Shown piece by piece: positions 1 to 64,000 of a stretch of 64,000 bases of DNA. The DNA is taken from NCBI GenBank assembly GCA_020854235.1, contig JADZFW010000042.1, positions 17,845 to 81,844 of the forward strand, written 5' to 3'. Made by a program: the position numbers and the translations under genes. The DNA comes from Flavobacteriaceae bacterium (GTDB taxonomy: Bacteria; Bacteroidota; Bacteroidia; Flavobacteriales; Flavobacteriaceae). Positions within the stretch are counted from its first letter, which is position 1. Each line of letters begins with the position of its first letter. The notes under the pieces were generated by a model. That model did not search any database. It saw only the letters and a list, made by a program, of their open reading frames with translations, and was not told the origin of the DNA.

Positions 1-669
1 GTAATCCATCATGGAAGGAATATCGCGTCCCGATTTACCCAAAGCATCTTGTTTGACCAACACCAATGTAGTTCCGGAAGCGCCAATATTCTTTTGCGCG
101 CCTGCATAAATCAAGTCAAATTGAGAATAATCCACTACATGACTAAACATATCGCTACTGGTATCTACCAAAAGGGGACAGTTTACTTTGGGGAATTCTT
201 TGAATTGTGTTCCATAAATCGTGTTATTGGAAGTAACGTGTACATAAGACAATCCTTCTGGAATGGCTACATTTTTAGGGATGTTTTTGTATGCGTTTTC
301 TTTAGAAGAAGCCAATACATTTACATTTCCCAATTTTTTAGCCTCTTTAATAGCTGCACTACTCCATGTTCCGGTATCGATATATCCAGCTGTTCCTCCA
401 ATAGGTAAGAAATTATATGGAGCCATTAAAAACTGAGTACTGGCTCCACCTTGTAAAAACAAAGCATAATATCCTTTATCTTTCAATCCGGCTAATTCTA
501 AAGCCAAATTTTGAGCTTTTTCCAATACAGCAATAAAATTCTTATTGCGATGTGAAATCTCCAAAATGGAAAGATCCATGTTGTTAAAATTCTTCAATGC
601 CAATGCGGCTTGATCGATAACTACTTGTGGTAAAATGGATGGTCCTGCACCAAAATTATGTTTTTTCAT
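1..669 (-). CDS. serC: 3-phosphoserine/phosphohydroxythreonine aminotransferase, C-terminus cut by window edge
   Basis: Reverse-strand translation from ATG at 669: MKKHNFGAGPSILPQVVIDQAAL...LQGGASTQFLMAPYNFLP...YAGAQKNIGASGTTLVLV, typical SerC; open at position 1. Confidence 0.93.
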   Translation of the reverse strand, partial: MKKHNFGAGPSILPQVVIDQAALALKNFNNMDLSILEISHRNKNFIAVLEKAQNLALELAGLKDKGYYALFLQGGASTQFLMAPYNFLPIGGTAGYIDTGTWSSAAIKEAKKLGNVNVLASSKENAYKNIPKNVAIPEGLSYVHVTSNNTIYGTQFKEFPKVNCPLLVDTSSDMFSHVVDYSQFDLIYAGAQKNIGASGTTLVLVKQDALGKSGRDIPSMMDY

Positions 670-849
670 CTGTTTAAGTATTTTGATGTGCAAATTTGCA
701 AAAAAAATAGGAAATAAAATCTGATTTTTATGAATAGTTGAAAAAAATATGTATTCATTTTTGAAAGTTTTATCAATTGAGATTTTTTTCGATTGTCAGA
801 ATATGAAAAGTGTATTATTATCCTGATTTCAAATATCCAAATTCCAATA

Positions 850-863
850 CCGATAGCTATCGG
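850..863. repeat. short perfect palindrome CCGATAGCTATCGG
   Basis: Read directly; same core (CGATAGCTATCG) recurs near 13715. Confidence 0.6.
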
Positions 864-1002
864 GACTAATAACATTTACACCCCAAACTCACCTGTTCCA
901 AATGATTTTTTTCAATTGTAAATTTATCAGTATTTGTAATTGTAATATAAGTTTGCTCAAACTCATTTTTTTAACGAAATTTGTAAAATTAATTTTGTAA
1001 AC

Positions 1003-2523
1003 ATGATGCCAAAATATTTTACTTTATCTAAAGCTCCATTGAGTTTTAAGAAAATTTCTGAAATACTTTCCGAAAAACAAAAACTTAAACTTTCAGACGA
1101 ACTAATCAAAGACATCATGTTGTGTCGCAGTTATTTGGATGATAAGATGCAGAATGAAGAAGCTCCTATTTATGGTATCAATACCGGATTCGGTTCTTTG
1201 TATAATGTGAAAATTGAAAAAGAAAATTTACAACAATTACAGGAAAATCTCGTCATGAGTCATGCTTGCGGCATTGGCGAAGAAGTACCCCAACATTTGA
1301 TTAAGATCATGTTGTTACTCAAAATCAAATCTTTGAGTTTTGGTCATTCCGGTGTACAAATGGCAACCGTCAATCGGTTGGTTGATTTCTTCAATCACGA
1401 TATTTTTCCGGTTATTTATACCCAAGGTTCGCTAGGTGCTTCCGGAGATTTGGCTCCTTTGGCGCATTTGACCTTACCCTTGATTGGCAAAGGCGAAGTA
1501 TGGTTTGAAGGTGAAAAAATGCCGACTGAAATGCTCTATCAAAAGATGCATTGGGAACCCATTCAATTACAATCCAAAGAAGGTTTAGCTTTACTCAATG
1601 GAACCCAATTTATGAGTGCATATGGGGTTTATCTCATCTTACAATCCTTCCGATTACAATATTTTGCTGACATCATTGGAACGCTTTCTTTGGAAGGTTT
1701 TGATGGCAGAATCGAACCATTTCACCATTTGATTCACGATGTTAGACCACATAAAGGTCAGATGAAAGTGGCAGAAAGAGTGAGAAATTTACTCGAAAGC
1801 AGCCAAATCATCAACCAACCCAAAGTGCATGTGCAAGATCCGTATTCATTTAGGTGTATTCCACAAGTACATGGAGCAACTTGGGATACTTTACAATTTG
1901 TAGCCCAAACCATCTATACCGAAATCAACTCTGTTACCGATAATCCCAATATTTTTATGGAAGAAGACCTGATTGTTTCAGGTGGTAATTTCCACGGACA
2001 ACCATTGGCTTTGGCTTTTGACTTTTTGGGAATAGCTGTTGCCGAATTGGGGAATATATCCGAACGACGTACCTACCAATTGATAGGAGGCAATAGAGGT
2101 TTGCCGGCTTATTTGGTTTCCAATTCAGGTTTAAATAGCGGTATGATGATTCCGCAATATACAGCCGCCAGTATCGTCAGTCAAAACAAACAATTGGCTA
2201 CTCCTGCCAGTGTAGATAGTATTGTAAGCAGTAATTTGCAAGAAGATCACGTGAGTATGGGTGCTAATGCCGCAACCAAAGGATTGAGAATTGTGGAAAA
2301 TGTTGAAAAAATATTGGCAATCGAATTGCTCAATGCCGCTCAAGCCATGCAATTCCGTCGTCCATTGAAATCTTCCGAATTTTTGGAAAGTTTTCTGAGC
2401 GCCTATCGCACCGAAGTCCCATTTATGGAACAAGATGAAATCCTGCACAATGCCATTGTAAAAAGTATTGATTTCCTTCATCAAATGGATATTGATATGG
2501 ATGAATTGTTTTTCTCAAAATAA
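1003..2523 (+). CDS. hutH: histidine ammonia-lyase
   Basis: 506 aa; GSLGASGDLAPLAHL (MIO-forming ASG) and aromatic ammonia-lyase family motifs. Confidence 0.95.
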   Translation: MMPKYFTLSKAPLSFKKISEILSEKQKLKLSDELIKDIMLCRSYLDDKMQNEEAPIYGINTGFGSLYNVKIEKENLQQLQENLVMSHACGIGEEVPQHLIKIMLLLKIKSLSFGHSGVQMATVNRLVDFFNHDIFPVIYTQGSLGASGDLAPLAHLTLPLIGKGEVWFEGEKMPTEMLYQKMHWEPIQLQSKEGLALLNGTQFMSAYGVYLILQSFRLQYFADIIGTLSLEGFDGRIEPFHHLIHDVRPHKGQMKVAERVRNLLESSQIINQPKVHVQDPYSFRCIPQVHGATWDTLQFVAQTIYTEINSVTDNPNIFMEEDLIVSGGNFHGQPLALAFDFLGIAVAELGNISERRTYQLIGGNRGLPAYLVSNSGLNSGMMIPQYTAASIVSQNKQLATPASVDSIVSSNLQEDHVSMGANAATKGLRIVENVEKILAIELLNAAQAMQFRRPLKSSEFLESFLSAYRTEVPFMEQDEILHNAIVKSIDFLHQMDIDMDELFFSK

Positions 2524-2560
2524 TTTTTTCCCCATTTCTTTTTTAAATATCTGACTTCTC

Positions 2561-3979
2561 ATGCAAGATTATCCCATTTATTTAGCCGGAACTTTTATAA
2601 GGACTTCTGAAAAACTGGAGGTTAACAATCCTTATACACAACGAGTTTTTGCTACTACTTATGTGGCAGGAAAACTTGAAATCGAACAAGCAATTATACA
2701 AGGAAAAGCGGCTGAAAAAGTAATGCGCGACATGCCAATTTACAAACGTTATGAAATTTTGATGCAAATAGCGCAAGGATTGCAAACAGATAAACTGCGA
2801 TTGGCGCAAGTATTGGCTCAGGAAAGTGGCAAACCCATGCGGTATGCATTGGGAGAATTAGATCGAGCAATTCAAACCTTTATCATTGCCGCCGAAGAAT
2901 GTAAAAGAATTCCGGGAGAATATTTTTCCATAGATTGGACACCATCTGGACACGGAAAAGAAGGTTTGGTAAAATATGTACCGGTAGGTTTGATTGCCGG
3001 TATTTCACCTTTCAATTTTCCATTAAACTTAGCGGTACACAAAATTGCTCCGGCTATAGCATCAGGAAATCCCATCATTCTAAAACCGGCTCGTTCTACG
3101 CCTTTATCCGTATTGGAATTGGCTAAAATCATAGACCAAACCGATTTGCCAAAAGGTGCCATTTCGTTATTTCCTACAGATAGAGAAGCCGGCAACCAAT
3201 TGGTTACAGATGAACGGATCAAAAAACTGACTTTTACAGGTTCACCCGAAGTAGGATGGAAAATGAAAAAAGAAGCCGGTAATAAAAAAATCACTTTGGA
3301 ATTGGGTGGAAATGCAGGTGTTATTGTCTCTCAAGATACTGATATTGCCAAAGCAGTTCAAAAATGCTTGGTAGGAAGTTTTGCTTATTCGGGACAAGTT
3401 TGCATCCATGTGCAACGCATTTATGTACAAGAAAAAGTATTTGATAACTTTATTGAACTGTTTAAACAAGGTACAGACCAACTGAAATTTGGAGATCCAT
3501 TGCAACAAGAAACGGATATTTCAGCCATGATTGATGAAACCAATGCCATCAGAGTGGAAAATTGGGTCAACGATGCCGTATCCGATGGAGCTTTGGTGTT
3601 AAGCGGTGGAAAACGTAAAGGAACTTATTACGAACCTACCATCATCACGCAAACCAAACCTATGATGAATGTATGTGCACTCGAAGTCTTCGGACCGGTA
3701 GTAACGGTCGAAAAATACAGTGATTTCAAGGATGCTGTCCATCAAATCAATCAATCTCAATACGGTTTACAAGCCGGTGTTTTTACCAATGCTGTGGATG
3801 AAATCAATTATGCTTTCAATGAATTGGAAGTTGGTGGTGTCATTCACAATGACGTACCGACTTTTAGGGTAGATCACATGCCTTATGGAGGTGTAAAAAA
3901 CTCCGGTTATGGTAGAGAAGGCGTGAAGTATGCCATGATGGAAATGATGGAACCACGATTATTGGTTAAGGAAAAGTGA
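2561..3979 (+). CDS. aldehyde dehydrogenase family protein
   Basis: 472 aa; GISPFNFPLNL, FTGSPEVGWKMK, LELGGNAGVIV, GQVCIHVQR motifs. Confidence 0.93.
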   Translation: MQDYPIYLAGTFIRTSEKLEVNNPYTQRVFATTYVAGKLEIEQAIIQGKAAEKVMRDMPIYKRYEILMQIAQGLQTDKLRLAQVLAQESGKPMRYALGELDRAIQTFIIAAEECKRIPGEYFSIDWTPSGHGKEGLVKYVPVGLIAGISPFNFPLNLAVHKIAPAIASGNPIILKPARSTPLSVLELAKIIDQTDLPKGAISLFPTDREAGNQLVTDERIKKLTFTGSPEVGWKMKKEAGNKKITLELGGNAGVIVSQDTDIAKAVQKCLVGSFAYSGQVCIHVQRIYVQEKVFDNFIELFKQGTDQLKFGDPLQQETDISAMIDETNAIRVENWVNDAVSDGALVLSGGKRKGTYYEPTIITQTKPMMNVCALEVFGPVVTVEKYSDFKDAVHQINQSQYGLQAGVFTNAVDEINYAFNELEVGGVIHNDVPTFRVDHMPYGGVKNSGYGREGVKYAMMEMMEPRLLVKEK

Positions 3980-4062
3980 TGCTTTTCAGAACTTAAAGAC
4001 AACAAGACTTCAAGAGGTAAGACTTTAGGACGGTATATGTTGATGTATCATCAACTTCGTTG

Positions 4063-4095
4063 AAACCCCGAAGGTTTTATAAACCTTCGGGGTTT
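4063..4095 (+). terminator. GC-rich hairpin AAACCCCGAAGGTTTTATAAACCTTCGGGGTTT (copy 1)
   Basis: Near-perfect inverted repeat downstream of the ALDH stop codon; no strong T-tract. Confidence 0.6.
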
Positions 4096-4202
4096 GTATG
4101 TTAGAGCAACGATTATTGGTTAAGGAAAAGTGATGCTTTAGACTTCAGGACTAAAGGAAGTATGATTTTAGAACGACAATGGTGTAAGTTAATTGCCTAT
4201 TG

Positions 4203-4234
4203 AAACCCCGAAGGTTTTTAAAACCTTCGGGGTT
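4203..4234 (+). terminator. GC-rich hairpin (copy 2)
   Basis: AAACCCCGAAGGTTTTTAAAACCTTCGGGGTTT, same stem as copy 1. Confidence 0.6.
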
Positions 4235-4327
4235 TGTATGTTGGAGCCAAGATTATTGTATAAAGTAAAATAATCTATTAATACTATCAAATCATAGTTT
4301 AGCCTCGAAGATATTTATTCAATTTGC

Positions 4328-4349
4328 TAATATGCTAATTAGCATATTA
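4328..4349. terminator. 22-bp perfect palindrome between convergent genes
   Basis: TAATATGCTAATTAGCATATTA; terminator role is inference. Confidence 0.35.
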
Positions 4350-4358
4350 ACTAATTAA

Positions 4359-5447
4359 TTACCCATTCACAATCTTCTCCTGCTGACGAATACTCTCTTG
4401 ATGTATTTCTTTGAAAATCCCGGCAATAAACTCATCACTGAGTCCGGTTTGATGCGCTTTTTGAATCATTTTATCCATGATTTCATTAAACCGTTGGTTT
4501 TGTAATACAGCCACATTCTTTTCCTTTTTAACTTGTCCTATACGGGAAACGACCTGCATACGTTCGGCTAAAATGTCGATGAGTTTTTGATCAATTTGGT
4601 CTATTTCATTTCTCAAAACACCCAATTGATTGATGTGGGTAGCATCCTGAAATACCTTTTCTCTTACGGTCAACCGATGTATCATTTCGTGCAAAACGGT
4701 AGGCGTAATTTGTTGCATGGCATCGCTCCAAGCTTTGTCGGGACTGTGATGGGTTTCAATCATTAAACCATCATATTGTAAATCCAAGGCTGTTTGTGCC
4801 ACGCTTTCTATTGTGTCTCTGCGTCCGCAAATGTGTGAAGGATCGCAAATCATAGGAATATCGGGAAAACGACTTTTGAAATCGATGGGAATTTGCCAAT
4901 TGGGTTGGTTGCGATATTGAGATTTATTATAACTCGAAAAGCCTCTGTGAATGGCTCCCAATTTGGTTATACCTGCTTTGTACAAGCGTTCAAAGGCACC
5001 TATCCACAATTCCAAATCAGGATTGACGGGATTTTTCACCCAAACAATCTTGTCGCTGCCCTGCAATACATCTGCAATTTCTTGAACAGCAAATGGGTTG
5101 ACTGTTGTTCTGGCACCAATCCAAAGGATGTCTACGTCAAATTCCAAAGCCAATTTGACATGATGGGCATTGGCAACTTCAACAGCGGTAAGTAAACCTG
5201 TTTCTTTTTTAACCTGTTGCAACCAAGGTAAAGCCAATGCACCAATCCCTTCAAAACTACCCGGACGGGTTCTCGGTTTCCAAACGCCGGCTCTAAAAAC
5301 CGTCACTCTGCTCGTATCCGAACTCAATTGATGTGCAATGTTTAATACTTGTTCTTGTGTTTCAGCACTACAAGGACCTGCAATGGTAAGTGGATGACCC
5401 AAATTCATGTCTGTTAACCATTTCCCTAATGTTTTGTCGTTTTGCAT
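4359..5447 (-). CDS. bifunctional 3-deoxy-7-phosphoheptulonate synthase / chorismate mutase
   Basis: 362 aa; N-terminal LTIAGPCSAET..., AVEVANAHHVKLALEFDVDILWIGARTTVNPFAVQEIA; C-terminal chorismate mutase helix LRNEIDQIDQKLIDILAERMQVVSRIGQVKKEKN. Confidence 0.93.
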   Translation of the reverse strand: MQNDKTLGKWLTDMNLGHPLTIAGPCSAETQEQVLNIAHQLSSDTSRVTVFRAGVWKPRTRPGSFEGIGALALPWLQQVKKETGLLTAVEVANAHHVKLALEFDVDILWIGARTTVNPFAVQEIADVLQGSDKIVWVKNPVNPDLELWIGAFERLYKAGITKLGAIHRGFSSYNKSQYRNQPNWQIPIDFKSRFPDIPMICDPSHICGRRDTIESVAQTALDLQYDGLMIETHHSPDKAWSDAMQQITPTVLHEMIHRLTVREKVFQDATHINQLGVLRNEIDQIDQKLIDILAERMQVVSRIGQVKKEKNVAVLQNQRFNEIMDKMIQKAHQTGLSDEFIAGIFKEIHQESIRQQEKIVNG

Positions 5448-5583
5448 GTTCTATATCTTAAATTATTCTTTATTTAAATTCTTTATTTTCTATTTTCTAT
5501 TTTCCAAAAACCACTCACTAATAACCACTTTCCAATATATATTTTCCTAATAACTATTCACTATCAATGAGCTTGTCGAAGTA

Positions 5584-6489
5584 CTAATGTCTATCCAAAA
5601 CCTCCCGAATATGATTTGTATCTGACATAATTTGATACAAGGCATCAAAATTATCCTTTTCAATCAATTCGGCAAATTCTTTCAAATTTTTCATGTATTC
5701 ATCCAATGATTTTAAAATGGAAGCTTTATTTTCAATAAAAATAGGAGTCCAAGTTGATGGCGAACTTTTAGCCAAACGAACTGTTGATTCAAATCCACTT
5801 CCTGCCATGTTAAAGATGCTTTCTTCGTCTTTTTCAATTTCCATGACTGTTTTACCCAACATAAACGAACTGATATGCGACAAATGCGATACATACGCAA
5901 TGTGTTTGTCGTGCTCAATGCTATTCATGATATCTGTTTTCATGTGAAGTTCTTCAAATAGGAGTAAAGCCTTTTCCAATAAGTCGGGTCGAGTTAAATC
6001 AGCATCGCAAATGATATTCTTTTTACCTTCAAATAAAGTGTCAAAAGCGGCTTCAGGTCCCGAAAATTCAGTTCCGGCTATTGGATGACAAGCGATGAAT
6101 TGATTGCGTTTGGGATGGTTTTTCAAGGCTTCACAAATGCTGGATTTGATAGACCCTGTGTCAAAAACCAACGCATTGGGTTGGATTTGATCCAATATTT
6201 GAGCTGTGACTTCGGCAATTTTATTGACCGGAACGGCTACAACAACTAAATCGGTATGATGCAGTTCCTCTAATTTTATTGGTTCATCAATGAGTCTCAA
6301 TGTTAAGGCTTTTTCCAAGTGAGTGGCATTTTGATCCATTCCATAAACTTGCGCGCCTGTGATTTTTCTAAGTGCCAAAGCCATCGATCCTCCCAAGAGT
6401 CCTAATCCTATGATGGAAATATGTTTGATATGATGCATTTGTATTTGATTGATATTTTTAAAATTTTTTCTCGATAAAAAAACAAGCAT
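5584..6489 (-). CDS. tyrA: prephenate dehydrogenase
   Basis: HISIIGLGLLGGSMALALR Rossmann motif, HPIAGTEFSGPEAA; the more likely start is the internal Met at 6438. Confidence 0.9.
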   Translation of the reverse strand: MLVFLSRKNFKNINQIQMHHIKHISIIGLGLLGGSMALALRKITGAQVYGMDQNATHLEKALTLRLIDEPIKLEELHHTDLVVVAVPVNKIAEVTAQILDQIQPNALVFDTGSIKSSICEALKNHPKRNQFIACHPIAGTEFSGPEAAFDTLFEGKKNIICDADLTRPDLLEKALLLFEELHMKTDIMNSIEHDKHIAYVSHLSHISSFMLGKTVMEIEKDEESIFNMAGSGFESTVRLAKSSPSTWTPIFIENKASILKSLDEYMKNLKEFAELIEKDNFDALYQIMSDTNHIREVLDRH

Positions 6490-7634
6490 TATGATGATAT
6501 TCTTTGTAAAACTTCCTCCAATTTTTCTTCATTGATACATAGTGAAAAACGAACATAATGATTTCCATTACTTCCAAAAATACTTCCCGGAGTTACAAAA
6601 ATATCGTGTTCATATAAGAGTTTATCTGCCATGTCATAGGATTGAATACCATTGGGAAGTTGCATCCAAACAAAAAAACCTTCGGCACTTTTATCATATG
6701 TAAATCCCAGTTTATCAGCTATTTTCCACACAATACTTCTACGTCTACTGTAAGTTTGATTCTGTTGTTCAAACCAATCTGAATTGATCTCCAATGCCGC
6801 CGAAGCACCCATTTGCAAGCCATACAACATACCACTGTCCATATTGGATTTTACTTTAAGCGCATTGGATATAATTTCTTGATTACCAACCAACATACCT
6901 ACACGCCATCCGGCCATATTAAAACTTTTACTCAACGAATTGAGTTCAACTGCCACCTCTTTTGCTCCATCTACTTGTAAAATACTCCTTGGTTTTTCAG
7001 TCAATATAAAACTATACGGATTGTCATTGACGATTAAAATATCGTGTTTCTTTCCAAAAGCTATTAATTTTTCAAACAAAAGAGTTGTTGCTTTCGCCCC
7101 TGTGGGCATATTGGGATAATTGACCCACATCATCTTAATTGTTGATAAATCCATTTTTTCCAACTGCTCAAAATCAGGATACCAATTGTTCTCGGGAGTC
7201 AAATCGTAATGGATCATGTGCGTTTCCAAGAGTTGAGCTATTGCCGAATAAGACGCATAACCAGGATTGGGAACCAACACAGCATCTCCGGGATTGAGAT
7301 ACGCCATTGAAAGATGCATAATGCCTTCTTTGGCTCCAAACAAAGGTAAAATTTCAGAATGGGGATCTAAAGTTACGGCATAATGTTTCGCATAAAAAGC
7401 CGAAATGGCATTTCGCAAAGTGGCAATCCCTTTGTAAGGTTGATAACCGTGTTTGCTGACATCATCCAAAGCCTGATGCATGGCTTCTATAGCTTGAGGC
7501 GGTGGAGGTAAGTCGGGATTTCCAATGCCCAAGTTGATGATGGGTTTTCCTTGCTCTACCAAACTTTGAATTTCCCGAAGTTTTTCGGAAAAATAGTATT
7601 CGTTGACGTGTTGTAGTCTATCGGCGTGTCTCAC
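6489..7634 (-). CDS. pyridoxal-phosphate aminotransferase (class I/II), aromatic operon member
   Basis: 381 aa; INLGIGNPDLPPP, NPGYASY, VNYPNMPTGA, ELNSLSKSFNMAGWRVG (PLP Lys). Confidence 0.92.
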   Translation of the reverse strand: MRHADRLQHVNEYYFSEKLREIQSLVEQGKPIINLGIGNPDLPPPPQAIEAMHQALDDVSKHGYQPYKGIATLRNAISAFYAKHYAVTLDPHSEILPLFGAKEGIMHLSMAYLNPGDAVLVPNPGYASYSAIAQLLETHMIHYDLTPENNWYPDFEQLEKMDLSTIKMMWVNYPNMPTGAKATTLLFEKLIAFGKKHDILIVNDNPYSFILTEKPRSILQVDGAKEVAVELNSLSKSFNMAGWRVGMLVGNQEIISNALKVKSNMDSGMLYGLQMGASAALEINSDWFEQQNQTYSRRRSIVWKIADKLGFTYDKSAEGFFVWMQLPNGIQSYDMADKLLYEHDIFVTPGSIFGSNGNHYVRFSLCINEEKLEEVLQRISS

Positions 7635-7659
7635 TGTAGGATTATTTTTTTAGAATTGA

Positions 7660-8487
7660 TTAGATTCTGAATGAATTTTTATGTTCGTATTTCCCAAAGA
7701 TTTTTAGTTCGTTTACCATAGGTTTCAATTCGGATATGGCTTTTTCAAATTGCATTACATCGGTAAAAATCATGTCGGCAAAAAAGGCGTATTCCCAAGG
7801 TTTTTCAATAATGGGAAGTGATTGTATTTTACTCAAATTTAGATCATTAGATTTTAAGACTTGAAGTGCTGATAGCAAACTTCCGGTTTGATCCGATAAA
7901 CTGAATTTGATAGAAGCTTTGTTATAATTGGGTTTTTCTGAGCCTTTTTCTGCAGAGAGAATTACAAAACGTGTAAAGTTTGTAAAATGGGTTTGAATCC
8001 CATCTGCTATAATATGGAGTTGGTAGATTTCTGCAGCTTTAACCGAAGCAATTGCTGCTATACCCATCAATTGTTGTTCTTGAATTATCTTGGCAACTTC
8101 TGCAGTATCCTTGGCTTCAATGAGTTTGATGTGTGGATAAGGTCGGAAGTATTTTCTACATTGTTCGAGTGCCATGGGGTGCGACCAAACTTCCCTGATT
8201 TCTTTGATACTTTGCCCTTCCAATGCCATCAATTGGTGTTGAATCGGCAAGTAGTATTCCCCTAAAATATGTAAGTTAAATTCATCCAATAGATTGTAAT
8301 TGGGCAAAATAGCACCTGCAATGGTGTTTTCAATCGCCATGATAGCTTTATCGGCTTTATGTCCTTTCAATAGAGGCGGAATGTCGGAAAAATTGGGACA
8401 TTCAATCAATTCGATTTCCTCGCCATATAAATTGGTGGCGACTTGATGGTGATACGAACCTTTAATGCCTTGAATTGCTAAAATCAT
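7660..8487 (-). CDS. pheA: prephenate dehydratase
   Basis: 275 aa; AIQGIKGSYHHQVA, AIENTIAGAILPNYNLL, SHPMALEQC, THFTNFTRFVIL, ACT domain. Confidence 0.93.
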   Translation of the reverse strand: MILAIQGIKGSYHHQVATNLYGEEIELIECPNFSDIPPLLKGHKADKAIMAIENTIAGAILPNYNLLDEFNLHILGEYYLPIQHQLMALEGQSIKEIREVWSHPMALEQCRKYFRPYPHIKLIEAKDTAEVAKIIQEQQLMGIAAIASVKAAEIYQLHIIADGIQTHFTNFTRFVILSAEKGSEKPNYNKASIKFSLSDQTGSLLSALQVLKSNDLNLSKIQSLPIIEKPWEYAFFADMIFTDVMQFEKAISELKPMVNELKIFGKYEHKNSFRI

Positions 8488-8535
8488 GTGATTTATTATT
8501 CGTTTTTAAAATATTCATTCAAAATTGGACATAAA

Positions 8536-8563
8536 AAAAGTTCCGATAAAAACCGGAACTTTT
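8536..8563 (-). terminator. intrinsic terminator of the attenuator upstream of pheA
   Basis: Minus strand AAAAGTTCCG-GTTTTTAT-CGGAACTTTT with T-run extending to 8533; 10-bp perfect stem. Confidence 0.88.
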
Positions 8564-8609
8564 CAATATTGTCATTCAATCAATTACAAACAAATCAGTT
8601 CCGGCTTTT
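8548..8609 (-). promoter_or_regulatory. antiterminator pairing of the aromatic operon attenuator
   Basis: Minus strand AAAAGCCGGAACT (8609-8597) pairs with AGTTCCGGTTTTT (8560-8548): 13 bp with one G-U, mutually exclusive with the terminator stem. Confidence 0.82.
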
Positions 8610-8660
8610 ATGGCTAAAATAAAAGTAAAAGAATTGATAGAAAGAATTGACTTGAGTCAT
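8595..8660 (-). CDS. attenuator leader peptide MTQVNSFYQFFYFYFSHKSRN
   Basis: 22-codon ORF; codons 7-15 read ttc tat caa ttc ttt tac ttt tat ttt (F Y Q F F Y F Y F); stop codon abuts the antiterminator arm. Confidence 0.85.
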   Translation of the reverse strand: MTQVNSFYQFFYFYFSHKSRN

Positions 8661-8827
8661 TTGTTTATGTTTATGGGGCAAACGTAATTAAATTTATTTA
8701 TATATCAAAGTATGTTTACTAATTTATAAAGAGTTTTGTTTTATTACATTTACTAAATTGTATAACATTATAAATTGATCTAATTTAATCCATCTATATT
8801 TGAAAATTGTAAATTGGAGTTTTAAAT

Positions 8828-9706
8828 TTATTTAAACTTTTTTTTAACCCATTTAAACCCATTCACCACTATAAGTGCGAATATACCTGCAATAATTCCC
8901 ACCAAAAATTCAGCAAGAAAAGAAGGTAAAAAATGCAACCATTCGTGTATTTGATGCACATTGTGTACATAAATGCCGCCGGCTACAAAAAGCATCGCTA
9001 GGGTTCCTACTACAGCCAGAATTTTGATCACATAAGGTAGTGATTGTACCATTAACGAACCTACTTTTTCTAAGGACTTTTTCTTGTATTTTTCACCTTT
9101 TCGCATCAAGGCAAATCCCATATCATCCAAACGCACAATCAAAGCTACGATTCCATAAACGCCTACCGTAGTGATGATGGCAATTACAATTAAAACCATA
9201 ATCCTTACGGTCAAACTTTTTTCTGCTACGGTACTCAAAGAAATAATGATGATTTCCAAGGAAAGTATAAAATCAGTCAAAATAGCCGATTTGATTTTTT
9301 TCTTTTCAGTGGCTTCTATATCTACATCATAGAGTTCTTGTGTTTCTAAAGCTTCTTCTACAGGATTGTGATGCGGAAAGAAATATTCAAAGATTTTTTC
9401 GGCACCTTCAAAAGCCAAATACAAACCTCCCAACATCAAAATTGGATTTACAGCCCATGGGGCAAACGAACTCAAACCTACGATTAATGGTAATATGATG
9501 AGTTTGTTGAGAAATGAACCTTTGGTTATAGCCCAAATAACGGGCAATTCACGGGATGAAACAAATCCGGTGCCTTTTTCGGCATTGACAGCTAAATCAT
9601 CTCCTAGAATTCCTACTGTTTTTTTAGTAGCCAACTTTCCCATGGTGGCTACATCGTCCATCAAAGTGGCTATATCGTCAAAAAGTGCGAAAAATCCTGA
9701 GGCCAT
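8828..9706 (-). CDS. DUF808 / YedI-like membrane protein
   Basis: 292 aa; ASGFFALFDDIATLMDDVATMGKLATKKTVGILGDDLAVNAE is the family N-terminus. Confidence 0.88.
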   Translation of the reverse strand: MASGFFALFDDIATLMDDVATMGKLATKKTVGILGDDLAVNAEKGTGFVSSRELPVIWAITKGSFLNKLIILPLIVGLSSFAPWAVNPILMLGGLYLAFEGAEKIFEYFFPHHNPVEEALETQELYDVDIEATEKKKIKSAILTDFILSLEIIIISLSTVAEKSLTVRIMVLIVIAIITTVGVYGIVALIVRLDDMGFALMRKGEKYKKKSLEKVGSLMVQSLPYVIKILAVVGTLAMLFVAGGIYVHNVHQIHEWLHFLPSFLAEFLVGIIAGIFALIVVNGFKWVKKKFK

Positions 9707-9793
9707 GTGTGAGTTTGTATTTTAAGGTTAAAAGTTTCTTTCTTTGAAGTGTAAGATTTAGGTTAGTTGTTTTTTTTGTAAAATGTTACAAAA

Positions 9794-11140
9794 TTACAAT
9801 CCGGTGTAATTGAATGGGGTTATATTTTTGAGTTCGGCTTTCACCTTATCAGTTACATTCAATTGTTCTATAAAAACATGAATAGTTTCCCTATTTATTT
9901 GCTCATGGGTTCGAGTTAAGGCTTTCAATGCCTCATAGGGTTGCGGATAATTTTCTCTCCTCAAAATGGTTTGAATGGCTTCTGCCACCACAATCCAGTT
10001 GTTTTCCAAATCTTGGTGCAACTTGGATTCATTTACAATGAGTTTGTCCAATCCTTTTATCAAAGATGTAAAGGCTATCAAAGTATACCCAAATGGAACA
10101 CCGATATTTCTCAAAACCGTACTGTCTGTCAAATCACGTTGCAATCTCGAAATGGGTAGTTTGGCAGACAAATGTTCCAATAAAGCATTGGCCAATCCCA
10201 AATTTCCCTCGGCATTCTCAAAGTCTATAGGATTTACCTTGTGAGGCATGGCACTGGAGCCAACTTCTCCTTCTTTGATTTTTTGTTTGAAATAACCCAT
10301 CGAAATATATTGCCAAATATCCCGGGAAAAGTCAATCAAAATGGTGTTGATGCGCTTCATTGCGTCAAATGTCCCTGCCAAATGATCGTAATGCTCTATT
10401 TGAGTGGTAGGGAATGAATGATGTAATCCCAAAACCTTTTCAACAAATTCCTGAGCAAACTGTTTCCAATCTACTTCGGGAAAAGCTACGACATGTGCAT
10501 TGAAATTCCCGGTTGCTCCTCCAAATTTTGCTGCATATGGGATGGCTTGCAACATACTGATTTGTTGTTGCAATCGCTCGGTGAAAACTGCCAATTCTTT
10601 TCCCAATCGGGTAGGGGAAGCAGGTTGACCATGGGTATGAGCCAACATCGGAATCTTTTCCCATTGCTCCGAATACACCACCAATTTACTGAGTAATTGA
10701 GCCAATTGCGGATAGTAAACGGCATCAAAGGCCTCATTCAATGACAATGGAATCGCCGTATTGTTGATGTCTTGAGAAGTCAACCCGAAATGAATAAATT
10801 CTTTGTATGCTACCAAATTCATTTCGTCAAATTTGTATTTGATATAATACTCAACCGCTTTGATGTCATGATTGGTCACTTTTTCAATCTCTTTGATTTT
10901 TTGGGCTTCCACTTCAGTAAAATGGATGTAAATATCTTGTAGTTTTTGAATTTGCTCGGTTGTAAGTATGGGTAATTGTGACAAATTCAATCTGCAAAGT
11001 GCCAAGAAATATTCAACTTCCACTTTGACTCTATACTTGAATAGAGCAAATTCAGAAAAATATATGCTGAGTGATTGCGTGGCTTGATAATACCTTCCAT
11101 CGATGGGAGAAATACTGTTTAGAGAGGTAAGTGCTTGCAT
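9794..11140 (-). CDS. purB: adenylosuccinate lyase
   Basis: 448 aa; SPIDGRYYQATQSLSIYFSEFALFKYRVKVEVEYF, GEVGSSAMPHKVNPIDFENAEGNLGLANA. Confidence 0.95.
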   Translation of the reverse strand: MQALTSLNSISPIDGRYYQATQSLSIYFSEFALFKYRVKVEVEYFLALCRLNLSQLPILTTEQIQKLQDIYIHFTEVEAQKIKEIEKVTNHDIKAVEYYIKYKFDEMNLVAYKEFIHFGLTSQDINNTAIPLSLNEAFDAVYYPQLAQLLSKLVVYSEQWEKIPMLAHTHGQPASPTRLGKELAVFTERLQQQISMLQAIPYAAKFGGATGNFNAHVVAFPEVDWKQFAQEFVEKVLGLHHSFPTTQIEHYDHLAGTFDAMKRINTILIDFSRDIWQYISMGYFKQKIKEGEVGSSAMPHKVNPIDFENAEGNLGLANALLEHLSAKLPISRLQRDLTDSTVLRNIGVPFGYTLIAFTSLIKGLDKLIVNESKLHQDLENNWIVVAEAIQTILRRENYPQPYEALKALTRTHEQINRETIHVFIEQLNVTDKVKAELKNITPFNYTGL

Positions 11141-11178
11141 AAAGTTGTATATAAATTGACGTTTCGTGCTTAATTGTT

Positions 11179-11757
11179 TTACTTGATCCTTTTTAACTGT
11201 TCCAAAATTTTATGGCCATGATTCTGAAATCCGGGACTACCTTGCTGAATCTGTTGCAATATTACATCTTTTAATGATTCCAATACCCATTCCAATCCCG
11301 CGTTTTGAACATTGCCAAAGATAAATAAAGTATCCATAGTATAGGCTTTGGGAGCAACCGGATAGGGACCGATCATCCAATCAAATCCGGCTTCTACTAG
11401 CTGCAAAATCTCAGCTATTTGTAATGGATGTTGCAGGGTTTTACATTTTTTATAATCCAATGCAACCCACCTACATATTTTAGCTAATGACCTTACTGCC
11501 GAGTCGTTTTTAACATGATGCAAATGCGAAGTAAAATAGGTCAAATGAGGATAAATCAAACTCAAATCTTGTTCAAATATGATTTCTATAACCCAAGCAG
11601 CTTTGTGATGATTCTTGTATTGGGTATCAAAAACAAGTGGTAAAACCTCTTGTATTCCGGTTAGATCATGTAAAATAAGGGTTGCTGCTCGTTCTCGATT
11701 ACATCTGAGCGCCACACCCATAGTATCTAAAATGTGCTTGACCTCATTTTGGTTCAT
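11179..11757 (-). CDS. conserved hypothetical protein adjacent to purB (HEAT-like)
   Basis: 192 aa ORF directly upstream of purB and co-directional. Confidence 0.75.
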   Translation of the reverse strand: MNQNEVKHILDTMGVALRCNRERAATLILHDLTGIQEVLPLVFDTQYKNHHKAAWVIEIIFEQDLSLIYPHLTYFTSHLHHVKNDSAVRSLAKICRWVALDYKKCKTLQHPLQIAEILQLVEAGFDWMIGPYPVAPKAYTMDTLFIFGNVQNAGLEWVLESLKDVILQQIQQGSPGFQNHGHKILEQLKRIK

Positions 11758-11875
11758 CCGTCTCAGATTTTTCTTGCTTCTTAGGTGATGCCGTCAATTT
11801 GTACAACAACCAACCAAATCCAATAAATAAATGCAACACGATGACGACAAGTCCGATGATTACCCAAGTGTTCAT
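11744..11875 (-). CDS. small membrane protein, 43 aa
   Basis: MNTWVIIGLVVIVLHLFIGFGWLLYKLTASPKKQEKSETDEPK; one TM helix; stop overlaps the next start by 14 nt; below the ORF-track cut-off. Confidence 0.7.
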   Translation of the reverse strand: MNTWVIIGLVVIVLHLFIGFGWLLYKLTASPKKQEKSETDEPK

Positions 11876-12209
11876 GTGAATGTTGTTTTGTACAAAATTA
11901 CATAAATTTTATTAACAAACGGAACGATTACAAGTCTGTGTACGACTCCAAGTCGTGCCCCGAGTATTCATACTTGCTTATGTTCTCACCAAATTTTAAC
12001 TTCAGAAAAAGAAAAAGCCATTAGAAACTTTTAATCAGAATAATTTTGGATATTTGTTGAACTAAATGATGAAGAGTATTTGCTTTTTATTTGTAATATG
12101 ATAATAATTGAATAATCTAAATGCTCCTAAAAACAAGGATTTTGGAATTTTGAATGACATTTAAATAAGTTTAAACAATTAAAAAAAGCTAAATAGTTGA
12201 TGTACTAGT

Positions 12210-12728
12210 TTGCAAAGTACATTTCAGTCTAAAAAAAAATTAAATGACCTCAATATGAAAAGAATGAATTCAATACAACAAGGGATATTAATTTCATATG
12301 TATGGGGTACGCCGATTGGACTAGTAACCGTTTTGATTGTATCTATACTTCCGGCTGCACTGACAGGTGAAGGCCTTGGGACCATGTTAATATTTGGAAT
12401 TTATGGTAAATCAATACTTGGACTGATTATCTCTTTTCTTATTGCACTTGGCATTGCTGGGAAAAATGCTGTAATTGATATAGAAAGGCAAAAATCATTG
12501 CTTAAAACTTCATTCAAATATGCGTTGACCGTAAATACCATTATTTGGACAGTTTTTATTTTGATAACAATTTTAGATAATCAGAAAAAGATTTTGTGGA
12601 TGTATTTGATTCCACCCATTATGGCTTATATCTTTAGCACTATAATGACAACCTTTACATTAGGTCTATTGATAAGTTATTCCATTAGGAAAAGAATCAA
12701 TAAAAACACAGATCAACTTTTTCAATAG
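12210..12728 (+). CDS. hypothetical multi-spanning membrane protein
   Basis: 172 aa, several hydrophobic segments; likely start at internal Met 12255. Confidence 0.7.
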   Translation: MQSTFQSKKKLNDLNMKRMNSIQQGILISYVWGTPIGLVTVLIVSILPAALTGEGLGTMLIFGIYGKSILGLIISFLIALGIAGKNAVIDIERQKSLLKTSFKYALTVNTIIWTVFILITILDNQKKILWMYLIPPIMAYIFSTIMTTFTLGLLISYSIRKRINKNTDQLFQ

Positions 12729-12752
12729 ATTTCAGAAAAAAATTAAACAGGT

Positions 12753-13532
12753 ATGAAAATAAGTATAACCCTTTTGCTGCATGTATTTATTTTAAATTGT
12801 TTCGCAACCAATCAGATTGAGGATATTCTATATTATAATAATGATACACTTTATTTTTATGAGTCACCATTGGAGCAGATTCCGGAAATAGCACTCAAAC
12901 TTCGAGATGGTGAAGTTGTTACTTATATGTCTTCTAATTGTTGGAGGGGATTTGTAGCCACTTGGCAAATTTTGGATAATCAACTATATCTATTAAACGT
13001 AAGTGAATGTAATTCCGAGAAGAATTTAAATCCTAAAATTGAAAAAATCTTGAACCGTACCTTTACAGATGGTAAAATGTTAGCCGATTGGGTCAAAGAC
13101 GCTTTCTGGGCAGGTATGGACATAGAACTGGAACAAACTTTATATATTTCTGTATTTAAACATGAATATTATCTGACTTTTAATCAGGGAGTTTTGTTAA
13201 AAACAGAGGATTATCATTTCAAAAAGTGTTATTTCGATAATGTAGAAAAACGAACTGAATATCTAATGAATCAGTTAGATTGGAAAATTTTACCCGAAGT
13301 GGGTGATAAAGACTTAAGATTTACAGTGTTAATAGAGATTAATAGTGAAGGTAAAATAACAAAAGTATCGATTGAACATTCCGATGATAATAGATATAAT
13401 GCCGAGATTATAAATGTGGTTAAAGAATTACCTTGCTTGACCCTTTACTATTATAAAGGAGAAATTTGGGGAGAGGTGGAAAGAATCAATTTGACTATAA
13501 ATCAAGAAAATATAAAAAAATACGTTCATTAA
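12753..13532 (+). CDS. hypothetical secreted protein with TonB-C-like C-terminus
   Basis: Signal peptide MKISITLLLHVFILNCFA; C-terminal FTVLIEINSEGKITKVSIEHS...NAEIINVVKELP resembles TonB C-terminal domains. Confidence 0.7.
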   Translation: MKISITLLLHVFILNCFATNQIEDILYYNNDTLYFYESPLEQIPEIALKLRDGEVVTYMSSNCWRGFVATWQILDNQLYLLNVSECNSEKNLNPKIEKILNRTFTDGKMLADWVKDAFWAGMDIELEQTLYISVFKHEYYLTFNQGVLLKTEDYHFKKCYFDNVEKRTEYLMNQLDWKILPEVGDKDLRFTVLIEINSEGKITKVSIEHSDDNRYNAEIINVVKELPCLTLYYYKGEIWGEVERINLTINQENIKKYVH

Positions 13533-13788
13533 TATCAAAGTTTTGAATTGTTAAATTGTAAGTAAACCAACACTTATTGGAAAATTTATACAACAAAAAC
13601 AAAAATTTATTAATTTGTGAAACTTGTTATTACATTTGTGTTTTTTGTGTTTTATAGAAATATAGATTACAAGGTGCTTCCATAATTATTTACAAATGAA
13701 ATGATCATGACAATCCCGATAGCTATCGAGATGACAACAACTGAAAATGTCCCGAAAGCTTTCGGGAGCGAATTCCACTCGCCTCGCG

Positions 13789-13812
13789 AAGCGGGTCTGA
13801 CCATTAAAAAAC
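13789..13812 (+). repeat. partial copy of repeated leader element (copy D)
   Basis: TCTGACCATTAAAAAACAA identical to the core at 15536 and complement of 23620-23635. Confidence 0.6.
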
Positions 13813-13878
13813 AACTGCGAAGTAATCAATGAACTCCGCTAAATATTAATATCAAAGTGAATTTAATAATATAGACAC

Positions 13879-14289
13879 ATGAAAATCGTATCACTTTTAC
13901 TCATTTTTCTATTTAGTTATCCCAATATCGAACGCAAAAATTCACTGGAATGCGTTGATTTTAAAAATGGTATATTTGAACTAATATCTACAAAGACCAA
14001 TAGAAAGTATATTATCAAAAGATTTGGAAGTTCCCAAACTGAAAAATCTTATGACTTAAGAAGTAATAAGTTAAATGGAATAAGTTATTTTAAAGTTATT
14101 TGGGTAAATGACTGTGAATACAATTTACTTATAGATAAAACCGAAGGGTCTTACGACAAAGTAGATCTTCTCATTAATTCAAAAGGTGGAATTAATACAA
14201 AAATTCTAAGTATAGAAAACACTTGTGCAACTATTCGTTTTGGTATAGATAGTTTAACAATTGAAGGGAAGCTTTGTAAAATTAAATAA
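13879..14289 (+). CDS. hypothetical secreted protein
   Basis: 136 aa with signal-peptide-like N-terminus MKIVSLLLIFLFSYP. Confidence 0.65.
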   Translation: MKIVSLLLIFLFSYPNIERKNSLECVDFKNGIFELISTKTNRKYIIKRFGSSQTEKSYDLRSNKLNGISYFKVIWVNDCEYNLLIDKTEGSYDKVDLLINSKGGINTKILSIENTCATIRFGIDSLTIEGKLCKIK

Positions 14290-14445
14290 AATAATCATAA
14301 CTCAAACCTACAATATAAAAGAATCATTACCCGATTCTCTAACCATACATATCACTATTTTTCACTAAAAAATTTATATTTGACAAAATATTAATAATGA
14401 AAATTGATCTCAAATACTACATATAGCAATAGATGGAGTTGATTT

Positions 14446-15054
14446 TTGATAGCCCCAGAAAATGATACACCAATTAAACCCAAAAAAATGTTACGACCCG
14501 GAAAAATAGACTTATTTGAATTATCCGACAAAATTTTGAACCATTTAAATAGTGATGGTAAATTGAAGCTAACCCATTATGACTATTCACTTAAATTTAG
14601 ACGGGATATCAATCATCCATCAGACAAATTCAATATTGACTTAGTTTTATTTGGAGAAGAAATTACAGTTTCATATTATACAGTAAATTATTTTTCAGTA
14701 GATCAGATTTTTAAACTATTTTTTGTCCATTTAAGAGATGACTATGGATATGAAAATATTGAAGATGCTGTTATCGCTACGAAACGAATCAGTTTATCAA
14801 ACAATCTCAAAGAGACCATACATGAAATAGACGCCATGTTCAAACTTCAAAATATAAGAGAATATACCATTTTTGTTGATGAAAAGTATCCGTATGATCA
14901 AGTTGATGAAAAAGGAATCCCGTTTTTTGAGTTGAATGTGTATTCGGAAGAGAAAGCATTGGATTTAAAAATTGAACTATCTTGGATTTCAAGTGACTAC
15001 AATGATAAAAAAAGAATATTGGAAATAATTCATAAAAAACTAAATTGTACTTAA
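14446..15054 (+). CDS. hypothetical protein
   Basis: 202 aa ORF with TTG start, or ATG at 14488; acidic cytosolic composition. Confidence 0.6.
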   Translation: MIAPENDTPIKPKKMLRPGKIDLFELSDKILNHLNSDGKLKLTHYDYSLKFRRDINHPSDKFNIDLVLFGEEITVSYYTVNYFSVDQIFKLFFVHLRDDYGYENIEDAVIATKRISLSNNLKETIHEIDAMFKLQNIREYTIFVDEKYPYDQVDEKGIPFFELNVYSEEKALDLKIELSWISSDYNDKKRILEIIHKKLNCT

Positions 15055-15119
15055 ACCAATTCATTACAATGCCATAATTAGGCTTAATTGATTACCACTC
15101 ATATATAGGCAAAAACAAT

Positions 15120-15153
15120 TGAAATAGCCATAAGATAAGCTTCATACCAATCG
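15120..15153 (+). repeat. 5' fragment of repeated leader element (copy C)
   Basis: TGAAATAGCCATAAGATAAGCTTCATACCAATCG, 28/34 identical to the 5' part of the element upstream of 23599. Confidence 0.55.
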
Positions 15154-15480
15154 GGAAGATCACAATAAAATCTATAAGAAATGGCCTTTACACTTACATC
15201 GTTATGAAGTGTATTGCATAATTCTCTAAATGTATCGTATTGCTAGCTCCTTCAAGTGCCAATATCTAAGAATAAAAGTAGTCAATCCTATCACATTTCT
15301 AAGACTCTAACTTTTACTCAAGTCAGTGTATAAATAAATACAACAACATCAACACATATAAGAATATTTTAAGATATTTGTTGTGTTATATGAGATTACC
15401 ATTTATCTGGTTGAATGTTTTGAAAATGATATAGGATGCGTTTGAAAATACTTTTTATTTTTATAGGATTTTTATTAATA

Positions 15481-15575
15481 TGAAATGTCCATAAGCAAAG
15501 TTGCATACCAACCGCAATGTTTATTTGGACATTCCATCTGACCATTAAAAAAACAAATAATTATAAACAGATGAA
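15481..15575 (+). repeat. full copy of repeated leader element (copy A) followed by an aborted ORF
   Basis: TGAAATGTCCATAAG...CATACCAACCG...CATTCCATCTGACCATTAAAAAAACAAATAATTATAAACAGATGAAA matches the reverse complement of 23597-23689. Confidence 0.8.
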
Positions 15576-16317
15576 AAGATTAAAACTTGCCTAGGGTGAA
15601 TAATAACAGTAAATATTTTTACACTATCCAAACAAAATAAATTAAATACAGAATTGAAAGTATTTATTTTATTGGTATTACCAATTTTAAAGTGAAATTA
15701 TTATACATAAAATTCGAAAGGAAGAAATTTGACCTAAAAATTAAAGTACCTACATTTGTTAAAATTGTTCATGTTTATAACAAAGTTTTTTACCTTTGAG
15801 CATAAGAACATTTTTCAGATTTTACACAGGAGTTTTATAAATTAAAATACTAAGCGACTGAAAAATTTGTATATTTTGCAAAATAACACTTGAGGATTAT
15901 AACTTCATAAATCCTAACAGAGAAAAAGAATAAACTGGATAGTACTCAAAATATGCTTGGAGATTTTTGAGAAGTAAATTTAATGAAGTTACTAATTAGT
16001 ATGAGGACAAAACTTTAAAAGTTAACAACTGTGCGTATAAAGATAGGATTCCTTTCGACAATGGAGTTGAAATGACAGAATTACAAATTTGATTTTTGTA
16101 ATTTTATAAAGTCAATACTTTTTTAAAAAGATATTAAAACTAGAAAAAGACTTTAATTAACTTAAATGAATGTACTAAGAGGAGTAATGTTTAGAATTGG
16201 GGCTTAGTGAATCGTTTCTAATATAATACTAAAAAACAGTTTAAAGCTACTTAACATTTTTTTCGTATTAAAAATGGCAATTATATAATTATATACTTAA
16301 CACTAAATTTATGTAAA

Positions 16318-18795
16318 ATGAAAAAATTCGTAATTTTAACTATTATCTTATTCACAATAACAAATAATTATTCGCAATGTGGTCAATATATTCATAATAA
16401 ACTGAGTCGTTTAAGTGATGTTCGTTTTTGGGATGAAAATAATGGTTTTGTTATTGGTGCTTCTACTTTACTAACAACTCATAATGGAGGTATTTCGTGG
16501 GATTCATATGAACTGCCAAATTTTGAAAGTTTTTATTATAATCCTTTGAACGATACAGAAATTATAAATGATAATAAAGCTATAATTTTTGGAGCAGATG
16601 GGATAGTTTTATATACCGAAGATAAAGGAAATAATTGGATTAGAAAAGTAGTTAGAACAGGTTTGGAGAATTTTACAGGGACTTTCTTTATAAATGAAAA
16701 TATTGGTTATGTTGTCGGTGTTGATAACTATTTAATAGATAATACTGCATTTATTTATAAAACTTTAGATGGTGGTTTAACTTGGACTAAAGTTAATTCA
16801 AATATTTCCAATTTAGGTTTTGGAGATTTTTTTCCCGAAGATGTGTATTTTGTAAATGAGAATATAGGTTATGTTTGGGGAGGGCAAAATATTTATAAAA
16901 CAGTTAATGCAGGTAAAAATTGGGTTGGAATTATTAACCCTTCAAACTCATATATTCAAAAAGTTGAATTTATTGATAACCAAACTGCCTATCTAAGTGC
17001 TGGCGACTTTATATACTTAACAACTGATTCTTGTCAATCATGGACTAACACAGGTTATTATGTAGAATGGACTGAAGGTGCTTTTAAACATAATAATGGA
17101 TTTATTTATTATGGTTCATACATCAATCAAGGAATAAATAGGGTCAATATTGCAAGTGGGGAGACAATTAATTATCCAATAAATCAATCCGGATATATCA
17201 CAGATATATTTTTTATTAATAATAATATTGGATTTGTTGTTGGTAAAAGAGAACAAGGGAATCCAAGTATGGGGAGGTTTATTTACAAAACAAATGATGC
17301 AGGTTTAAGTTGGACACCCCTAGATAATAGCTCTACAGCTGGTTATGCAGCAGATTTTATATATTTTAATAAAACTGGGCCTAATAATTATCTTTTATCT
17401 GTCAGAACAAATGGTGGTTCTGGAAATTACACAATTCAGTCTAATGATAATGCTAATTCATGGCAAATAATAAATGGATATGATGTAGATGGTAGAGTAC
17501 TTTATGCAAATGATAATTATATTTGTCATGTTCGATATGCTAATCCTCAAAACTCTGCTGACGGAGTTATTTTTTCCGAATCGTATAATAATGGTATTAC
17601 TTGGGAAAATGGAGGGGTTGTTCAAACCTTACCGAATTCTTCATTTCATTCATGGCAAAAAACTTTAGGAGGGAGAATATTTTGTAAAGTTGATTGCGAT
17701 TTCTATTATTCAGATAATAATTCCTTAAATTGGAATGAATTAAATATGCCATCAAATTTAGAACTTTGTGCATCAAGAATTTTCTTTAAGGACTCTAATC
17801 ACGGTTATATATATGGAATGGATTCTTCTCTTAATGATGTAGTAATATACGAAACAAATGATGGTGGAAATTCATGGAATAATCTTGTAGTACTTAATGA
17901 TTATTGTATTTCTTGGGAAGACCAGTCAATTGATTTTTCTGATGATAACAAACTTTATTTTATTCCGGGTTGTCCTGGATATAAAATATTTATTTATGAT
18001 TTAAATTCTGGAAATTTAAGCAATGTTGATTTACCAAATGAATACTCCTATGCTAAAATTAAGCATATTGACGATAACTCCTTTATAATTATGGCTGGCT
18101 CTGATCCAAATATTTACATATCAAATGACCAGGGGGTTACTTGGAAACAACGCTTTTGGACACATTATAGTGAATTATATCCTAATATCTATGTTGTCGA
18201 TAATGACAATATTATTTTATGGGGAGAAAATTATATTCAAAATTTAAAATCTTATTTACCAAAGACACCCGAAACAATATTCGGACCGCAACAAGTATTA
18301 ATAAATACTGAAACGGAATACTTAATCCCTGTAGATTTGTTTGTAAGTTCAGTTGATTGGGTTTTAAGCTCTGGTGGTGATTTAATTATTAATGATAACT
18401 CATTTTATTATAAGGCTAAAGTTTTGTGGAATTCATATGGGACACATACTTTAAAGGTCAAACTTATTAATGATTGTGGTGAATCTGAATATAAAGAAAT
18501 TAATATAGAAGTTGTATCAGTATTGGGGTCACCTGAATTAATTACTAAAAAAACAATTGTATTTCCAAATCCTTTTAATAATGAAATAAACATAGATTTA
18601 GGAAGTAGTTATTTAAATGAAAAAGTCTCTTTGAAATTATATAATATGTTAGGTCAAACAATATATGAAGATGAAATTTTATTAAATGATGAACTAAATA
18701 TAAAACTAAAAGATATTAATATGAATGAAGGCATTTATATTTTAAGTTTAAATTCTAAAAAAAATAATGAAATTTTTAATCTTATTAAGGAGTAA
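16318..18795 (+). CDS. secreted YCF48/BNR-repeat protein with T9SS type A sorting domain
   Basis: 825 aa; repeated W-x-x-x/TNDGGNSW-type BNR motifs; C-terminal KKTIVFPNPFNNEINIDLG...LYNMLGQTIYEDE...LNEGIYILSL. Confidence 0.85.
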   Translation: MKKFVILTIILFTITNNYSQCGQYIHNKLSRLSDVRFWDENNGFVIGASTLLTTHNGGISWDSYELPNFESFYYNPLNDTEIINDNKAIIFGADGIVLYTEDKGNNWIRKVVRTGLENFTGTFFINENIGYVVGVDNYLIDNTAFIYKTLDGGLTWTKVNSNISNLGFGDFFPEDVYFVNENIGYVWGGQNIYKTVNAGKNWVGIINPSNSYIQKVEFIDNQTAYLSAGDFIYLTTDSCQSWTNTGYYVEWTEGAFKHNNGFIYYGSYINQGINRVNIASGETINYPINQSGYITDIFFINNNIGFVVGKREQGNPSMGRFIYKTNDAGLSWTPLDNSSTAGYAADFIYFNKTGPNNYLLSVRTNGGSGNYTIQSNDNANSWQIINGYDVDGRVLYANDNYICHVRYANPQNSADGVIFSESYNNGITWENGGVVQTLPNSSFHSWQKTLGGRIFCKVDCDFYYSDNNSLNWNELNMPSNLELCASRIFFKDSNHGYIYGMDSSLNDVVIYETNDGGNSWNNLVVLNDYCISWEDQSIDFSDDNKLYFIPGCPGYKIFIYDLNSGNLSNVDLPNEYSYAKIKHIDDNSFIIMAGSDPNIYISNDQGVTWKQRFWTHYSELYPNIYVVDNDNIILWGENYIQNLKSYLPKTPETIFGPQQVLINTETEYLIPVDLFVSSVDWVLSSGGDLIINDNSFYYKAKVLWNSYGTHTLKVKLINDCGESEYKEINIEVVSVLGSPELITKKTIVFPNPFNNEINIDLGSSYLNEKVSLKLYNMLGQTIYEDEILLNDELNIKLKDINMNEGIYILSLNSKKNNEIFNLIKE

Positions 18796-18865
18796 TCTGG
18801 AAACATTATTTTGTAGGTATATTATAATTGATTGTATTTATAAAGATGTGTTTAGTTTTTAGAGA

Positions 18866-19588
18866 TTGATACCTAAATTTATGAAATACGAGAAGATAAA
18901 TATGGATTGGAATGCAGATCCAAATACACCAGAACCTATAATTTGGATTGAAAATGGTGTATTAAAAGTTGATTTCTTCCTCAATCATTTTATTTATGAA
19001 CATTTCAATGAGGGAGATAGAGCACGTCTATCATTTGAAGACTGTTCGAGATATAGTTTCAATTCTTGTAATGATGAAGGCTATTACAGAGGTCAATATA
19101 GGAATAATCCAATTGAATTACCATGGGGAGAGTTTTTCAAAGTAATATCTGGACTTGATAATCAAATTCCAGAACCTAACATCTTTCTGATGGATAAGAA
19201 AAATGAACAAAACCATTATATTTTCTTTTTCCGAGATAATATATTAGAATTATTTGCTAAAGAATATGTTTTAGAATTTCTTAATGAAAGTCAGATTCAA
19301 TTTAAATTGTTACAAATTTTATGGCAAATATTTCGACAAATCAAAAATGATTCAGATACAAATATAGCGGGATATAAAAACTATCAACATGCGAGACAGG
19401 ATGTTGAAGAATTAATTGAAAAAATAAGGAAAGATGATTCAAGTGTAATGAGTGATTTAGATTTGAGATTTGCTCCTTCTGGTAAATTCCAAGAACTTTC
19501 AATTTCCAACAATTGGTACGATAAGTTTTTAAACTTAGCAGAACAATATAATAATTATAGAGTAAACACAACACAACGAACAATATAA
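18866..19588 (+). CDS. hypothetical protein
   Basis: 240 aa ORF, likely start at Met 18881; no family recognised. Confidence 0.65.
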   Translation: MIPKFMKYEKINMDWNADPNTPEPIIWIENGVLKVDFFLNHFIYEHFNEGDRARLSFEDCSRYSFNSCNDEGYYRGQYRNNPIELPWGEFFKVISGLDNQIPEPNIFLMDKKNEQNHYIFFFRDNILELFAKEYVLEFLNESQIQFKLLQILWQIFRQIKNDSDTNIAGYKNYQHARQDVEELIEKIRKDDSSVMSDLDLRFAPSGKFQELSISNNWYDKFLNLAEQYNNYRVNTTQRTI

Positions 19589-19816
19589 TCAATTCGGAAT
19601 TTTTTTATAATCACAGTAGACATAGAGGAAATAAGTATAAAATTTAGGACACATAACAATTCCAAAGTAATTTTCCAGAGTTGCCTATCTCAATACAATC
19701 GAAAAAGCCTCCTAACAAATCGAAATATAACTTACTCTATTAAGAATTACCAGTGGCTGAGGCTCTCGAAGCCCTTGCAAAACCCAAAAAGAAACTTGCA
19801 CAACCCGAAAAGAAAC

Positions 19817-19854
19817 TTTAAGGCTTCCAGCCTTTAAAGGCTGGAAGCCTTAAA
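19817..19854. repeat. 38-bp perfect palindrome
   Basis: TTTAAGGCTTCCAGCCTTTAAAGGCTGGAAGCCTTAAA. Confidence 0.85.
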
Positions 19855-19903
19855 TGTTTTCCATTATACCTTATTCAAAAATCTACGTAATCTGTGTAAT
19901 CTG

Positions 19904-20549
19904 TGATTGTTTGAACTCGCATCATGATCGTTGGAACTCCCATCACGATTGTTTGAACTCGCATCACGATTGTTTGAACTCGCATCATGATTGTTTAAAC
20001 TCGCGTCATGATTGTTTGAACTAGCGTCATGTTTGTTTGAACTCGCGTCATGATTGTTTGAACTCGCGTCATGATTGTTTGAACTCGCGTCATGATTGTT
20101 TGAACTCGCATCATGATTGTTTGAACTCGCGTCATGATTGTTGGAACTCGCGTCATGATTGTTTGAACTCGCGCCATGATTGTTTGAACTCGCGTCATGA
20201 TCGTTTGAACTCGCATCATGATTGTTTGAACTCGCGTCATGATTGTTGGAACTCCCGACACGACTATTGGAACTCCCGACACGACTATTGGAACTCTCGA
20301 CACGACTATTGGAACTCGCGACACGACTGTTGGAACTCTCGACACGACTATTGGAACTCGCGACACGACTATTGGAACTCCCGACACGACTATTGGAACT
20401 CGCGACACGACTGTTGGAACTCGCGACACGACTGTTGGAACTCCCGATACGATTGTTGGAACTAGCAACACGACTATTGGAACTCCCGATACGACTGTTG
20501 GAACTCGCGACACGACTGTTGGAACTCCCGATACAACTGTTGGAACTCG
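19904..20549. repeat. 21-bp minisatellite, 30 full units plus a partial unit
   Basis: Units counted from 19920 to 20549 without indels: block 1 consensus CGTCATGATTGTTTGAACTCG (16 units), block 2 CGACACGACTATTGGAACTCN (14 units). Confidence 0.97.
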
Positions 20550-20563
20550 CAATATCCCTAATA

Positions 20564-20730
20564 CCCCTATGAAACCAATTGAATACAAAGCATTCAATAT
20601 TAGTGTCCATTCATTTCAATCCATCATTCATCAATTCGTGGCTAAAGAAAACCATCCCATAGCCCACATCGATTTCCACTAAACGAGGTCGAAACCATAT
20701 TATCCCAATAACCTGCCTCGCCGCAGGCGG
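20564..20730 (+). repeat. 167-bp direct repeat, copy 1
   Basis: CCCCTATGAAACCAATTGAATACAAAGCATTCAATATTAGTGTCC...CCTGCCTCGCCGCAGGCGG; same sequence offset by 194 bp. Confidence 0.95.
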
Positions 20731-20757
20731 GCTCAATAACCCGATAACCACCTCAAT

Positions 20758-20924
20758 CCCCTATGAAACCAATTGAATGTAAAGCATTCAATATTAGTGT
20801 CCATTCATTTCAATCCCACATTCGTCAATTCGTGGCTAAAGAAAACCATCCCACAGCCCACATCGATTCCCACTAAACGAGGTCGAAACCATAATATCCC
20901 AATAACCTGCCTCGCCGAAGGCGG
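20758..20924 (+). repeat. 167-bp direct repeat, copy 2
   Basis: CCCCTATGAAACCAATTGAATGTAAAGCATTCAATATTAGTGTCC...CCTGCCTCGCCGAAGGCGG, gap-free with copy 1. Confidence 0.95.
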
Positions 20925-21002
20925 TCCCATAAAAAAAGCCCATCAACAAGTGACAGGCTCAAAATTAGTAGTAGTAGTTTTCTTACGTAGCGATTTATAT
21001 TT

Positions 21003-21533
21003 TTAAAGCTTACTGAATTGAACATCCGCAACCAGCGTAACATCCTCACCAACCAACACTCCGCCCGTTTCAAGCGCAGCATTCCAAGTCAAGCCATAGT
21101 CTTTTCTATTGATAACGGCTTGTATGGCCAATCCGATTTTAGTATTTCCCCAAGGATCTTGCATCAAACCACTGTAGTCAGCCTTTAAAACAATCTTTTT
21201 AGAAACGCCTTTAAGAGTCAAAACGCCATGAATGTTAAATGATGATGCACCGGTCTTTTCAACAGACTCCGATACAAAGGTCAACGTGGGAAAATGTGCT
21301 ACATCAAAGAAATCTGCACTTCTCAAATGTTGGTCTCTATCGGCTTGATGGGTATCAATACTGTTCACATCAGCACTAAATTGAATGGAAGCAGTGGTAA
21401 AATCAGCTTCTTCATAAGCTATTTGGGCTTCAAACGAATTGAATTTCCCGGATACATTGGTAAACATCATATGTTTAACCTTAAATCCGATTTCAGAATG
21501 TGTAGGGTCAATGACCCAGTTTGTTTTTGACAT
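21003..21533 (-). CDS. YceI family protein
   Basis: 176 aa; WVIDPTHSEIGFKVKHMMFTNVSGKF, DQHLRSADFFDVAHFPTLTF. Confidence 0.93.
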   Translation of the reverse strand: MSKTNWVIDPTHSEIGFKVKHMMFTNVSGKFNSFEAQIAYEEADFTTASIQFSADVNSIDTHQADRDQHLRSADFFDVAHFPTLTFVSESVEKTGASSFNIHGVLTLKGVSKKIVLKADYSGLMQDPWGNTKIGLAIQAVINRKDYGLTWNAALETGGVLVGEDVTLVADVQFSKL

Positions 21534-21572
21534 GATAAAATAGTTTTTAGTAGTGTTTATAATTAAAAAAGT

Positions 21573-22352
21573 TTAAAAAATCATGGGAACATCCATTAAT
21601 AGCAAATAAGTGTCAGTTTCCAATGTTTGGATCTGGATTTGAGAGGTCTCCCAAATACCCAAACCATCTCTTGCTTCCAAGACCTGTCCGTCTATCAGAG
21701 CTTTTCCACTGATGACAAAAGCATAAATGCCATTTCCTTCCTTTTGAACGGTATAAGGTACGGATTGATCTCGGTCAAATGTGCCCAAATGAAACCAAGC
21801 CTCTTGATGAATCCATACACCCGCATCTGAAGGCGAAGGAGAAACAATCTGTTGCAATTGGTTTCTTAGAAAGTGTGTTTTGATAGCTATTTGATCATAT
21901 CTGGGAGTTACATTTTTTTGATTGGGGAAAACCCATATTTGCAATAGTTTGACAGGTATATCGGCATTTGCATTGTATTCACTGTGATAAATTCCGGTAC
22001 CGGCACTCATCACCTGTATTTCCCCCGCACTGATAATAGCCGCATTACCCATACTATCCTGATGTTTCAAAGCCCCTTCCAAAGGAATGGTGATGATTTC
22101 CATATTGTCATGCGGATGCATGCCAAATCCTTGAGAACCATCAACAGTATCGTCATTCAATACCCGCAAAGCCCCAAAATGAATCCGCTCAGGATTGTAA
22201 TACTGCGCAAAACTAAAAGTGTGATAAGTATTCAACCAGCCGTGTTGTACATGACCTCTGCTTAAAGCAGGATGAAAAATATAATTTGCCATATCGTTAG
22301 ATTTTTTGAGTTCGATTTGATATGGCAAAAATAGAGTAGGAGTATACCCCAA
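21573..22352 (-). CDS. pirin family protein
   Basis: Pirin motifs: GWLNTYHTFSFAQYYNPERIHFGALRVLNDD, GFGMHPHDNMEIITIPLEGALKHQDSMGN; probable true start Met at 22292. Confidence 0.92.
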   Translation of the reverse strand: MGYTPTLFLPYQIELKKSNDMANYIFHPALSRGHVQHGWLNTYHTFSFAQYYNPERIHFGALRVLNDDTVDGSQGFGMHPHDNMEIITIPLEGALKHQDSMGNAAIISAGEIQVMSAGTGIYHSEYNANADIPVKLLQIWVFPNQKNVTPRYDQIAIKTHFLRNQLQQIVSPSPSDAGVWIHQEAWFHLGTFDRDQSVPYTVQKEGNGIYAFVISGKALIDGQVLEARDGLGIWETSQIQIQTLETDTYLLLMDVPMIF

Positions 22353-22356
22353 AACA

Positions 22357-22370
22357 TTGACCTAAATCAA
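22357..22370. promoter_or_regulatory. candidate Crp/Fnr-type operator TTGACctaaATCAA
   Basis: One mismatch from the FNR inverted repeat TTGATnnnnATCAA; between the pirin and Crp/Fnr genes. Confidence 0.45.
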
Positions 22371-22451
22371 GAAATTTATATAAAAGAAACAATTGTATGA
22401 AAAGAAACTTTAAACTTTAAACAAGCAATAAATACAAAGCATGCCTTGTCT

Positions 22452-23024
22452 CTAAACCCTTCCCCTACGTATCCGACTCAAAGATTCCGGTGATATCCCT
22501 AAATAAGAAGCAATTAAATGCTGCGGAACCCGTTGGGGAATACTTGGATATTTTTCCAAAAAGATAGCATATCGTTCCTTTGCCGACAAAGCAATACTGG
22601 CAAACAATCTTTCTTGATAAACCGATAGGTGTCGTTGAATCATGATGCGAAAAGCCCTTTCCAATTGTGGTAATTGTCGCAACAAAGCTTCTTTGTCTTC
22701 GAGTGTAATCAGAAGCAATTCACATGCTTCCAACGTATCGATGTACATTTTACTAGGTTTACCTTCATAGAAACTGGAGATGTCACTCACCCACCAATTC
22801 TCGGAAGCAAAAGTCAAAACCACTTCCGAACCGGTTTCATCCAAAAAATAAGTTTTCAAACAACCCTTTATAACAAAGGCTTCAAACTTGCAAACCTCAC
22901 CGGCATGTAAAATGATGGTTTTTTTGGGATATTTTTTATAAGTATAAAATGAGATAATGGTTTCAACTTCTTCTTGTGTAAGTGAAACGTAAGAAGTCAA
23001 AGCTTTGATGATTTCAGTATGCAC
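22452..23024 (-). CDS. Crp/Fnr family transcriptional regulator
   Basis: 190 aa; cyclic-nucleotide-binding-like fold plus C-terminal HTH VPQHLIASYLGISPESLSRIRR. Confidence 0.9.
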   Translation of the reverse strand: MHTEIIKALTSYVSLTQEEVETIISFYTYKKYPKKTIILHAGEVCKFEAFVIKGCLKTYFLDETGSEVVLTFASENWWVSDISSFYEGKPSKMYIDTLEACELLLITLEDKEALLRQLPQLERAFRIMIQRHLSVYQERLFASIALSAKERYAIFLEKYPSIPQRVPQHLIASYLGISPESLSRIRRGRV

Positions 23025-23086
23025 TTGAATCGGTTATAAGTTATGGACAATATACTAAGGGTTAATATAAGTAACTAGGTTGTAAA

Positions 23087-23599
23087 TTATTTTGAATTAA
23101 GAATGACAATGCCATCGTAATAAATATCCTTTATTTTATAAAGTCTTTCGTTCTTCAAAACCATTACACTTTCAATATCTTCCTGTTTGATTTGCTCCAA
23201 TTTATCTTGTTCAATCACCTGATTATTCCAAATAAATAAAATAGCACTATTATTCGCATCTTTGGATTCATTTTCTTTTACAAAAGTTGTATTGATTAAA
23301 ACTATACCGTTTTCAGCCTCATTCCCCCAGATAGTTACATAGGCTTCTTCGTGAGAGTTGTATACATTTATGCGTTCTATGTCTTCCCATTTCAAGTTCT
23401 TATAAGCTGAGTTTTGAATTTCATGTGTACTAATCGGTACCCCATCCATAAGAAATAGGGGTGAAGTGACTTTACCAATTTCAGTACTATCGGCAATGTA
23501 TTGATTGATTTGTGAATTTAATACAGTGTCAAACTCACTAATTTGACTAAATGAAATGACTGAAAATAGCAATGTGAATAATAAACTTAAATATTTCAT
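23087..23599 (-). CDS. secreted TonB-plug-like protein without barrel
   Basis: 170 aa, signal peptide; SPLFLMDGVPIS...WEDIERINVYN...WGNEAENGIVLINT resembles the plug domain of SusC/TonB receptors. Confidence 0.6.
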   Translation of the reverse strand: MKYLSLLFTLLFSVISFSQISEFDTVLNSQINQYIADSTEIGKVTSPLFLMDGVPISTHEIQNSAYKNLKWEDIERINVYNSHEEAYVTIWGNEAENGIVLINTTFVKENESKDANNSAILFIWNNQVIEQDKLEQIKQEDIESVMVLKNERLYKIKDIYYDGIVILNSK

Positions 23600-23689
23600 C
23601 TGTTTATTTTTATTTGTTTTTTAATGGTCAGATGGAATGACCTTTATAAATATTTCGGTTGGTTTGATACTTATCTTATGGTCATTTCA
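23597..23689 (-). repeat. full copy of repeated leader element (copy B), ending at the start codon of the 23599 gene
   Basis: Reverse complement TGAAATGACCATAAGATAAG...GTCATTCCATCTGACCATTAAAAAACAAATAAAAATAAACAGATGAAA. Confidence 0.8.
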
Positions 23690-23853
23690 TTTTAAAAATG
23701 TTTTGAAAATTGGTAATTGGATAATTTGTCTTCAAAGTTATTACTTTTATTTGCAAAAAATTGGAATTAATTGTAATGTTATCTTTTAAAATAATTATAC
23801 AATTCACAAAACATTTGACTATCAAATTTATAAAAGAAAAAGTATGATAAGTT

Positions 23854-24120
23854 CTAATGAATTCTGTCAAAAAATTGTTTCAACTCATGTTTCCTTCCTT
23901 GTTCCAAATGATGCCATCGAATACCTTGTACAGCTCCTTCCAATGCTTGTAACATACTCATACAAGCACCCGAATCCACTGTTTTAATTCGGATAAATGC
24001 TTGTTCACTACCCATTTCAATCAAGGCTTGCGGAGTTGTGATACCTACTTCTTCCAACTTTTGTGCTAATACTTTCCCAACATTAGGCATGTCATTCAAA
24101 TGGATTGCTTCTTGATTCAT
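23854..24120 (-). CDS. TfoX C-terminal domain-containing protein
   Basis: 88 aa; LNDMPNVGKVLAQKLEEVGITTPQALIEMGSEQAFIRIK. Confidence 0.85.
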   Translation of the reverse strand: MNQEAIHLNDMPNVGKVLAQKLEEVGITTPQALIEMGSEQAFIRIKTVDSGACMSMLQALEGAVQGIRWHHLEQGRKHELKQFFDRIH

Positions 24121-24227
24121 GGAGGTGCATGTTAATACCTACAAATTTATACAATTTTGAAGTTTATAATTCATTATTTAATAAAATCAATATTTTGTTT
24201 TTAAATGGACAATGTTGAAGTTAATGA

Positions 24228-24320
24228 GCCAATGTGCAAAATAGTTAATTAAAACATGAGTACTCCCAATAACTTTCGGGGCACATTGGCACATTACCTA
24301 ATTAGCACATTGGCACATTA
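24228..24320. repeat. cluster of GCACATTGGC repeats, two direct plus one inverted
   Basis: GCCAATGTGC at 24228; GCACATTGGCACATTA at 24281 and 24305. Confidence 0.7.
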
Positions 24321-24426
24321 AAAAAAGTCAAAACCAATAACGTAATAACACGCCCATTCAACCAAACCGATTAAATTTTATACCTTTGTTGACCTTAAAA
24401 TAAGTGTTCAATCAAATCTACATATC

Positions 24427-26115
24427 GTGAAACCAATAATAGAATGCGTTCCTAACATCAGCGAAGGAAGAGACCTCAAAAAAATCAATGAAATCAGTCA
24501 AATCGTTACCCAAGTAGAAGGCATTAAATTACTAGATGTCGATCCGGGAAAAGCTACCAATCGTACTGTAATTACCTTTGTAGGACATCCCGATGCTGTA
24601 ATTGAAGCAGCATTTCTATTGATTCAAAAGGCTTCCGAACTGATAGATATGCGTACCCACAAAGGTGAACATCCTCGCTTTGGAGCAACCGATGTGTGTC
24701 CGCTCATTCCGATTGCCGGTATAACTATGGAAGAAACTGCTCAATATGCCCGTAAATTAGGGGAAAGAGTAGGTAGAGAACTCGGTATTCCGGGTTATTT
24801 CTATGAATATGCAGCTACCGAAGAAAAACGTAGAAACTTAGCCAGTTGTCGCGCCGGAGAATACGAAGGCTTACCACAAAAATTAACCGATGCTGCTTGG
24901 ATACCCGATTTTGGTCCGGCTGCATATAATGATGCAGTGGCCCAAACAGGTGCTATTGCCATATCTGCACGTGAGTTCCTAGTAGCACTAAATGTAAATT
25001 TAAACACCACTTCCGAACGTCGAGCCAATGCCATTGCCTTTGATATCCGTGAAGCAGGACGGGTCAAAAGAGAAGGAAATCCCGTTACGGGCAAACAAGT
25101 TTTGGATGATAACGGTGAACCCATTCGCATTCCGGGTAAATTAAAAGCCGTAAAAGGAATCGGTTGGTATATTGAAGAATATGGGATAGCACAAGTTTCT
25201 TATAATTTGACCAATATCAACATCACACCCATGCACATAGCCTTTGATGAAACAGTCAAAGCCGCCGATGCTAGAGGAATCAGAGTTACCGGCTCCGAGT
25301 TGGTAGGATTGGTTCCACTCAAAGCCATGTTGGACACAGCAGATTACTATTTGACCAAGCAAAATAGGTCCTTAGGTATTTCAGAATCTGAAAAGATTAA
25401 AATAGCGGTCAAATCCATGGGATTGGATGATTTAAAACCCTTTGATCCATCCAAAAGCATCATTGAATACCAAATGCAATCGCTTCAAAACAAGTTAATA
25501 GATAAAACCCTCACTGCTTTCGCCGATGAAACCGCCTCCGAATCTATGGCTCCGGGTGGTGGTTCTATATCTGCGCTTGTAGGTGCTTTAGGCGTTTCTC
25601 TAGGTACAATGGTAGCCAATTTATCAGCCAATAAACCGGGATGGGATGATAAATGGGAATATTATTCTGAATGGGCAGTTAAAGGCCAAAAATTAAAAGA
25701 GAAATTGTTGTTTTTGGTTGATGAAGATACGCAAGCCTTCAATAAAATAATTGAAGCATTGCGTTTGCCAAAAGCTTCCGATACCGAAAAACAAATCAGA
25801 ATGCATGCATTGGAACAAGCCACGCAATATGCTACTTCTATTCCCTTTCAAGTGATGGAAAATGCCTTTCAATCCATGGAAATCATGCAAGAGATGGCAG
25901 AAAAAGGCTTGCAAAATTCTTTGAGTGATGCAGGAGTAGGGATGTTATGTGCCAAAACGGCTGTAATGGGTGCCTATTTCAACGTGCGCATCAATGCTAA
26001 AGATTTAAAAGATCGCACATTTGCTGCGGATATTTTAGATAAAGCAGAACGTATTTATAAAGAAGCACTACAAAAAGAAAGTATGGTTACAGAATTGATT
26101 TTTGGCAAATTGTAG
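24427..26115 (+). CDS. ftcD: fused glutamate formimidoyltransferase / formimidotetrahydrofolate cyclodeaminase
   Basis: 562 aa; IECVPNISEGRDLKKI, THKGEHPRFGATDVCPLIP; C-terminal cyclodeaminase ESMAPGGGSISALVGALG. Confidence 0.95.
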   Translation: MKPIIECVPNISEGRDLKKINEISQIVTQVEGIKLLDVDPGKATNRTVITFVGHPDAVIEAAFLLIQKASELIDMRTHKGEHPRFGATDVCPLIPIAGITMEETAQYARKLGERVGRELGIPGYFYEYAATEEKRRNLASCRAGEYEGLPQKLTDAAWIPDFGPAAYNDAVAQTGAIAISAREFLVALNVNLNTTSERRANAIAFDIREAGRVKREGNPVTGKQVLDDNGEPIRIPGKLKAVKGIGWYIEEYGIAQVSYNLTNINITPMHIAFDETVKAADARGIRVTGSELVGLVPLKAMLDTADYYLTKQNRSLGISESEKIKIAVKSMGLDDLKPFDPSKSIIEYQMQSLQNKLIDKTLTAFADETASESMAPGGGSISALVGALGVSLGTMVANLSANKPGWDDKWEYYSEWAVKGQKLKEKLLFLVDEDTQAFNKIIEALRLPKASDTEKQIRMHALEQATQYATSIPFQVMENAFQSMEIMQEMAEKGLQNSLSDAGVGMLCAKTAVMGAYFNVRINAKDLKDRTFAADILDKAERIYKEALQKESMVTELIFGKL

Positions 26116-26157
26116 CATTCTAAATGATTAAAGAGTAATTAATTTAAAAATAGTATT

Positions 26158-26322
26158 ATGTTGAGATTTTATACACCATTGGTATTTATTGTTTTGTTTG
26201 TAGGTTGGGTTTTATATAGGTTACTAGTTAAAAAAGATCTCAAGCAAAATTTAAACAATCTATATCTTGGCATTTTTTTTATAGCTATTTGGGGACTTAT
26301 TTATGTATTGATCTTTAATTAA
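26158..26322 (+). CDS. small membrane protein, 54 aa
   Basis: MLRFYTPLVFIVLFVGWVLYRLLVKKDLKQNLNNLYLGIFFIAIWGLIYVLIFN; two TM segments; below ORF-track cut-off. Confidence 0.65.
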   Translation: MLRFYTPLVFIVLFVGWVLYRLLVKKDLKQNLNNLYLGIFFIAIWGLIYVLIFN

Positions 26323-26928
26323 AATTTTCTTCTGTTACACTATTCTGATCCAATTGAGTTTTCACTAATGATATTGTTAATTAAGCTTGAGAGAAAGAAG
26401 TTCGAGATTTTGCCAATATTTTACTTTCAAATGCCTAAACCATATACCAACAAGCCTTTTTGAAAGAATCCAAAGTAACAGATTGGTTTTTGCCAAATTA
26501 TAATTATTGTGTAGCGTTTGATATTCAAACATCTTTAGTAAAAAAAGAAGTATATTAATTATGGATTTTTTAAAGTTGAATCCTTTTGTAACTAAAAGAT
26601 TATTCTTGAGTTCCTTACTAAACATATTATATTGTAATATTATCAATTTTTCCTATGCTCATTTAAGGTTATGAGTTAGAACATAAGATATCAACGTAAC
26701 GATAAACAAGCGCAGGCCCGGCAAAAATGGCTGGGGTGCAAAGGCAGTGAATGGTTTTTTTACATCAACTCATGGATGGTAATATAAACGTCCAAAAAAA
26801 CCAGAGCGGGAGGCTTTATTTTTGCCTTGATTTTTTGTAACTTTTTGATCAAGCAAAAAGTTAAACTAAATAACAAGTACGTATTTAACGTTTTATATGT
26901 TGTGTTCTCGATCCTAATTTTTTAAACA

Positions 26929-29058
26929 ATGAATAAATATAGCATTATTCTAATTATTACCCTTACTTTTGCCGCTTCTTGTAAATCAACGCATATGCAG
27001 CATAGTGAAGTAAAGGCACCTACAGTTGCCAAAAAGAATAAAGAGTTTAATACCCACGGAGATTATAGAGTAGATCCTTATTATTGGCTGAACGAAAGAG
27101 AAAATCCCGAAGTGATTGCTTATTTGGAAGCCGAAAATAAATACTATGAAAGCCAAACAGCCCATACCAAGGTTTTCCAAGAAAAATTGTTTGAAGAAAT
27201 GAAAGCCCGTTTAAAAGAGGATGATGAAAGTGTACCCTACAAAAAAAATGGATACTATTACATCACCCGATTTGTGAAAGGGGGACAATATCCTATATTT
27301 TCAAGAAAAAAAGAAAATTTGGAAGCGCCCGAAGAAATCATGTTTGATGTCAATGTCATGTCGGGAAATCATGATTATTACCAATTGTCTGGTGTCAATG
27401 TAAGTCCCGATAATCAATTGGCAGCCTTTGCGGTCGATACCATCAGTCGCAGATTATACAATCTTCATATCAAAAACTTAACTACCGGTGAAATATACCC
27501 CGAGGTAATTACCAATTCAGCAGGGGGAAGTGTTTGGGCCAACGATAATAAAACATTGTTTTATACCCGTAAAAATCCCAATACACTTCGCAGTGAGAGT
27601 ATTTACAAACACATATTGGGAACCGATCCTGCGCAAGATGTCGAAGTCTTTTTTGAAAAGGATGATACCTTTAGTGTCTATGTTACCAAATCCAAATCTG
27701 AAGAATATTTGATTATCAATTCATACAGTACTTTATCTACTGAATATCAAATATTAGCAGCCGAAACACCCGAAGGTGATTTTAAAGTATTTCAAAAGCG
27801 TGAAAGAGATTTGGAATACGATATCTCACATTACGGTGACAGTTTTTACATTTTGACCAATAAAGATAAAGCTACCAATTTCAAAATCATGAAAACGCCG
27901 GAAACGGCAACTTCCAAAGAAAATTGGACAGATGTCATAGCACATAGGGACGATGTATTATTGGAAGATATGTCTCTATTTAAAGATTTTATGGTTTTGG
28001 AAGAACGCAACAACGGTTTGAATAAAATCCGAATCATTCGTTGGGATGCCCAAGAAGACTATTATTTACCGTTTAATGAAGAAACCTATTCGGCATCAAC
28101 CTTAGCCAATCCCGATTTTGATACACATTGGTTGAGATATACGTACAATTCGCTTACAACACCTTCATCTGTCATTGATTTCAATATGTTTGACAAGACG
28201 TTTGAGATTAAAAAAGAACAAATCATTCTTGGAGGTAAATTTGACAAAAACAATTATACGAGTGAACGACTTTGGGCAACTGCTCAAGATGGCAAAAAAA
28301 TAGCCATTTCATTGGTGAGAAGAAAAGATACACCACTTTCTCCCGATACACCATTATTATTGTACGCTTATGGCTCGTATGGCTATACCATTGATCCTAA
28401 TTTCAGCAGTACAAGATTGAGTATTCTGGATAGAGGATTTATTTATGCCATTGCTCATGTGCGAGGTGGACAATATCTAGGTCGGACTTGGTATGACGAT
28501 GGCAAATTGTTGCAAAAAAAGAACACGTTTACTGATTTTGTCGATTGTAGTAAGTTTCTCATTGAAAAAGGCTACACTTCATCGGCCCATTTATACGCCG
28601 AAGGTGGTTCGGCAGGTGGATTATTGATGGGTGTTATTGTCAACACCAATCCCGATTTGTACAACGGAATCATAGCTCAGGTTCCATTTGTAGATGTCAT
28701 CACCACGATGTTGGATGATTCTATTCCATTGACTACAGGGGAATACGACGAGTGGGGAAATCCCAACGACAAAGTCTTCTATGATTATATGAAATCCTAC
28801 TCACCTTACGATCAAATAGTGGCTCATGATTATCCCAATATGTTAATTACTACTGGATTACATGATTCACAAGTACAGTATTTCGAACCAGCTAAATGGG
28901 TTGCCAAATTGCGAGATTTCAAAACCAATAACATGTATTTATTATTACATACCGATATGGAAGTAGGTCATGGTGGTGCTTCTGGTCGATTTGACGCGAT
29001 CAAAGAAATAGCCAGAGAATTCTCTTTCTTATTGGATCTAGAAGGAATCAAAGAATAG
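26929..29058 (+). CDS. S9 family peptidase, oligopeptidase B-like
   Basis: 709 aa lipoprotein; GGSAGGLLMGVIVNTNPDLYNGIIAQVPFVDV (catalytic Ser), DPYYWLNERENPEVIAYLEAEN. Confidence 0.93.
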   Translation: MNKYSIILIITLTFAASCKSTHMQHSEVKAPTVAKKNKEFNTHGDYRVDPYYWLNERENPEVIAYLEAENKYYESQTAHTKVFQEKLFEEMKARLKEDDESVPYKKNGYYYITRFVKGGQYPIFSRKKENLEAPEEIMFDVNVMSGNHDYYQLSGVNVSPDNQLAAFAVDTISRRLYNLHIKNLTTGEIYPEVITNSAGGSVWANDNKTLFYTRKNPNTLRSESIYKHILGTDPAQDVEVFFEKDDTFSVYVTKSKSEEYLIINSYSTLSTEYQILAAETPEGDFKVFQKRERDLEYDISHYGDSFYILTNKDKATNFKIMKTPETATSKENWTDVIAHRDDVLLEDMSLFKDFMVLEERNNGLNKIRIIRWDAQEDYYLPFNEETYSASTLANPDFDTHWLRYTYNSLTTPSSVIDFNMFDKTFEIKKEQIILGGKFDKNNYTSERLWATAQDGKKIAISLVRRKDTPLSPDTPLLLYAYGSYGYTIDPNFSSTRLSILDRGFIYAIAHVRGGQYLGRTWYDDGKLLQKKNTFTDFVDCSKFLIEKGYTSSAHLYAEGGSAGGLLMGVIVNTNPDLYNGIIAQVPFVDVITTMLDDSIPLTTGEYDEWGNPNDKVFYDYMKSYSPYDQIVAHDYPNMLITTGLHDSQVQYFEPAKWVAKLRDFKTNNMYLLLHTDMEVGHGGASGRFDAIKEIAREFSFLLDLEGIKE

Positions 29059-29086
29059 GTCTTTGAGCATATAAGAATTATATTTT

Positions 29087-29109
29087 GAGGTCAATGTTAA
29101 ATTGACCTC
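29087..29109 (+). terminator. intrinsic terminator
   Basis: GAGGTCAAT-GTTAA-ATTGACCTC followed by TTTTTT. Confidence 0.85.
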
Positions 29110-29156
29110 TTTTTTGTTTATTTGTAGCGCAAATCAAGTACTAAACATTTTAAATT

Positions 29157-29534
29157 ATGGGACTATTTTCAGGATTATTAGGCAATGCAGGTAGCGTTTC
29201 TAAAGAACAACTTTCTAAGAATTACGGTAAATTATTATTGGAAAATGAAACCATAGAAATGGGTTTCAAATTGATAAGAGATACCTTTATTTTCACAAAC
29301 AAAAGATTGATTCTCATTTACATCCAAGGAGTAACAGGCAGTAAAACAGAATATTTATCAGTGGGTTACAAAAGCATTTCTCGTTTTAGTGTAGAAACTG
29401 CCGGAACATTTGAACTCGATGCAGAATTGAAAATATGGATTGCCAGTGAATTACAACCCAGTATCGTCAAACAATTCAATAAGTCTGTGGATGTTTATGA
29501 AGTGCAAAAAGTTTTAGCAAACTATGTATTATAA
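29157..29534 (+). CDS. bacterial PH-domain protein
   Basis: 125 aa; NETIEMGFKLIRDTFIFTNKRLILIYIQGVTGSKTEYLSVGYKSISRFSVETAG. Confidence 0.85.
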   Translation: MGLFSGLLGNAGSVSKEQLSKNYGKLLLENETIEMGFKLIRDTFIFTNKRLILIYIQGVTGSKTEYLSVGYKSISRFSVETAGTFELDAELKIWIASELQPSIVKQFNKSVDVYEVQKVLANYVL

Positions 29535-29548
29535 GATGTGACTAACCT

Positions 29549-30922
29549 TTATTTTTTCTTTGCACTGATTTGTTCCAATTGTTTTTCAATATGCATATCA
29601 GTCAACAAGGTATAATTGTGAACGATCTTACCGTTTTTGTCAATGATAATCGTTCTGAGAAAATCTTTTGAAAGAAAATCATGTCCTTCACTCACATTTG
29701 AGAGATAAAATTGATTGGGTAAATTGGGATGAGACACTTTTAAGTTCTTTTTATCAGCATAAATGCCTATAAATTCAATATCAGGAAAGTTTCCAGAAAG
29801 ATATTTTACCCTTTTTACTATATAATCAGTATCTGATTGATCACCCGACCAAAAGTAGACCACAGATGGTTTTCCTTTGATTAATTGAGATAAAAGTTGG
29901 GTATTTTGATTGGGCCCTACGATTTGAAAATCCTTAAATTTTGAATCTATAGGAAGCTTTTCTTTGAGTATTACGATTTCTTTGATCTTATTTACAAGTT
30001 TTTCATCAGTACAATTCTTGTAAAATAAATTTAAATTTTCAGAATTAAAATCTCCTTTGGATTTAAACAAACAATTAAACATTTCTTGATAAAGGAGCCT
30101 ATTTTTCAACTCTTGATTATTAATTTTTTCAACAATAGAATTCAAAAGTATTTTCTTAAAATTATCATCTATGCCTTTGAATTCGTTTTGGGTATTAGCA
30201 TCATTATACAAATAGGAAGAAATGTAATTTTGATAGGCATAATAAGCAATTAAATCAGCATCATTCAAATTTACATTCTTTCTGAAATTGTAAAACTCGG
30301 GTGACACTGTTAGAATACTGTCGTTTTGAGTTAGTTTCTGATGATAATAGGGGTAAAGCTCTTTAAATCTGTACAATGGGTAAGTTACAGCTCCTTCAGC
30401 CAATTTTTTAAAACCACTACTGATATTGGGAGACATTTGCAAAAACTGAGTCAATTCATTGAAATTACGGCTGTAAGCCTCATCGTATTTTGCACTAAAC
30501 TCGCTTTCTGATAATGGGAAATACGAATAAAAATTATCCATTTCCTTTTCATTCATTAAAAACACGCTGAGTAAAAAATCATTTTTTTCTGAACCTATAC
30601 CATCAAAAACCAAACTTTCATCAAAATCCCAAGTGTTTAATCGGATTCTGATGCTGTCTTTGGGTTCAAGAAATACGTATTGAAATTCATTACCATGTTT
30701 GAAAAAGTATAGTCCGGGTTGCAAACTGTCATAGTATTTTTCAAAAGTGTTATTGGCGTTCAACTTGATGCTATCCATAACCGTTTCATTTTGCATCAAA
30801 ATGACATACTCAGAATTGGGATTCAGAATTTCACCTCCAAAATATATCCGATTTTTATTCTGAGGTTTCTCACAACTCATGAGTACCAATGTAAATAAAA
30901 AAGAAACGCCTATGTTTTTCAA
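29549..30922 (-). CDS. lipoprotein with TlpA/thioredoxin-like C-terminus
   Basis: 457 aa; N-terminal LVLMSC lipobox; PSVVYFWSGDQSDTDYI...IEFIGIYAD...IDKNGKIV. Confidence 0.75.
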   Translation of the reverse strand: MKNIGVSFLFTLVLMSCEKPQNKNRIYFGGEILNPNSEYVILMQNETVMDSIKLNANNTFEKYYDSLQPGLYFFKHGNEFQYVFLEPKDSIRIRLNTWDFDESLVFDGIGSEKNDFLLSVFLMNEKEMDNFYSYFPLSESEFSAKYDEAYSRNFNELTQFLQMSPNISSGFKKLAEGAVTYPLYRFKELYPYYHQKLTQNDSILTVSPEFYNFRKNVNLNDADLIAYYAYQNYISSYLYNDANTQNEFKGIDDNFKKILLNSIVEKINNQELKNRLLYQEMFNCLFKSKGDFNSENLNLFYKNCTDEKLVNKIKEIVILKEKLPIDSKFKDFQIVGPNQNTQLLSQLIKGKPSVVYFWSGDQSDTDYIVKRVKYLSGNFPDIEFIGIYADKKNLKVSHPNLPNQFYLSNVSEGHDFLSKDFLRTIIIDKNGKIVHNYTLLTDMHIEKQLEQISAKKK

Positions 30923-31183
30923 TTGTGGGAAAAATTAAGTTGACTACATCTACCAATTAATTGCTTTGTAAATGTTGAGACAAATGTAAAACACTTGTTT
31001 TTAGTTTGTTGTTAATAGCTTGTTAAATAAGTACAAAGCCTTACATGTAGCCTATAAATCAAGTAATGGAAGAAATTAAAATGATAGTTTTAGGATTGAA
31101 TACTTCCAAAAAATGAATATAATTTTTTTATTCAATATTCTAATTTTTAAATTCGATTTAAATAGTTTAATTTCGCCGTCTGA

Positions 31184-32818
<1,635 letters not shown>

Positions 32819-32867
32819 TTTGAATTAATTTAACTTCATCAAATATAAGGACCAATAGATTGTTTTC

Positions 32868-33146
32868 ATGAACTCAGAAGATTTTTACATTAAACTTAAA
32901 TCAACATTAGAGGAAACCACTACATTTCCTACTATTTATATGTATAAGTTTATAGTTCCATTTATTCCCGATAAAATCAAACAAGTAGAAAACCTTTTCA
33001 ATCATCTTGGAGCAGTTATAGAAATCAGAACTTCTAAAAATGGGAATTATGCCAGTGTTTCTATTCAAGTTAGCATGAAAAATTCGGAACAAATCATTCA
33101 AAAATACAAAGAAGCAGCACTTATAGAGGGCATAGTTTCATTATAG
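32868..33146 (+). CDS. DUF493 (YbeD-like) family protein
   Basis: 92 aa; FPTIYMYKFIVPF...ASVSIQVSMKNSEQIIQKYKE. Confidence 0.7.
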   Translation: MNSEDFYIKLKSTLEETTTFPTIYMYKFIVPFIPDKIKQVENLFNHLGAVIEIRTSKNGNYASVSIQVSMKNSEQIIQKYKEAALIEGIVSL

Positions 33147-33369
33147 CCATTTTGTTGTGATTGTATTTAAACTGAGATCAAACAAAAAGTTCCAATTGGT
33201 TGGTCTAATTCTTAAGTAAATTGCTTGTTGAGATGCATTTAAATTTTTAGAACCCACCAAATTTTAAATTTTCTATTTTTTTTAACTACCTATCAAAAAC
33301 AAACCAACTATTTTCGCGTACTTAAATAGAATATGTTATTTTTGTAGTTTTTGTTAAAACAATTAACTC

Positions 33370-35250
33370 ATGTCTAAAAAAAGTTTTAATCTAGGATTAG
33401 TCCTCTCTATCATTTTATCTATTTCAAGTTTTGCCCAAAAACAAAAAGATGCTGTTCTTTTTACGGTAAATGGTCAAAAAATTTATGTTTCCGAATTTTC
33501 AAGGGTTTACGAAAAAAATCTTTCCTTAGTCAATGATCCCAATCAAAAGGATATCGACAACTATTTAAACTTGTACATCAATTACAAATTAAAATTACAA
33601 GAAGCCTATCAATTGAAAATGGATACTGTTGGTGCTTATAAAAGGGAATATGCCAAATATGAAAATCAATTGATTCAACCTTTTTTGAAAGATGAAAATC
33701 TGGAATTGGATTTAATTAATGAAGCCTATGAAAGAAGTAAAAAAGAAGTCAACGCCAGTCATATTCTCGTCAAAATTGAAAAAGGAGAAGATACTTTGGT
33801 GGCATTGAAAAAAATCAATGAAATCAAAGAAAGAATTGCCAAAGGTGAAGATTTCGCAAAATTGGCGAGAGAACTTTCTAATGATCCTTCTGCGGCTAAA
33901 AATGGTGGTAATTTAGGTTATTTCACTGCATTTCAAATGGTATATCCTTTTGAAAATGTTGCTTATAAAACTAAAGTTGGAGAAGTTTCAGAACCTTTTA
34001 AGACCCAATTTGGATACCACTTGGTCAAAGTTCACGACATCAGAGATAGCAAAGGAGAAGTAGAAGTTGCTCATATCATGCTGAAAGGTGATTATGATCA
34101 AAACCAACCCTTGATTGATAATATCAAAAAACAACTCAACGAAGGTGCAGATTTTACCGAATTGGCTAAAAGCTACTCCCAAGATGGTGGAACATCCAAA
34201 AATGGAGGCTTATTACCTCGATTTGGTAGTGGTAGAATGATTCCTAGCTTTGAAACAGTTGCTTTTTCTCTTCAAAATGAAGGTGATATTTCCGAACCTT
34301 TTAAAACTGAATTTGGATGGCATATCATCAAATTGATTAAAAAATATCCTATCGGAACTTTTGATGAAATGAAAGCTTCTTTAAAACAAAAAGTTGATCA
34401 AGGTCAAAGAGCCCAATTTATGGGAAATTCTGTTGCTAAAAGACTGATGAAAGAATATCAATTTGATATTAAAACGGATAAGCTGAATGTCTTTTCTCAA
34501 CCTGAATGGGAGCAAAATGCGTCACTGCAAAATAAGGATTTACTGATGACTATTCAAGGTCAAAAATTTAGCGTAAATGATTTTTATACATATTACTTGA
34601 AAGATAAAAATGTACCCTATACCAAAACCTTTGATCGTTTTAAAGAAGAAAAGGTAATGGAAATATATATAGCTCAGTTACCTGAAAAAAATCCTGAATT
34701 GAAAGAAACGATGAAAGAATACCGCGAAGGTTTGTTGCTTTTTGATTTGATGCAAAAGAAGATTTGGGACAAAGCTGAAAAGGATTCTCTTGGATTACAG
34801 GTGTTTTTTGATGTTCATAGATCCAATTATCAATGGGGTGAAAGAGCTAAAATGGCTATTGTAACTCTTAAAACTCAAAATGCTGATGCAATCCTAGAAG
34901 CACTTAAAAATAAAGTTGAAAATGATTCCATCTGGAATTTGTATAAAGACTCTGAATTGATTGATATCAGAGATGAAATTCAGGAAACTTCAAATGATAA
35001 ATTTCCAACTCAGTTGAATAAATCGGTAGGTTCTTATGCGATTGTACCTGTTGGAAATCAATTCAAACTTTTTTATATCAAGGATATATTACCTGTTGGG
35101 AATAAAGAATTAAAAGAAGTTAGAGGTAGAGTGATGAGTGATTACCAAGATCAATTGGAACAAGATTGGGTGAGCGCACTTAAAAAACGTTTTCTTGTGA
35201 AAATCAATCAAAAATCACTTAAAAAACTTAAGTTAAAATACAATAATTAA
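33370..35250 (+). CDS. peptidylprolyl isomerase, tandem parvulin domains
   Basis: 626 aa, signal peptide; ASHILVKIEKGEDT...FAKLARELSNDPSAAKNGGNLGYF and a second rotamase domain. Confidence 0.92.
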   Translation: MSKKSFNLGLVLSIILSISSFAQKQKDAVLFTVNGQKIYVSEFSRVYEKNLSLVNDPNQKDIDNYLNLYINYKLKLQEAYQLKMDTVGAYKREYAKYENQLIQPFLKDENLELDLINEAYERSKKEVNASHILVKIEKGEDTLVALKKINEIKERIAKGEDFAKLARELSNDPSAAKNGGNLGYFTAFQMVYPFENVAYKTKVGEVSEPFKTQFGYHLVKVHDIRDSKGEVEVAHIMLKGDYDQNQPLIDNIKKQLNEGADFTELAKSYSQDGGTSKNGGLLPRFGSGRMIPSFETVAFSLQNEGDISEPFKTEFGWHIIKLIKKYPIGTFDEMKASLKQKVDQGQRAQFMGNSVAKRLMKEYQFDIKTDKLNVFSQPEWEQNASLQNKDLLMTIQGQKFSVNDFYTYYLKDKNVPYTKTFDRFKEEKVMEIYIAQLPEKNPELKETMKEYREGLLLFDLMQKKIWDKAEKDSLGLQVFFDVHRSNYQWGERAKMAIVTLKTQNADAILEALKNKVENDSIWNLYKDSELIDIRDEIQETSNDKFPTQLNKSVGSYAIVPVGNQFKLFYIKDILPVGNKELKEVRGRVMSDYQDQLEQDWVSALKKRFLVKINQKSLKKLKLKYNN

Positions 35251-35261
35251 ACTGTATTCAG

Positions 35262-36125
35262 TTGAACAACAAGACCTTCATACTGTGGATTTTGATTTTT
35301 GGAATGTTCTCTTCGTGTGAATATTTCCAATTGAAAGATGCCAATCATGATTCGGATGAAGTAGCCCGAGTAGGAGACAAAGTCTTGTTGAAAAGTGATT
35401 TAAAAGGGCTTATTCAGCCAAGTATGTCCAAAAATGACAGTTTGAAAATCACTCAAAATTTTATTGAGAGTTGGGCGAGAAGAGAGATTATTTTACAGAA
35501 AGCCAAGTTCAATCTGGCCAAAGAACAAGAAGATGAATTGGAAAAAATGATTGAACAATACAAAGAAGATTTGTACATTAATTCATACAAAGCCAATTTA
35601 GTATCTCAAAATATCGATACAATTATCAAAGATGAAGATATCAGAGCTTTTTATACAGCAAATAATCAGATTTTTAAACTCAATGAAGATTTATTGAGGT
35701 ATAAAATGATCAGTTTTCAAACCAATGATAAGAAAGCAACTCAAATGAGAGAATTGTTGAAGAAAAATGATTCTTTAAGTATTAACGCTTTATTGAAAGG
35801 TGATTTTGTGTTTCAAAGTATTCAAATGAACGATTCACTTTGGATAAAACATACCGAGTTTGTCAACAAATACGATTTTGCCAAAAATATTGATAAAGAA
35901 CAATTACTGCAATCAAATAAAGTTTTAGAATATAAAGAAGGAAAAATAACACATTATATTTATGTGAAATCGGTTTTGAGAAGAGGTGAAATTGCCCCTT
36001 TACTTTTTATCAAAAATGATGTTACTAAAATGATAATTCATCAGAAGAAACTTAAGTATTTACAAGATTTAGAAAACAAACTTATTCAAGAAGCCATTCA
36101 AAACAACACGTATGAAAAATATTAA
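35262..36125 (+). CDS. SurA-like lipoprotein
   Basis: 287 aa, TTG start; lipobox GMFSSC; EVARVGDKVLLKSDLKGLI. Confidence 0.75.
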   Translation: MNNKTFILWILIFGMFSSCEYFQLKDANHDSDEVARVGDKVLLKSDLKGLIQPSMSKNDSLKITQNFIESWARREIILQKAKFNLAKEQEDELEKMIEQYKEDLYINSYKANLVSQNIDTIIKDEDIRAFYTANNQIFKLNEDLLRYKMISFQTNDKKATQMRELLKKNDSLSINALLKGDFVFQSIQMNDSLWIKHTEFVNKYDFAKNIDKEQLLQSNKVLEYKEGKITHYIYVKSVLRRGEIAPLLFIKNDVTKMIIHQKKLKYLQDLENKLIQEAIQNNTYEKY

Positions 36126-37488
36126 TCTAAGAAAATATCTTTTTTTATTGCTAACCATTTGCGGAATTTCCGTTTTTTCCCAACAAAAAATCAAAATTGA
36201 CGGTGTTATTGCTGTAATAGGAAAACATATCGTTCTACAATCTGATATTCAGAAATTTAAAATTGAATTGGAACAATCCGGTGAAAATGTATCTGCCATT
36301 ACCGATTGCGAAATCATGGAGCAAATGATGCAACAAAAATTATTGGCTCATCATGCCGAAGTGGATAGTTTGGAAGCAACTCCTGAATCGGTAAAATCTA
36401 CCGTGGACAGAAAATTGGATTATTTCAAACAACAAGTGAAAAATGTAGATGATTTGCCCAAAATATGGGGTTTTGATACCATGGAAGAATTGGAAGATGA
36501 GTTGGTTCGAATCGAAATCGAACAATCATTAATCGGTCAAATGCAACAAAAAATCACGGAAGATGTGAGCGTAACTCCCGATGAAGTACGTAATTATTTC
36601 AATAGCTTGAAAGAATCCAATAATTTACCCGAATTTGCTACCGAAGTGAAATTATCACAGATTGTTCTCAATGTTAATCCATCTCCACTTGAAGTGGAAA
36701 GAGTTATAAACGAACTATCTACTTTAAAAACCGATATAGAAGCTGGTGCCAATATGAAAATGAAAGCAATTTTATATTCGGATGATCCTGGTGTATCTCA
36801 AAATGGAGGATTGTATACCATTACTCGTGATGCACAATTCATCAAAGAATTTAAAGACGCAGCATTTTCATTAGACGAAGGTCAAGTATCTGAACCATTT
36901 GAGTCTATTTATGGGTATCATATTGTTAAAGTCGAAAAAATAAGAGGTCAAGAAATTGACGTTCGTCATATTTTGATCCAACCCAAGATTTCTGATATGG
37001 AAAAGTTATTGATCCAACAAAAAATGGACAGTATCAAAGGGCAAATTGCTTTGGGTAAATTGAATTTTGAAGATGCTGTCAAATTGTATTCTCAAGATAA
37101 ATTAACCAATAAAAACAAAGGAATTATCATCAATCCTTACACCAATGAAACGACATTCAAAATCAGTGGTGAACAGTTTATGAGAGCCTTCCCAAACTTA
37201 CATACTCGCGTATTTAACCTCAATCAAGGCGATATGAGCGAAGTTTTCTACGATGAGGACATGGAAGGCAATAAAATGTTTAAATTGGTTTTAATGAAAG
37301 AAAAAATTGAAGCACATACAGCCGATTTTTCTATAGATTATGTTAAAATCCAAAATTTGGCATTAGCCAAAAAAAGACAAGAAACTATTGAAAAATGGAT
37401 CAGTGAAAAAGTATTGGATACCTATATCAAAATTGATGACCAATACAAGAATTGTAATTTTTCGGTCAATTTCCAAAAGAAAATCTAA
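36112..37488 (+). CDS. periplasmic peptidylprolyl isomerase SurA-like
   Basis: 458 aa; IDGVIAVIGKHIVLQSDIQ, two parvulin domains; overlaps the previous ORF by 14 nt. Confidence 0.9.
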   Translation: MKNINLRKYLFLLLTICGISVFSQQKIKIDGVIAVIGKHIVLQSDIQKFKIELEQSGENVSAITDCEIMEQMMQQKLLAHHAEVDSLEATPESVKSTVDRKLDYFKQQVKNVDDLPKIWGFDTMEELEDELVRIEIEQSLIGQMQQKITEDVSVTPDEVRNYFNSLKESNNLPEFATEVKLSQIVLNVNPSPLEVERVINELSTLKTDIEAGANMKMKAILYSDDPGVSQNGGLYTITRDAQFIKEFKDAAFSLDEGQVSEPFESIYGYHIVKVEKIRGQEIDVRHILIQPKISDMEKLLIQQKMDSIKGQIALGKLNFEDAVKLYSQDKLTNKNKGIIINPYTNETTFKISGEQFMRAFPNLHTRVFNLNQGDMSEVFYDEDMEGNKMFKLVLMKEKIEAHTADFSIDYVKIQNLALAKKRQETIEKWISEKVLDTYIKIDDQYKNCNFSVNFQKKI

Positions 37489-37529
37489 TTTCTACTTTCT
37501 ACTTTCTAATTTCTAATTTCTAATTTCCA

Positions 37530-38483
37530 ATGTCCGACGTAAAAGCAGCTCAAAGATTGGTTGAAAAATACAACCAACTGAAATCTGAGATTTCAAAAGT
37601 AATTGTAGGTCAGCATGAAGCTGTAGATCATGTATTGTTGTCAATTTTTGTAGGTGGACATTCTTTATTGATTGGCGTACCCGGTTTGGCCAAAACACTT
37701 TTGGTGTCAACAGTCGCCAAAACATTGGGACTTGATTTTAAACGCATACAGTTTACTCCCGATTTAATGCCTTCTGATATTGTAGGAAGTGAGATTTTAG
37801 ATGAAAATAGAAAGTTTCAATTTATCAAAGGTCCTGTTTTTGCCAATGTGATTTTGGCTGATGAAATAAACCGTACACCACCAAAAACCCAATCTGCTTT
37901 GCTGGAAGCTATGCAGGAAAAATCGGTAACTATTGCTGGGATTAATCATCCTTTATCAATGCCGTTTTTTGTATTGGCTACCCAAAACCCAATAGAGCAG
38001 GAGGGAACTTATCCTTTGCCTGAGGCACAATTAGACCGTTTTTTGTTTTCAATAAATCTAGATTATCCTAGTTTTTCTGAAGAAGTGGATATTGTCAAAT
38101 CTACGACCAATGATTCTGTCGCACAAGTTAATAATGTTTTTAGTGCCGAGGAAATCATCGAATTCCAACATTTGATACGTCGCATTCCTGTCGCCGATAA
38201 TGTAATTGAATATGCTGTAAATCTGGTGAGTAAAACCCGTCCCAATTCGCCAAATGCACATGAAATGGTCAATAAATACATCAGTTGGGGCGCCGGTCCT
38301 AGGGCTTCTCAAAACTTGATTTTGGCGGCTAAAGCGCATGCTGTCATGAAAGGTAAACTTTCTCCCGATAAGGAAGATGTTAAAGCGGTAGCTTATGCTA
38401 TTTTACACCATAGAATAGTCAAAAATTACAAAGCAGAAGCTGAAAGAGTTACTGAAAAAATGATAGTTGAAGCACTTTTGTAA
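37530..38483 (+). CDS. MoxR family AAA ATPase
   Basis: 317 aa; GVPGLAKTLLVSTVAKTL, ADEINRTPPKTQSALLEAMQE, ATQNPIEQEGTYPLPEAQLDRF. Confidence 0.95.
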   Translation: MSDVKAAQRLVEKYNQLKSEISKVIVGQHEAVDHVLLSIFVGGHSLLIGVPGLAKTLLVSTVAKTLGLDFKRIQFTPDLMPSDIVGSEILDENRKFQFIKGPVFANVILADEINRTPPKTQSALLEAMQEKSVTIAGINHPLSMPFFVLATQNPIEQEGTYPLPEAQLDRFLFSINLDYPSFSEEVDIVKSTTNDSVAQVNNVFSAEEIIEFQHLIRRIPVADNVIEYAVNLVSKTRPNSPNAHEMVNKYISWGAGPRASQNLILAAKAHAVMKGKLSPDKEDVKAVAYAILHHRIVKNYKAEAERVTEKMIVEALL

Positions 38484-38538
38484 TTTTTTTATGATTTCCA
38501 ATGAGATGTAAATCTTTATATGAAAATCACTAATTTAA

Positions 38539-39351
38539 TTACCTAAACCAACTGAAAAATCCACCAGTTTTCTTTTTGGATTCCAATGAATCTTTTAATT
38601 CTTTACCAAATCTTTTGGAAGCATACAAGTGTTCTCCATTGGTCAATGAAACCAATAATTCGTGGTGATTGTATCGCTTGATAAATAAGGTGTTTACCAA
38701 TAAACTGTTGGAAATCTGTTTGAAATCGTAATCTAAAACCAACATGTCTTTGTAATATCCTAAATTCTTATTGGTAGTCAATTGTTTGCCATTTTCCAAA
38801 TAAATATATGAAATAACGCCATCGGCTTTCAAATACACAATATCGTGTATATCAACCAATTCAACAATTCCATTATGGAGATAAAACGCAATCTTGTGTG
38901 ATTTGACTTGTTCATTATTACCTATATGTTCCAATAAAATCTGTACTTGTCGATTGTAATTTTGATTTCGTAATTTTTCTGAAGCCTTGTGAACGGCTTG
39001 TATCAGTTCACTGTCATCCAATGGTTTGTATAAAAAATCCAAAGCGGAATACTTGATAGCACTCAAAGTATACTCTTTGGCACTTTCTCCGGTTATAAAA
39101 ATGATTTCAAAATTGATATGTCCTTCTTCAGAAAGTTGTTTCAATAAATCAAAACTCGTTCCTGTTGGCATTTGTATATCTAAAAATACAATATCATAAG
39201 TTTGCTTTTTTAAAGCAAGAGCCGCTTCTTCCAAATCGTATACTTGGTCAATAAATCCAATATCTGGACAAAGTTTTTCGATTCTATCGAGAATATAATC
39301 TGAAGTTGTTTTAACATCTTCAACAATAAGTGCTTTATATTTACTTGACAT
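38539..39351 (-). CDS. LytTR-family response regulator
   Basis: 270 aa; receiver YDIVFLDIQMPTGTSFDLL, C-terminal LytTR domain. Confidence 0.92.
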   Translation of the reverse strand: MSSKYKALIVEDVKTTSDYILDRIEKLCPDIGFIDQVYDLEEAALALKKQTYDIVFLDIQMPTGTSFDLLKQLSEEGHINFEIIFITGESAKEYTLSAIKYSALDFLYKPLDDSELIQAVHKASEKLRNQNYNRQVQILLEHIGNNEQVKSHKIAFYLHNGIVELVDIHDIVYLKADGVISYIYLENGKQLTTNKNLGYYKDMLVLDYDFKQISNSLLVNTLFIKRYNHHELLVSLTNGEHLYASKRFGKELKDSLESKKKTGGFFSWFR

Positions 39352-39425
39352 TTTTAAATTAGTTTTTTAAAATAATGCGTATCGATATTGCAATATTAAT
39401 TCTCCCATTTAAATCGGGACTAAAA

Positions 39426-42368
39426 TCAACCAATTCTAATTTGAATTATCGTTCCACCTTCATCCGGATCGATAAAGGTTATATCAATATGGTAACCCAA
39501 TTGGTTTAATACTTCCACACGGTTTTTGATCAATTCCAAACCTCTTGATTTATTGGCAGGAATAGACAATAATTTCCGTTGTAATGATTCTTTTCTGCCT
39601 ATACCGTTATCTTGTATCAAACAAATGATAGCATCGTCTTGTTCTGCAATATTTATTTTTATCAAGCCTTGATTAGTACTAGCTAAAATACCGTGTTTGA
39701 TTGCATTCTCCACAAAAGGCTGTATAATCAAGGGTGGTATGGTTTTATTCAATAAATTCTGATTTTCAATATCAAATTCATAATTGATTTTGCCTTCAGG
39801 ATATTTCATCTTTTCCAAATCCATATACATTTTGAGCATTTCTACTTCATCTTTAATACTGATTTCATTATTGGTAATATTTCCCGACAAAATTTGGGTG
39901 CTTTTGATAGAAGATTCCATATAAGATCGTAACAAACGAGAAAATTTAACCAAATACTCATTGGCTTTCTCCGGTTGATGCTGATTGATAATACTTTGTA
40001 CAGAAGATAAAAAATTGAAAATGAAATGCGGATTCATTTGTGCTTGAAGCGTTGCAATCTCATGAAATTTGAGTTTGCGTTCGTTTTCAGCTACTTTGAT
40101 TCTGTTTTTGTAATATATATAAACTAAATAGGCTGTCGTTCCAGAAAACAGAAGTAAAAGGAAAAAAGCGAGTTGGTAGAAAAATGGCTCTTGAAACAGT
40201 GGAAGCGATACTTTAATATGTACTACACTTTCTTTAATAAATGATGAACTATTGGTTTGACTTCCATTTTTGGCTCTTACTTTGAAGGTGTATTTCCCCG
40301 ATTTAAGATTGGTATAAGTCACTTGTTTTTGATGTGTCCAATCGGACCAGTTTTCATCAAAACCTTCCAATTTGTATTGAAAAACGCTTTGTGTAGGCAA
40401 ACCAAATCCTACTGTTTCATATTTGATTTCCAATTTGTTCACAGATTTGGGTAACCGAATTGTGCTTTTTCCATTTTCTTCTGAATTGGACAAACCTGTA
40501 TCGTTGATGCTACTTACCCAAACATTAAAATAATCGGGAGTATAGGAAATCTTACTTAAATCTAATACGGAAGTGAAAGTAGTAGAAGGAATAAACACTT
40601 TGTTCCCATCAACCATAAATCCATTTTGTGCAATTTCTTCACTTACAAATCCATTTCGGTAATTGTACATTTTGTAATGTAATTGTCCATTTTGGTTGAA
40701 TTGGAGTAAATCAATGATGTATAATTCGTGTGAAGTTCCCACCAATACATGCTTATCTTGGATTACTTCTATATCCAAAATATAGGTTTGAAATGTGTCA
40801 GAATTGAGTTTGGTAAATTGATTGTTTTTTTGATTATAATACCACAAACCATCTGTTCCTCCTAACCATATATTGCCTTTTGCATCTTTGTCCATTGAAA
40901 TAACGCCATCACTAGGAGCATGATTAAACAATCTATTGATATCCGAAAAAGTTCCCGATGCTCGGTTAAAAACGACCATATTTTCCCAACTTCCAACCCA
41001 AATTTCTTGCTCATTTTTAAATTCAAAGCAAGTTGGACGCGTAATAATCAGTTTTTTACTTTCATCTTTATAGATCTTTTTTTGACCATTCGCATCAAAG
41101 AAAGCCAAACCATTTTCCTGACCGGCAATAGTTGATTTTGAATAGGGATCATATTGAGTTATGATGCTTAATTCATGGTCAATACGTTTGAAATGATGAT
41201 AATCGTATTTTAATATGCCGTTTTGGGTAGGAAAATATAGATTTCCCGAAGAATCAGTTGAAGCGCCATAATAAAACTCCGTTTCAGGTTTGCCGTTTGG
41301 TTGAAGAGTAGGTAGTTTAACCTTGGAATGTGTTTCCGGTTGCATTTCAAACAAACCCACCGTATATTCACCGGAATAATATTTACCATTTTTTCCTTTT
41401 ATAAGCGTCCAAACGTCGTTCATGTATTCTTTAGGAAACATTTTTAATGCTCCATTTCCTACTTGATACAATCCATTGTCTGTTGCAACCCAATAATTGC
41501 CATCAAAATCCATGATGGCATCAAAAGGCATTTTTAAAATAGGGAAGGAAAGGTGTTCGCTTGAATGGTTTTTACGATTTAATAAATAGTACTGAAATCC
41601 ATATCGAAATAAATGCAAATCAACCGGTAAATCATTGATGCTGAAATTTTTCAAAATTCCTTTTTCTAAATCAGCTGTAAAATAGATGTGTCTTGTTAAT
41701 GGATTTTGAACCGTAATGTGTAGATTGTCTTGTTCTACCACATAAACATTTCCATTTTCAAACTTTTCAAGTGATATGGCACCTTTAAAGGTCTGTTTGA
41801 TTAGTTTGCCATTTTGAATATATCTCAATATATTTAAAGAATCTTTTATTCTGAAATAGGCTATATTACTTTTAGAATCAAAATAATTGGAATAAGCAAA
41901 ATGTGAAAAAATCACGTTTGTTTGGTATGTTTGTACTATTTTCCCATTTTGAATTTCCTTGATAGAATGCGCATCATATAGCCAATATTTCTCATTTCCT
42001 ATCAAAAAAGAGGTGGCTTCAGTGAATTGATGTAGAAGAATCATTTTGCCTTTATCAAACTTGTAAATTCCCTTTCTGGTACCAATCATGATATCACCTT
42101 GTGTTGATTCATCAATGCGGAAAATATATTGGTTTTTGAGAAAAATTTCAAAGTTTTCACCATTGTATCTAGCTAAACCACCTTTGGTACCAACCCATAT
42201 ATAGCCTTTACTATCCTGATGTAAAAACTGAACCTGTATTTGCGGCAAACCGTTGTGGGTTGTGTAATTAATATAAGGCATGTGTTGAGCAAACAAGCTA
42301 TTTGTCGCCCAAAAAATAATGTAAATGATGTATAAATACTTTTTTGACATAAAATTCAATGAAGTCAT
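39426..42368 (-). CDS. two-component propeller sensor histidine kinase (Y_Y_Y plus His_kinase)
   Basis: 980 aa; YTNLKSGKYTFKVRAKNG; LQAQMNPHFIFNFLSSVQSII; QDNGIGRKE. Confidence 0.92.
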   Translation of the reverse strand: MTSLNFMSKKYLYIIYIIFWATNSLFAQHMPYINYTTHNGLPQIQVQFLHQDSKGYIWVGTKGGLARYNGENFEIFLKNQYIFRIDESTQGDIMIGTRKGIYKFDKGKMILLHQFTEATSFLIGNEKYWLYDAHSIKEIQNGKIVQTYQTNVIFSHFAYSNYFDSKSNIAYFRIKDSLNILRYIQNGKLIKQTFKGAISLEKFENGNVYVVEQDNLHITVQNPLTRHIYFTADLEKGILKNFSINDLPVDLHLFRYGFQYYLLNRKNHSSEHLSFPILKMPFDAIMDFDGNYWVATDNGLYQVGNGALKMFPKEYMNDVWTLIKGKNGKYYSGEYTVGLFEMQPETHSKVKLPTLQPNGKPETEFYYGASTDSSGNLYFPTQNGILKYDYHHFKRIDHELSIITQYDPYSKSTIAGQENGLAFFDANGQKKIYKDESKKLIITRPTCFEFKNEQEIWVGSWENMVVFNRASGTFSDINRLFNHAPSDGVISMDKDAKGNIWLGGTDGLWYYNQKNNQFTKLNSDTFQTYILDIEVIQDKHVLVGTSHELYIIDLLQFNQNGQLHYKMYNYRNGFVSEEIAQNGFMVDGNKVFIPSTTFTSVLDLSKISYTPDYFNVWVSSINDTGLSNSEENGKSTIRLPKSVNKLEIKYETVGFGLPTQSVFQYKLEGFDENWSDWTHQKQVTYTNLKSGKYTFKVRAKNGSQTNSSSFIKESVVHIKVSLPLFQEPFFYQLAFFLLLLFSGTTAYLVYIYYKNRIKVAENERKLKFHEIATLQAQMNPHFIFNFLSSVQSIINQHQPEKANEYLVKFSRLLRSYMESSIKSTQILSGNITNNEISIKDEVEMLKMYMDLEKMKYPEGKINYEFDIENQNLLNKTIPPLIIQPFVENAIKHGILASTNQGLIKINIAEQDDAIICLIQDNGIGRKESLQRKLLSIPANKSRGLELIKNRVEVLNQLGYHIDITFIDPDEGGTIIQIRIG

Positions 42369-42409
42369 TTAAACTTTTTTGATTATAGCGAAAAATTAAA
42401 ATTTTTGTT

Positions 42410-42478
42410 CCATATTTAGTTTTTTGCACTACATAGTAGCGCTACGGAGTAATAAAAAAATTAAATATGGGGCAAAAA
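42410..42478. promoter_or_regulatory. nested inverted repeats upstream of the sensor kinase
   Basis: CCATATTTA ... TAAATATGG (42410/42462), TTTTTGC ... GCAAAAA, internal palindrome GTAGCGCTAC 42436-42445. Confidence 0.4.
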
Positions 42479-42852
42479 GATAATTTTACAGCCAATTGAA
42501 AAAAGTTTAAATAAATTCAATATCAAAAATACAACTTTTAAAAGCAATGAACTAAAAAAAATAACAATTGGACGATATACGTAATAGTTGGAAGTTTCAG
42601 CGCATTTACATTATCCTATGACCAATCCCATTAAAAACTTAATTACTACCAAAAAAAGTCTTTCAACATTAAATCTAGTTCTTACGATATTAAATCTCGT
42701 TATTCTATTACTGTACCGAAACCAATCAGTGTTTATTTTAAACACCCAAAATGCTTAGTTTATAAAATGATTATTTAAATCAGTGTTTATTGTGTTTTAA
42801 TTTAAATGTTTTGTAATTAAATATATATTTATTGTTTATTAATAAATTTGTA

Positions 42853-42860
42853 TATATTTG
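42853..42860 (+). promoter_or_regulatory. Bacteroidota-type -7 promoter element TATATTTG
   Basis: Matches TAnnTTTG, 15-30 bp upstream of the DUF2975 ORF. Confidence 0.4.
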
Positions 42861-42874
42861 TACCCTAATTTTAA

Positions 42875-43435
42875 ATGAATTCTAAAATGTCAACAAAAAA
42901 AGATTATTTTCTAAAAACCTTACATGTTTTTTCGTGGATCATTTTTATCGGTTTATGTATCGAAGCAGGCGGTTTTATTTTCAATGTATTTTTCACATTA
43001 TTAATTAATCCGGTAGGTGCTCAAAAATTTTGGACCGAAGTTAATTTATCCGAATTGTACTCTTTTAATCAAAGTCATTATGTAACCTTAACATCAATCA
43101 TGATTATAGTAGCTGTGTTGAAAGCTTTGATGTTTTATTTTATCGTAGAAATATTTTTCAATAAAAAATTTGATTTATCAAATCCATTTAATGAACATGT
43201 CAAACGATTTATTTCTAAAACGGCCTATATTGCTTTGGGAATTGGTTTGTTTTCTTTTTGGGGTGCAGAATTTGTGGAAAATTTGATACATCAAGGCGTA
43301 AAATTACCTCTTTTACAAAATTTAAAATTGGCAGGAGCCGATGTATGGTTTTTTATGGGAATAACGCTTTTGGTTATTGCACAAGTATTTCAAAAAGGAA
43401 TAGAATTACAAAATGAAAACGATTTAACTATTTAA
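42875..43435 (+). CDS. DUF2975 membrane protein
   Basis: 186 aa, 4 TM; paired with a small HTH gene. Confidence 0.85.
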   Translation: MNSKMSTKKDYFLKTLHVFSWIIFIGLCIEAGGFIFNVFFTLLINPVGAQKFWTEVNLSELYSFNQSHYVTLTSIMIIVAVLKALMFYFIVEIFFNKKFDLSNPFNEHVKRFISKTAYIALGIGLFSFWGAEFVENLIHQGVKLPLLQNLKLAGADVWFFMGITLLVIAQVFQKGIELQNENDLTI

Positions 43436-43438
43436 GAT

Positions 43439-43645
43439 ATGCCAATAATTGTAAACTTAGATGTGATGATGGCCAAACGTAAAATGTCATTAAACGAACT
43501 GTCTGAGAAAGTGGATTTAACTCTTTCCAATCTATCTATATTAAAAACAGGAAAGGCAAAAGCTATTCGTTTTTCTACTTTAGAGTCAATATGTAAAGTT
43601 TTGGACTGTCAACCCGGCGATATTTTAGAATATAAGTTGAAATAG
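43439..43645 (+). CDS. small Xre/Cro-type HTH regulator
   Basis: 68 aa; MPIIVNLDVMMAKRKMSLNELSEKVDLTLSNLSILKTGKAKAIRFSTLESICKVLDCQPGDILEY. Confidence 0.93.
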   Translation: MPIIVNLDVMMAKRKMSLNELSEKVDLTLSNLSILKTGKAKAIRFSTLESICKVLDCQPGDILEYKLK

Positions 43646-43736
43646 TTATCAAAAAGCAACTAGAGTGTGAATAATTTCAATGTATTGAAATATTTGCTTA
43701 ATGGTTTAGGGTGTTGAAAACTGGAATAATTAAAAA

Positions 43737-44360
43737 CTAGGGGATATTTAAATATTTATGTGTTTGAACAGAAACCTTCCACTGTGGATGTTTCATAACG
43801 TATGCTGTAATCAAAGGGATCATTTTCTCTCTTACACTCCATTCCGGTTGTAAATACAATTGGCAATGTTCTTGTACCTGTGCTGCTTGTTCTTCCGCAA
43901 ATTCAAAATCCTGCTTACTTCGAATGATGATTTTTAATTCATGTGCCATGGTAAAAATCTCTTTGACCGGAAGTTTATTCCTTTTTGGAGACAAACATAT
44001 CCAATCCCAATATCCTGAAATAGGAGCTGAACCCGAGGTTTCTAAGTGTACACTGATGCCATTTTCATGTAGTTTTTTAGTAAGATATTGCATGTTGGAT
44101 TCCAGTGGTTCACCACCGGTTACCACAACAGTCTTTGAATATTGAACAGCATTTTCAACAATTTGATCCGAGTCAGTCAAGGGATGTAAAGAGGCATCCC
44201 AACTTTCTTTTACATCACACCAATGACAACCTACGTCACAGCCGCCAACTCTTATAAAATAGGCAGCTTTACCTGTATGATATCCTTCACCTTGAATGGT
44301 ATAGAATTCTTCCATCAATGGTAATTGTAAGCCTTTTTTTGTTTTTTCAGAATTGGTCAT
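43737..44360 (-). CDS. queE: 7-carboxy-7-deazaguanine synthase
   Basis: 207 aa radical SAM; LMEEFYTIQGEGYHTGKAAYFIRVGGCDVGCHWCDVKESWD. Confidence 0.93.
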   Translation of the reverse strand: MTNSEKTKKGLQLPLMEEFYTIQGEGYHTGKAAYFIRVGGCDVGCHWCDVKESWDASLHPLTDSDQIVENAVQYSKTVVVTGGEPLESNMQYLTKKLHENGISVHLETSGSAPISGYWDWICLSPKRNKLPVKEIFTMAHELKIIIRSKQDFEFAEEQAAQVQEHCQLYLQPEWSVREKMIPLITAYVMKHPQWKVSVQTHKYLNIP

Positions 44361-44454
44361 GTTTTAATTTTAATATGTTTAATATATTTTTAAATATATT
44401 ATAATTTCAATATATGATTATTGACGTATGTTTAAATTGTAAATAATGATTAAA

Positions 44455-45663
44455 TTAAGTATTAATTACTTCATTTATTGATTCCAATAGTATATCACAC
44501 CCTTTTTCGAGCTCCTGAATGGTAATATTTAACGGTGGCGTAATTCTAATGGCTCTTCCTTCAAATAACAACCAAAACAAAATCAATCCTTTATCCAATG
44601 CTTTCAAAATAATTTGTGTTGCCAATTCTGGTGTTTCTACCATAGCTGCCAACATCAAACCTTTACCTCGTATAGATTGAATTGCGGGATGTACTAATTT
44701 TTCTCGAATAAATTGCTCTTTGGCTGCAATTTCAGACATTAATCCGCTTGCTAGTACTTCTTTTAAAGTAGCATATCCGGCTGCTGCAATGACTGGATGT
44801 CCTCCAAAAGTGGTGATATGTCCTAATTTTGGATTTTCGACCAATTGCATCATGTTTTCTTTCGATGAAATAAATGCACCTATTGGCATGCCACCACCTA
44901 ATCCCTTTCCGGTAATAAAGATATCAGGAACTACATCGTGATACATAAATTCAAATAACTTACCGGTCCTCCCAACTCCCGACTGAATTTCGTCCAAAAT
45001 CAACAATGCACCAACTTCTTCGCATCTTTCTTTCACAGCTTGTAAATATCCTACTTCAGGCACTACAAAACCGGCACTTCCTTGAATAGTTTCTAAAATA
45101 ACTGCTGCCGTTTCGCAGGTGATTTTATCAAGATCTTCCAAATTATTGAATTGAATAAATTTGGTTCCTGGAATCAATGGCCTAAAAGCATTTTTGGTAG
45201 ATTCTTGTCCATTGATACTCATTGAACCCTGTGAATTGCCATGATAGGCATAACGAGCCGAAATGATTTCAAATCTTCCGGTAACCCGTTTGGCCAATTT
45301 CAATGAACCTTCAGTCGCTTCAGTCCCCGAGTTGGTTAGGTAAACCATATTTAATGATTCGGGAAGATTCTCAACCAATAATTTGGATAATGCCAAAGGT
45401 ACATCTTGTACAAATTCGCCATAAACCATCACATGCGTGTACAAATTCATTTGGTCGATCATAGCCTCTTGAACTACTTGGGGACTATGTCCCAGTGAAT
45501 TGGCTGAAACACCTGCAACAAAGTCCAAATAGGCTTTGCCTTGCTTGTCATAAACATAACTTCCTTTGGCTGATGAAATATCCAAACCCATTGGATGTAG
45601 CGAGGTTTGTGCCTGAAACTGTAAATAATCTTGATTCATGTTTTCTTTTGGATAAGTGGGCAA
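44455..45663 (-). CDS. class III aminotransferase (aspartate aminotransferase family)
   Basis: 402 aa; LLILDEIQSGVGRTGKLF, DIFITGKGLGGGMPIGAFI. Confidence 0.92.
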   Translation of the reverse strand: MPTYPKENMNQDYLQFQAQTSLHPMGLDISSAKGSYVYDKQGKAYLDFVAGVSANSLGHSPQVVQEAMIDQMNLYTHVMVYGEFVQDVPLALSKLLVENLPESLNMVYLTNSGTEATEGSLKLAKRVTGRFEIISARYAYHGNSQGSMSINGQESTKNAFRPLIPGTKFIQFNNLEDLDKITCETAAVILETIQGSAGFVVPEVGYLQAVKERCEEVGALLILDEIQSGVGRTGKLFEFMYHDVVPDIFITGKGLGGGMPIGAFISSKENMMQLVENPKLGHITTFGGHPVIAAAGYATLKEVLASGLMSEIAAKEQFIREKLVHPAIQSIRGKGLMLAAMVETPELATQIILKALDKGLILFWLLFEGRAIRITPPLNITIQELEKGCDILLESINEVINT

Positions 45664-45755
45664 AATTAAGTAAACATTAGAGAATGCGTAAATTAATTAT
45701 CAAAATAAATTTTACTTAAACATATTGATTTCAATATAAGTTTCAATAAAAAAAA

Positions 45756-45778
45756 ACCGACAATAATAGATTGTCGGT
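45756..45778 (-). terminator. intrinsic terminator
   Basis: ACCGACAAT-AATAG-ATTGTCGGT with A-run at 45749-45756 (T-run on the minus strand), downstream of the 45793 ORF. Confidence 0.8.
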
Positions 45779-45792
45779 AAAAATATAATATT

Positions 45793-46029
45793 TTATAATT
45801 TTTTTAATCTAATAATTTCTTCTTTTGCTGCTTGTATGAGTTCTTTGTGAAATTTGATTTCATTTAGATCATTAATTAATTTAATATCATGTAAGGTTCT
45901 ATGAATTAAACTTTCACAATATTCTATTTTAGTCTCTTTATTTAATTCTATTACTGTGTTTTTATATAATTCATCATATTCACTCAGAATTTTAAGTTTC
46001 TTTTTAATGAAAAATTTCATAAAATACAA
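45793..46029 (-). CDS. hypothetical protein, 78 aa
   Basis: Co-directional, 1 bp from the TonB receptor; charged helical composition. Confidence 0.55.
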   Translation of the reverse strand: MYFMKFFIKKKLKILSEYDELYKNTVIELNKETKIEYCESLIHRTLHDIKLINDLNEIKFHKELIQAAKEEIIRLKKL

Positions 46030-46030
46030 T

Positions 46031-48433
46031 TTAGAATTTACTTTTCAAAGAAAATATAAAACTTCTACCAGCTCCCGAAATTCCCGAACTATAAGGTCGG
46101 TATCTTTGGTCTGTAATGTTTTCAATACCTAGAGTCAATGTTAAGTATTTGGAAAATTCATAGGAACCTTTAAAGTTTAAGGTATACCAAGAAGGTGAAT
46201 AGGGATTACCATCAGCATCCAACGCATACATATAGTCTTTTGCCTTTTCTTCTACCGGAAGTTGGTTAAAAGATTTTTCACCTGTGTAAACTGTGTTTAA
46301 TTGAAAATTAAACTTGTTTTTTTGATAATTCAAAGATGCATTTGTAAAAAATGGTGCCGCGTGACGTGACGGACTGGTTTCACCATTATCCAATTCTTCA
46401 TCCCCTTTTTGATAATTGACTTGTGATTCAATTCCAAATCCGTTGTTCAATTTTACTTCCAATCCGGCTTGTATACCATATACAGTGGCTTTGGCTGCAT
46501 TTTGTAGTGCCAATACGTCACTCAATTCACCATCATACATGATTTGACTTTCTCCATTCAAAGTGAACGCCCGACGAACCATAGCCTGATCTAAATAGGT
46601 ATAATAACCCGAAATATCTGCTTTAACATGGTTTCCAAACATCTTGGCCAATCCTAAATCTAAACTATAGGCATATTCTGCTTTTAAATCGGGATTGGGG
46701 ACAACAACTGAACCTGGTTCGGAATCAAATACTTTTCCCATATCATCAATATTGGGAGAACGAAATGCAGTTGAAGCATTAAAACTCATCTCAAATTTTT
46801 GAATAGGTTTATAAACAAAACCGATGCTTCCAGTTAATGCACCGTCACTTGAATGCAATTCCGTAAAAGGAAATGGATAAAATGTAGTGTCAAATTGTGC
46901 GTTTATTTTATAAATATTATATCGCAATCCTGATTGGAAATTAAAATTCTCAGAAAATTTATGTTGATTGGAAATATAGGCTGCAATAGAATTCCAATTA
47001 GACATTGGATAACGTGAAGGTCCATTTTCTATTTCGTTTGTGCTTATATTAACATTATCACCCGCAGAATTAACATCGTCAAAAACGTATTCCAAACCAT
47101 ATATCAATTGGTTTTTCTCTCCAAATGCCTTTTGAAAATCCAAATTTCCTGACCAGGCATTTACCTTTTCTGTTCGTATTTCGCGTTTGGAACTATTGAG
47201 ATTTCTACTGATGCGACTTTCTTCAAAAAATTGTTGTGCCAATTTCAAACTCAACTGATCAAACCATTTTTCATAAGATGTCAGATTGATGCTGACCTGA
47301 TTCATCATCCATTTTTGTGGACCGTAACTCCATTCTCCATATCTTGGATTGCCATTTCGCTTACGCAAATGATAATCATATCTCGAATATTCGGAAGTAG
47401 TAGAATAGTGGTAGGCATAGTTAAAATCCCATTTTTTATTGGGTTTAAACCGAATTTTTTGCATAAAATTGGATTGATTGTAACCCGAAGGTACTTGAAG
47501 TTCAGGGTCTTTATTAATCACAATTACATCGGCCCCATTCTCTCTAATAACATAAAAAGGTCTTAAATAGTCATCAGGACCGTTACTTCCCATTTTAAGG
47601 TCATCAAACAGATTGAAACTGAGACTGGTAACTGCAGCCCATTTATTACCACCGGTATTGAGGTCAAAATGTGCTGAATGCTCATGATTAGCAGTAGCAT
47701 GACGATAAATAAGATTTCCGGAAACAATAGTTTCATGGGTCATTGAAAGTTGTGGCGTATGGGTTTGAAAACTCATGACACCTCCAATAGCATCACTTCC
47801 ATAAATAACGGAACCAGGGCCAAACAAAACTTCGGTTTTCTCCAAAGCAAATGGGTCTATCGAAATGACATTCTGTATGTTTCCCGACCTAAAAATAGCG
47901 GTATTCATGCGAATTCCATCCACAGAATACAATAACCTGTTGGTTGCAAATCCTCGAATCATGGGGCTACCACCACCTTGTTGACTTTTTTGAATGAATA
48001 CCTTTCCGGTACTTCCCAATAAATCGGCAGAGGTTTGAGGATTTTGGAATTCGATATCTTCCGTCGTAACTGAAATAATCTTAGAAGGAATGTCATCAGA
48101 ATGTTGACTCCATTTAGATGCTGAAATAATGATTTCATCCATACTCAACGCTATTGGACTAAGACTGTAATTAAATTGTAAAGCCTCTAATTCCTTATAA
48201 CTAATAGAAGTTGTAGTATATCCCAACATCCCGATTTCAATTTTTTCAGATTTTTTAAATTCTGAAATACTGGCCTGCCCCTTAATATTGGTAGTTGTAT
48301 AAATATTGGGTTTATAACTGATAATTGTTGCCAATTCTAATGGTTCTCCAGTAGATTTATCAGTTAATGTTAAGGTTTGAGAAAATGTAATGGTTGAGAA
48401 AAAAAGTGCTATAAAAAGAGATTTATAAGACAT
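46031..48433 (-). CDS. TonB-dependent receptor
   Basis: 800 aa; carboxypeptidase-D-like N-terminus, plug GGGSPMIRGFATNRLLYSVDGIRMN, C-terminal beta-barrel ending in F. Confidence 0.93.
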   Translation of the reverse strand: MSYKSLFIALFFSTITFSQTLTLTDKSTGEPLELATIISYKPNIYTTTNIKGQASISEFKKSEKIEIGMLGYTTTSISYKELEALQFNYSLSPIALSMDEIIISASKWSQHSDDIPSKIISVTTEDIEFQNPQTSADLLGSTGKVFIQKSQQGGGSPMIRGFATNRLLYSVDGIRMNTAIFRSGNIQNVISIDPFALEKTEVLFGPGSVIYGSDAIGGVMSFQTHTPQLSMTHETIVSGNLIYRHATANHEHSAHFDLNTGGNKWAAVTSLSFNLFDDLKMGSNGPDDYLRPFYVIRENGADVIVINKDPELQVPSGYNQSNFMQKIRFKPNKKWDFNYAYHYSTTSEYSRYDYHLRKRNGNPRYGEWSYGPQKWMMNQVSINLTSYEKWFDQLSLKLAQQFFEESRISRNLNSSKREIRTEKVNAWSGNLDFQKAFGEKNQLIYGLEYVFDDVNSAGDNVNISTNEIENGPSRYPMSNWNSIAAYISNQHKFSENFNFQSGLRYNIYKINAQFDTTFYPFPFTELHSSDGALTGSIGFVYKPIQKFEMSFNASTAFRSPNIDDMGKVFDSEPGSVVVPNPDLKAEYAYSLDLGLAKMFGNHVKADISGYYTYLDQAMVRRAFTLNGESQIMYDGELSDVLALQNAAKATVYGIQAGLEVKLNNGFGIESQVNYQKGDEELDNGETSPSRHAAPFFTNASLNYQKNKFNFQLNTVYTGEKSFNQLPVEEKAKDYMYALDADGNPYSPSWYTLNFKGSYEFSKYLTLTLGIENITDQRYRPYSSGISGAGRSFIFSLKSKF

Positions 48434-48540
48434 AAATTGTAAATTTGGTTAACTATATATCTCATCAAATAATATGCCAAAATTTATAATTTTTTATAAA
48501 TCTAGATTGTATTTTTAATCCATTTAAACATAAAAAAAAA

Positions 48541-48564
48541 GGATAATCTGATTTAGAATTATCC
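48541..48564 (-). terminator. intrinsic terminator-like hairpin
   Basis: GGATAAT...ATTATCC with poly-A (T on minus) at 48532-48540, downstream of the 48598 ORF. Confidence 0.65.
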
Positions 48565-48597
48565 CTTATTTTAAGTTGTGTAATTATTCTTTACAAT

Positions 48598-49803
48598 TTA
48601 AAATGATTGATTATCAACAATCTGTAACATTTTATTTTTAAAATCAGCCAATGCATACTTTATAAATTCTGAATCAATAGGGAAAGGGACTTCTTTGTTT
48701 TGTAATAATTGATAATATTTTTCCTCAATGGCTCTTTGGTCTCCTCTAAAAATAGCATATGTATTTTCAAATCGGGCTTCTCCTAATACGGGAGTATTTG
48801 CAGTCGTAGTGTTGTTTATCAAGTTTTTAATGGTAATTGTACCATCTACTTGTCCTGATTTAATCTGCTGCATAACTCTTACTTCAGCTTGAACCGTTAT
48901 GATTTTGTCTCTTTTTCTGTCATTACCCAAACTATCTTTAGCTACATTTCCATTTGAATCATATATATATTCCCATCCATCTTTGATACGAGCTTGTTGT
49001 GGTATAAGTTCAGAATTTACCTGTTGAGGTGCAATATTTAAATGACTCAATAAAATACTAACTTCATAGTCATAGGTAATCTTTTTGTCTTTGGTGTTGT
49101 GATAAATGACCCATGGATTTTTCATATTGGATTCTTCAATTCTCAATAATTCATTGACATCTTCTTGAGTAGTGGCTGAGGAAATTTTATTATCCAATTT
49201 CAACCATACAAAACTACTGCCACGTGCTTTTGCTTGGTTTATCAAATCTGTAATATTAGAAACATAAGTTGGGTTGACATATTCCAATTCCCCATACATT
49301 TTATAGGCTTCACGGGCATCCAATTTAGTTCCTTTCATTTTTTCATTGGCTGCACTCAATAAATATTGTGAATAATTTTTTTTGGAAGCAGCTATTTCAT
49401 TGGAATAATCTGTGATGTTAAAGGCAACTTCTTTTCCATTGTGATACAAAGGTTGTAAGCTAATGACTTGGTATTGACGAGCATCTAAAGCTTCGTATAA
49501 TGCATAGATTTTTTTTAAATTTAAGGGATTGTTTTGTGTTTTGTACAAATCAATTTGCTTTAAATCTCTTTCATTAGCTTTATCAAATGCACGTTTGAAA
49601 GCAAGCACCAATTTATCATCGCCTTTATCTTTTGATAGTTTGTCGAAACCTATTTCAAAAGCTTCGTCATAATTACCTGATTTAATATTGTTTTCAGCTT
49701 GTTTGCTGGCACTACAAGATGAAATTAGCCATATTAAGGCTATAAAATAAAAGTAATTTTTAAATCTCATGGGATTATTTTTTAAATTGTAAGAATAGCT
49801 CAT
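48598..49803 (-). CDS. hypothetical lipoprotein
   Basis: 401 aa; lipobox LIWLISSCSASKQ. Confidence 0.75.
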   Translation of the reverse strand: MSYSYNLKNNPMRFKNYFYFIALIWLISSCSASKQAENNIKSGNYDEAFEIGFDKLSKDKGDDKLVLAFKRAFDKANERDLKQIDLYKTQNNPLNLKKIYALYEALDARQYQVISLQPLYHNGKEVAFNITDYSNEIAASKKNYSQYLLSAANEKMKGTKLDAREAYKMYGELEYVNPTYVSNITDLINQAKARGSSFVWLKLDNKISSATTQEDVNELLRIEESNMKNPWVIYHNTKDKKITYDYEVSILLSHLNIAPQQVNSELIPQQARIKDGWEYIYDSNGNVAKDSLGNDRKRDKIITVQAEVRVMQQIKSGQVDGTITIKNLINNTTTANTPVLGEARFENTYAIFRGDQRAIEEKYYQLLQNKEVPFPIDSEFIKYALADFKNKMLQIVDNQSF

Positions 49804-49906
49804 TTAAACTTTTCAAAAATACTAAAAAAAGATAAATGTGATGACTTTATCTATCAAAAGAGTAAGTTTTTGATGAAAAAAAATTCTATGAGAAGTTATA
49901 GTATTA

Positions 49907-51181
49907 TTATTTTGACGCGGGAAGTACTTTGGAATAACATTCTCCAAATCCTATTCTCACATGATCATTGGCGCAAAATCCCTTTAGTATGATCATATCA
50001 TAATCTTGAACAAATGTTCTTTGACTTCCATCATTTAAAGTGATAGGTTTGGTTTCATTCCAAGCCAATTCCAAAAGGGTCGCATATCCAGAAGGTTCTG
50101 GAGCTGAAATAGTTCCACTTCCAAATAAATCACCCGAACGTAAATTACAACCATTGGAAGTGTGATGTGCCAATTGTTGATTCATAGTCCAATATTGATG
50201 TTTGAAATTGGTTCTGCATATTTCGGTTTCAATTTCATGCTCTGTTTTTATTGAAGCAGATAATTGAATGTCAAAAGTGAATTTTCCTGATTTTTGTAAA
50301 TAGGGTAGAGGTTTGGGGTCTTGAATAGGTCCTTGCGTTCTAAATGGTTCCAATGCATCCATTGTTATAATCCATGGAGATATTGTTGTTGCAAAATTTT
50401 TGGATAAATATGGACCTAAAGGCATAGTTTCCCATTTCTGAATATCACGAGCACTCCAATCATTGAGTAAAACCATTCCAAAAATATGTTCTTCTGTTTC
50501 ATTGATTTCAATGGGTTCTCCCAAATGATAACCATCAGTAGTGATATAACCCATTTCCAATTCGAAATCCAATTTACGCGTAGCCGTATAAATTACTTGA
50601 CCATTCTCATCTAAGATCTGTCCCTTGGGTCTTTTAACAGGTGTTCCCGATTTAATTACTGATGAAGACCTACCATGATAACAAATAGGTAAGTGTTTCC
50701 AATTGGGTGTTAAATGATGATCTTTTCCAAAAAACATTTTACCGGCATTTTCTGCATGAACAATACTGGAATAAAAATCTGTATAATCACCTATATCAAC
50801 AGGTAATAACATTTCTATTTCTTCTAATTCAAATAAAATTAAAGAAACTTGTTCTGTATGATGTTGTAATTCAGTATTTTCAACATCAAATAAATCTGCA
50901 ATTCTATTCCTGACTTCTCTCCACCTTTTTCGACCGTGCGAGATAAAATCATTTAAGGTGTCTTGTAAAAAAACGTCATCTGAAAGTTTAATCCCTTTAA
51001 AATAACCCAATTGTTGCAATGCACCCAAATCTATAACTTTGTCTCCTATTCGGGTTCCAATGGTAATAATATCGTCTTTGGTAATAAAAACCCCAAATGG
51101 AATATTCTGAATCGGAAAATCACAATCTTTGGGTACCGAAATCCAAGATTTACGTTTTGGATCATTGGCTGTTATTTGCAT
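49907..51181 (-). CDS. fahA: fumarylacetoacetase
   Basis: 424 aa; PICYHGRSSSVIKSGTPVKRPKGQ, LDFELEMGYI, LLNDWSARDIQKWE. Confidence 0.95.
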   Translation of the reverse strand: MQITANDPKRKSWISVPKDCDFPIQNIPFGVFITKDDIITIGTRIGDKVIDLGALQQLGYFKGIKLSDDVFLQDTLNDFISHGRKRWREVRNRIADLFDVENTELQHHTEQVSLILFELEEIEMLLPVDIGDYTDFYSSIVHAENAGKMFFGKDHHLTPNWKHLPICYHGRSSSVIKSGTPVKRPKGQILDENGQVIYTATRKLDFELEMGYITTDGYHLGEPIEINETEEHIFGMVLLNDWSARDIQKWETMPLGPYLSKNFATTISPWIITMDALEPFRTQGPIQDPKPLPYLQKSGKFTFDIQLSASIKTEHEIETEICRTNFKHQYWTMNQQLAHHTSNGCNLRSGDLFGSGTISAPEPSGYATLLELAWNETKPITLNDGSQRTFVQDYDMIILKGFCANDHVRIGFGECYSKVLPASK

Positions 51182-51306
51182 GACTTTGGACTTTTAAGTT
51201 TTTTTAATCAGAGTTCAAACCTACATAAAAAAACTAATCTGCAAATTTTTTTTAATTTTTTTTTTAATTAAAGCCTAACTTTTTTTGAATTGCTTAACAA
51301 TAAGTA

Positions 51307-51340
51307 CACAGGTGTATGGAATGTTTACCATACACCTGTG
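51307..51340 (-). terminator. strong hairpin downstream of the GH57-like gene
   Basis: CACAGGTGTATGG-AATGTTTA-CCATACACCTGTG, perfect 13-bp stem. Confidence 0.75.
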
Positions 51341-51347
51341 AAATTAT

Positions 51348-54300
51348 TTAATGAATTATTAATTTGGATTTGGCATTACCTTCATTTCCATTCAATATTA
51401 AAAGATAAAGTCCGGCTTCAAGATTTTTAAAATCAATGGATTGTTGAATGATCTTCCCTTTTTGAACAATTCTACCCATAGCATCTAGACATTCGTAGTT
51501 TTCAAATTCAAATTCTGAGTCTATTTTAACGGAATCATGCGTTGGGTTGGGGAAAATTCTAACATGTTTTGAAAGTAAATCATTTGTACCTAAGCCAATT
51601 CCCCATTCATACCAAATATCTGCTGTGATATTTGTAATATCTGAAGTTTGGTTTGTTCCTACGCCACCAGAACCATTGTTAAAAATAACATTTAGTGAGG
51701 TTACATTCGGAAAAGTATATTTATACCAACCGTTTTCATGAACAGTCATGGCAACACCAGGCCATGAAGTTGCCGGAATACTACCTCCAACTACATTCCA
51801 ATAATAAACTTTTGGAATTACCCCATTCCATCCATTCAAAGAAGGATCAGGTCTGAAATAGACTGTAATTCCAGAATTGGTAAACGTATACACATGGGTT
51901 TGAATAGTTGAACTTTGATTGGAAGCATTTTGAGCAAATGCTTTTAAAGTGGTTGTAGTCGTTAAATTCAAATTCCCACTATTTGTAAATACATTACTAG
52001 AAGTGGTAGGTGTTGTGCCATCAGTTGTATAATATATAGTTCTATTTCCATTTATTGTGCTTGAAGCAGTTAAAGCGACATTAACATTATTTCCTGTTGT
52101 ATAGGTTCCTCCTGCGGGATTTATTGACAAACATGGGTCATCTATAGAAGGTGAAGAACTCAGCCATCCTGTTCCCCATTCATACCAAGATTCAGTGGTG
52201 GCTGTTAAATCGGGAGTTTGATTTGTTCCAACACCGCCATTTCCATTGTTAAATATGATGTTAATACTGGAAACACCGGTAAAAGTATAAACAAACCAAC
52301 CATTGCATTCTGGTTGCATTTCAACGCCTGGCCATGTAGTGTTTGCTACACTTCCGGTTGGAGTAGCATTCCAATAATGAATTTTAGGAACGATACTTCC
52401 CCATGTTGTAGGTGGCTTGAAATGAACTGCTAATGTCGATACTTCGCCAATATAATAGGTTTTGGTAATAATATCACTTTGGTTGCCTTCATTGTCTTTG
52501 GCAAATGCCTTAAAGGTTGTGGTTATAGCTATCGGAATTACAACAGAAACAGAAGCAGAACTTGAAGATGTTGTTGGTTCAGAGCCATCAGTTGTATAAT
52601 AAATAGTTGGATTTGAATCAGATGAGTCTGATGCTGTTATGGTAACTGAAATGGGAGTTGCAGAATAATTTGTTTCAGGTGTGAATGAAATACTTGGATT
52701 TACATTGAGATTTTCTCCAACCCACACATGTTGAATTTTAGTTTTAGTAAGATTGCCCTTTGTATCGGTTATTTCTACGTAATAATCCAATAATTTATTC
52801 GAAATTCCATTAACATAAGCGTAATACATATTGGCAATCTCATCGGGTAACATAAAGAAACTAACCTCGGGATTGTTTGTAATATTGTTTTTGGGAATTA
52901 TTTTTTCAGTCATGTTTAATGAAATCCAACTTCCAACTTCACTTCCACCAGCATATGTTTCATTGAAATTTGTAGTCATTGGATTGATTCCATCTACATC
53001 TACCCGATATTTTAAGATAGCCGATTGAATACCACTGACATCGTATGCCAATGTCCAAATAGCAAAATCGGCATCATTTAAAATTTGTTGATATCCGTAA
53101 TTTGGACCAAAACCAATGTTACCAGGATTGTATGGATAACGTTGTGGTGACATCACTGATGGTTTGGTTAAATCTACATTTGGATGTGCATTGAGCGTTA
53201 CTTGTGCTCTTTCAATGGCTCTGTTGGTAGCCAATGTAGACTTTATTTCTAAATCCAATGCCAAACCATAATAAGCATTGCCACTATCATATCCTGGAAG
53301 TAAAAAATGCCAAGCTTTTTCTGCGGGACTTGAACTAGAATTGGGATTTACAACATCCGCAATATCAACACCACCTTCCAATTGTTCGGCCATAATACAA
53401 TAATTCTCACCAGCATATAATACTGCCATATTACGCACATCTTCAGTCCATCCATCTGGATTAAATTTGGATTTATCAGTACTCACATTGAGCGGCCAAA
53501 ACCAATTGATAAATTGTGGAGATCCCCAATCATTGGCAGCATTAAACCATGAGCCGTCTTCTACTTTTACAACTGCATCATTGGGAACTGGAAAATCTGA
53601 TAAGTACTGTTCGATTGTTGTAGGAACATAACCCGATCCTGCAGCAGCATTTGTAAATCCGGGAACTGCCTCACCATAATAACTAGCTCCGCCTCCCCAT
53701 GCATTGTCTCCGTCATGTGCCAATAATACTAACGGTGGACGATTTGTCAAAGCATAAGGAGCTATATTTGTTTGAATATTGCTAACTCCTTGTTGGGAAA
53801 ATCCATCTCTGTAGCTGTCCAAATCTGCCATTGGAACTATAGAAATTTTGTATTCAGTACCATTTTCAGGATCAACATATTTGGCTTTGTGCGGCATAAA
53901 ACAATAAGGAGCAGCAAATTGCCCACCTCTACCATCTATTTGTCCATTGTGCCAATTTATACCTAATGTACTTACTTTATCAGCCAAATTGGGTGGATCA
54001 ATATTACAACCGTTGGTTCCAAACACCAATGGATAATCGGCTAAAGTTCTAGCTAAATGTGAATTGGCTACTACAGTCCATTGAAATCCTTCTTCAACGA
54101 GAACTTTAATTATTCTTTCAGAAAAAGAGGCTTCGGCAGGCCAATATCCATTTGAATAATAACCAAATTGTTGTATTTGATAATATTTATGAGCCTGGAT
54201 TTCTTTCTTTAATACTTCGTCACTTACCAATGGTGAAAGTGTGTGATGCATGGTAAAACCCATCACATCCAATCTCGGTTTTCCTCCTGATGTTAACCAA

Positions 54301-54797
54301 GAATGAGCTGTATTTACATCATTTTTCCAACCGGAAGAATAGCCCCATTGATTTGCTACTCCAAGCGAATTCAAATTTTCAATCAAAGAACCTCCATAAG
54401 TCATTTGAGCACCTGCCTTTGGATATCCCATAATACTTTGTACGGCATTCTTGGGCTGAAATTGATAAGCATTTACTCGATCTGGTAACCCGAATATTTC
54501 TTCCAAATTATTGAGTGGATGCGCCAATCCATCTGTATATGTATTGGTACCGTTTAGTTTTAAATCCTGACTTTCCTTTACCAATTGGTATCTGTTTGGA
54601 TTACTTTGACTTACCTCACCCCAATAAGTGGGTTGATGCATATGCCATAAATAAGAAGTGTGAACTTGTGTAAATGATTGAATGCTAAATAAAAGCATTA
54701 TGAAAGTAGCTGTTTTCTTCATTTGAAAATGATTTGAATACGATTTTATATCGCGAATATTGGCTAAATTTACACACATATTGCTGATTTTAATCAT
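51348..54797 (-). CDS. secreted GH57-like glycosidase with two CHB_HEX_C-like and two CBM26-like modules and T9SS sorting domain
   Basis: 1149 aa; GH57-like MHQPTYW/WPAEASFSERI; repeated TIYYTTDGSEPTTSS / TIYYTTDGTTPTTSS and VIPKVYYWN..WPGVAM modules; C-terminal VRIFPNPTHDSVKI...GLYLLILNG. Confidence 0.85.
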   Translation of the reverse strand: MIKISNMCVNLANIRDIKSYSNHFQMKKTATFIMLLFSIQSFTQVHTSYLWHMHQPTYWGEVSQSNPNRYQLVKESQDLKLNGTNTYTDGLAHPLNNLEEIFGLPDRVNAYQFQPKNAVQSIMGYPKAGAQMTYGGSLIENLNSLGVANQWGYSSGWKNDVNTAHSWLTSGGKPRLDVMGFTMHHTLSPLVSDEVLKKEIQAHKYYQIQQFGYYSNGYWPAEASFSERIIKVLVEEGFQWTVVANSHLARTLADYPLVFGTNGCNIDPPNLADKVSTLGINWHNGQIDGRGGQFAAPYCFMPHKAKYVDPENGTEYKISIVPMADLDSYRDGFSQQGVSNIQTNIAPYALTNRPPLVLLAHDGDNAWGGGASYYGEAVPGFTNAAAGSGYVPTTIEQYLSDFPVPNDAVVKVEDGSWFNAANDWGSPQFINWFWPLNVSTDKSKFNPDGWTEDVRNMAVLYAGENYCIMAEQLEGGVDIADVVNPNSSSSPAEKAWHFLLPGYDSGNAYYGLALDLEIKSTLATNRAIERAQVTLNAHPNVDLTKPSVMSPQRYPYNPGNIGFGPNYGYQQILNDADFAIWTLAYDVSGIQSAILKYRVDVDGINPMTTNFNETYAGGSEVGSWISLNMTEKIIPKNNITNNPEVSFFMLPDEIANMYYAYVNGISNKLLDYYVEITDTKGNLTKTKIQHVWVGENLNVNPSISFTPETNYSATPISVTITASDSSDSNPTIYYTTDGSEPTTSSSSASVSVVIPIAITTTFKAFAKDNEGNQSDIITKTYYIGEVSTLAVHFKPPTTWGSIVPKIHYWNATPTGSVANTTWPGVEMQPECNGWFVYTFTGVSSINIIFNNGNGGVGTNQTPDLTATTESWYEWGTGWLSSSPSIDDPCLSINPAGGTYTTGNNVNVALTASSTINGNRTIYYTTDGTTPTTSSNVFTNSGNLNLTTTTTLKAFAQNASNQSSTIQTHVYTFTNSGITVYFRPDPSLNGWNGVIPKVYYWNVVGGSIPATSWPGVAMTVHENGWYKYTFPNVTSLNVIFNNGSGGVGTNQTSDITNITADIWYEWGIGLGTNDLLSKHVRIFPNPTHDSVKIDSEFEFENYECLDAMGRIVQKGKIIQQSIDFKNLEAGLYLLILNGNEGNAKSKLIIH

Positions 54798-54950
54798 TAA
54801 TCTGTTCGCAACCGTTTTCGTGTTAAAAACTTTATCTTTACAATGCTGTTAGTTTAATGTTAAAGTAATTTACATTCAATTAATGAAAAAAAATATTAAG
54901 TATTTTTGTGTCATATTACTCAAAAAATAATCCATAAAAATTTATTTAAA

Positions 54951-57743
54951 ATGAAAAAATTTCTCAAAATCATTTCTGTTGTTTTTTTACTTTTTATCAT
55001 AGCAGCTTTTGCCATACCTTATTTTTATAAAGATAAGATTGTCAATTATATAAAAGCCGATATCAATAAAAATATCAATGCAAAAGTTGATTTCAAAGAT
55101 GTAGATTTATCATTATTTAGGAGTTTCCCTAATTTTAATTTGGGAATTGAAAAACTTACAGTTGATGGTGTTGATGCATTTAAAAATATAAGGTTATTAG
55201 AAGCAAAAGATTTAAATCTAACGCTTGATATCAAAAGCGTATTTGGAGGTAATCAAATCAAAATTAAAAAGATAGAAGTAGAGCAAGCAAAAGTTAATAT
55301 TTTGGTTTTGGAAAACGGAAAATCAAATTATGATATATCTAAGCCAAATGATGCCCAATCTGAACCTTCAAAATTCAATATTGATTTAAAAAAATATTTT
55401 ATAAAAAATTCTGACCTTATTTATGATGATAAATCCATGGGATTTAAAGCTGAATTAATAAATCTTAACCATGAAGGTAGTGGAAAGTTGTCTGAAAAAA
55501 TTTACGAACTCAAAACTAAAAGTACCGTTGATATATTAACTATTACTTACGGTAATATTGATTATTTGCATAAAGTTAAAGCAGATGTCACTACTGATTT
55601 TGATATTTCAGGTGATTTTACCAAATTTACTTTAAAAAATACGTTGGCAACTATAAATGATCTCCCAATTAAGGCTGATGGATTTGTGGAAATGAAAGAA
55701 AATGAGATTGTTATGGATATTAATTACAAAACTGAAAATGCCAATATTGCACAACTATTGAGCTTGGTACCAAAAGTTTATATGCCCGATTTGACAGGAG
55801 TTAAAACAGGTGGTGTAGCCAAATTATCGGGTTTTGTGAAAGGACATAGTACTGAAACAGATTTACCTGGATTCAAATTATTGGTTGATGTTCAAAATGC
55901 CAGTATTCAATATCCTGATTTACCTGAAAAAATAAGTAATATTAACTTATTAACGGATGTTGATTTTAAAGGGGGAAGCGATTTGAATACAATGACTGTA
56001 GACTTGCCTAAGATTTTGTTTGATATTGCTGGAAGTCGTATTTCGGGAAATTTAAACGTTAAACAACCCATGTCGGATCCATTTATAAGTGCTGCTTTTA
56101 AAACAAAATTAGATTTTAATAAAGTAAATCAAGCTATAAAATTTGAGCAAATTAAAGATTTATCAGGTATATTGGATGCAGATATTGCATTTAGTGGTTT
56201 GGTTTCAGCCATGGCCAATCAACAAGTAGATAAAATCAATGCCAAAGGATTTTTTAATTTGACTCATTTCAAAATGAAATCTGATGCCTTTAAAGATATT
56301 GTGCAAATACCCTCTGCTCAATTAAATCTAAGTCCGGCACAACTCAACGTTACGCAATTCAACAGTATTATTGGTGCAAATGATTTCTCACTTACTGGTT
56401 CTATTTCAAATTATTTAGCTTATTTTTTGGGTAAAAACGAAGTGCTTAAAGGTGATTTTTATGGGAAATCTAAATATTTGAATTTAAATGATTTTATGAC
56501 AGATACTTCAATTGAAGCTTCAAATAAAAATCAATCTAAATCAACTGAAACCAAAGCAACAGGAATAATAAAAGTTCCAGCCAATTTAGATTTAAATTTC
56601 AATCTAACAGCTGATAAAATTAAATACCAAAAACTAGATTTAAATAACATAGTTGGTGTAATGAAAGTTGCCAATCAAGAAATCAAACTTTCCGATCTTA
56701 ATATGAATTTGTTAGGCGGAAAAGTACAGTTGAGTGGTTTTTATAATACTGCCGGTACAAATGCTAAAAGTAATTTGAATATAAATCTAGATCAAATGGG
56801 TATTAAAGAAAGTGCAAACTCATTTGATATGTTTAGTTCATATGCACCAGTTTTAAAAAATATGACTGGTAATTTTTTCTCCAATTTAAGTTTGAATGTT
56901 GATTTGGATGAAAATATGAATCCTATATTAAAAAGCATTAATTCGCAAGGTAATTTTAAAACCAATGAAATTTCTGCAACTGGTATTAATGTAATGAAGA
57001 AAGTTGGAGAAATATTGAAAATCAATGAATTATTAAACCCAAAGATTGATAAACTCAATGCCAGTTTCACAATAAAAGACGGTACTTTAACTTTAAAACC
57101 CAATCAATTTAAATTAAATGGTATGCAAGCCGGACTGAGTGGAACTTTCAATTTGGATAAACAATTGAATTTGGAGCTTACTTTGGATATCCCAAGAGAA
57201 AAATTAGGCAATAATTTAAATGGTGTTATAAACAATATTGCTGGTGTTGCCAATAAACTGGATTTAAACAAAGATATTGGTCAAGTTGTAAAAACCAAAT
57301 TTAAAATTACTGGTTTGGCAACCAATCCTCAGATTAAACCAATTCTATTGGGAAATAGTGGTGAAACATTAGCTGAAACGGTAACTCAAGTTGTTCAAGA
57401 TAAAATTGAAACGGTTAAAAATGATGCATTAGCTAAAGCTCAAATTGAATCAGATAAGTTGATGGCTACGGCTAAATTGCAAAAGGAGAAATTGGTTGCT
57501 GAAGCTGAAAAATTGGCTCAAGAAACCAGAGATAAGGCCAAACAAGCTGGAGACGAGTTGTTGAAAAATGCTGGAGATAATCCATTGAAAAAAATGGCTG
57601 CCCAAACGGCAGCAGATAAATTGGTTAAAGAAGGTGATAAAAAAGCCAAACAGATAGTTGATACAGCCACAAAAAAAGGGGATGAGTTTATCCAAAAATC
57701 CCAAATCCAAGCCGATGAACTTATTAATAATGCAAATAAATAA
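54951..57743 (+). CDS. AsmA-like protein
   Basis: MKKFLKIISVVFLLFIIAAFAIPYFYKDKIVNYIKADINKNINAKVDFKDVDLSLFRSFPNFNLGIEKL; AsmA C-terminal region; the ORF-track start at 54906 is an in-frame upstream extension. Confidence 0.88.
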   Translation: MKKFLKIISVVFLLFIIAAFAIPYFYKDKIVNYIKADINKNINAKVDFKDVDLSLFRSFPNFNLGIEKLTVDGVDAFKNIRLLEAKDLNLTLDIKSVFGGNQIKIKKIEVEQAKVNILVLENGKSNYDISKPNDAQSEPSKFNIDLKKYFIKNSDLIYDDKSMGFKAELINLNHEGSGKLSEKIYELKTKSTVDILTITYGNIDYLHKVKADVTTDFDISGDFTKFTLKNTLATINDLPIKADGFVEMKENEIVMDINYKTENANIAQLLSLVPKVYMPDLTGVKTGGVAKLSGFVKGHSTETDLPGFKLLVDVQNASIQYPDLPEKISNINLLTDVDFKGGSDLNTMTVDLPKILFDIAGSRISGNLNVKQPMSDPFISAAFKTKLDFNKVNQAIKFEQIKDLSGILDADIAFSGLVSAMANQQVDKINAKGFFNLTHFKMKSDAFKDIVQIPSAQLNLSPAQLNVTQFNSIIGANDFSLTGSISNYLAYFLGKNEVLKGDFYGKSKYLNLNDFMTDTSIEASNKNQSKSTETKATGIIKVPANLDLNFNLTADKIKYQKLDLNNIVGVMKVANQEIKLSDLNMNLLGGKVQLSGFYNTAGTNAKSNLNINLDQMGIKESANSFDMFSSYAPVLKNMTGNFFSNLSLNVDLDENMNPILKSINSQGNFKTNEISATGINVMKKVGEILKINELLNPKIDKLNASFTIKDGTLTLKPNQFKLNGMQAGLSGTFNLDKQLNLELTLDIPREKLGNNLNGVINNIAGVANKLDLNKDIGQVVKTKFKITGLATNPQIKPILLGNSGETLAETVTQVVQDKIETVKNDALAKAQIESDKLMATAKLQKEKLVAEAEKLAQETRDKAKQAGDELLKNAGDNPLKKMAAQTAADKLVKEGDKKAKQIVDTATKKGDEFIQKSQIQADELINNANK

Positions 57744-57760
57744 AACGTAAATTAAACAAA

Positions 57761-57787
57761 AAAAATCCCACTTTAAGTGGGATTTTT
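57761..57787 (+). terminator. intrinsic terminator
   Basis: AAAAATCCCACTT-T-AAGTGGGATTTTT. Confidence 0.85.
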
Positions 57788-57856
57788 AGTTTTCTATCGA
57801 TTACATTTAAAATTGATTTTATAAATCAATAATCAAATCATTCATGATATAAAGAC

Positions 57857-58456
57857 TTATTTATTATTTTTTTTCTGTTCATCAAAAAGCTTTCTGTTGA
57901 GTAATTGTTCTCTTTCTAAAGACCTAGATCGAGATTCTTTATACTCTTCTTCCAATTCCTCATATCGTTGTATAGCTGCTTTTGTTAATACATGGCTATT
58001 TTTAAATTTATAAACATAATATCCTAATCCAGCAGCCAATAAAATAACCAAAATCCACATTATTGATTTGTAAGCAATTTTGCTCATAGGTATTCCTAAA
58101 AAAGAAATGGTATCCTTTTTTAATAACATTTCTTCATTTTGACTAACTTCAGATTTTAAAGCATTATTTTCATTTAATATTGTAGTAGCTTGCTGTTTGG
58201 CAACAGTTAATTCGGTTTTTAATTTGTTGACACTATCCAATATATGAGTATGGAATTTGTTTAACCAATCTGTTTTAGTTGAAATAAAACTTCCTTTCAC
58301 AAATGAATTTTCAATAATAAACTGTTTTTGTTCCATTAAATTCCCTTTGTCTAGAACTTGAATATTCATATTAGTTGTTTTTTGAATACTATCTTGAGCT
58401 GAAAGATGAATACTTAAAAAGAATAATACTAAAATTTTAATTAGTAAATTTTTCAT
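57857..58456 (-). CDS. hypothetical secreted, membrane-anchored coiled-coil protein
   Basis: 199 aa; signal peptide, central TM IMWILVILLAAGLGYYVYKF. Confidence 0.65.
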   Translation of the reverse strand: MKNLLIKILVLFFLSIHLSAQDSIQKTTNMNIQVLDKGNLMEQKQFIIENSFVKGSFISTKTDWLNKFHTHILDSVNKLKTELTVAKQQATTILNENNALKSEVSQNEEMLLKKDTISFLGIPMSKIAYKSIMWILVILLAAGLGYYVYKFKNSHVLTKAAIQRYEELEEEYKESRSRSLEREQLLNRKLFDEQKKNNK

Positions 58457-58578
58457 TTGGAATTATTTGAAAATATTATTAAGGAATTTAACTATATAAG
58501 ATGCAAAAATAAAAATTATATTCTAGAAAAAGGAAATTATAGCATTGAACTATAAAATATCTATAAATATAATCTATT

Positions 58579-58989
58579 TTATTTGTAATAAAGGTAGGAT
58601 TGTAAAATTAAAGTTGCACTAATTTCGTCTATATTTGCTTTGTTTCTTCTTTCTTTTTTCTTCATACCACTGTCGATCATAGATTGAAAGGCAATTTTTG
58701 AAGTAAATCTCTCATCTATTCTTTTGATTGGAATTTCTGGATTCTGATTTTGAAGTTTGAGAATGAACTCTTGAATAGTGGTTTCGATATCACTAAATGA
58801 ATTATCAAATCGTTTGGGTTGTCCAACCAATATCAATGCAACACTTTCTCTAAGAAAATAATCCTTAAGAAACATTAATAAACCATTAGTTTCAATAGTT
58901 GTAAGTCCGCTGGCAATAAGCTGCAATTCGTCGGAAACAGCTATGCCAGTACGTTTTAATCCATAATCTATTGCAATTACTCTTGACAT
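58579..58989 (-). CDS. ruvX: Holliday junction resolvase-like RuvX/YqgF
   Basis: 136 aa; AIDYGLKRTGIAVSD, LVGQPKRFD, IDERFTSKIA. Confidence 0.93.
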   Translation of the reverse strand: MSRVIAIDYGLKRTGIAVSDELQLIASGLTTIETNGLLMFLKDYFLRESVALILVGQPKRFDNSFSDIETTIQEFILKLQNQNPEIPIKRIDERFTSKIAFQSMIDSGMKKKERRNKANIDEISATLILQSYLYYK

Positions 58990-59059
58990 CTTGCAAATTT
59001 AGATAAAAAAAATCCTGAAAATATTAATTTCAGGATTATAATTGTTAAAGTTTGAGTTC

Positions 59060-60361
59060 CTAATTTTTTAAACTATTATAGATAACTCTCATTTCTTTAG
59101 ATTTCTCATACATTTCCAATTGTTCATAAATGCCCATTAATGCTTGAACAACACTTAAATTATCTTGTTTATACTCAAAAGCTTTTTCAAAATAAGGTAA
59201 TGCTTCTCTGTATATATCCAATTGTTTTGCTTGTAATTCATCATACTTTGCAAAATTGTTTAGATTATTATTCATTTCTTCAACAATAGGTTCTGCTTTT
59301 GCTAAAACAGCAGCGCCAATATTATTGTATGCATCTACGTAATCAGGTTTTAAGGCTATTGCTTTATTGTAACTTTCAATAGCTCCATCCAAATCTTTTA
59401 AATCAGATTTCATTACTCCAATATTGTAATGTAATACATAATCTGTAGGATTAATTTGAACTGCTTCTTCTAATTTTTCTTTAAACTTCATGTTATCACC
59501 CATTGCATAATAAACATTGGCTTCATCTACTAATAAACCATAATCATGTGGAGCAGATTGTTTGGCTTCTAAAATAGTTTCCAAAGCTTTTGCATTATCC
59601 TTCATAGCCAAATAGCTCTTAACAATCATTTTTTTCATTTCTATTGTTTGAGGTTCTTTAGCTTTAATCTGTGGATCTACTACAAGTTTAAGTTTTACTT
59701 GATCGTCCATTTCTTTTTTAGAATTGAAAAATACTTCTTGATCATTAACTACACTTTTCGCAGAATAAACAGTTCCAGCTCCAGTATATCCAATATTTAA
59801 TAATTTTTTATAATTATCAATTGATTTTTGGTATTCTTCTGCAAAATAATATACGTAAGCAGCATTTTGTAAAAAAGCAGTATCACGGGCACTTAAATTA
59901 TAAACTTCTTCAAACCCCTTAGCAGATTCATTGAATTTTTCAACTGATAAGGCATGATTAGTTTCATCTTTTGATAATTCTACTCCTTCAGAATAGGATG
60001 CAGAGGCTTTTTCAACAATCTTTTGAATCAAATTATTGATTGTTAATAAAGCTTCTTCAGTATATGATTGAGAACCATTTTTTTCAATCTCAATAACTTT
60101 ATTCAAAGACTGAGATGCGAGTTGAAAATTTGCTGGCGTTGTTCCATTTGCAAAATAGGCTTTACCTAGAACCAAATAGTATTGTGCTTTTTGTTTGTCT
60201 TTAGCAGTAACTAGTAAATTTTCGGCTCCTTTTAATACACTAATTGCTTGAGTAAAATTATTTTCTTTCATTGCAGCTTCAGCAGCTTTGATTTCGTCTT
60301 TTTGAGCAAATGTTGCTACACTTAAAATAAAAGCTACAGCCAAAATAATTGTTTTTTTCAT
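59060..60361 (-). CDS. TPR repeat protein
   Basis: 433 aa; signal peptide and TPR units (YNKAIALKPDYVDAYNNIGAAVL). Confidence 0.88.
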   Translation of the reverse strand: MKKTIILAVAFILSVATFAQKDEIKAAEAAMKENNFTQAISVLKGAENLLVTAKDKQKAQYYLVLGKAYFANGTTPANFQLASQSLNKVIEIEKNGSQSYTEEALLTINNLIQKIVEKASASYSEGVELSKDETNHALSVEKFNESAKGFEEVYNLSARDTAFLQNAAYVYYFAEEYQKSIDNYKKLLNIGYTGAGTVYSAKSVVNDQEVFFNSKKEMDDQVKLKLVVDPQIKAKEPQTIEMKKMIVKSYLAMKDNAKALETILEAKQSAPHDYGLLVDEANVYYAMGDNMKFKEKLEEAVQINPTDYVLHYNIGVMKSDLKDLDGAIESYNKAIALKPDYVDAYNNIGAAVLAKAEPIVEEMNNNLNNFAKYDELQAKQLDIYREALPYFEKAFEYKQDNLSVVQALMGIYEQLEMYEKSKEMRVIYNSLKN

Positions 60362-60405
60362 CTTAAAAGAGATTTTAATATTTAATTTTAGTTATACAAA
60401 ATGTT

Positions 60406-62901
60406 TTATTCAATTTCCGTGCCAATTTCTGTATCAGATAAATCTACATCTGTTGCATCAGTATCTTCTTTTACAACTTTGGCTACTGAGGCTATCTCAT
60501 CAGTATCTTTCATGTTTATCAATCTAACGCCTTGGGTAGCTCTACCCATAACTCTTAAGTCCTTGACTTCCATTCGGATAGTTACTCCCGATTTATTGAT
60601 AATCATCAAATCATCATTGTCAGTTACATCTTTAATAGCGATAAGTTCGCCAGTTTTATCTGTTATATTAATGGTCTTAACGCCTTTTCCACCACGATTG
60701 GTTATTCTGTAATCTTCAAGACTGGAACGTTTTCCATATCCTTTTTCAGACACAACCAAGATATCACTTGATTGGTCGTTGATAGCAACCATTCCAATCA
60801 ATTCATCAGTCTTTTCATCGATTAAAATGCCACGAACACCAGATGCAGTTCTTCCCATAGGTCGAGTTTTAGCCTCTTCAAAACGAATAGCTTTTCCTGA
60901 TTTTGCGGCCAACATCACTTGACTTTCACCATTTGTCAATTTAACTTCCAATAATTCATCACCTTCACGAATGGTAATTGCAGCAATTCCATTGGCTCTT
61001 GGACGGGAATATTGTTCCAATGAAGTTTTTTTCACTTGACCCTTTTTGGTTGCCATGATGACATAATGAGAATTTACGTATGCTTCATCTCTTAAATCTT
61101 GTGTAACCAAATAAGACATTACTTTATCATCGGGTTCAATATTAATCAAATTCTGTATGGCTCTTCCTTTAGAGGTCTTAGTCCCTTCCGGAATTTCAAA
61201 TACGCGCATCCAATACACTTTTCCTTTCAAAGTAAATACAAGCATGAACTGATGATTGGTTGCAACAAACATTTGTTCTAAGAAATCTTCTTCTCTAGTA
61301 CTTACACCTTTTTGACCTCGTCCTCCTCGAGCTTGAACTTTATACTCATTTAAATCAGTACGTTTTATATAGCCAGCATGTGAAATGGTAACCAAGACAG
61401 TTGAATCGGGAATGATATCTTCAATATTCATATCACCGCCACTATATTCAATGATAGAACGTCTTTTATCGCCATACTTTTCTTTAACTTCGATTAATTC
61501 ATCTTTGATTATCTGCATTCTTCTCTCTTCACTGGCCAAAATTTCTTTTAAATCGGCTATGAATTTGATGATTTCGTCATACTCAGCTCTCAATTTATCT
61601 TGTTCAAGACCGGTCAACTGACGTAAACGCATCTCAACAATAGCACGTGCTTGAATTTCACTGAAACTAAAACGTTCCATCAATCTTTCACGGGCAGTAT
61701 CAGCATCATTAGAAGAACGAATAATTTTGATTACTTCATCAATATGATCAGAAGCAATAATTAATCCTTCTAAAATATGAGCTCTTTTTTCTGCTTTATC
61801 CAATTCAAATTTCGTTCTTCGAACAACTACATCATGTCTGTGTTCTACGAAATATTTGATAAGCTGTTTTAAGTTCAATTGCAAAGGACGTCCATTAACC
61901 AATGCTACATTGTTTACACTAAATGAGGTTTGAAGAGCCGTATGCTTAAACAAATTATTTAATACCACATTTGGAACTGCATCTCTTTTCAAATGGTAAA
62001 CAATTCGCATACCATTTCTGTCAGATTCGTCCTTGATATCTGAAATTCCGTCTAATTTTTTATCATTGACCAAGTCTGCTGTTTGCTTAATCATCATAGC
62101 TTTATTAACCTGATAAGGAATTTCAGTTACCACTAAATGTTCACGTCCATTAATCTCTTCAAAATGTGATTTAGCTCGCATAACAATACGACCTCTACCC
62201 GTGTGAAATGCATCTTTTACTCCTTCATATCCATAAATGATACCACCTGTAGGGAAATCGGGTGCTTTGATATACTGCATCAACTCATCAATAGTAATAT
62301 CTTTATTATCAACATAAGCAACAATTCCTTCAATAACTTCCGTAATATTGTGTGGTGCCATGTTTGTAGCCATTCCAACTGCAATCCCAGATGCTCCATT
62401 TACTAATAAATTGGGAATTCGAGTAGGTAATACAGTAGGTTCTTCCAGTGTATCATCAAAATTGAGTTTGTGGTCTACGGTATCTTTTTCTATATCAGCA
62501 AGCATATCTTCTGATATTTTTTGCATTCTGGCTTCTGTATAACGCATAGCAGCTGGTGGGTCACCATCAACAGAACCATAATTTCCTTGTCCGTCTACCA
62601 TCATATATCGCATACTCCATTCCTGGGCCATACGTACCATAGAATCATAAACAGAAGTATCTCCATGTGGGTGATATTTACCGAGTACTTCTCCCACAAT
62701 TCTAGCAGATTTTTTATAGGAACCCGTTGCTTTAATACCCAACTCATGCATTCCGAATAAAACCCTTCTATGTACAGGTTTTAATCCATCACGTACATCA
62801 GGTAAAGCACGAGACACAATAACCGACATCGAATAATCGATGTAGGCAGATTTCATTTGATCCTCAATGTTAATAGGAATCAGTTTCTCTCCGTCACTCA
62901 T
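60406..62901 (-). CDS. gyrA: DNA gyrase subunit A
   Basis: 831 aa; [65 protein letters not shown]-terminal beta-pinwheel. Confidence 0.97.
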
Positions 62902-63224
62902 AATCGTTTAATACTGTTTAGATATGATTAAATTAAGGGATGCAAGATACAATTTTTTGAAGTTTTTGAAAGTATAATAACAACTTGTTTTTGATATTTT
63001 ATTAACAATCAAAATTGAGTAAAAATGGTCAATATATCTTGAAAATCAATGTAGTACAAAATGAAATTGTGAAAAGTAATTGTTAAAACATTTTTTTTTG
63101 TTATTTGGCTCAAAAAAAGGTCTAATTTTACATGGTAAAACAGGAATAAAATCATTTCTTTGGAAGCTGAAAAGAAACACAAAAATTCCAAAATAATTAA
63201 TCAAAAACTGAAATAAGATAGATA

Positions 63225-64000
63225 ATGCACGATAATTTTTCACCTAAAGTAAAAGATGTAATTGCTTTCAGTAAAGAAGAAGCATTGCGTTTGGGACACG
63301 ATTTTATTGGAACAGAACACTTGATGTTGGGTATAATTCGTCAAGGTGAGGGCAGAGCTTTAACCCTTTTAAAATCTTTACAAATTGATTTGGCATTGAT
63401 GCGAAAAAAAATTGAAGAGATCAGTCCCGCTAAAGATTCACTCAATCAAAATCCCAATAGAACTATACATTTAACCAAACAAGCAGATAAAGCTTTAAAA
63501 ACCACATTTTTGGAAGCAAAATTATACAAAGATGCTTCTATAAATACAGCCCATTTGTTGTTGTGTATTCTAAGAAATGAAAATGATCCAACAACTAAAT
63601 TGTTGCATCAGTTTAATGCTACCTACAGTGTTGTAAGAAACGAATACAAAGAGCAATTTTCCAATCCGATAGAAGAAACCACAAGAGCTGAATATCCTTC
63701 TGATGAGGGAAATCAAGAACAAGATAATCCATTCAATCCTGCCCGTGGTCCTCAAAATCCACAATCTCAACGCAAGACCAAAACACCGGTTTTAGACAAC
63801 TTTGGTCGCGACTTGACTCAATTGGCTATTGAAGGCAAATTGGATCCTGTAGTGGGACGTAAAGCAGAGATAGAACGCGTTTCACAGATATTAAGTCGCC
63901 GTAAAAAAAATAATCCAGTTTTGATTGGAGAACCTGGTGTAGGAAAATCGGCTATTGCTGAAGGTTTGGCATTGCGTATCGTACAACGTAAAGTTTCCCG
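63225..64000 (+). CDS. clpC: ATP-dependent Clp protease ATP-binding subunit, cut by window edge
   Basis: Translation [45 protein letters not shown]...[47 protein letters not shown]. Confidence 0.95.

Follow-up and report, generated by a model that had tools for sequence, protein, structure and literature searches.

The pheA operon in the window (the whole 64,000-nt stretch of Flavobacteriaceae DNA analysed here) is preceded by a region that we read, with a probability of roughly 0.9, as a classical ribosome-mediated transcription attenuator sensing charged Phe- and Tyr-tRNA. Transcription of the operon very probably hinges on how fast the ribosome moves along a tiny Phe/Tyr-rich gene. We observed the parts of the attenuator, their conservation and co-variation in relatives, and their computed switching. 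The conserved codon run, the covarying helices, a transcription start predicted upstream and the flip of the fold under masking all support the attenuation reading that had been proposed in the initial annotation. The mechanism is itself classical, being attenuation of the Yanofsky type.

Anatomy of the region upstream of pheA

The attenuator region was read directly from the minus strand between the DUF808 gene and pheA (Table 1). The order on this strand is promoter, leader ORF, terminator hairpin, pheA, aminotransferase, tyrA and DAHP synthase/chorismate mutase, and Pfam domain matches bore out the identities previously given to the dehydratase, aminotransferase, dehydrogenase and DAHP synthase/mutase genes. 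The leader starts with ATG at 8660 and stops with TGA at 8597-8595, giving 21 codons plus the stop. As had been noticed, this unannotated short ORF carries Phe or Tyr at eight of the nine codons 7-15 (F Y Q F F Y F Y F; aromatic at 7, 8 and 10-15). Dinucleotide shuffling of the 340-nt intergenic region, repeated 3000 times, never produced an ATG-initiated ORF with eight of nine aromatic codons; at least seven were reached in 5 of these shuffles and at least six in 50. In the whole window, three further short ATG-ORF sites have at least six aromatic residues in nine. A second short ORF, running across the terminator (MTILKSSGFYRNFFYVQF), was judged incidental: it arises from the stem sequence and is altered in L002.

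Direct reading confirmed both helices described earlier, namely a 13-bp antiterminator with one G-U pair, formed by segments 2 and 3, and a perfect 10-bp terminator stem, AAAAGTTCCG (8563-8554) with CGGAACTTTT (8545-8536), followed by a T-run. The terminator can be extended to 13 bp through extra inner and outer pairs. Segment 3 is common to the two helices, which are mutually exclusive. The first arm had been placed abutting the stop codon; the adjacency stands, but the arm actually lies inside the ORF, being built from leader codons 18-21 and the first letter (T) of the stop. In relatives, segment 2 is found in the final ORF codons or just beyond the stop. The initial annotation could define no convincing 1:2 pause hairpin. 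A 7-bp candidate does appear in the MFE fold, but it seems weakly conserved: the MFE z-score from leader to segment 2 was -0.79 in the window and averaged -1.08 in 125 leaders (28 below -2), suggesting a region scarcely more structured than its shuffles.

The initial annotation had overlooked a promoter that fits the Bacteroidota consensus, TTTG-N19-TACGTTTG. A simple promoter and terminator scan found neither a Bacteroidota promoter nor the hairpin, and the terminator was seen by a local search. The Bacteroidota -7 box is reported to occupy -12 to -5 relative to the start of transcription (PMC9723704), and because the box is so placed, transcription is predicted to start at about 8674, 14 nt ahead of the ATG. 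This places the predicted start ahead of the leader, neither within the hairpin nor beyond it. Of 130 leaders, 73 had the TAnnTTTG motif in the 60 nt preceding them, compared with 9.2 in shuffles, at a modal distance of 18 nt from the start codon, and 61 of these 73 leaders also have TTG in the -33 zone.

Translation in Bacteroidota starts without Shine-Dalgarno pairing (PMC6847099, PMC9976891), and the leaders are consistent with the SD-independent initiation suggested for them: none of 132 has an SD-like 4-mer between -18 and -4. Start codons are ATG in 129 of 133 leaders and GTG in 4. Upstream of the start there is a Kozak-like enrichment of A at -3, -6 and -11/-12, close to the positions (-3, -6, -12 and -13) that promote initiation in F. 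johnsoniae (PMC6847099). In the window's own leader, -3 is C and both -6 and -12 are A.

Table 1. Features of the probable pheA attenuator and its surroundings (window coordinates).
Feature	Position	Strand	Evidence
Upstream DUF808 gene	8828-9706	minus, same as pheA	
-33 promoter element, TTTG	8706-8709	minus	direct reading; 19 nt ahead of -7 box
-7 promoter element, TACGTTTG	8679-8686	minus	direct reading; Bacteroidota consensus TAnnTTTG
Leader peptide ORF, MTQVNSFYQFFYFYFSHKSRN plus stop	8595-8660	minus	direct reading; shuffles; homologous leaders in relatives
Candidate 1:2 pause hairpin, CTTTTAT (8625-8619) with ATAAAAG (8611-8605), 7 bp	8605-8625	minus	MFE fold
Segment 2, 5' arm of antiterminator, AAAAGCCGGAACT	8597-8609	minus	direct reading; covariation; swap test
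Segment 3, common to antiterminator and terminator, AGTTCCGGTTTTT	8548-8560	minus	direct reading; covariation
Intrinsic terminator hairpin 3:4	8536-8563	minus	direct reading; local search; folds; covariation
Terminator T-run, seven T	8533-8539	minus	direct reading
pheA, prephenate dehydratase, first operon gene	7660-8487	minus	Pfam PF00800, E 3e-56
Class I/II aminotransferase	6489-7634	minus	Pfam PF00155, E 2e-64
tyrA, prephenate dehydrogenase	5584-6489	minus	Pfam PF02153/PF20463
DAHP synthase fused to chorismate mutase	4359-5447	minus	Pfam PF00793 + PF01817

Conservation of the leader and covariation of the helices

Relatives were collected by one protein search of a species-level genome collection, which gave 80, and further loci came from a search of the phylum. 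The aromatic codon run proved to be kept: 131 of 138 pheA upstream regions have, in the same place, a Phe/Tyr-rich leader with a terminator after it, in a set of loci that are not independent (sister species are among them, and L083 and L041, whose contigs have equal lengths, are apparently the same record). Four of the other seven loci retain the leader with an insertion or a rearranged operon. In L010 the leader is at 4960 and a transposase-like ORF lies between it and pheA. This ORF (MKTIPFEPSKYYHFFNRGNNKENIF..., REP-type by eye; L010:4960-6001) is accompanied by GGTCTGCAAGACCTACCAGGTC-like repeats. In L106, L107 and L109 pheA lies far down a rearranged operon, and the leader precedes the DAHP synthase gene, which is now first (L193-L195). 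The order there is leader, DAHP synthase, an aroB-like gene, aroA and pheA, with all gene names except DAHP synthase judged by eye. For L011 and L043 the upstream sequence is short or truncated; L007, which is labelled Gammaproteobacteria, has none.

Outside the class, 32 loci, with a more distant PheA, lacked the leader and four had it. The PheA proteins of these four (L136-L139) are nearer to that of the window (42-45% identity) than those of the leaderless loci, which suggests that operon and attenuator were transferred together. A second, wider sample of the class gave a clear leader in 11 of 23 loci and a weak one in one more. Class members with pheA and no recognisable leader were L196, L197, L201, L203, L204, L207, L210, L215, L217 and L218; five of them (L197, L201, L203, L204 and L207) belong to a single family, f58, and this clustering hints that the whole lineage has lost the leader. 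The attenuator is near-universal in the family and patchy in the class.

Both Phe and Tyr are present in all 133 pheA leaders, and Trp in 60. The Trp codons would fit control of DAHP synthase, whose step is common to all three products. The mean number of aromatic codons per nine was 7.3 in frame 0, whereas the other two frames had 2.3 and 2.6.

Compensatory changes, which had been proposed as a check, were found at five of the seven core pairs in each helix. They were counted on 37 distinct triples, with joined 7-mers and constant linkers as rows. Of the 3:4 pairs 100% were kept, with 34 double-change cells against 10.4 in shuffles. The 2:3 helix kept 88.4% of its pairs and had 32 double-change cells against 10.1, a count favoured by the fact that segment 2 was picked by complementarity. 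For both helices the double-change cells exceeded every shuffle, and a one-base slide collapsed both. Segments 2 and 4 alter together among the variants of the seven-base core (GTTCC/GGAAC, GTCTC/GAGAC, GTCCC/GGGAC, GTCCT/AGGAC, GCCTC/GAGGC and ATCCC/GGGAT). A species swap is a fairer test than the 2:3 count, since swapped pairs undergo the same complementarity choice. The match of segments 2 and 3 within a species averaged 18.7, and 2000 swaps averaged 14.2 and never exceeded 15.1. For the window itself the match was 29.5, above all of its own shuffles (maximum 22.0).

Predicted switching and competing explanations

Folded alone, the 2:3 hairpin of the window has a free energy of -19.7 kcal/mol and the terminator -15.0 kcal/mol. 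Masking covered 15 nt on each side of the P site, the length for the E. coli ribosome. In these masking folds the position of the ribosome flipped the RNA as had been claimed. On the full transcript, a ribosome stalled in the codon run left the 2:3 helix at 1.00 and the terminator at 0.00; a ribosome at the stop reversed these values to 0.00 and 1.00, taking the terminator from 0% to 100%. The required switch, with 2:3 formed on stalling and absent at the stop, was seen in 111 of 125 leaders. Stalling at the regulatory codons freed segment 2 in 124 of the 125. A ribosome at the stop covered at least half of segment 2 in 108 leaders (all of it in the window) and less than half in 17.

These folds are consistent with the following sequence of events. 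RNA polymerase would begin near 8674 and the ribosome at 8660, without a Shine-Dalgarno sequence. A shortage of Phe- or Tyr-tRNA would stall the ribosome in codons 7-15 with its leading edge short of, or barely at, segment 2; segments 2 and 3 would then pair before segment 4 is made, no terminator would form and the operon would be transcribed. With both tRNAs plentiful, the ribosome would reach the stop and cover segment 2, the 3:4 terminator would form and transcription would end after about 140 nt. Operation of this kind in vivo would require that transcription and translation be coupled, that both amino acids be sensed and that the hairpin terminate. With no ribosome, and before segment 4 is made, 2:3 was predicted in 99 of 125 leaders, including that of the window. 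Because 2:3 would form before segment 4 exists, a leader that is not translated might allow read-through, and the basal state would differ from that of E. coli trp unless countered by a 1:2 hairpin; the candidate in the window may oppose such read-through.

One alternative is a nascent peptide of the TnaC or Erm-leader type, which would itself stall the ribosome on a free ligand and not through tRNA starvation. A peptide rich in aromatic residues could make contacts in the exit tunnel, and some lineages retain near-identical peptides, for example NTWQAYFYFFYFYK and NSTFFYNNSFYFFWRQ. However, lineages differ in how many F and Y they have and in how these are ordered, and only the aromatic character is kept. 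In close pairs, 187 of 266 altered aromatic codons stay aromatic (48 synonymous changes and 139 F-Y-W exchanges) and the first base is seldom altered (28 of 362 substitutions), counts that are descriptive as the pairs overlap. The leaders of his and trp operons, moreover, bear His and Trp codons, fitting codon starvation. We consider peptide arrest highly improbable.

Even less probable, in our judgement, is a riboswitch or protein-sensing leader with an incidental ORF. The region is structured overall (z -3.3) and has a terminator; yet no Rfam family reached its gathering threshold, the aromatic codons are concentrated in frame 0 alone, and the ORF starts are nearly always ATG with Kozak-like A at the positions given above. 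That the hairpin is simply the ordinary terminator of the DUF808 gene, with an AT-rich spacer reading F/Y by chance, we regard as scarcely credible. The DUF808 gene does share the strand, and TTT and TAT codons are common in AT-rich DNA such as this. Against it stand the shuffles, none of which gave the aromatic run, the recurrence of the pattern with a covarying antiterminator in more than 100 loci, and the leader's place at the operon head even where pheA is not first (L193-L195). Ribosome-mediated attenuation is the reading that we retain.

Related operons and known attenuation systems

In the window's own genome (76% complete) hisG was unmatched and the sole PF04715 match was weak, and his and trp leaders were hence examined in relatives. 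Leaders with a run of His codons precede hisG in 7 of 7 relatives (L172-L178), and leaders with two or three adjacent Trp codons, mostly Trp-Trp-Trp, precede trpE in 8 of 8 (L179-L186). The identity of the codons follows the pathway, and pathway-specific attenuation looks general in Flavobacteriales, judging from these sequences. Some species have two units in series. Two Phe/Tyr leader-terminator units stand before pheA in L112 (G037), L133 (G167) and L134 (G072), and in L184:101-390 (G258) trpE is preceded by two Trp-Trp-Trp leader ORFs, each with its own terminator.

Core amino-acid operons in an SD-independent phylum are very probably governed by the logic of trp-type attenuation. On balance we favour, with modest confidence, a broader view: that ribosome-mediated attenuation is the general control of aromatic, histidine and tryptophan operons across Flavobacteriaceae and much of the class. 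In this view initiation on 5' leaders of about 14 nt is SD-independent and Kozak-like, several end products are sensed through a single mixed Phe/Tyr(/Trp) peptide, and some species use two attenuators in tandem. If this is true, close transcription-translation coupling in Bacteroidota becomes directly testable. Under the attenuation mechanism the first ribosome must track RNA polymerase closely, within about 140 nt, and the leaders would therefore serve as natural reporters of coupling. For annotators, the pattern supplies a rule by which unannotated leader genes can be found, and the comparative set is ready for the missing Rfam family.

A comparative survey of attenuation has reportedly been made by Lopatovskaya et al. 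(2010). Our search of the literature on attenuation in Bacteroidetes found no detailed description. The novelty implied in the initial annotation is reduced: the pheA element is not a first sighting, because a 2021 transcriptome of Flavobacterium psychrophilum had already reported a structured 5' element ahead of pheA that is conserved in Flavobacteriaceae and has no Rfam hit, along with strong hints that amino-acid operons are attenuated through leader peptides (PMC9723704). That element concerns the same gene in the same bacterial family and offers RNA-level support in a relative; the main text of the report gives no anatomy, covariation or distribution past the family for it. What is new here is the anatomy, the covariation evidence, the breadth, the SD-free initiation and the tandem copies.

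As in the trp and his attenuators of Proteobacteria and the amino-acid operon attenuators of Actinobacteria (PMC1262725), the codons match the pathway and a 2:3 helix competes with a 3:4 helix. Unlike in those systems, the phylum, the sequence and the position of the arm are different, initiation is SD-less and a pause hairpin is not evident. An Rfam scan of the window gave nothing at the gathering threshold, and a permissive scan of the element gave sub-threshold matches only; among these, RF01859 (Phe_leader) matched weakly over its full-length model (19.1 bits, E 0.56; gathering score 55 bits). The enterobacterial pheA attenuator that RF01859 describes likewise has a Phe-rich leader peptide, an antiterminator/terminator switch and prephenate dehydratase as its target, but in the element described here Phe and Tyr codons are mixed (with Trp in many leaders), a four-gene Phe and Tyr operon is controlled, there is no SD and segment 2 lies inside the leader ORF. 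The element would function like the pheA and trp attenuators and stands outside the Rfam Phe_leader family.
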